Assembly (NCBI GenBank): GCA_913047365.1
Contig: CAJWUK010000006.1
Coordinates: 1 to 33,868, forward strand
DNA: 33,868 bases
From: an uncultured Alphaproteobacteria bacterium
GTDB lineage: Bacteria; Pseudomonadota; Alphaproteobacteria; MPNO01; UBA830
Direction of reading: 5' to 3'
The position numbers and the translations under genes were made by a program. Positions 1 to 33,868 of the stretch are shown piece after piece. Every line of letters begins with the position of its first letter. The stretch's first letter is position 1. The notes below the pieces were generated by a model. That model did no database searches. It was given only the letters and a program-made list of their open reading frames with translations, and had not been told where the DNA came from.

Positions 1-218
1 TGCGTATGGCCGACGCCAGCATAATCGCGCCCACCGATTTCCTCCGCCTTCCGATTACTGCTGGGCTTGGTTTCGCTCTGTTCGGCGAGGTGCCGGAAAT
101 CTGGGTGTGGATCGGAGGCGGTATTATCTTTCTCAGCACCTGGTACATAGCGGCCCGCGAAAGCCGGCTCGAACGGAAGCGGGAAGAAAAAAATCTGAGG
201 GGTCCGGTGGATGAGTAA
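1..218 (+). CDS. EamA/DMT-family transporter, C-terminal fragment (truncated by left window edge)
   Basis: Open frame reads from the window edge (RMADASIIAPTDFLRLPITAGLGFALFGEVPEIWVWIGGGIIFLSTWYIAARE), matching the C-terminal repeat of the adjacent EamA proteins. Confidence 0.8.
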   Translation, partial: RMADASIIAPTDFLRLPITAGLGFALFGEVPEIWVWIGGGIIFLSTWYIAARESRLERKREEKNLRGPVDE

Positions 219-1125
219 TCCGGTGCGACTCTGGTTCGCGGCCCGACCCGCCAGTGTGCGCGGCATGATCTGGTGCCTGCTGGCGGCAGTCGCCTTTATG
301 TTTATGGTGATGATCGTCCGCCACCTTTCCGCCTATTTCAACGCGGGTGAATTGGCTTTCTGGCGAGCATTGTTCGGCCTAGCGCTAATGGTGCCGGTCT
401 TTTCACGGACCGGATCGGCGCTGTTCCGCACCGATAGGTTCGGCATGCATTTGTTCCGCAATCTGATGCACTTCGTGGCAATTGCGGGCTGGTACTACGC
501 CATATCCGGCATCAATTTGTCGGTGGGCATGTCGCTGCAGATTTCGGTGCCGTTGATCACCATCGTGCTCGCCATCATCTTCCTGCGGGAAAAGGTGGAT
601 GCCGCCCGCTGGATCTCTGCGGTGCTTGGGTTCGCCGGCGTGCTGATCATCCTCCGGCCCGGCGTCGAACCGGTGACACTTTTCGCCGTCGCGGCGCTGG
701 TGTCCGCGGCTGGCTATGCCGGCGCGAACATCGCTACCAAGTTGCTGATGCCGGGGTCCAGCAGCGATACCATTGTGTTTTATATGAACCTGATCCATTT
801 GCCGCTCGCTTTCGGCACGGCGATGCTCATGGGCGGGTTGGGCGTTCCCTCCCTCGAAAAACTGCCCTGGCTGGTGGGGCTCGGCGCCTCGGCCACATTG
901 GCGCATTGGCTGCTGGCACAGGCGCTGGGCGCGGCGGATGCCAGCCTAGTCATAATCGGCGATTTCACGAAGCTGCCGCTGGTCACGTTGGGGGCTATCC
1001 TGTTTTTCGGCGAGGCGCCCGTGGTCTGGGCATGGGTCGGCGGGGCGGTTATCTTCGCAGCTACGTTCTACACCGTGCGCCGCGAAGCCCGTGCCGCGCG
1101 GACAACCTCTTCACGTTACACCTAG
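211..1125 (+). CDS. EamA/DMT-family transporter
   Basis: 304 aa, multiple hydrophobic helices, internal EamA motifs (FLREKVDAARWISAVLGFAGVLIILRPG); overlaps preceding CDS by 8 nt. Confidence 0.9.
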   Translation: MSNPVRLWFAARPASVRGMIWCLLAAVAFMFMVMIVRHLSAYFNAGELAFWRALFGLALMVPVFSRTGSALFRTDRFGMHLFRNLMHFVAIAGWYYAISGINLSVGMSLQISVPLITIVLAIIFLREKVDAARWISAVLGFAGVLIILRPGVEPVTLFAVAALVSAAGYAGANIATKLLMPGSSSDTIVFYMNLIHLPLAFGTAMLMGGLGVPSLEKLPWLVGLGASATLAHWLLAQALGAADASLVIIGDFTKLPLVTLGAILFFGEAPVVWAWVGGAVIFAATFYTVRREARAARTTSSRYT

Positions 1126-1146
1126 GATAGTCCGGAACCCCTCTCG

Positions 1147-2043
1147 ATGGCAGAAGCGTCCCAACCGGCCGAAGCGGGCCAGGAGAATGCTATTCTTGCG
1201 GCCTGCTGGGTGCTGGGCACGGCCGCGTCGTTTATCCTGATGATGATCGCGGTGCGCGAACTATCGACGGATATGTCCAGTTTTGAACTGCTGTCTTTCC
1301 GGTCGATCATTGGCATCCCGGTAATGTGTGTGGTCGCTTGGTATATGGGATTTCATCACGTGCGTACCCGCCGCGCAGGCATGCAGGTCGCGCGCAACGT
1401 GGTGCATTTCGGCGGCCAGTGGGCCTGGGTGATCGGTATCATGCTGCTGCCGATGGCGCATGTGACGGCGCTGGAATTCACCATGCCCATGTGGACAGCG
1501 ATCATTGCCATGCTTTTCCTGGGTGAACGGGCAAAATCCCATCGGGTTCTCGCGATCGTCTTCGGGCTGGCCGGCGTTCTGGTGATCCTCCGGCCCGGGA
1601 TCGAGATCGTCACCGAGGGCGCGCTGATCGTGCTGCTGGGTGCGCTGTGCTATGGCGCATCGAACGTGATGATGAAATCGCTGACGTCCGACGATGCGCC
1701 TTGGGTAATCGTGTTCTGGATGCAGATTATCCAGCTACCGCTGGCGTTGCTTCCCGCGATTTTCTACTTCGACTGGGTATGGCCAGGCTGGGCAGATGCA
1801 CCTTGGCTGCTGGCGATCGGTGTGACCGGTATGACCGCCCATTTTTGCCTCGCCAAGGCGTTTCAGCTTGCGGACGCCACGGTTTGTATTCCGGTCGATT
1901 TCGTCCGCCTTCCGCTTGCAGCGATCATCGGTTGGTTGCTCTACAGTGAATCCGTCAGTATCTGGGTGCTGATCGGCGCTGTGCTAATTTTTGGCGGCAA
2001 TTACTATTCCGTCTGGCGGGAAACCCGGGACGGAAAGGGGTAA
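1147..2043 (+). CDS. EamA/DMT-family transporter
   Basis: 298 aa, FLGERAKSHRVLAIVFGLAGVLVILRPG and C-terminal PVDFVRLPLAAIIGWLLYSE typical of the family. Confidence 0.9.
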   Translation: MAEASQPAEAGQENAILAACWVLGTAASFILMMIAVRELSTDMSSFELLSFRSIIGIPVMCVVAWYMGFHHVRTRRAGMQVARNVVHFGGQWAWVIGIMLLPMAHVTALEFTMPMWTAIIAMLFLGERAKSHRVLAIVFGLAGVLVILRPGIEIVTEGALIVLLGALCYGASNVMMKSLTSDDAPWVIVFWMQIIQLPLALLPAIFYFDWVWPGWADAPWLLAIGVTGMTAHFCLAKAFQLADATVCIPVDFVRLPLAAIIGWLLYSESVSIWVLIGAVLIFGGNYYSVWRETRDGKG

Positions 2044-2045
2044 AT

Positions 2046-2921
2046 TTGCCGCCCCTTTTTCAGGCAATTCTTTGGTTTTGCGGTACTATGGCCGGCTTTG
2101 CGGGTATGGCGATTTCGGCCCGCGAACTGCACACCACCATGTCCACCTTCGAGATCCTGTTTTTCCGGTCGCTGATCGGTGTGCTTGCGGTGCTGCCGTT
2201 TATCATCCGTAACCGGTTTCTCGATCTAAAGACGACGAAGTTTCCGTTTCACGGCTGTCGGGCGTTGGTCCAGTTCTCTGCCCAGCTTTGCTGGATGTAC
2301 GGCATTCTGCATCTTACTCTGTCGGATTTGACGGCTATCGAATTCACCGTGCCGGTATTCACCGCCGTCCTGGCCGTCCTGTTTCTGGGCGAGAAAATGT
2401 GGCGGCACAAATGGATCGCAACGCTACTGGGTTTTGTTGGCGTGCTGATCATTTTGCAGCCTGAAGGGTCGGCCTTCAGTATTGCCGGCTTCGTGATGCT
2501 ACTGGGCTCGGCGCTCTATGCCGGGTCCGGCGTGTTTGTGAAGTACCTGACCCGGACGGACTCACCGCAGGGCATAATTTTCTACATGAACGTGATGCAG
2601 CTGCCTTTGGGACTGATCCCGGCAGTCTTTATCTTCGACTGGGTGACACCCAACTGGGCGGACATTCCGTGGATTCTGGCCTGGGGCCTGTCTGGCCTGG
2701 CCGCACACTACACAATGGCCCGCGCCCTGAAACTGGCCGACATCACCATCATTTTCCCGCTGGATTTCCTGCGCTTGCCGCTTATGGCGCTGTTGGGCTT
2801 CCTGCTTTATGCAGAAGCGATCAATCCGTGGACCGCGGTCGGCGGGCTGGTGATCTTTGCCGCGAATTACTATGGCGTTCGGGAAGAATCTAGGCGCGGC
2901 GGATCGCCGAGCGCACATTGA
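2046..2921 (+). CDS. EamA/DMT-family transporter (TTG start)
   Basis: 291 aa, FLGEKMWRHKWIATLLGFVGVLIILQP; purine-rich SD-like AAGGGG before the TTG. Confidence 0.88.
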   Translation: MPPLFQAILWFCGTMAGFAGMAISARELHTTMSTFEILFFRSLIGVLAVLPFIIRNRFLDLKTTKFPFHGCRALVQFSAQLCWMYGILHLTLSDLTAIEFTVPVFTAVLAVLFLGEKMWRHKWIATLLGFVGVLIILQPEGSAFSIAGFVMLLGSALYAGSGVFVKYLTRTDSPQGIIFYMNVMQLPLGLIPAVFIFDWVTPNWADIPWILAWGLSGLAAHYTMARALKLADITIIFPLDFLRLPLMALLGFLLYAEAINPWTAVGGLVIFAANYYGVREESRRGGSPSAH

Positions 2922-2932
2922 TCTTCAATCCA

Positions 2933-3157
2933 TCAGAACAAAACCAGGAGCAAGAAGAAGAGGATGATCGTAATTACAATGTACCAATTTTCTGGCCCAC
3001 CACCGATCTGAAAAGCCTTCCAGTGTTGGTTTGTCTGGCCAGGGTTGGCACTTCCGTTAGGCAAAAATCGTAGGTCCTTCCCGCAATTCCGGCATTCGTC
3101 CGGTTAGGAAATAACGTTCTTCGTGCAATGCGGGCAATCAATCCAGTTATCTATCAT
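2933..3157 (-). pseudogene. Interrupted small double-CxxC zinc-ribbon plus C-terminal TM protein (74 codons with in-frame TAA at codon 18)
   Basis: Manual translation of minus strand: MIDNWIDCPHCTKNVIS*PDECRNCGKDLRFLPNGSANPGQTNQHWKAFQIGGGPENWYIVITIILFFLLLVLF*; ATG overlaps the GST stop as TGATG. Confidence 0.55.
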
Positions 3158-3864
3158 CAGTCCCGTTCTAACTGTCCTCTGCCGAAAAGCAGGTTTCGGG
3201 CATCATCGGTTAGGGTCTTGTTGCCGCGATGTTCGGCCAGCAATTCCATCCCGGCCTGAACGGCCGGGCGGGCGGACATGGCATCAAACCAGCGTTTCAC
3301 ATTTGGAAAGTCGGCCTTGTCTACACCCTGCCGGCGAGAGGGCCGTGCCCAGGGCCAGCACGCCATGTCGGCAATGGAATAATCTGCGCCGGCGAGCCAC
3401 TCACATGCCGCCAGTTGCCGATCCATTACCCCGTAGAGACGACGGACCTCTTTGGAATAGCGCTGGATGCCGTAGGGCACTTCCTCACCGCCCATCGCCT
3501 GCCGGAAATGATGCGCCTGACCCGCCATAGGACCCAGACCGCCCATTTGCCACATCAGCCATTCCATTACGGTCTTACGTGCCCGGATATCATTGGTTTC
3601 GGGCAGAAACCGCCCCCCTTTTTCCGCTAGATAAATCATGATTGCCCCGGTCTCGAACACGGGAACCGGGTCGCCCCCGTCCGGCGGAACATGATCGACG
3701 ATGGCTGGGATGCGGTTGTTGGGGCTTATGGTGAGGAATTCCTCTTCGAACTGATCGCCCTGGTTGATGTCGATTGCGACGACTTCGTAATCGAGGCCAA
3801 GTTCTTCCAGCAATATGGAAATCTTGTGGCCATTCGGTGTTGGCCAGGCATAGAGCGTGATCAT
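3157..3864 (-). CDS. Glutathione S-transferase family protein, Nu-class/YfcG-like
   Basis: MITLYAWPTPNGHKISILLEELGLDYE N-terminal thioredoxin-like domain; MWQMGGLGPMAGQAHHF motif; internal start chosen because it couples to the upstream gene stop. Confidence 0.87.
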   Translation of the reverse strand: MITLYAWPTPNGHKISILLEELGLDYEVVAIDINQGDQFEEEFLTISPNNRIPAIVDHVPPDGGDPVPVFETGAIMIYLAEKGGRFLPETNDIRARKTVMEWLMWQMGGLGPMAGQAHHFRQAMGGEEVPYGIQRYSKEVRRLYGVMDRQLAACEWLAGADYSIADMACWPWARPSRRQGVDKADFPNVKRWFDAMSARPAVQAGMELLAEHRGNKTLTDDARNLLFGRGQLERD

Positions 3865-4919
3865 ATTGTCGTAGCGATAGCCTTGCCGGCTTCCTCCGTA
3901 CTTGCACTGCCGCCGATATCGCGGGTACGCGGCCCGCCGTCTGCCAGGACGTTCTCGATCGCGGACACGATTGCGCCCGCGGCATCGTGTTCGCCAAATT
4001 GATCCAACATGAGGGCACCGGACCATATCTGGGCAATGGGGTTGGCGATGTCTTGCCCAAAAATATCAGGGGCGGAGCCGTGCACCGGTTCGAACATGGA
4101 TGGCGCGGTGCCTTCCGGATTGATGTTGGCGGAGGCGGCGATGCCGATGGATCCGGCCACGGCGGGGCCAAGATCCGACAGTATGTCGCCGAACAGGTTG
4201 GAACCGACAACGACGTCGAACCAGTCCGGGTCGGTCACAAACCGGGCTGTCAGGATATCAATGTGATACTGATTGGTTTCGATGTCCTGGTATTCGGCGG
4301 CCATCGCTGCGAAGCGTTCGTCCCAATACGGCATAGAATGGATAATGCCGTTGGATTTTGTCGCTGACGTGACCTTCTTCGCAGGCCGGGTGCGGGCAAG
4401 GTCGAAGGCAAACCGCATGATCCGGTCACAGCCTTTTCGTGTGAATACGGCCTGCTGTACCGCCATTTCCTCGTCCGTGCCTTCGTAGAGCCTGCCCCCA
4501 ATCTGCGAATATTCGCCTTCGACGTTTTCGCGGACGATCATCATGTCGATATCTTCCGGACCGCGGCCCGCCAGGGGGGACTCGATACCCGGCAATAGCC
4601 GAGCAGGGCGCAAATTTACGTACTGTAAGAATTCTCGGCGGATCGGGATCAGCATGCCCCACAGCGATACATGATCTGGGACGCCCGGCATCCCGACTGC
4701 TCCCAGATAGACCGCATCGAAAGGACGAAGTTGGTCTATCCCGTCTTCCGGCATAATACACCCCGTTTTGTCGTAATCGTCGCAGTTCCAGCCGAATTCG
4801 GTGAACTCGTAGCCAATTCCGAACTTTGATCCCGCCGCTTCTAGCGCCCGCAGGCCTTCAGGCATGACTTCCTTGCCGATCCCGTCGCCGGGAATAACGG
4901 CGATCCTGTATGTTCCCAT
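3861..4919 (-). CDS. Isopropylmalate/tartrate dehydrogenase family (TtuC/DmlA-like)
   Basis: MGTYRIAVIPGDGIGKEVMPEG..., MIVRENVEGEYSQIGG, NLFGDILSDLGPAVAGSIGIAASANI, FEPVHGSAPDI; TGATG coupling with preceding gene. Confidence 0.88.
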   Translation of the reverse strand: MGTYRIAVIPGDGIGKEVMPEGLRALEAAGSKFGIGYEFTEFGWNCDDYDKTGCIMPEDGIDQLRPFDAVYLGAVGMPGVPDHVSLWGMLIPIRREFLQYVNLRPARLLPGIESPLAGRGPEDIDMMIVRENVEGEYSQIGGRLYEGTDEEMAVQQAVFTRKGCDRIMRFAFDLARTRPAKKVTSATKSNGIIHSMPYWDERFAAMAAEYQDIETNQYHIDILTARFVTDPDWFDVVVGSNLFGDILSDLGPAVAGSIGIAASANINPEGTAPSMFEPVHGSAPDIFGQDIANPIAQIWSGALMLDQFGEHDAAGAIVSAIENVLADGGPRTRDIGGSASTEEAGKAIATTI

Positions 4920-5782
4920 CAGTGGTTGCCCTTTCGTTCGAAGGCTATGACGTAATAGCTCGCGCAAAAGATAACCAGCGCCCCGATCCAGGTATAGAGA
5001 TCGGAGCTTTCACCGAACACGATCCAGCCGATGATTGCCGCGGTTATGAGACGTGAAAAATCAAATGGCTGAATGATACGCGCCTCCGCAACCGCGATGG
5101 CGCGGGTGATCGAGTATTGTCCCAGAAGCGCAAAGGCCCCGATACCAAGGATTAGCGGCATATCCCGCCACAGCGGATCGGTCCAGTAAAACCAAGCGGG
5201 AACGGCGGAAAACACCAACATCAGGAAACTGACATAGGCGACGATGACGGCCGGGGAATCCGTGCGGGACAGGAACTTCATGGTGGTGTTCACGCCCGCG
5301 AACAGCAAGCCGGTGGCAAGGGCGGCGATCATGCCGAGATTAATTTCCTGAAATCCGGGGCGCAGGATGATCAGGGCGCCGGCAAAGGCGACCGCGATCG
5401 CGCCCCAGGTGCGGGCTCCCGCTGGTTCCCGCAGGATAAGCATCGCGAAAAGTATGGTGAAGATCGGCTGGATATAGAGGAGGGCTGTGTAATCGGATAC
5501 CGGGATCACGCCGACCGCGTAGAACCAGCACATCATCCCCCCATAGGTCAGGCAGGCTCGCAGCACATGCATGGGAAAAACAGTTGTGCTCATCACCGAA
5601 AGCCCGTTGCGCAGGATCATCGGCATGACGAAGGCGATGGCGATTACGGCCCGCATAAACGCAAGCTGTGCCGTCGAATATTCTGACGACAGTTCCCGCG
5701 TGCAAACCGATGCCAGCGTATAGCCGGTACCGGCAAGAATCATCCAGACCGGTCCGGCAACGACGGGGGAGAGTGCGGGCAA
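4919..5782 (-). CDS. EamA/DMT-family transporter
   Basis: 287 aa, LREPAGARTWGAIAVAFAGALIILRPGFQEI and other family motifs. Confidence 0.88.
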   Translation of the reverse strand: MPALSPVVAGPVWMILAGTGYTLASVCTRELSSEYSTAQLAFMRAVIAIAFVMPMILRNGLSVMSTTVFPMHVLRACLTYGGMMCWFYAVGVIPVSDYTALLYIQPIFTILFAMLILREPAGARTWGAIAVAFAGALIILRPGFQEINLGMIAALATGLLFAGVNTTMKFLSRTDSPAVIVAYVSFLMLVFSAVPAWFYWTDPLWRDMPLILGIGAFALLGQYSITRAIAVAEARIIQPFDFSRLITAAIIGWIVFGESSDLYTWIGALVIFCASYYVIAFERKGNH

Positions 5783-5800
5783 CGGGTTTCTTTTCTTACT

Positions 5801-7423
5801 CTATTCGTCATCCACGTTGCGGATGTCTGTATTTGGGACAACGCCGGTCCTGCGCTTCTGGTGAGATCGTTCGCCATTCGACTGCCAGTCGCCCTTTGCC
5901 GCGCGTATCGCAAGCTGATCCCATTCTTCGGACCAGTCGCCCAGTTCGTAACCGTGCCAGGGCGGTTCCGGGGTCAGTGACGGGAGGCCAAGCTTCTCCC
6001 AAAGCCCTTTGGCGTGTTCCATGTATTCCCGCTTCGGCAGGGCGACGGGGGCCATGTCGGCCTTTAAAGTCGCGTCGATGGCGAGTGTCGCATCTTCCGC
6101 CGCGCCGGTTTTCGGCCCGTGGCCAAGAGGCCGGTGAGGCAGCAATTCACAGTCCTGTGCCAGATTGGCCCGGTAGCTCATTGCCCAGAAAACAGCGTCC
6201 AGATTATCCGGGTCGATGTCCTCGTCGACTGCGATCAGGTATTTTCCGACCGGCGCCTGAAACGACATCGCGCCGTAAAGCGCCCGCCAGATTTCGGTGC
6301 GTGGTGTACCGCGCGTGAACTGGATGATGACGACTTTGCGGAGATTGGTCAGCGGCTCGTGCATCCCGACACGGACGACGCCCCGAATGCCCAGGTGACC
6401 GGTCAGGTGGGCCAGGAACAGCGGTTCGTAGGCAACACGTTTGATGACCGAAGATTCCGATGGCGTGACCTGGCTGATGATCGAGGTGAAGATCGCATTC
6501 TGCCGCTGCGTAATCGCGGTTACCTGAAAGATGAAATTGTATTCTTCCAGGTTGATATGTCCGTGGCTTTCGCCGAAAGGTCCCTCGGGTTCGAAATATT
6601 CGGGATCCAGCAATCCTTCTATCACGATTTCCGCCTCGGCCGGGACCAGCAGGTCTGACGTCCGGGCCTTGGCGACCCGGATCGGCGCGCCCGCTATGCC
6701 GCCTGCGACACCCATCTCGTCCACGTCCTTTGGTAGTTTCTGCGGACCGACATAAGCGACGGGCGGCGGGCAGCCGACCACCATGGCGATGGGCATAGCC
6801 TCGCCTCGGGCGCGGTATTTTTCCCAGTGTGCCGTGCCGCCCTGTCCCAGGTTCATGAACAGTTTTAGCCCGATGCGGTCCGGCGCCTTCAGCCCGCCCC
6901 GATAGGTGCCCATGTTCTGGGTGCCGGTGTCCGGATCGCTCGTGATGCAGGCGGTTGCGGTCAGATACGGCGCGGAATCGTATCCCGGGGTCGACACCGG
7001 AACGGGTAGGGCATCCAGGCCCGATCCTGATAGCAGGTCGCTGCCCTCGTAGACGATCTCCTGGCAGGCTGGGTCGCTGACGGTAACGGGTGCGATGGGA
7101 TTTGCGATGGAATGGGCCCAGCAGTCGCCGATTTTCCCCACGGGGACACCCATGCCGACGGAATAAATTGCTGCGTTGCCGGCCAGCGCGCCCACGGCGA
7201 CCGGGATGTCGAATTCGCGACCGTCGCCACCGCGCACTTTGGTAAACAGAAACGCCTTACGGTCCGGTTCCGCGATGCCGCCCCGGAACTGCCAGCGGAC
7301 CAGAGGGATCAATTCGGACTCCTTGTCGATCGGCGCGTCGATACGCGTCAGCAGCCCGCTGGTATCAAGCGCGGCCAGATGATCCTGAAAATCATTATAG
7401 CCGCGCGATGTCGCGTCAGACAT
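5801..7423 (-). CDS. UbiD-family prFMN-dependent decarboxylase
   Basis: 540 aa; NMGTYRGGLKAPDRIGLKL and PAEAEIVIEGLLDPEYFEPEGPFGESHGH, matching UbiD Arg and Glu-Glu active-site regions. Confidence 0.9.
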   Translation of the reverse strand: MSDATSRGYNDFQDHLAALDTSGLLTRIDAPIDKESELIPLVRWQFRGGIAEPDRKAFLFTKVRGGDGREFDIPVAVGALAGNAAIYSVGMGVPVGKIGDCWAHSIANPIAPVTVSDPACQEIVYEGSDLLSGSGLDALPVPVSTPGYDSAPYLTATACITSDPDTGTQNMGTYRGGLKAPDRIGLKLFMNLGQGGTAHWEKYRARGEAMPIAMVVGCPPPVAYVGPQKLPKDVDEMGVAGGIAGAPIRVAKARTSDLLVPAEAEIVIEGLLDPEYFEPEGPFGESHGHINLEEYNFIFQVTAITQRQNAIFTSIISQVTPSESSVIKRVAYEPLFLAHLTGHLGIRGVVRVGMHEPLTNLRKVVIIQFTRGTPRTEIWRALYGAMSFQAPVGKYLIAVDEDIDPDNLDAVFWAMSYRANLAQDCELLPHRPLGHGPKTGAAEDATLAIDATLKADMAPVALPKREYMEHAKGLWEKLGLPSLTPEPPWHGYELGDWSEEWDQLAIRAAKGDWQSNGERSHQKRRTGVVPNTDIRNVDDE

Positions 7424-7544
7424 TTACGTTCCTCCTGGCGGCCATGATGCGGTGCGGCCCGAAGCTGGGCAAGGCCCCTGGGGCGACAGGCGCGCGCTGG
7501 ATTGATACAGTTCCGTCATATTCAAGCCCTGGAGAACAAGAAAG

Positions 7545-8519
7545 ATGAAAGCGGCGGTGGTCACTGAAAACGGCATTGGTATTGACGATATTCCGGAACC
7601 GGAGCCGAAACCCAATGAAGTGAAGATCCGCGTTCGTGCCTGCGGCATGAACCGGGCCGACGCGATGGTCGCGAGCGGCATGGCTCATGGCCGTGCAGGT
7701 GGTCCCGGGACGGTGCCGGGGATCGAATATGTCGGCGAGGTAGTCGAAATCGGCTCAGAAGTGCCGAACGTCAAGCCCGGCGATCGGGTGATGTGCTCTG
7801 GTACATCGGGCTGGGGTGAATATGCCGTGGCGGACTGGGGGCGTGCGGTCCCCATGCCCGCCAACAACATGACCTGGGCGCAGGCATCGACCCTGCCGGT
7901 TGCACTACAAACCATGCATAACGCCCTGGTGACAGCGGGCCGGTTCAAATCCGGCGAAGCGGTCATGATCCAGGGGGCGAGCACCGGTGTCGGTCTGATG
8001 GGACTGCAGATCGCCAAGGCGATGGGGGCGAGGCTGGTGGTCGGATCGTCCACCAATCCCGAACGGCGCGACCGACTGACGGAATTCGGCGCTGATCTGG
8101 TCGTGGATTCACGGGACGAGGGCTGGGTCGGTCAGGTGCTTGAAGCAACCGGCGGCGACGGTGTAGATGTGATCGTCGATCAGGTTTCGGGTTATGCCGC
8201 CAACGCCAACCTGGCCGCGACCAAAATTCTCGGCCGCATCGTCAACGTCGGCCGTCTCGGAGGGTTCACCGGAAATTTCAATTTCGATCTTCACGCGATG
8301 CGCCGCATCGATTACATCGGTGTGACCTTCCGCACCCGGTCCGTCGAAGAAGTGCGCGATATCGTCCAGGCAATGAAGGACGATCTGTGGGGCAAGGTGG
8401 AGGCGGGCGATCTGGCGCTGCCGGTCGACCGTGAATTCGAAATCTATGACGTGGCTGAAGCCGTCGACTACATGAAGGCCAACCGCCACTTCGGCAAGAT
8501 CGTCCTCAACATGGCCTAA
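7545..8519 (+). CDS. MDR-family NAD(P)H:quinone oxidoreductase / zinc-type alcohol dehydrogenase-like protein
   Basis: 324 aa; PGIEYVGEVVEIGSEVPNVKPGDRVM, MIQGASTGVGLMGLQIAKAMGARLV nucleotide-binding region. Confidence 0.88.
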   Translation: MKAAVVTENGIGIDDIPEPEPKPNEVKIRVRACGMNRADAMVASGMAHGRAGGPGTVPGIEYVGEVVEIGSEVPNVKPGDRVMCSGTSGWGEYAVADWGRAVPMPANNMTWAQASTLPVALQTMHNALVTAGRFKSGEAVMIQGASTGVGLMGLQIAKAMGARLVVGSSTNPERRDRLTEFGADLVVDSRDEGWVGQVLEATGGDGVDVIVDQVSGYAANANLAATKILGRIVNVGRLGGFTGNFNFDLHAMRRIDYIGVTFRTRSVEEVRDIVQAMKDDLWGKVEAGDLALPVDREFEIYDVAEAVDYMKANRHFGKIVLNMA

Positions 8520-8531
8520 ATCATACGCCGC

Positions 8532-9407
8532 TTATGATGCTTCAGCCGGGTCGGCTTCCCGGCAGGTTGTCCGGCGTACGTCGCGTATCTGATTGCGGTC
8601 GTCGAACGGCCGTGCGCGGTGCATGGTGGCCAGATTGTCCCAAATCACGACATCGCCCACCTGCCACTGATGGGCATAGATGAACTGGGGTTGCGTGGCG
8701 AAGGCCATTAATTCGTCCAGCAGCGCGCGGCCGTCCTCTTCCGGCCATTCGACGATGTGAGAAGCATGAGACGCAACGTAGAGCGCCTTCCTGCCGCCGC
8801 GTTCGTGCACCAAAGGATGCCGGGCAGGGGGACGGGAGGCCAGTTCTTCCGCCGTTGCCGGTGGACCGCCGCCAGCGACACGGGAATACCAGTACGAATG
8901 CTCCGCGGTTAGCCTGCCGATCTTCCGTTTCATGTCTTCGGGCAAAGCCTTGTAGGCGGCGCGCATATTGGCGAACTCGGTTGGTGGACCGCCATCGGAC
9001 GGGAGGGCGTGCGCCGATAGCAGAGACCAGGTTGCCCGGTTCGAATGAAACGACATATCGGTATGCCAAAGCCGATTGGCGCGTTTAAAGGCCAGCCGCC
9101 GATCGTCATCGGCATAGATGCCGCCGGTCTCGTCCAAATTGCTCTGATCGATGATTTCGAAATGGGGGATGCGGTTCTTACCACTGCCGCTGGTCGTCAG
9201 CACCGGCTTGGATTCCACCGGCCCAAGCAAGCGACTGAACGAAATGTGCTCTTCGTCGGTCAGCGGTGTGTCGTGGCGAACAACGGCGACGGGATAGCGG
9301 TCCAGAATGGTTTTCAGTTCCTGAATGTCGTCCGGAGCAAGCTTTTGCCACAGATCTATGCCGTATACCTCCGCAGCAAAACTCTTTCCTATCTGCCCGG
9401 CGATCAC
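8532..9407 (-). CDS. TauD/TfdA-family Fe(II)/2OG dioxygenase
   Basis: 291 aa; facial triad LWHTDMSF (HxD) and distal TMHRARPFDDRNQIRDVRRTTC. Confidence 0.9.
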   Translation of the reverse strand: MIAGQIGKSFAAEVYGIDLWQKLAPDDIQELKTILDRYPVAVVRHDTPLTDEEHISFSRLLGPVESKPVLTTSGSGKNRIPHFEIIDQSNLDETGGIYADDDRRLAFKRANRLWHTDMSFHSNRATWSLLSAHALPSDGGPPTEFANMRAAYKALPEDMKRKIGRLTAEHSYWYSRVAGGGPPATAEELASRPPARHPLVHERGGRKALYVASHASHIVEWPEEDGRALLDELMAFATQPQFIYAHQWQVGDVVIWDNLATMHRARPFDDRNQIRDVRRTTCREADPAEAS

Positions 9408-9420
9408 GGTGAAGGGGGCG

Positions 9421-10308
9421 TCACGCCTGTGGCGGCAGTGTGCAGACCTGATCCCAGCGATACCGTTCTTTCAACGTACCGAAATGTTCGAACACGTCGA
9501 GGATGACATCGAATGCGGGTTCGGTGATTTCCACATGGGGCGTCCAGGTACCAAGCTCTTGATAGGATGCAATGCATTGGGCCAGCACGTCTTCGTTGAT
9601 ATCGGGGAAATAGGGTTTTTCAGCCTTCGCAATCTCCGACGCCGGGGTTTCGTTCATGTAAACCCGCGTCTTCGCATAAGCCCGCATGAACGCCTTCGCC
9701 ATATCGGATTCAAGCCACCCCCGGGTCGCCGCCAGACTTGAAAAACCGCAGGGGCCGATCAGCGGGCCCGATTGCGCGACAACGTGACCGATACCGTCGG
9801 CCTCTAACTGCTGCGGAAACGGCCCCTGTTGCTGCACGTATTGTCCCGTACCTTCCCGGAATGCCTTGTCGATATCTGCGGCCCCGCCCGGGTGAATTTG
9901 GTTGATCTTTTCGTAGTCGATCCCCGCTTTGTGGCAGGCGTATTTGAACATGGCCAGCGGTTGCCCGCCGGAAAAGGTGATGACGTCGGCTCCTTCAAGC
10001 TTATCCCATGTGAAATCGGGGTCGGCACCCCGTCCGGTGATGAAAAACCCGTCCATTTCGTTAATCTGGGCGAAATGGACCACGGACGGGGTTTCGCCTT
10101 TCGACAGCGGTCCGAAACCTTGGCTCAACGCCGACTGCACCACATGCGCCGATCCGTCTTCCAGCGCAGCAATCGCCGAAACGCCTGGCGGCGAAACCGA
10201 CCAGTCCGGATCGAGGCCTTCTTCCTGCAGGAAACCCGCGGAGAAGGTGGAAATCAGCGGTGAATAAAAAGCCGAAAACAGCGTGAACTGGATATTGATC
10301 TTTTCCAA
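9421..10308 (-). CDS. NMT1/THI5-like (ABC substrate-binding-fold) protein, no obvious signal peptide
   Basis: 295 aa; FLQEEGLDPDWSVSPPGVSAIAALEDGSAHVV...; TTG start preceded by GGAAAG. Confidence 0.75.
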   Translation of the reverse strand: MEKINIQFTLFSAFYSPLISTFSAGFLQEEGLDPDWSVSPPGVSAIAALEDGSAHVVQSALSQGFGPLSKGETPSVVHFAQINEMDGFFITGRGADPDFTWDKLEGADVITFSGGQPLAMFKYACHKAGIDYEKINQIHPGGAADIDKAFREGTGQYVQQQGPFPQQLEADGIGHVVAQSGPLIGPCGFSSLAATRGWLESDMAKAFMRAYAKTRVYMNETPASEIAKAEKPYFPDINEDVLAQCIASYQELGTWTPHVEITEPAFDVILDVFEHFGTLKERYRWDQVCTLPPQA

Positions 10309-10450
10309 GGCGTCTTTCCTTTGTCGAGCGCGAGTGGTCCTGACGCGAGACTGTCATACCCTCTATCAAGTCACAATGGCCCCCTGCGTTGCCCAGTAAA
10401 GTGTAGCCAAGTAATCTGCGGGCAAGATCACCACGGGCGGCCCGTACCGA

Positions 10451-11356
10451 ATGAATACTGTCGCACAGGCATTGCAGGTTTCTGTCTTACCCCACGCCGA
10501 GGGCATCGGCGCGGAGGTATCCGGCGTGGATCTTTCTCGGCCGCTGGAAAAAGATGTATTCGATGCGGTATCCGCCGCGTTTCGTGACCATCGCCTGCTC
10601 GTTTTTCGCGGTCAGCGGCTCTCGGTCGAGCAACAGATTGCGTTCAGCGAACGTTTCGGTGTGCTGGAGGATTTCCCGGATCCGAAGGATCAGGCGGACG
10701 GGCACAAGACTGTACTTCGCGTAACCAATATTGATCGGGCGACGGGCAACATAAAGCCGGTTGATGATCCGGGGCACAAATCATTCACCCTTGGCACGTC
10801 GTCGTGGCATATCGACAGTTCGTTCCGAACGCTGCCGTCGAAGGCGTCGATGCTGTATGCCCTCGAGATGCCGAACGAGGGTGGTGATACAATGTTCGCG
10901 GACACCACGCTGGCGTATGACACCTTGTCTGTCACCCGCCGCACGGAACTGGACCATATGGTGGTAATCCATGATTTCGAAGAAACTCGCCGTCGGCACA
11001 GCCTTCCGCCTCGCCCGCCGGAAGTTAAGGCGGCAACACCGCCCGCCCGTCATCCGTTGGTCACAGAGCAAGATAATGGGCGCCGGGCGCTGTTTATCGG
11101 ATCGCACGCAGCGGGAATTGAAGGCATGAGTTACGAGAATGCCCGGACGTTTATCGATGAGCTTGAAGCCATTAGCACGCAACCCCAATTCACTTACCGG
11201 CATCAGTGGAACTCAGGTGACATGATCATGTTCGACAATATTTGCGTGATGCATCAGGCAATGCCCTACGATCTGGTCGGTTCCCGGCGTCTGCTTCACC
11301 GCACGACGGTGGCAGGCGATGCGCCGCTGCCCGGTGTCGACGGGTTTGCGCCATGA
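10451..11356 (+). CDS. TauD/TfdA-family Fe(II)/2OG dioxygenase
   Basis: 301 aa; SWHIDSSFRTLPSKASML (HxD) and VMHQAMPYDLVGSRRLLHRTTV. Confidence 0.9.
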   Translation: MNTVAQALQVSVLPHAEGIGAEVSGVDLSRPLEKDVFDAVSAAFRDHRLLVFRGQRLSVEQQIAFSERFGVLEDFPDPKDQADGHKTVLRVTNIDRATGNIKPVDDPGHKSFTLGTSSWHIDSSFRTLPSKASMLYALEMPNEGGDTMFADTTLAYDTLSVTRRTELDHMVVIHDFEETRRRHSLPPRPPEVKAATPPARHPLVTEQDNGRRALFIGSHAAGIEGMSYENARTFIDELEAISTQPQFTYRHQWNSGDMIMFDNICVMHQAMPYDLVGSRRLLHRTTVAGDAPLPGVDGFAP

Positions 11357-12114
11357 ACGCTTCATATCCCCAGCGGCTTGTCGATCTCGCGACCCCCTAT
11401 TGGGAAACCGAGGCGGAACTCACCCGCCGGTTTTTTGCCTCGAAGCCAACGAAAGAGGTCTGGGTTCGATATCTTAGTGCTGCCGTCTACAAGGAACTGA
11501 ACCCCGTCATCGGGTACGGGCCGACTGATGGATATGCCTGCGGCTTGCACATGGAGTTTTCCCGTCTTGTCGACGGCTTCGCGAAGGTCGGTGACGGTAT
11601 GGACCGGCGTGGATTTCATCATCGGCTGGAACAGATGACCGAGGAGTTCATGCATTACACGGTGCTGGCGGAGGTGCTGGAAGATATCCTAGGCCGGCCC
11701 CTGCAGCCGGGCGATGCCGAACAGCTACCCGAAGACGACAAGCTGAACAAGTTGCGCCACAGATACGTCAATTCTGATAGTGCCGCAGTCCGGGCGGTCA
11801 TGGAATTGACCGAGGGTGGCGGCACAGCGACCTTCCGTGAAGGGGCGAAACTGACGGGCGGTGATTTCGAAAAGAAACTGGCGGCAGCGTTCAAAGTGAT
11901 CGCAGATGATGAAGACGGCCACGTCGATCACGCGGCAGACGACCTGAACGGTATCGTGGAGACTGAAGAGCAATTTGTCGCAGCAAAAAACGCGCTGCTG
12001 GCGGTTTCCATGCAACGGCTGCACATGCGCAACGAGATGTTTTCGGACTCCATGTCGCGCGAAGAGCTAAACGCTTATCTCACCGAACGGGGCGGCACCC
12101 CAATACCGGTATAG
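11353..12114 (+). CDS. Uncharacterised ferritin-like (putative di-iron helical) protein
   Basis: ATGA overlap with upstream TauD; mostly helical composition with two ExxH motifs (EFMH in TEEFMHYTVLAEVLE; EDGH in ADDEDGHVDHA). Confidence 0.65.
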   Translation: MNASYPQRLVDLATPYWETEAELTRRFFASKPTKEVWVRYLSAAVYKELNPVIGYGPTDGYACGLHMEFSRLVDGFAKVGDGMDRRGFHHRLEQMTEEFMHYTVLAEVLEDILGRPLQPGDAEQLPEDDKLNKLRHRYVNSDSAAVRAVMELTEGGGTATFREGAKLTGGDFEKKLAAAFKVIADDEDGHVDHAADDLNGIVETEEQFVAAKNALLAVSMQRLHMRNEMFSDSMSREELNAYLTERGGTPIPV

Positions 12115-12123
12115 GTGTGGCGA

Positions 12124-13101
12124 ATGGTGAAGAGAGAAAAATCTGTTTATGAGCCGCCAGCCCATCAGCTGGCGCTGTTTCCAGAAATTTCCGGAAATAG
12201 TCTCAACGGTTTCGGCGAAAGGGAGGTGCGCCGGCCAACGCCTATTTTCTGGCACTATGGAAAGGTCGAGCTGCCGCATAGGGCGTTGCAGGATTACTAT
12301 CTGAAACAATTCGACGATAAGCCCGAACTTCTGGATTTTCAGAACAAATATGGCGGCCGTGGTGACAGCACGTCTCCGGACAAACCGGATCAACCCACTC
12401 GAGACTCTGTCGAAAACTGGGTGCGGGCGGTCAAAGAACACGCCCTTGCACATGAGGGCGATCTGGTGGGCATAGCCCGTGTGAAACCCGAGTGGGTGTT
12501 CGAAGGTTACGAAGTCTCGGAACCCTGGATAATCATGGTTGGGGTTGCAATGGATCATGCCGAGTTAGCGAAGGCGCCGTCTATCGAGTCTCCGAAAGAG
12601 GTGATGGCCCAATATAATCGGGGCACGCGCGTGGCCCGGTCCGTGGCAAATTTTATCCAGTCTCATGGATATCATGCCCGCCCGCATGGTGGTCCGGCGG
12701 CGGGTCCGCTATTGCTCATCCCGGCGGCGATCGAAGCCGGACTGGGTGAGCTGGGCAAACACGGCTCCATGATAAACCGGGAATTCGGCTCGTCTTTCCG
12801 GCTCGCCGGTGTGCTCACAGACCTGCCTGTTATCGCTGACGCGCCGGATATTTTCGGTGCAGACGATTTCTGCACCAACTGTCAGATTTGCACGACGGCC
12901 TGTCCGCCTGATGCTATCAAGCGAGAAAAGAACCCCGTGCGCGGTGTTGAGAAATGGTACGTGGATTTCGATAAGTGCATCCCGTACTTTAACGATACCC
13001 AAGGCTGCGGTATCTGCATCGGTGCCTGCCCTTGGTCAACGCCGGGCCGAGCGCCCCGCATCGCGGAAAAAATGACGGCCCGCCGCGAAAGCCGCGGCTG
13101 A
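12124..13101 (+). CDS. Reductive dehalogenase (RdhA)-like soluble double [4Fe-4S] protein
   Basis: GLGELGKHGSMINREFGSSFRLAGVLTDLPV; FCTNCQICTTACPPDAI (CX2CX2CX3CP) then WYVDFDKCIPYFNDTQGCGICIGACPW (C-X9-CX2CX3CPW). GTG at 12115 is an alternative start. Confidence 0.78.
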   Translation: MVKREKSVYEPPAHQLALFPEISGNSLNGFGEREVRRPTPIFWHYGKVELPHRALQDYYLKQFDDKPELLDFQNKYGGRGDSTSPDKPDQPTRDSVENWVRAVKEHALAHEGDLVGIARVKPEWVFEGYEVSEPWIIMVGVAMDHAELAKAPSIESPKEVMAQYNRGTRVARSVANFIQSHGYHARPHGGPAAGPLLLIPAAIEAGLGELGKHGSMINREFGSSFRLAGVLTDLPVIADAPDIFGADDFCTNCQICTTACPPDAIKREKNPVRGVEKWYVDFDKCIPYFNDTQGCGICIGACPWSTPGRAPRIAEKMTARRESRG

Positions 13102-13107
13102 CCACCG

Positions 13108-14016
13108 TCAGCCCAGTTTCTCTATCAGGAAGCTTTTTGTAAGTTGCGCGCAGGCGTCAGGTTCCTGCAATTGCAGAAAATGGCCGGTGCCGGGTACGCT
13201 TTCGTAGCGCCAGCCCATTTCCGAACCTAACGCCCGGCAGGCGTGGGCTGGTGCCGACGGGATGTCGCTCTCCGGATCGCCGCCAACCAGCAGAACCGGA
13301 ATCGGAAAATCGTCGCCGTGCGGCCATATATTCAGTGCGGCGTTCTGTCGGTAGATATTCGATTCCCGTGCGCCACTGCAGACAAGGTGCCATTTGCCAT
13401 CCGCTGTGTCCTGCCGCAGTACGGCTCGCGCCATCAGGTCGTAGGTACCATCTACCCAGCCAGACAACATGCGGGATTTCGCGTACAAATCTGCAAGTTC
13501 TGATGGGTCGTCGAAAACAGCGGGACGTCCTGCCGCCCAGCGCCACAAAACCCGTTCCTCCGAATGAAGAAGTTCGTGCAGCGGGTGATCTTCCGGCGGC
13601 ACCATGGGCGGATCGAAGACGACGAGCGCATCCAGCCGCCGATTGCCTTCCAAAGCGTATTTGAGGTTGATCCTCGCCGACATCGAATGAAACGCGCCCG
13701 CCTGCGAACGTTTACCAAAGGCATCGTCGATGGAGTCGTAAACGGCGGTCATGTCCTTAAGGAATATTGGATAGTCGTGGGCGCCAACGTGAGCCGGGTT
13801 CTGACCGCAATTGCGGAAGTCAAACACGACGACCTCATGATCATCGAGAAACTTCTGCCAGTAAGGAAAATACCCGTCGACTGCGCATCCGTTGCCGTGG
13901 CTCACGACCAGGCGGGTTCCGGATGCCCGGCTATATCGTCGCAGGATGATTTCCGCACCGTCGTCCAGAAAAACGGTGTGGGTGACGTCCGGTGACGGAA
14001 TGGAGGGGGATGACAT
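13108..14016 (-). CDS. Alpha/beta hydrolase
   Basis: VSHGNGCAVDGYFPYWQKFLDDHEVVVFDFRNCGQNP oxyanion region, HSMSA nucleophile elbow, PGTGHFLQLQEP histidine; internal start MSSPSIPSPDVTH chosen. Confidence 0.83.
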   Translation of the reverse strand: MSSPSIPSPDVTHTVFLDDGAEIILRRYSRASGTRLVVSHGNGCAVDGYFPYWQKFLDDHEVVVFDFRNCGQNPAHVGAHDYPIFLKDMTAVYDSIDDAFGKRSQAGAFHSMSARINLKYALEGNRRLDALVVFDPPMVPPEDHPLHELLHSEERVLWRWAAGRPAVFDDPSELADLYAKSRMLSGWVDGTYDLMARAVLRQDTADGKWHLVCSGARESNIYRQNAALNIWPHGDDFPIPVLLVGGDPESDIPSAPAHACRALGSEMGWRYESVPGTGHFLQLQEPDACAQLTKSFLIEKLG

Positions 14017-14249
14017 GGGGTGGGCGCTGAACAGTCGGCAATTCTTTGTTTCGTGGTAGCACACAAACGCGGTCTGTACGATCTTAGCTGGCAACAAAAA
14101 TCGTCTCGAGTTGGCGTCCTCTTCGGGTAGCGCGTAAGACCGCATGCAACGACACAAATAGATTATGGGGACAGCCCGATTTCCGTCGGTAAAATATAAA
14201 AATTCTGCTCTGGTGCCTGTTAGTTGATCTCGCTCTGTCGGAGTTTGGC

Positions 14250-14417
14250 ATGTCCGCACGTGATTTATGGAACGGCCTCTGGGGAGCGGCGAGCCGGTTC
14301 TACGAATGGGGCGTGTCCGCCTTTGGCTGGGCATCGGATTACATTTCGATCGGCGCTGCGGTGGTCATTCCCATTGTCGTTTTCAGATATTTGTGGCGTC
14401 AGATTCGGTCGCAGTGA
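14250..14417 (+). CDS. Small putative membrane protein (55 aa)
   Basis: Manual translation: MSARDLWNGLWGAASRFYEWGVSAFGWASDYISIGAAVVIPIVVFRYLWRQIRSQ*; one plausible TM helix; too short for the supplied ORF track. Confidence 0.4.
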   Translation: MSARDLWNGLWGAASRFYEWGVSAFGWASDYISIGAAVVIPIVVFRYLWRQIRSQ

Positions 14418-14469
14418 GAGACATGATTTTCTCGCCTTGCGGCACCTAAATCGGCTAAGTTCCGCCGCC

Positions 14470-14907
14470 ATGGATATCGAAGGTTTCATTTCGCGCGCAC
14501 AATTGCGACTTTCGTCGGAACCTGTGGACGGAAATCCGGACCTATACCGGGCCGACGTGCCGTCGGACGGCGAGCACTATGCGTGCACCGTGCGCGGACG
14601 TACCCATGAAATGACTTTTCATTTCACCTGTCCTCCCGGCGACGGCCCGCCAGAGATCGAGGATGCCGTTCGCTATCTCGGGGCGGTCGCGGCGGAATAT
14701 GAAGATTGCGATGATATTCTGGAATGGGCGGATGAGTTCGGGTTAGATCCCGGACATCTGGACACGCGCGATGCCTATGATGCGCTTGGCCGAATAACCC
14801 GCGACCTCTGGCGACTTGTCGGCGACGAGATGTATGACGAGCTGCGATATGGAATGGAAATAGAACAGGCGATCGACATGGCTTGGGCCGGTTTCGGGCG
14901 CGGCTGA
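14470..14907 (+). CDS. Hypothetical protein (145 aa)
   Basis: Acidic ORF MDIEGFISRAQLRLSSEPVDGNPDLYRADVPSDG...; internal start chosen over upstream basic extension. Confidence 0.55.
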   Translation: MDIEGFISRAQLRLSSEPVDGNPDLYRADVPSDGEHYACTVRGRTHEMTFHFTCPPGDGPPEIEDAVRYLGAVAAEYEDCDDILEWADEFGLDPGHLDTRDAYDALGRITRDLWRLVGDEMYDELRYGMEIEQAIDMAWAGFGRG

Positions 14908-14919
14908 CGCCGGCCCAAT

Positions 14920-15633
14920 TTAATCCGAGGATTTGTCGTCCCGCGGTTCGCCGCCGAATCCGCTTCGCACAGCGCCGACCATCGCTGCCGTATGAAAGGC
15001 CTGCTGGGCTGGTTCATAGAGGTAGTCCCGCCCAACGGGGCAGGCGCGCCGGGCCAGGCATCCTCTGTCTCTACAATTGGTTCCCTTCGCGCTATCCACA
15101 TGATCCGCGCAGGCCTCCGCTTTGAAGCTGTTCTTTAGAAAGGCGTCTGCAGGGCAAACGGTCAGGCATGGTTTCTTCGCACAGGCCGCACAGGGGCTTG
15201 GTATGTCGGCGAGCGGCTGCAATTTCAGTATTTCTTCGAACAGAAGGGCGGCACGATACACGTGCCAAAGCCCGTAGTCCGGATGGATCAGAATCCCAAT
15301 GGGAGATCGAAAGACCGGTTCAGCCCGCATGGCCCAGTCCTGAACCGGTACAAAAGGCGGGCCTTCATTGGGCATGATGGCAGCGGCGCCTACGCTCTCC
15401 GCAGCGGCGTCGATCTTTCCCCGTAGCCATGTGTCTAGAGGGTTTCGGACCGAACGGTCGGCTTCTTTTTCGAACGCCTGCCACATCGATGTTCCGGCAT
15501 TGCCGATCAGGAGGACCGTACCCGCTACCTTTCCGTCGGGTAGGGAAGGGATGCTATCCCCGGGTGCGGGATGAAATCCACCGCGATAAAACAGACCCGC
15601 CGGGTGGAGCAGAGAATTGAGTTCGTCAATCAT
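14920..15633 (-). CDS. Ferredoxin-like/QueG-related double Fe-S cluster protein
   Basis: SPCAACAKKPCLTVCPADAF and NCRDRGCLARRACPVG cysteine motifs; GFHPAPGDSIPSLPDGKVAGTVLLIGNAGTSMW; internal start MIDELNSLL chosen. Confidence 0.78.
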   Translation of the reverse strand: MIDELNSLLHPAGLFYRGGFHPAPGDSIPSLPDGKVAGTVLLIGNAGTSMWQAFEKEADRSVRNPLDTWLRGKIDAAAESVGAAAIMPNEGPPFVPVQDWAMRAEPVFRSPIGILIHPDYGLWHVYRAALLFEEILKLQPLADIPSPCAACAKKPCLTVCPADAFLKNSFKAEACADHVDSAKGTNCRDRGCLARRACPVGRDYLYEPAQQAFHTAAMVGAVRSGFGGEPRDDKSSD

Positions 15634-15735
15634 GACACTTTCTTTACGGCCCGCACCGGCGAGGACGCAATCGTTATTGGCGTGGAGGTGCAAAAAAACC
15701 CATATCAGCCACAATCGATCAAACAGAGTCTGACC

Positions 15736-16169
15736 ATGAATGCCCTTGCTTACCCTTCGTCCCGGTGCACTATTTCCGCGTTACCGGCACTGTTTATAGC
15801 AATGGCCGTACTTTTGGCCTTTGCCCCGGCTAACCGCGCGGATGTGGCGAAAACCTGGTTCGAAGGCGGTGTTTTTAATTCTGCTGCGGTTCGAGGCTAT
15901 GACATGGTTGCCTATTTCACACTAGGGCGCCCCGTGGAAGGCAAACGGGAATTCACCCATACCTTGCAAGGGTCCAACTAGCGGTTTTCAAGTGCCAAGC
16001 ATCGGGATCTGTTTGCCGCAAATCCCGAAAAATATGTACTTCAGTAGGACGGCTGGTATGCCTGGGCGGGTATAGCAAAGGGTATACGGTGTCGACCGAC
16101 CCCCGCGCCTGGGAGATCGTGGATGGCAAGCTCTATCTGAACTATTCGAAACCGGTTCAGGCGCAGTAG
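15736..16169 (+). pseudogene. YHS-domain secreted protein, degraded (two in-frame TAGs plus frameshift)
   Basis: Signal peptide + AAVRGYDMVAYFTLGRPVEGKREFTHTLQGSN* then RFSSAKHRDLFAANPEKYVLQ*DGWYAWAG and, in another frame, SKGYTVSTDPRAWEIVDGKLYLNYSKPVQAQ*. Confidence 0.85.
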
Positions 16170-16445
16170 AACAAAGCTATTCCTCGTCACATTAAAAACG
16201 GCGACCGGAATTAGCCCATGATCAAGGCCAAACTGGCAGACGGGTAGCCGCAGCCAGCGGGAGACTTAGTCCTGCCGCTCCACCATCGCTCCAATCCCCC
16301 GGTCCATAGCTGCCTTCATATATAGTTTGCCGACTTCCTTCGTCGTTTTCACGCTATCGCACTGAAATTCAATACCAATAATCCCGTTTATATCCACATT
16401 TCGTGAAATTTTGTTGCGCGGGTTGTTCTGTTGGCTAGCAAGCAA

Positions 16446-16464
16446 TAAGATATCTAAGGAATAA
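16446..16464. promoter_or_regulatory. Candidate MarR operator box 1 (TAAGATATCTAAGGAATAA)
   Basis: 18/19 identical to the motif at 17024..17042; palindromic core AGATATCT; lies just upstream of the marR gene. Confidence 0.55.
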
Positions 16465-16497
16465 TTTTTTAATAGCAGGAAGACAGCGGGGCGTTCT

Positions 16498-16980
16498 TTG
16501 AATCTGACCTTCAAGCAGCCCGCTAAATCGGCGGATACCAATGACCTCAGGCCTGAAAACAGCGCCGGATATCTTGTTCGTGACACGCATTTGCTGTTTG
16601 CCAAAGCATTGCGCGACCGCCTGCAATCTCATCAAATCACGCCCGGCCAGTGGTATTTTCTGCGTGCTCTGTGGGATGAAGAGGGGTTGAGCCAGCGGGA
16701 ACTCAGCCGCCGAGTCGGGACCACTGAACCGACCACGGTCAGCGCCCTTCGACTGCTTGCACGCAACGGCATGATTGAGCGGGTTCGCAATCCAAAAGAC
16801 CGGCGGACAATTAATATTTTTCTTACCGACAAGGCGCGCGATATGCGGTCCGAACTGATGCCGGTGGCGATAGAGGTGAACAAAGTGGCCACCGCCGGCC
16901 TTAGCGACGACGAGTTCGATCAATTTCGGGCACTGTTGCAAAAAGTCCGGGAAAATCTGTCGATGGAAGACGCTGATTAA
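16498..16980 (+). CDS. MarR-family transcriptional regulator (TTG start)
   Basis: 160 aa; winged-helix region LSQRELSRRVGTTEPTTVSALRLLARNGMIERVRNPKDRRTINIFLTDKA. Confidence 0.87.
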   Translation: MNLTFKQPAKSADTNDLRPENSAGYLVRDTHLLFAKALRDRLQSHQITPGQWYFLRALWDEEGLSQRELSRRVGTTEPTTVSALRLLARNGMIERVRNPKDRRTINIFLTDKARDMRSELMPVAIEVNKVATAGLSDDEFDQFRALLQKVRENLSMEDAD

Positions 16981-17023
16981 CTTGTCTTGGCAGGGTCGCT
17001 TGACGGGTGTAATCCCATAACAC

Positions 17024-17042
17024 TAAGATATCTAAGTAATAA
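17024..17042. promoter_or_regulatory. Candidate MarR operator box 2 (TAAGATATCTAAGTAATAA)
   Basis: 18/19 identical to box 1; 42 nt upstream of the bicupin ATG. Confidence 0.55.
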
Positions 17043-17084
17043 GGGGGTGCGGTGGGTTCGTGCCGCAGATGGAGGGAAAAGTTT

Positions 17085-18233
17085 ATGAACGACAATCCTA
17101 AATTCATCGACAGAACCGGCTATGAGAGCCCCAAGGCACTCGATTTGTGGGAGCCGATTCTTATCTCCAAAGAGGAGATGGACGAGGAAATCGCCCGCCT
17201 CGCCGACCAGTCGCGCCCCGAAAACGGACGGCGCCAATCGCTGATCGTGCATCCCCGGTGGCAGGAACTGGGTGTCGGCCCGGGTCTTAACCCCGGGGTC
17301 CGCGTCACCCTTGAAGTTTTGAAGCCGGGCGAACAGACCGCGCCCATCCGTCATAATTCAACCCAGGTGAATTTCTGCATCCAGGGTGAGGGCCATTCAA
17401 TCATCAATGGCAAGAAGATCGGGTTTAACGAATTCGACGTCTACAATTTCCCGTCGATGGGCACTTACTGGCATGTCAACGACTCCAAAGGTCTGCATGT
17501 TCGGCTGACCTATTCGAACGCGCCGCTTCTGGAAAAGATGAACGTCCACATCGTCGATGAAGAACCGCCGCCGATGATGGAACTCGTCGAAACTGCGGCC
17601 AAGCAGGCGGCAGAAGAAAAGGCACGTGAAGAAGCGGATGCCGCCGATGCAACTTCGAAAAGCCCTTACGGTACGTTCCAGCTCAATGACGACGGCGCCT
17701 GGCTGATGCCCTATGAAACCCTAATCAACCCGGCATCCGTCGATTCCAAGCCGCTGCACTGGCCGTGGCAGGACGTGAAGGCCGAGCTGGACAAATTGAC
17801 GGCACTGGGCTCCGACTATCGCGGCCGTCGGCTGTATTTGCTGTTCAATCCCATGACCACACGGTTCAACGGCACCACGCCGAACTTCTTCGCTACCATG
17901 ACCGTGCGACCGCCAAAAATCGTTGACCGGCCGCACCGGCATGTGTCGTCGGCAATCAACTATTATTTCCACGGCTCTGGGCGGTCGACCGTCGAAGGCA
18001 AGGTGTATGAATGGAAGGCCGGTGATCTGATGCTGTCGGCGCCGGGCTGGGGTGTGCACAATCACGCATCCTATGACGAATCCGTCTACGAATTGACGGT
18101 GCAGGACCAGCCGTTGAACATCTTCATGGAAAGCCTGCTGTGGCAGGAAGACCTGAAACACCCCTGGTCGGTCCTAGGTGCCAATTCCGGTTTCGAAACC
18201 AATGCCCAGGAAATGCGCCAGGCGGGGGAATAA
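17085..18233 (+). CDS. Gentisate 1,2-dioxygenase-like bicupin protein
   Basis: Two cupin domains (IRHNSTQVNFCIQGEGHSIINGKKI...; HRHVSSAINYYFHGSGRSTVEGKVYEWKAGDLMLSAPGWGVHNHAS). Confidence 0.82.
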   Translation: MNDNPKFIDRTGYESPKALDLWEPILISKEEMDEEIARLADQSRPENGRRQSLIVHPRWQELGVGPGLNPGVRVTLEVLKPGEQTAPIRHNSTQVNFCIQGEGHSIINGKKIGFNEFDVYNFPSMGTYWHVNDSKGLHVRLTYSNAPLLEKMNVHIVDEEPPPMMELVETAAKQAAEEKAREEADAADATSKSPYGTFQLNDDGAWLMPYETLINPASVDSKPLHWPWQDVKAELDKLTALGSDYRGRRLYLLFNPMTTRFNGTTPNFFATMTVRPPKIVDRPHRHVSSAINYYFHGSGRSTVEGKVYEWKAGDLMLSAPGWGVHNHASYDESVYELTVQDQPLNIFMESLLWQEDLKHPWSVLGANSGFETNAQEMRQAGE

Positions 18234-18245
18234 TTCTAAACACCA

Positions 18246-18324
18246 TGTCACCCGGGCCTCGTACCGGGGTCCAGGCGGCCGTCACTGGATGGGAACAGGA
18301 TCCCAGAATACATCCGGGATGACA
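18246..18324. repeat. Intergenic palindromic element of the alphaproteobacterial TGTCATCCCGG...CCGGGATGACA type
   Basis: tgtcacccgggcctcgtaccggggtccagg...ggatcccagaatacatccgggatgaca: imperfect inverted repeat with the characteristic ends. Confidence 0.55.
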
Positions 18325-18346
18325 ATCGCTACTGGGAGATCAGACC

Positions 18347-19273
18347 ATGATGAAATTGCCCAAGACCTTTCTGCGTGGCTCCATACCGCCACTGATCACG
18401 CCCTTCCGGAACGGCAAGGTCGACTATGACGCCTATGCAGGATTGGTCGAATTCCAAGTCAAGAACGGCTCCCACGGCATTCTGGTCAACGGCACCACGT
18501 CTGAACCCGCCTCGCTGACGGTTGAGGAACGTAACCGCCTCGTGGATGTCGCCATCGATGCCGCCGCCGGCAAGCTGCCGATCGTCGCGGCGACCGGCTC
18601 GCAGAACCTGCAGGAAACATCGGCGTTGACCGAACATGCCGAAAAAGCCGGCGCGGATGCACTACTGATTGTCACGCCCTATTATACGCGCCCGCCGCAG
18701 CGAGGGCTGGTGGAGTACTACAAGGTGCTCGGCAAGCAGACCTCGCTGCCTTGGATGATCTATCACATTCCCGGCCGGGCGGCGGTGTCGGTAACGCTGG
18801 ATACGCTGGACCAGATTTCTAGGGCGTGCCCCAACTTCGTTGGGATGAAACACGCGGTGGACGATCTCGGCTTCGCATCGGAATGTCTGGATCATTTCGG
18901 TATGGATTTCCGCATCTTCGTCGGGCTCGAGGATCTGTCCTATCCGATGATGGCGGTCGGCGCCTGCGGACTGATGAACGCGGTCGGTAACCTGCAGCCC
19001 AAAAAACTTGCCAAAATGTGCGAAGCGGTATGGTCGGGGGATCTGAAAAAAGCGCAGAAGCTGCACTACGACCTGTTCGAGATCAATCAGGCGGTGTTCT
19101 TCGACACAAACCCGATCGCCATGAAATATATGATGAAAAAGCTCGGCATCATGCCGAAGAACGAGCATCGACTGCCGATGGCGCCGGCGACGAAGGAGCT
19201 GGAAAAACGTCTCGACGGCGTTCTGAGGCGCGCCGGCCTTATCGGTAACGGTAAGATGAAACGGGCGGCGTAG
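18347..19273 (+). CDS. Dihydrodipicolinate synthase/N-acetylneuraminate lyase family protein (class I aldolase)
   Basis: 308 aa; LVNGTTSEPASLTVEER, IYHIPGRAAVSV, NFVGMKHAVDDL (candidate Schiff-base Lys). Confidence 0.88.
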   Translation: MMKLPKTFLRGSIPPLITPFRNGKVDYDAYAGLVEFQVKNGSHGILVNGTTSEPASLTVEERNRLVDVAIDAAAGKLPIVAATGSQNLQETSALTEHAEKAGADALLIVTPYYTRPPQRGLVEYYKVLGKQTSLPWMIYHIPGRAAVSVTLDTLDQISRACPNFVGMKHAVDDLGFASECLDHFGMDFRIFVGLEDLSYPMMAVGACGLMNAVGNLQPKKLAKMCEAVWSGDLKKAQKLHYDLFEINQAVFFDTNPIAMKYMMKKLGIMPKNEHRLPMAPATKELEKRLDGVLRRAGLIGNGKMKRAA

Positions 19274-20020
19274 CTACCCCAGCGCCCTCAACAATCCTTC
19301 GTCTATCTCTGTCGCGAGTTCCCGGCCTTCGATCGATTTGATGTTCGCGGGCGCGGTTGGACCGCCGTCGATGCAGGCGTCGCAGGAATTAATGCTGGTA
19401 TAGGGAACCGGTACGGTCTTCATGGCCGCTTCCAGCCGCTTCATGTCTTCGTCGGTTTCGGGTTCCAATGGCTCACCCTTGGCCAGCATGTCGGCGGCTT
19501 TGGCGTCGTCGCCTTTGGCCTTGCGCCGCAGCAAATCCAGCCACATGCCCTGATATTCCGCCGCGCGTTCATAATGGGCGCGCACGCAACATTCCGGGTA
19601 ATTTAGCAGCCGTGCCTCCTGTGCGACGGTGATGGCGGCGGATTCGCAGATCTCGGCCACCTCGTCCGCCGTCGCCCGGGCGCGGCATATATACCAGGCG
19701 CGGTGTTCCGCGAAGGCTGCCCTTGTGTGATCCAGATACCAGTCGGGCAGGTCGGCCCCAGCGCCCGCATCGGCACTGGCATCCCAGAACGGGCCTTCCA
19801 CGATCTGCAATCTCAGGTCGGTAGCGATCTGCAGGACGCCTTTGATCCAGACCTGTTCGTTGTATCCGCGGCCCAGAAGCATTACCGGCTTTTGGCTCGC
19901 CATCATTGCCAGGAAGTCGAGCGCTTCCTGCGCACTGGGACGCGGGTCTTCATCGCCTGCCGCTAGGCGGCTTAGTTTCTTGAGCGTGTTGCGAAGACGG
20001 GATTTATTCTGAAGGGACAT
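19274..20020 (-). CDS. Uncharacterised protein with LNYPECCVRAHYE and SCDAC cysteine motifs
   Basis: ~248 aa, internal start MSLQNKSRLRN chosen; LLNYPECCVRAHYERA resembles DUF483-type G/NYPxCCV motifs. Confidence 0.65.
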   Translation of the reverse strand: MSLQNKSRLRNTLKKLSRLAAGDEDPRPSAQEALDFLAMMASQKPVMLLGRGYNEQVWIKGVLQIATDLRLQIVEGPFWDASADAGAGADLPDWYLDHTRAAFAEHRAWYICRARATADEVAEICESAAITVAQEARLLNYPECCVRAHYERAAEYQGMWLDLLRRKAKGDDAKAADMLAKGEPLEPETDEDMKRLEAAMKTVPVPYTSINSCDACIDGGPTAPANIKSIEGRELATEIDEGLLRALG

Positions 20021-20068
20021 GTTGCGGAGGATTAATCGCAAATACTTGCGCCGGATACAAACACCTCG

Positions 20069-21601
20069 TTAGCCTTTCGCCTTATCGTTTTCCCCCCGTG
20101 TCAGCAGCATCACCATCGGCACCACGATGATCGAGCCAATCAGGATCAGGTAAAAATCGTTCAGAAAGCCAATTGCGAGCGCCTGGCGGCCTATTTCCGC
20201 ATCCAGTAATCGCAACCCGTCGACCGAAAAGATGTCCCATTGCGACGGCAGAGCGGTCGACTGCATGATTTCGTTATAGGGGCTGGCACGTTCGGTCATA
20301 TAGGCGTGGCTGGTCGACTGGCTGCGGGACAGCACGCTGATGACGATGGAAACGCCGATACCGCTGCCGTAATTGCGTAACAGGCTGGTGAAAGTCGACG
20401 CCTCCGTCCGCAGGCTTGGGAGCAGTGTCCAGAAGGAAACAGCGGTTAGCGGCACGAAGATCAACCCGATGCCGATCCCATTGAAGAAGGCCGCGAAGAT
20501 GAACGCCCAAATACCCACGTCGGTGGTGAAGGTTGAGAATAGCCAGGCGGAATACCCGGTCGAGGCGAAACCGATGGCAATCTGTAGGCGCGGATCCATT
20601 TTCCCACTGAGTTTCCCGGCCAGCACCAGCCCGAATAGAGAACCCAGCCCCCGGGGCATCATCACCAGCGCGGCGGTCAGGATGGGATAACCACGCGCAT
20701 TCTGCAGGAATAGGGGCATGATGACGTTCATTGACAGCACCAGCACGCCCAGCATGAACATGAACACCAGCCCCAGCATATAGTTCCGATCCTTCAGAAT
20801 TTCCGGGCTGATGAACGGGTTCCGGGTGGTCGCGCTGTGAACCACAAACAAATAGAAAGACAGCGCAACTATCACGGCCGTCCCCAGGATCAGGTTGGAA
20901 TCGAACCAGCCTTCGGATTCGCCCCGGTCGAGAAGGAACTGGGTCGCGGCAAGTGCGATGGCCAGCGCCATGAATCCGAACAGATCGAATTTTCGTTCCA
21001 TATCTTTCGGCGTTTCGCGGATGAATAACAGCCCGCCGACGAAGCCCAGCAGGGCGAAGGGCATGGAAACGTAAAATACCCAGCGCCAGCTGTATTCGTC
21101 GGTCAGCCAACCGCCGATCACCGGGCCCATAACTGGTGCGAACATCACCCCAATCCCCCAGATCGACATCGCCTGGGCGTGTTTTTCCCGGGGGTAGGCA
21201 TCCAGCATCAGCGCCTGGCTGATCGGCACCACGGGGGCTGAAAACATGCCCTGCAACCCGCGATAGATCATGATTTCTTCGATCGACGTTGCGGTACCCG
21301 AAAGAATGGAACAGACGGCAAAGCCGACCAGTGCGGCCAGATACAGCCATTTACGGCCCAGCCTTCCCGCCAGCCATCCCGTGGCCGACATGGTGATCGC
21401 CTGCATCATGAAATAGGTCGTCATCACCCAGGACACCTGATCCTGGCTGGCGCTCAAGCCGCCCTGCATGTGGGGAAGCGCGATGGTGGCGATGGTCATG
21501 TCTATGATGACGACTGTCGTCGCCATCATCACCGACAGCGTGACCATCTTGCGCTGAAAATCCTCCGACCGCGCAGTTGCGGCCGGGGCGAGGGAGGTCA
21601 T
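20069..21601 (-). CDS. emrB: DHA2-family MFS multidrug efflux transporter, EmrB type
   Basis: 510 aa, DMTIATIALPHMQGGLSASQDQVSWVMTTYFMMQAITMSATGWLAGRLGRK; overlaps emrA-like gene by 4 nt. Confidence 0.92.
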   Translation of the reverse strand: MTSLAPAATARSEDFQRKMVTLSVMMATTVVIIDMTIATIALPHMQGGLSASQDQVSWVMTTYFMMQAITMSATGWLAGRLGRKWLYLAALVGFAVCSILSGTATSIEEIMIYRGLQGMFSAPVVPISQALMLDAYPREKHAQAMSIWGIGVMFAPVMGPVIGGWLTDEYSWRWVFYVSMPFALLGFVGGLLFIRETPKDMERKFDLFGFMALAIALAATQFLLDRGESEGWFDSNLILGTAVIVALSFYLFVVHSATTRNPFISPEILKDRNYMLGLVFMFMLGVLVLSMNVIMPLFLQNARGYPILTAALVMMPRGLGSLFGLVLAGKLSGKMDPRLQIAIGFASTGYSAWLFSTFTTDVGIWAFIFAAFFNGIGIGLIFVPLTAVSFWTLLPSLRTEASTFTSLLRNYGSGIGVSIVISVLSRSQSTSHAYMTERASPYNEIMQSTALPSQWDIFSVDGLRLLDAEIGRQALAIGFLNDFYLILIGSIIVVPMVMLLTRGENDKAKG

Positions 21602-22665
21602 TTTCCGGTGATATCCGCCAGTGCGGAATTGACCATGCGGAACAGCGACCGGTCGCGCGTGGTATCGATGGAAACAGAGACAGTCATGCCGGCACGCAGT
21701 GGCAGGCCTTCATGGGTGCTGTCCAGTTCCAGGCGCACCGGCACGCGCTGGACCACTTTTACCCAGTTGCCGCTGGCGTTCTGCGGCGGCAACACCGAAA
21801 GCTCGGCACCCGTGGAGGGACTGATCGAGACGACCTTTGCCCTCCATTCATGGTCTAGATAGGCGTCGATCACGACGGTTGCGGCCTGACCGGGGCGTAC
21901 ATGGGTAAGCTGGGTTTCCTTCAGATTAGCTTCCACCCAGGTTTCGCCGGACTGAACGATTGGCAAAACCGGTTTGCCTTCTTCCACGTACTCGCCGGCC
22001 TGCAGAGATACCTTGCCAACGATCCCGTCCGCCGGGGCGGTGATGCGGGTGCGCCGCAGGTTCAGCGCGGCTTGTTCCTTGCGCGCAAGAACCTCCAAAT
22101 ACCACGGGTGTTTTTCCGCCGGCATGTCCACTCGGCCTCCCAGCTTGGCCAGGACCTGCTGGATTTTCTGCGCGGAGGTCCGGGCGGCCTGCCGTGCCTG
22201 GGTCAGGTTGCGGTCGGCCTCGTCATACCTGGCGCGCGAGGCGACGCCGCGCTGCATCAGTTTTTTCTGCCTGTCGAAGACGCGCTTGTAATAGGCAACT
22301 TCCTGCTGGCCTTCACGCAGTTCCGCCTGGGCGGTTCGGTATTCGGCTCTCAGCGCATCCAGCGTATTGCGGATACCGTTCAATTCTGCGTCTGATCGGG
22401 CCAGATCAATGCGGTGCTGTTCCGGGTCCAGCTCGAACAGCAGGGCGCCTTTTTTCACCCGGTCATTTTCCCGCACCAGAACACGGGTTGCGCGCCCGTC
22501 GATGTCCGCGCTGATCGCCAGGTGATGAGCCTTCACATAGGCGTTTTCCGTGGAAACGTAGCGCGTGCTTTTGATCCAGAAATCTCCCCCGATCACCAGC
22601 GCCGCTACGGGAACGACGAACAGCAGGAAGAAACGGAGAATAGCGCGGCGGGATTTGATGCGCAT
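21598..22665 (-). CDS. emrA: HlyD-family membrane fusion protein, EmrA type
   Basis: 355 aa; TENAYVKAHHLAISADIDGRATRVLVRENDRVKKGALLFELDP; coupled to emrB-like gene. Confidence 0.92.
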   Translation of the reverse strand: MRIKSRRAILRFFLLFVVPVAALVIGGDFWIKSTRYVSTENAYVKAHHLAISADIDGRATRVLVRENDRVKKGALLFELDPEQHRIDLARSDAELNGIRNTLDALRAEYRTAQAELREGQQEVAYYKRVFDRQKKLMQRGVASRARYDEADRNLTQARQAARTSAQKIQQVLAKLGGRVDMPAEKHPWYLEVLARKEQAALNLRRTRITAPADGIVGKVSLQAGEYVEEGKPVLPIVQSGETWVEANLKETQLTHVRPGQAATVVIDAYLDHEWRAKVVSISPSTGAELSVLPPQNASGNWVKVVQRVPVRLELDSTHEGLPLRAGMTVSVSIDTTRDRSLFRMVNSALADITGK

Positions 22666-22668
22666 CGA

Positions 22669-23151
22669 TCAGGCCTCCACCGGCGTCAGCGCCGGGTCAT
22701 CCAGCATCTCGGACAAATTGCCCTTTATGTGATCGAGCATAGCATGAAGGCGGGCTGCCTCTTCCCCATCCAGTCCTGCGAAAATACCGGCGACAACATC
22801 TTCGGCCTCTTTATGCATGTCGGCCAGAACGGGGCGGGCGGCAGGGGTCAGATAAAGGCGCTTAGACCGGGCGTCATTGGGATCGGCGCGGCGGTCGACC
22901 CAGCCCTTGACTTCCAGCCGTTCGATCAGTTTGCCCAGCGTCGGTTTCTCGACCTCCAGCGCAGTCGCTAGCTCTGTCTGGGTGCAGGATTCCAACCGGT
23001 TCAGCCGGGTCATCACCCGCCATTGCGCCCGCGTCAGGCCCAGCGGTTCGACCCGGCGGTCGTAGACGGTGCGGATCATGCGTGAAACGTCGCCAATCAG
23101 ATACCCGATCGGATCGATCTGTGACTGCCGGTCTGCGCCATTTTCAGCCAT
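22669..23151 (-). CDS. MarR-family transcriptional regulator
   Basis: LTRAQWRVMTRLNRLESCTQTELATALEVEKPTLGKLIERLEVKGWVDRRADPNDARSKRLYLT; start MAENGAD has AAAGGA upstream. Confidence 0.9.
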   Translation of the reverse strand: MAENGADRQSQIDPIGYLIGDVSRMIRTVYDRRVEPLGLTRAQWRVMTRLNRLESCTQTELATALEVEKPTLGKLIERLEVKGWVDRRADPNDARSKRLYLTPAARPVLADMHKEAEDVVAGIFAGLDGEEAARLHAMLDHIKGNLSEMLDDPALTPVEA

Positions 23152-23196
23152 TAATTGTCCTTTATCCCGGGTTGAAAGCACGCGATCGCACTTATT

Positions 23197-23225
23197 GTAA
23201 GTTGGCTTATAATAAGCTAGCTTAC
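23197..23225. promoter_or_regulatory. Candidate MarR operator: 14-1-14 bp inverted repeat GTAAGTTGGCTTAT-A-ATAAGCTAGCTTAC
   Basis: Arms complementary at 12 of 14 positions; located between divergent marR and tauD-like genes. Confidence 0.65.
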
Positions 23226-23305
23226 TTTATACAACATCTACCCGCAAGCGGGTGTATCGTTTATAGTTAGATTCCGAATTAATTCGCGAAAAACGGCGGA
23301 ACAGG

Positions 23306-24178
23306 ATGGAAGTCGTACCTCTGTCAGACGCAATCGGTGCGGAAATCCGGGGGCTGGACCTTACGCAGCCTCTTGATGAGGGCACTGTGGTGGCGGTTCG
23401 CCAAGCTTGGAACGACCATATCGTGCTGGTGTTCCGGGATCAGGATTTGGACCTGGAATCTCACAACCGGTTCGCCGAGTATTTCGGCGAAGTGGGCAAA
23501 CACATGCGGCCCAAGTCGATCCGCAACGAATCTGCGGAATTGGGACCGAATGTCATGCTGGTCTCGAACATCCGCGAAAACGGCAAGCCCATCGGGTCGC
23601 TGCCCGATGGCGAAATGATGTTCCATTCGGACACGCCCTACCGCGAGAATCCTGACAAATATACGACGCTTTATGCGATGGAAATTCCGTCAACGGGCGG
23701 CAACACGATCTTCGGTAACTGCTATCTTGCCGCCGAGACTCTTTCGGAAGACGTCAAACAAAAGCTGGCCGGGCGCAAGGCGGTGCATGTGTTCGAATAC
23801 GGTGCGGTGACGAAATCGGGCAAGTTTGACCGGGACAACGGCCGCTGGTGGGCGCAGCCGGTGTTCCGCAAGCATCCTGAAACGGGTAGGACGGCGCTTT
23901 ATGTCAGCGAACTGATGACCGAGGAAATCGAAGGCCTGCCCGAGGATGAGAGCCGTGAAATCCTGGAACTTCTGTTCGAACACCAGTCCCAACAGAAGTT
24001 TCTGCACGAACATGTCTGGCGGCCAGGCGACCTGGTGATCTGGGATAACCGGTGCAGCATTCACGCGCGGACCGATTTTCCTGAAACAGAACGACGCAAA
24101 CTACGGCGCCTGACAATCGTCGACGAAAATCCGGTTATGATGGGTGAACCACCAGGTTTGGAGGTCGCGGCCCAATGA
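23306..24178 (+). CDS. TauD/TfdA-family Fe(II)/2OG dioxygenase (array member 1)
   Basis: 290 aa; MMFHSDTPYRENPDK and SIHARTDFPETERRKLRRLTI. Confidence 0.92.
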   Translation: MEVVPLSDAIGAEIRGLDLTQPLDEGTVVAVRQAWNDHIVLVFRDQDLDLESHNRFAEYFGEVGKHMRPKSIRNESAELGPNVMLVSNIRENGKPIGSLPDGEMMFHSDTPYRENPDKYTTLYAMEIPSTGGNTIFGNCYLAAETLSEDVKQKLAGRKAVHVFEYGAVTKSGKFDRDNGRWWAQPVFRKHPETGRTALYVSELMTEEIEGLPEDESREILELLFEHQSQQKFLHEHVWRPGDLVIWDNRCSIHARTDFPETERRKLRRLTIVDENPVMMGEPPGLEVAAQ

Positions 24179-25035
24179 CGACGACACTGGAAAAGCTTGA
24201 AATCCTACCGCTTTCCCCGACGATCGGCGCCGAAATACGGGGTGTTGATCTGTCGCAACCGCTGGACGACCGGACGGTATCGGCCATCAAGGTTGCCTGG
24301 CATGACCATATCGTGCTGCTGTTCCGGGATCAGGATATAGATACCGAGCAACAGATCGCTTTTGCCGAACATTTCGGGGATGTCGGCACCCGGTCGCGTC
24401 CGGCGGAACGCCGGCCGGAGGGCGCCGATTACAACGCATCGATCATGCTGGTGTCCAACATCAAGAAAGACGGTGAGTACATCGGGTCGCTGCCGGATGG
24501 CGAGATGTGGTTTCACCACGACATGTGCTACGACCGCGCGCCCCACAAAGGAACCTTTCTGTATGCGATGGAACTTCCATCGACCGGCGGGAACACATTG
24601 TTTGCCAATATGTATGCCGCTTATGAGGTGCTGAGCGACGAAACCAAGGAACGCATCAAGGGACAGCGCGCGCTGCAGATTTACGATTTCGCGACACGCG
24701 AAGTGGTCGACATCTCCGGCGACATCGCTAAGTACAAGCACGAAATCCAGCCCGTTGCGATTACCCATCCCGTAACCGGGAAAAAGGCGCTTTACGTCAA
24801 TCCGCTAATTACCGCACGGATCGAAGATTGGCCGGAAGATGAGAGTAGGGCGCTGCTGGATGAGTTGTTCACGTTCGGTGAAAACCCTGACATCATTTAC
24901 GAGCATGAGTGGCGGGAAGGCGACCTGATAATGTGGGACAACTGGTGTTCGTGCCATGCGCGCACCGATTTTCCCGCGAGCGAACGCCGTATGCTGCGCC
25001 GCTGCACGGTAAAGGGCCAGCCGCTGTACGAATAA
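24175..25035 (+). CDS. TauD/TfdA-family Fe(II)/2OG dioxygenase (array member 2)
   Basis: 286 aa; MWFHHDMCYDRAPHKG and SCHARTDFPASERRMLRRCTV; ATGA overlap with member 1. Confidence 0.92.
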   Translation: MTTTLEKLEILPLSPTIGAEIRGVDLSQPLDDRTVSAIKVAWHDHIVLLFRDQDIDTEQQIAFAEHFGDVGTRSRPAERRPEGADYNASIMLVSNIKKDGEYIGSLPDGEMWFHHDMCYDRAPHKGTFLYAMELPSTGGNTLFANMYAAYEVLSDETKERIKGQRALQIYDFATREVVDISGDIAKYKHEIQPVAITHPVTGKKALYVNPLITARIEDWPEDESRALLDELFTFGENPDIIYEHEWREGDLIMWDNWCSCHARTDFPASERRMLRRCTVKGQPLYE

Positions 25036-25059
25036 AGGAGCGCCACAGGAGGAAACGAC

Positions 25060-25905
25060 ATGGCGATCACAATCAATAAGCTGTCGCCCCATATCGGTGC
25101 TGAAATCGCCGATATCGATCTAAACGAAGAACAATCCGCCGAGACTGTCGCGGAGATCGTTCAGGCCTGGCACGATAATCTGATATTGCTGTTTCGCGGA
25201 CAGCATCTGGATGCCGAACGCCAACTGGAAGTGACAAGCTGGTTCGGGACCCCCGGCAAGGTCGCGCGACCCAAGGAATTCCACCCCAAGGGCTATGAAA
25301 AACTGCCAGAAGGCATCATGCTGATTTCCAATATACGTGAGAACGGCGAACCCATCGGGGCGTTGCCGGACGGCGAAATGATGTTCCATCACGACATGAT
25401 GCACGCCGAGGTTCCGCACAAGGCGACGATGCTTAACGCGGTTGAAATTCCGTCTCACGGCGGCAATACGCTATTTGCCAGCGGTTATGCCGCCTACGAT
25501 ACGCTGGCCGACGAAATCCGTGAGCCTCTGGAAGGCCGACGGGCCTTCCATCACTACAATTACGGGTCGGTTCAAAAGGGCGACGGTAAGGGTACACCCG
25601 CGTTTTCCGAATCCAACCACCCGGTGTTCCGCACCCATGACGACACGGGTAAGAAGGCGATCTACGTCAACCGCCTGATGACCGAGGGCGTTCTGGAAAT
25701 GGATCAGGAAGAGGCTGATCAGCTGCTGTCAGCCGTGTTCGATCACGCCGAAAAGCCTGAATTTGTATACGAACACGCTTGGCAGGTGGGCGATCTGCTG
25801 TTGTGGGACAATCGCTGTTCCATGCATGCGCGCACCGATTTTCCGGAAACGGAACGCCGACTGCTGTTGCGGACGACGGTTACCGGCGACGCACGACCGT
25901 TCTGA
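25060..25905 (+). CDS. TauD/TfdA-family Fe(II)/2OG dioxygenase (array member 3)
   Basis: 281 aa; MMFHHDMMHAEVPHKA and SMHARTDFPETERRLLLRTTV. Confidence 0.92.
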   Translation: MAITINKLSPHIGAEIADIDLNEEQSAETVAEIVQAWHDNLILLFRGQHLDAERQLEVTSWFGTPGKVARPKEFHPKGYEKLPEGIMLISNIRENGEPIGALPDGEMMFHHDMMHAEVPHKATMLNAVEIPSHGGNTLFASGYAAYDTLADEIREPLEGRRAFHHYNYGSVQKGDGKGTPAFSESNHPVFRTHDDTGKKAIYVNRLMTEGVLEMDQEEADQLLSAVFDHAEKPEFVYEHAWQVGDLLLWDNRCSMHARTDFPETERRLLLRTTVTGDARPF

Positions 25906-25915
25906 GGCAGGGTAA

Positions 25916-26725
25916 ATGGCAAAACTTCTCAGCGACGATCAGATAAACGCGTGGCACAGCGACGGGTGTATCTTTCCCATTCGCGCGGTCTCGCCCGAAG
26001 AGGCGGAGGCCAATTACGACAGGTACCGCGCGCTGGAGAAGAAAATCGGAGAAGAACCGCAAAACCGGTTCAAGATAAAGGCGCATCTGCCGTTTCCGTG
26101 GATGTGGGACATCATTCGAAACGACAATATTCTCGATGCGGTCGAAGATATCATCGGTCCAGATATCCTGTGCTGGGGTTCCTCGTTTTTCACCAAGAAC
26201 GCGCATGACAAGCGATTCGTGTCGTGGCATCAGGATTCCACCTATTACGGCCTGTCGGAACGGGCGACACTCAGCGTCTGGTACGCGTTCAGCCCGTCCA
26301 ACGTAGAATCGGGCTGTATGCGGTTTATTCCCGGTACCCACAACAAGGGCCTCTATGACCATGACGAGACCCGGGCAGAAGACAATCTGCTGATGCGCGG
26401 CCAGACTATCCACGACGTCGATGAGATCCAGGCCGTCGATGTGGTGCTGGAACCGGGCGAATTTTCCATTCATCACGAAGCCGTGGTGCATGGTTCCAAT
26501 GCGAACAATTCGTCCCGGCCGCGGATCGGCATTTCTATTCACTACATCGCGCCGCACGTACATCAGGTGTTGCTTCAAAATTCGACGGCGACGCTGGTAC
26601 GGGGCAACGATCGGCACGGTCACTGGCAGGAAGACCCGGAACCGAAAGAGGATTTCGATCCCATCTGCTTGAAAGCGTTGGATACCACCTATAGTGAATA
26701 CTTGACCGGCGCGGGAAAATTCTGA
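25916..26725 (+). CDS. Phytanoyl-CoA dioxygenase (PhyH)-family protein (array member 4)
   Basis: 269 aa; SWHQDSTYYGL (HxD), GCMRFIPGTHNKG, distal HGSNANNSSRPRIGISIHY. Confidence 0.9.
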   Translation: MAKLLSDDQINAWHSDGCIFPIRAVSPEEAEANYDRYRALEKKIGEEPQNRFKIKAHLPFPWMWDIIRNDNILDAVEDIIGPDILCWGSSFFTKNAHDKRFVSWHQDSTYYGLSERATLSVWYAFSPSNVESGCMRFIPGTHNKGLYDHDETRAEDNLLMRGQTIHDVDEIQAVDVVLEPGEFSIHHEAVVHGSNANNSSRPRIGISIHYIAPHVHQVLLQNSTATLVRGNDRHGHWQEDPEPKEDFDPICLKALDTTYSEYLTGAGKF

Positions 26726-26752
26726 CGCCTTACCCAATCGGAGGAACCGCAA

Positions 26753-27568
26753 ATGCCAAAAGTTCTGACCGACGAACAACTTGAACAGTGGGAACGCACT
26801 GGGGCTGTTTGGCCCATCGATCTCTTGAGCGAGGATGAGGCCGCCGACTACAACTTGCGCTTTGAGGGGCTAGAGTCCTCCATGGAAGGGGAGGCGCAGG
26901 ACCGATTTCGCATGAAAGCCCATTTGCCGTTTCCCTGGCTTTGGGACCTGGTCACCCACGAACGGCTGGCCGATGCGATGGAAGACCTGCTAGGCCCCAA
27001 TCTGGTCTGCTGGGGGTCGTCCTTTTTCACGAAGAAGGCCCGTGATCCAAGATTTATTTCCTGGCATCAGGATTCCACCTATTACGGACTGGAACCGCCG
27101 GAATCGATCACCGCCTGGGTTGCATTCACGCATGCCAGCAGCGAAGCCGGCTGCATGAAAATCATTCCGGGATCGCACAAGGGTGCGGCTATCCTGCCGC
27201 ACGAAGAAACATACGATAAGAACAATCTGCTTTCGAGGGGCCAGACCATCCGCGATATCGATCCCTCAACGGCAGTCGAAATGCCGTTGAAGCCGGGGCA
27301 GATGTCGATACATCACAACAAGACCATCCATTCGTCCGAGCCCAATAATGCGGACTGGCCGCGTGTTGGCTTTGCCATTCATTTCGCGGATTCGAGCGTG
27401 CGCCAGGCGCAGTTCGAAAATCCCTTGGCAATTCATATTCGCGGGGAAGACACGGATGGCAACTGGGTCGAAGACCCGCGGCCGGAATACGAAATGTCAC
27501 CTGAAAGCATCGCCGCGGTGGACGAATACTGGAACCGGTATCGCAATGCGATGAAAGCTCAGACCTGA
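26753..27568 (+). CDS. Phytanoyl-CoA dioxygenase (PhyH)-family protein (array member 5)
   Basis: 271 aa; SWHQDSTYYGL, GCMKIIPGSHKGA, distal HSSEPNNADWPRVGFAIHF. Confidence 0.9.
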   Translation: MPKVLTDEQLEQWERTGAVWPIDLLSEDEAADYNLRFEGLESSMEGEAQDRFRMKAHLPFPWLWDLVTHERLADAMEDLLGPNLVCWGSSFFTKKARDPRFISWHQDSTYYGLEPPESITAWVAFTHASSEAGCMKIIPGSHKGAAILPHEETYDKNNLLSRGQTIRDIDPSTAVEMPLKPGQMSIHHNKTIHSSEPNNADWPRVGFAIHFADSSVRQAQFENPLAIHIRGEDTDGNWVEDPRPEYEMSPESIAAVDEYWNRYRNAMKAQT

Positions 27569-27613
27569 ATTTGAAGCCGCCAGCGAGGCATCGCGCTGGA
27601 GCCGCTTGATATC

Positions 27614-28249
27614 TCAAGCCTGAGGCAGGACAACCCCCACCATGGCGTCGCGGGTGACGATTTCGGCTAATCGATCCGCTGACCAGCCGTCGGTGCCTTC
27701 CGGTTGCTGCGGCAGAACCAGATAGCGCATATCCGCATTGGAATCGTGCACTCGGACGGTTTTGCTGTCCGGCAGTTCTGTTCCGAACTCTTTCAGGACC
27801 GAACGCGGTTCTACGACGGCTCGGGACCGGTAGCTCTTTGATTTGTACCAGTCCGGCGGCAGGCCAAGGATCGTCCGCGGATAACAGGAACAGAGCGTGC
27901 AGACGATCATGTTGTGCACGTCGTCGGTATTTTCGACGACGACGAGTTCCGCATCACCCATGGTGAGGCCCATTTCCTCCACCGCCTTGGTGCCATCTTC
28001 GAGCAGACGGGATTTGAAATCCGGATCGGTCCAGGCACGGGCGATAATCTTACCGCCATCGACCGGATCGCGGCTGTCCAAGAATTCCAGGTTTCGGCGC
28101 AGGTCGTCGGCGCTGACCACGCCCTTTTCGATCAGAAGTTCCTTCATTGCTTCGGCCATCAATTCGTAATAGCCGGTTTCGTTTACATCCGGCGTGGTGC
28201 CTGGGTGATCGTGATCGTGCGAATGCGTGCCGCGGTCATCGGTGGTCAT
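27614..28249 (-). CDS. Nitrile hydratase alpha / thiocyanate hydrolase gamma-like subunit, cobalt-type motif
   Basis: VCTLCSCYPRTILGLPPDWYKSKSYRSRAVVEPRSVLKEFG; internal start MTTDDRGTHSHDHDH. Confidence 0.9.
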   Translation of the reverse strand: MTTDDRGTHSHDHDHPGTTPDVNETGYYELMAEAMKELLIEKGVVSADDLRRNLEFLDSRDPVDGGKIIARAWTDPDFKSRLLEDGTKAVEEMGLTMGDAELVVVENTDDVHNMIVCTLCSCYPRTILGLPPDWYKSKSYRSRAVVEPRSVLKEFGTELPDSKTVRVHDSNADMRYLVLPQQPEGTDGWSADRLAEIVTRDAMVGVVLPQA

Positions 28250-28253
28250 GGGT

Positions 28254-28541
28254 CTAATCCTCGACTTTCTCGAGCCAGTGGTCATAAATTTCCAAATCCA
28301 GCGTATCGCTGGCCGGACCCTCGTAATTCTCCCAGAGATCGTTCTGCGCCAGCCGCACGCGATACAGTTCGCGCTTCGGCGTGCCGTCGAACCCGTAGGC
28401 AAGTTCTTCCGGGTTCTTGAAATCGCCGCAATAACGCTCGATCACGCCGGTTTTGCCACGCACATAAAAGGGCGTACGCCGGTGTCCGGGCGGGTGGGAA
28501 TCCTTGATGCGAACGCGTTCGCCGACACTGAACATGGTCAT
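28254..28541 (-). CDS. Nitrile hydratase beta C-terminal-half-like (SH3-like) subunit
   Basis: 95 aa; FSVGERVRIKDSHPPGHRRTPFYVRGKTGVIERYCGDFKNPEELAYG...YRVRLAQNDLWENYEG. Confidence 0.85.
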   Translation of the reverse strand: MTMFSVGERVRIKDSHPPGHRRTPFYVRGKTGVIERYCGDFKNPEELAYGFDGTPKRELYRVRLAQNDLWENYEGPASDTLDLEIYDHWLEKVED

Positions 28542-28545
28542 CGGT

Positions 28546-28848
28546 CTATCCTTCCAGCTTCGCCTTGATGGCGTCCATCCGGCCCATCACCTCGTTGCGG
28601 GTCCAGATGCCTTTTTCTTCCAGCAGGTTGATCATCGCCTCAGACCAGCGTTCGAAATAATCCTGCGAATATATGTCCGGCGGCAAATCTTCCAGCGCCC
28701 GGCGTAGTTCGTCGATACGCATGATGTCGTCGTCGCGCATGGCGGCGGCAAGCGACGTGATCATCTTGGCCCAGGGTTCGGCGTCATGGGCCGAACTCTC
28801 GATCGGCCCGGCGTCCATCCCGCCCATGTCATGCTGGCGCTGGTTCAT
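28546..28848 (-). CDS. Nitrile hydratase beta N-terminal-half-like protein (paralogue 1; structural subunit or activator)
   Basis: 100 aa; QHDMGGMDAGPI start; YFERWSEAMINLLEEKGIWTRNEVMGRM. Confidence 0.78.
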   Translation of the reverse strand: MNQRQHDMGGMDAGPIESSAHDAEPWAKMITSLAAAMRDDDIMRIDELRRALEDLPPDIYSQDYFERWSEAMINLLEEKGIWTRNEVMGRMDAIKAKLEG

Positions 28849-28894
28849 GCAATCTCCCTCTTTAAACGCATTCTGCGACGGTTACGGGCTGATT

Positions 28895-29209
28895 TCAACT
28901 ATCGGCCCGGGCGGATTTGAGTGCTTTGATCCGGTCCTGAACTTCCTTTTCGGTCACGACGCCTTTCTGCACGAGAATGTCGTGGATCGCCTGCATACCA
29001 AGCTCGAAATAGCCCAGCCCGTGATAACGGTCATAGCCCATGTCTTCCCGCGCTCGGCGCCCTTCATGCAGGTTTACCAGCCCGGCGCCGTTATCACCTA
29101 AGGCACCGCGCAGGGCCGTGGACAGCTTGGCCCAGTCCGCCGTGTCCTTTTGATCTAGCAAAATCGGCCCCCAGTTCTCTCCACCGATGTCGTTGACACT
29201 TTTCTTCAT
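28895..29209 (-). CDS. Nitrile hydratase beta N-terminal-half-like protein (paralogue 2)
   Basis: 104 aa; VNDIGGENWGPI start; LVNLHEGRRAREDMGYDRYHGLGYFELGMQAIHDILVQKGVVTEKEVQDRI. Confidence 0.76.
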   Translation of the reverse strand: MKKSVNDIGGENWGPILLDQKDTADWAKLSTALRGALGDNGAGLVNLHEGRRAREDMGYDRYHGLGYFELGMQAIHDILVQKGVVTEKEVQDRIKALKSARADS

Positions 29210-29256
29210 GCGACTCTCCCGGTATCAGATAGGGGATAGTACAGAAAGGTTTCCGC

Positions 29257-30663
29257 ATGCGCGACCAGTCGCTGCGCAATCACGTCGCCAATCTTGAACA
29301 GCAGGGCGAATTAATCCGCATTACCAAGGAAGTTGACCCGCATCAGAACGTCTCCGCGATTGGCTGGAAAGCCTATGATCGCCTTGGAAAATCGACGCTG
29401 TTTACCAATCTGAAGGGCTTTCCCGGATGGGAGTTGGTGAACCAGGTCATCACCGACCGCCGCAAATGGTCCATCGCCTTGGGAATTGATGACGAAGAAG
29501 ATTTTATTCCCACGCTGGTCGACCGGGTTAAGCGCCAGTTGAAACCGGTGGACGTTTCTGCGGCCGATGCCCCTGTCAAAGAAGTCATTCTGAAAGGCAA
29601 GGACGCCGATCTGACCAAGGTGCCGGCGCTGTGGCATGCGGAGAATGACCCGGCACCCTATATTGCGTCTGGCATGGCCATAATCAAGGATCCGGAGACC
29701 GGCGTCCGTAACATGTCGATCCACCGCCAGCAGATCATGGGGCCGGATCAGACGGGGTTTCTGATCTGTCCCCGACACGCGCTGCGCGTCTATCAAAAGT
29801 ACCAGAAACGGAACGAGCCGATGCCGGTCGCTATGGTCGTGGGTGCGCACCCGGCAATATATTACGCGTCGGGTTTTACGTCGTCCTATGGCTTGGATGA
29901 ACTGGAAATCGCGGGCTCTCTGCTGGACGATCCCATCCGCCTGGTGAAATGCGAGACCATCGATATTGAAGTCCCGGCGGAAGCCGAGATGGTGATCGAA
30001 GGCGAGGTTCTGCCGGAAGGCATGGTCGAGGAAGGCCCGTTCGGAGAGGCGAGCGGGACCTATGCGATGGAAGGATCGACCGAAATCTTCAAGGTGAAGG
30101 CGATCACCCACCGCAAGGATCCGCTGTTCTATGCCATGCAGTGCGGCGCGCCGATGACCGATACCCAATCGATCACCGGTACCTGCATCGAAACGGTCAT
30201 CACCGATCATCTGCGCAACGTCGAAGGCGGGCTGGACTTGCTTGATGTACGGTGCCTCGGGATTGCAGGGCTTATGGCGATTGTCTTGAAACTGCGGCCC
30301 CGGGTCGAAGGTCAGGCAAAGACCGCGCTGATGGCTGCGTTGTCCAGCCCCTATCTGCACCCAAAACTGGCCATCGCGGTGGACGATGATATCGACGCCT
30401 CCGACATGCGCCAGGTATTCTGGTCCATGACCACCCGGGTCCACGGCTCGCGGGATGTCGTGAGGGTACCCAATACCCGCATCTGGTCGCTGGACAATGT
30501 GTCGGACATCGTGCCGGGGATGAGCGCAATGTACCGGATCGGGACCAAGCTGATCATTGATGCCACCAAACCGGCGATCACGCAGACCGCGGAACGGGCG
30601 CGTTTTACCCCCGCGATGCCGCATAATTTTAATGGCGTAAATCTCGAGGATTATCTGCCCTAA
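29257..30663 (+). CDS. UbiD-family prFMN-dependent decarboxylase
   Basis: 468 aa; NMSIHRQQIMGPDQTGFLI and EGPFGEASGTY active-site regions; SD-like AAAGG. Confidence 0.9.
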   Translation: MRDQSLRNHVANLEQQGELIRITKEVDPHQNVSAIGWKAYDRLGKSTLFTNLKGFPGWELVNQVITDRRKWSIALGIDDEEDFIPTLVDRVKRQLKPVDVSAADAPVKEVILKGKDADLTKVPALWHAENDPAPYIASGMAIIKDPETGVRNMSIHRQQIMGPDQTGFLICPRHALRVYQKYQKRNEPMPVAMVVGAHPAIYYASGFTSSYGLDELEIAGSLLDDPIRLVKCETIDIEVPAEAEMVIEGEVLPEGMVEEGPFGEASGTYAMEGSTEIFKVKAITHRKDPLFYAMQCGAPMTDTQSITGTCIETVITDHLRNVEGGLDLLDVRCLGIAGLMAIVLKLRPRVEGQAKTALMAALSSPYLHPKLAIAVDDDIDASDMRQVFWSMTTRVHGSRDVVRVPNTRIWSLDNVSDIVPGMSAMYRIGTKLIIDATKPAITQTAERARFTPAMPHNFNGVNLEDYLP

Positions 30664-30710
30664 CAAAACGATGTGCTATCATTTTGGCACAACCGGTATG
30701 GAGAGATGTC

Positions 30711-32075
30711 ATGGCCTATGAAGGACCTGCGATAGACCTGTCAAACCGCATCGACGACCGGGCGGAGGCCGATCACGAATTCCGGTTGCACCGCTCAATA
30801 TTCGAAGATTCTGATATTTTTGATGCGGAGATGGAGTTCTGCTTCGAACGCGTTTGGAACTTCCTGTGCCATGAAAGCCAGGTGGCGAACCCCGGTGATT
30901 ATTACGCCACTCATATCGGTAACCAGCCGGTATTCGTTCACCGGCAGGACGACGGCTCGCTGAAGGCGTTTCTGAACGCCTGTTCTCACCGCGGCGCAAT
31001 CATTACCCCGTTCAAGCAGGGCAACGCCAAGACGATCACTTGCCGGTTCCACGGTTGGAGTTACAAATGTTCCGGCGAATGTATCGGTATCAAGAACGAA
31101 CAGGGTGGCTATGGCGAGGATTTCGACCGGGGGCATTACAACCTGACCGAAATCGCTCGACTGGATGAACACCGCGGCTTCATCTTCGGCGCGCTGACCG
31201 ACGAGGTGCCGAGCCTGAGTGAACATCTTGGTGAGGCGAAGTTCTTTATCGATTTGTTCGCAGACCAATCCGCTGACGGGCTGGAAATGGTGAAGGGATC
31301 GCAAACCTATGTGTGCGGTCATGACTGGAAGGTGCAGGCCGATAACGTGACCGACGGGTATCACGTGTCGACCGTGCACCGTAATTTCATGAACACCATC
31401 CTTGCCCGAGAAGCGCGCGAACAGACCGAGGGACTGCTGAAGACCGAGGTCGGGCGTATCAAGGGCGGCGTGAAAAACGGCATGTACTATCTGGGCAACG
31501 GTCACATGTGCATATGGGCCGACCGATCCAGCCCCGAAGGCGCACCGCTGGCCCCGGCGACAGAGCGGATCGAGCAAGACTTCGATGAGATTAAGGCGCA
31601 CTGGATGCTGCGCCGGGGCAGGAACATCATCGTGTTCCCCAATTTGGTACTGAACGACCTGGCCTCTACCCATCTGCGCACTCATCGCCCGCTGGGGCCC
31701 GGCAAGTGCGAGGTAACGATCTGGTGCATCGCGCCGAAGAACGAACCCGACGAGGCCCGGTTCGCGCGGCTGCGCAAGTTCGAGGATTTCTTTCTCGTCT
31801 CCGGCCTGTCCACATCCGACGACGTGGTCTCGCTCGACACCGCCCAGGAAGGTTTCCACGGCAGCGAGGCCGGCTGGAACAATTATGACCGCGGCCTCTC
31901 CACCATGCGTCCCGGCCCCGACGAGGAAGCCGAAAAAGCGGGTATCATCCCGGAACTCCACTGCGCCAGTTGGGACTACGAAGCAGCCTTCGTCGGTTGG
32001 TACCGCCACTGGCGGAAGCTGGTGGAAGAGGGGACGCGGCAAGCCGCGGCCGAGGGAGAAATTGCGGCGGAGTAG
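30711..32075 (+). CDS. Rieske non-heme iron oxygenase, alpha subunit
   Basis: CSHRGAIITPFKQGNAKTITCRFHGWSY Rieske CxH...CxxH; DNVTDGYHVSTVH mononuclear iron site; GGAGAG before ATG. Confidence 0.92.
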   Translation: MAYEGPAIDLSNRIDDRAEADHEFRLHRSIFEDSDIFDAEMEFCFERVWNFLCHESQVANPGDYYATHIGNQPVFVHRQDDGSLKAFLNACSHRGAIITPFKQGNAKTITCRFHGWSYKCSGECIGIKNEQGGYGEDFDRGHYNLTEIARLDEHRGFIFGALTDEVPSLSEHLGEAKFFIDLFADQSADGLEMVKGSQTYVCGHDWKVQADNVTDGYHVSTVHRNFMNTILAREAREQTEGLLKTEVGRIKGGVKNGMYYLGNGHMCIWADRSSPEGAPLAPATERIEQDFDEIKAHWMLRRGRNIIVFPNLVLNDLASTHLRTHRPLGPGKCEVTIWCIAPKNEPDEARFARLRKFEDFFLVSGLSTSDDVVSLDTAQEGFHGSEAGWNNYDRGLSTMRPGPDEEAEKAGIIPELHCASWDYEAAFVGWYRHWRKLVEEGTRQAAAEGEIAAE

Positions 32076-32078
32076 CCG

Positions 32079-32888
32079 CTAAATTCCGTCTAAAAACCCC
32101 TTCAATACCCCGTTAAACACCGCCGGGTTTTCCATGCAGCCGTAATGGCCGGCGCCCTTGATCAATTCCATTGGGCCGTCACCCAACGCGTCACGGGCGG
32201 CCTTTCCGGTTTCGGGTGGTGAGGCCGGATCTTCGCTGCCGGCAATCACCAGCGACGGGCAGGCGATGCGGGGGGCTATGTCGAAAAAATCGGTCTGAGC
32301 CATCATTTCGACGGCCTGGCACATGGCGCCCACCGGCGCGCGTTTCATGATCGTTACCGCTAGCTCGGCAACCATTGGTGGGGTGCCGGGCCCCAGCACC
32401 TTGCGGCCACGTTCTTCGGCAAAGCGTTCGGTGCCCATCTCGCGGAACGTGTCCAGCCGCGTCTTGCGCTGTTTCGCGCGTTCGTCGTCCGGCAGTCCGG
32501 CAAGGCCGGTCAGCCCCTGGCAGAACGTGTAGGAAAGGGTCTGGTCCGGGTATTCGGCGGCGTAGGATGCGCCGATCAGGGCGGCGACGGACTGGCCTAC
32601 GATATGTGCCTTGAACGCACCGACCGTATCCAGCACAGCGGACAGGGCATGGGCGTAGTGTTCTACTGTTGGATTTTCCCGCACGAACCCGCCGGAGGGG
32701 CCGTATCCCGGCATATCCCAGGCGATAACCCGGAAATCGTCGGCCAGGGCGCGGAACTGGAAAGCCCAGGTCTGGGACGACCCTCCCAGCCCATGTAACA
32801 GCACCAGCGCGGGCTTGTTCGTTTCGGTGTCGCGGATCGCGATAGGGGTGCCGCCGACACCCACGGCAATGGGTTCGGGAAGAGCCAT
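32079..32888 (-). CDS. Alpha/beta hydrolase
   Basis: LLHGLGGSSQTWAFQ, GQSVAALIG nucleophile elbow, AGSEDPASPP, KGAGHYGCMENP. Confidence 0.9.
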   Translation of the reverse strand: MALPEPIAVGVGGTPIAIRDTETNKPALVLLHGLGGSSQTWAFQFRALADDFRVIAWDMPGYGPSGGFVRENPTVEHYAHALSAVLDTVGAFKAHIVGQSVAALIGASYAAEYPDQTLSYTFCQGLTGLAGLPDDERAKQRKTRLDTFREMGTERFAEERGRKVLGPGTPPMVAELAVTIMKRAPVGAMCQAVEMMAQTDFFDIAPRIACPSLVIAGSEDPASPPETGKAARDALGDGPMELIKGAGHYGCMENPAVFNGVLKGFLDGI

Positions 32889-32897
32889 GAAAACTAT

Positions 32898-33794
32898 CTA
32901 GGTTGTTTGCTTGCGGGTGGCCAGAAAAATACCGGTAAAGATCAGGGCAATGCCGACCGCGTGGTACCAGTAAAAAATTTCACCCAGTAACGACGTTCCC
33001 ATCAAAACCCCAAACACTGGCGCCAGATAGATGAAATATCCCGCCCGCCCGGGGCCGACCTTGGAAACGGAATAGGCCCAAAAGATCTGCGCCAGCACCG
33101 AGGGACCGATGGTCATGAAGCCGATCGACCAGAGGGCGGTGACGTTTACTGGCACTGTGCGGTCGAAAACATAAACCTCGATTAGCCAGATCGGCAGCAT
33201 CAGCAGCGCGGCAAATCCGAACATGCCGGTCATCAGCGCGCTGGCGCTTAGTTCCGGCGGCGCGCGACGCAGATATACCGCGTAAACCGAATACGACATT
33301 GTCGCCAGCAGCAGGATAATGTCGCCGATATTGAAGGTCAGGCTCAGCAGTATCTGCAAATCGCCCTGCATTACGATACAGACCACCCCGACGAAACCGA
33401 CGACGACGCCGATGCCTTCGCGCAGGCCGAACTTCTCGCCCAGGATAATCAGCGCCGTAACTAGAATGCAGATGGACATCAGTCCCTGAAACAGCGCGCC
33501 GTTGATCGCGGTGGTGTATTGCAGGGCGACGTAATGCAACGCCCCAAAGCCGATAGCGGACGACAGCGCCAGGAAAGAAATATATTTCCATTTGCGCTGC
33601 ACCAGCGCGCGGTGGTCGTAAAGTTCCCGCCAGGTCCAGGTTAGCACAATCAGAAAGGCGAACAGCCAGCGCCAGAAGTTCAGTCCCAGCGGCGGTACTT
33701 CGCCTGCCACATGCCGGCCGACCACGGACGATCCAGCCCAGAAAAATGCACAGAACGTGAGCAAAACGTAGGGTAGAGCGGGATGTTTCTTCAT
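32898..33794 (-). CDS. EamA/DMT-family transporter
   Basis: 298 aa; LGEKFGLREGIGVVVGFVGVVCIVMQG. Confidence 0.9.
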   Translation of the reverse strand: MKKHPALPYVLLTFCAFFWAGSSVVGRHVAGEVPPLGLNFWRWLFAFLIVLTWTWRELYDHRALVQRKWKYISFLALSSAIGFGALHYVALQYTTAINGALFQGLMSICILVTALIILGEKFGLREGIGVVVGFVGVVCIVMQGDLQILLSLTFNIGDIILLLATMSYSVYAVYLRRAPPELSASALMTGMFGFAALLMLPIWLIEVYVFDRTVPVNVTALWSIGFMTIGPSVLAQIFWAYSVSKVGPGRAGYFIYLAPVFGVLMGTSLLGEIFYWYHAVGIALIFTGIFLATRKQTT

Positions 33795-33868
33795 TTTTCG
33801 AGGCGGTCCGATTTGCCGGCGATGGTGGCGAGCCAGATGCCCGCCGCGATCAGCACGATGCCCGCCGC
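33791..33868 (-). CDS. DMT/EamA-type transporter C-terminal tail (truncated by right window edge)
   Basis: Manual translation of minus strand: AAGIVLIAAGIWLATIAGKSDRLEK*, stop overlaps start of 32898..33794 gene (ATGA). Confidence 0.6.
   Translation of the reverse strand, partial: AAGIVLIAAGIWLATIAGKSDRLEK

Follow-up and report, generated by a model that had tools for sequence, protein, structure and literature searches.

In nitrile hydratases (NHases), the alpha subunit holds Co3+ in an oxidised claw, and the N- and C-terminal halves of beta (beta-N and beta-C) contribute the pair of arginines by which the claw oxygens are held. How cobalt reaches this buried claw is debated, the two proposals being activator-driven subunit swapping and direct insertion; an oddity here are the three-subunit enzymes, whose own beta-N is said to load the metal. 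The closest CHARACTERISED system to the one described here is the three-subunit cobalt NHase of Streptomyces canus CGMCC 13662. Its genes run anhD (beta-N), anhE (beta-C), anhA (alpha), and no activator gene was found in the genome (PMC7329996). There, AnhD forms an AnhD2A complex and serves as a metal (cobalt) and subunit-swapping chaperone, holo-AnhDA raises the activity of the apo-enzyme, and the enzyme itself is a D2E2A2 particle with two beta-N sites (PMC7329996). The toyocamycin nitrile hydratase ToyJKL of S. rimosus is also a three-subunit NHase (PMC7329996), and the thiocyanate hydrolase (SCNase) ScnABC of Thiobacillus thioparus is encoded by four genes, activator included (PMC7193024). 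Finally, a 2020 review distinguishes six NHase gene organisations, among them that of SCNase with its separate activator, and none with two beta-N genes (PMC7193024).

Here we analyse an operon found in a 33,868-nucleotide stretch of DNA, referred to as the window throughout, whose source is described as a marine alphaproteobacterium. What is new with respect to the known three-subunit cobalt NHases is N2, a second, ancient beta-N lineage that has become fixed in the operon.

A four-gene operon with a split beta subunit

All four genes lie on the minus strand. The first of them, N2 (29209-28895), encodes a second NHase beta-N-like protein of 104 residues. It is followed after 46 nt by N1 (28848-28546, 100 residues), the canonical, AnhD-like beta-N subunit of a split NHase, then by beta-C (28541-28254, 95 residues), the SH3-like C-terminal half of beta, which is AnhE-like, and by alpha (28249-27614, 211 residues), the cobalt-type catalytic subunit with the claw CTLCSC; the N1/beta-C and beta-C/alpha gaps are 4 nt each. 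Shine-Dalgarno-like motifs precede N2 (GGGAG) and N1 (AGGGAG). The start of alpha is the ATG at 28249, the 262-residue version in the raw ORF list beginning at a TTG further upstream, inside beta-C. In a Pfam search, all four proteins exceeded the gathering cut-offs of 21.5-27.7 bits: alpha matched PF02979 with 269.5 bits (E = 1.4e-80), beta-C matched PF02211 with 72.1 bits, and N1 and N2 matched PF21006 (NHase_beta_N) with 61.0 bits (E = 1.4e-16) and 44.8 bits (E = 1.6e-11), respectively. Since N1 and N2 match the N-terminal beta profile alone (from position 2 or 3 to 98 of 115) and beta-C the C-terminal one alone (11-98 of 98), beta is truly split. The initial annotation had proposed just this arrangement of four ORFs, with a split beta and two beta-N paralogues, and the profile matches confirm that it is real and that both beta-N ORFs are genuine NHase homologues.

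A scan of genome contigs for relatives of alpha gave 80 loci from Alphaproteobacteria, Betaproteobacteria and Streptomyces, almost all of which have an ORF each for beta-N, beta-C and alpha. The order is mostly N-C-alpha, with the N1-C-alpha layout seen also in three Streptomyces loci and many others, and is C-alpha-N in Rhizobiales-type loci. This recurrence shows that the split is an old organisation and rules out a frameshift or an assembly artefact; consequently, the arrangement survives the objection foreseen at the outset, namely that close homologues might have a fused beta and a frameshift might explain the split. Conventional fused-beta NHases with an activator do also occur in this taxonomic order; they form a set of their own, and some genomes have both kinds. 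A single beta-N is found at loci in genomes of family f2, in Streptomyces and in Betaproteobacteria, which suggests that one beta-N can be enough.

Other configurations were also seen. At L135 (G051:C192) and L148 (G051:C38), one ORF fuses beta-N and alpha (open frames of 362 and 413 residues), and at L131 (G010:C14) and L144 (G016:C311) beta-N adjoins alpha without beta-C. The latter two genomes each have a single beta-C, on a different contig and next to another alpha. Could L131 and L144 be candidates for a beta-C-less NHase?

As for the type of enzyme, alpha passes the NHase-alpha equivalog TIGR01323 (258.4 bits, cut-off 249.85) and fails the SCNase-gamma equivalog (218.4 bits, cut-off 291.45), and the solved chains closest to it are those of cobalt-type NHases. 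The cobalt-type assignment of alpha first made from its CTLCSC motif is thus upheld by both TIGR01323 and PF02979, whereas the accompanying label "thiocyanate hydrolase-like" is not supported as a family assignment. Alpha and beta-C are each the sole protein of their kind found in the genome of origin. Beta-C aligns with the C-terminal half of NHase beta and with SCNase alpha, its Arg22 falling on betaArg149 (P. putida numbering), and the equivalent of betaArg52 is invariant in N1 and in N2 (R51), so that both claw-binding arginines of beta have equivalents in this operon. In the tree, N1 groups with the lone beta-N of those split NHases that have no N2; its AlphaFold2 single-chain model (pLDDT 88) has the NHase beta-N fold, with PDB matches of the same family as those of N2, and its score against TIGR03889 (nitrile hydratase accessory protein), 17.1 bits, is below the cut-off of 46. 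By analogy with AnhDEA, N1, beta-C and alpha should suffice as a catalyst.

N2 as a separate beta-N lineage

Six positions are invariant across 46 split beta-N proteins and all of them are kept in N2, namely D7, G9, G10, R51, E55 and Y67, with R51 and Y67 aligning to betaArg52 and betaTyr68 of P. putida NHase. All seven classical activators compared lack the D-x-GG tail and the arginine at position 52, both of which N2 keeps. The single-chain AlphaFold2 model of N2 (pLDDT 91) is confident and has SCNase and NHase beta-N as its best folds (TMq 0.66-0.83). In the PDB, nothing but beta chains of SCNase and NHase matched it meaningfully, with a Foldseek probability of 1.00 and with E-values no better than 0.003-0.16 owing to the short chain. 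Against TIGR03889, N2 gave no match at E<=1.

Phylogenetically, the tree separates the activators (a clade of their own, support 99/95), the fused beta-N, N1, and a group of N2 with stand-alone beta-N (96/92). The topology tests rest on approximately 106 alignment columns and give moderate rather than strong results. Within this limit, a grouping of N2 with the operon's N1 is rejected (p-AU 0.023), and with it a recent tandem duplication of N1 or a tandem origin common to both, which makes the two beta-N old separate lineages and suggests that they have distinct roles. Placement of N2 with the activators is likewise rejected (p-AU 0.028) and, together with the retained D-x-GG and betaArg52 and the lack of a match to TIGR03889, this disqualifies N2 as a classical P14K/NhlE activator. 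A monophyletic N2 could not be rejected (p-AU 0.27), the best tree requiring two changes. The initial annotation had left a choice between a true four-subunit enzyme and a three-subunit enzyme whose activator is the second beta-N paralogue. The three-subunit N1-C-alpha part of the latter is retained in our main reading, the classical activator is not, and the choice itself overlooked a further option, namely an AnhDEA-type enzyme that has no separate activator (PMC7329996).

At positions 71-72, N1 has RW and N2 has LG. We considered the loss of Trp72 as a sign that N2 is non-structural and dropped the idea, as the beta subunit of the Comamonas Fe-NHase and betaproteobacterial split beta-N also lack this residue. 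A second beta-N was also seen approximately 1.3 kb upstream of the N-C-alpha operon at L133 (G055:C57); there the two beta-N are sisters (99/97) and represent an independent recent duplication, unlike N2 and N1.

A search covering 27 genomes of the same order found N2-N1-C-alpha in seven: that of origin (G000), G001, G003, G004 and G005 in family f1, G017 in f3 and G009 in f4, with a contig end cutting N2 in G004. N2 thus stands directly upstream of N1-C-alpha in three families of one alphaproteobacterial order. That it is widespread in Alphaproteobacteria is rejected, as an even sample of 385 genomes of this class, searched at a strict threshold, had no match of N2 strength outside the order. 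The pN/pS ratios of N2 (0.12-0.31) and N1 (0.13-0.24) indicate similar purifying selection. In G017 and G009, a MetE-like (Meth_synt_2) gene lies just upstream of N2; in the Defluviicoccus-type genomes G008, G011 and G013 it lies just upstream of N1, giving MetE-like-N1-C-alpha with the operon N2 absent; and in the genome of origin it is elsewhere, on contig C110. By parsimony, this suggests that MetE-N2-N1-C-alpha is ancestral, that N2 was lost from the Defluviicoccus operon and that, in f1, the MetE-like gene came to lie elsewhere. Directly 5' of the NHase operon in f3 and f4, the MetE-like gene was seen at L017:2740-3792, L012:8219-9370 and L121 (G009:C73:559-1596).

Genomic surroundings and possible partner enzymes

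On the plus strand, diverging from N2 across a common intergenic region of 47 bp (29210-29256), lies a UbiD-family decarboxylase gene (29257-30663; PF01977, E = 1.5e-64), which is a conserved neighbour. Namely, UbiD homologues that are 75-89% identical are found near the operon at L007, L009, L011, L012, L013, L015 and L017, and the spacing between the start codons of N2 and UbiD is 47-48 bp in the window, L007 and L009, and 149 bp in L011. In the window, the UbiD-family gene is followed by a Rieske oxygenase. The conserved divergent UbiD, along with the Rieske oxygenase, suggests shared regulation and the catabolism of a cyano- or carboxy-substituted unsaturated or aromatic compound; the UbiD-family enzyme is probably a pathway partner and not a subunit. 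Going by this neighbour, the hydrolysed product might perhaps be a (hetero)aromatic or unsaturated acid, with decarboxylation as a later step. Elsewhere in the window, 5801-11356 and 23306-27568 form a dense catabolic region with several TauD-/PhyH-type dioxygenase genes, and the UbiD family has another member there, at 5801-7423. At L035 and L030, a molybdenum hydroxylase large subunit (Pfam-tested in L035) comes right after the alpha of the split NHase, with an isochorismatase-family gene further downstream, a context that suggests N-heterocycle catabolism.

The stand-alone kin of N2 have surroundings of their own. In 11 genomes of the order, that of origin included, a stand-alone beta-N immediately precedes an isochorismatase-family gene (L137, on G000:C219, L123, L124, L126, L127, L130, L138, L140, L142, L143 and L145), and neither NHase alpha nor beta-C was found within these 11 loci. 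All but one of the 11 genomes also carry an NHase alpha, the exception being G006, which is 67% complete. The f2 genomes encode homologues of this hydrolase at a distance of approximately 4-5 kb from their split NHase operon. Nicotinamidase and other amidohydrolases belong to the isochorismatase family, and the hydrolase next to the stand-alone beta-N is therefore a candidate amidase for the product of the NHase. At L007, an amidase-signature enzyme (PF01425) is encoded approximately 4 kb beyond alpha. In the genome of origin, genes that by eye resemble CofD and CofE of coenzyme F420 biosynthesis adjoin the stand-alone pair (L003:1-1629, G000:C219).

Proposed working of the enzyme and comparison with known systems

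Our main reading, to which we assign a probability of roughly 0.5, is that the operon encodes a three-subunit, AnhDEA-type cobalt NHase together with N2, a second alpha-binding beta-N that acts mainly in the maturation of alpha. The three-subunit core is argued for by the anhD-anhE-anhA order of N1-C-alpha and by an alpha that passes the NHase-alpha equivalog. A role of N2 as a partner of alpha is argued for by its fixed upstream position in seven genomes, the six beta-N positions that it keeps, its fold and its N1-like constraint; with about even odds, N2 binds alpha as N1 does and is specialised as a loading or swapping partner. From these comparisons we infer an active enzyme, the binding of N2 to alpha and separate tasks for N1 and N2. 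In such a scheme, N2, alone or with N1, would hold apo-alpha in an AnhD2A-like complex, in which Co3+ would be inserted and the claw cysteines oxidised; the loaded alpha would then swap into the N1-C-alpha enzyme, which would hydrate the nitrile to the amide. That said, three observations speak against a maturation role. N2 keeps the mature-site betaArg52, which is lost in classical activators and needless for a pure chaperone; G008, G011 and G013 keep the operon without its N2; and the closest kin of N2 adjoin an isochorismatase-family gene and not alpha.

The same retained residues would be expected of a structural beta-N, and N1 and N2 could both stay in the mature oligomer of a four-subunit enzyme, each filling one beta-N position of an alpha2(betaN)2(betaC)2 particle or capping different faces. 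N2 keeps D-x-GG, betaArg52 and betaTyr68, it is strictly co-operonic in three families, and the S. canus particle does offer two beta-N sites (PMC7329996). We nevertheless judge this, the main rival, to be the less likely reading: the genome of origin, with one beta-C and one alpha gene, has no second set for N2 to serve, relatives with a single beta-N exist, and the N1 clade is complete alone. It is rather improbable that N1 and N2 can replace each other on one alpha-betaC core, so as to yield two isozymes that differ in substrate or stability. The difference at positions 71-72 amid shared contact residues, as well as the purifying selection on both proteins, would fit such an exchange, but position 72 varies in characterised enzymes (the Fe-type Comamonas beta has YFERV) and co-expression from a single operon speaks against conditional exchange.

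The stand-alone relatives raise the question of whether N2 serves another partner altogether, such as their isochorismatase-family amidohydrolase, and is merely carried by the operon. The common clade and the 11 genomes with the stand-alone pair point in this direction; however, the operon N2 adjoins N1-C-alpha and no isochorismatase, it keeps the alpha-contact signatures, and an NHase alpha is present in 10 of those 11 genomes as well, so that we give this little credence. Least credible of all is a thiocyanate hydrolase with beta-N, beta-C and alpha as ScnB, ScnA and ScnC and N2 in the place of P15K. SCNase does have a likewise split beta and a separate activator gene (PMC7193024), and the split beta-N profile matches SCNase beta best among solved structures (67.5 bits), but alpha falls on the NHase side of both equivalog cut-offs, and N1, whose domain begins at ScnB residue 45, is missing the N-terminal extension of ScnB.

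Somewhat below even odds, we would place the broader proposition that the operon encodes either a four-subunit NHase or one in which the beta-N roles are divided, N1 being catalytic and N2 a chaperone, and that, the stand-alone kin acting likewise, beta-N is a general alpha-handling module. If true, beta-N would be more than half a beta subunit, and the N2 lineage would include stand-alone proteins working with an isochorismatase-family amidohydrolase. With two ancient beta-N, one alpha and one beta-C in one operon, the two roles become separable genetically, and the operon is a natural test case for the assembly of the little-studied three-piece cobalt NHases.

With the classical two-subunit cobalt NHases and their P14K/NhlE/NhhG activators, the operon shares the claw motif, the alpha fold and a beta-N-like helper; in those enzymes, however, beta is fused, and the activators form a lineage separate from N2 that lacks D-x-GG and betaArg52. 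SCNase is similar in its split beta-like subunits and in the match of ScnB to the beta-N profile and fold, and differs in an alpha whose equivalog ours fails, in gene order and in the N-terminal extension of ScnB. ToyJKL, a biosynthetic enzyme with a split beta, whose alpha alone was reported to be active, is comparable by description as a three-subunit enzyme, and we know of no extra beta-N in that system such as the one that sets this operon apart. The closest likeness is to AnhDEA: N1, beta-C and alpha are separate genes in the same order, and the operon has no P14K-type activator. Unlike in AnhDEA, whose type comprises exactly three genes, here and in six other genomes the set is preceded by the phylogenetically distinct N2, where S. 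canus AnhD unites both roles in one protein.
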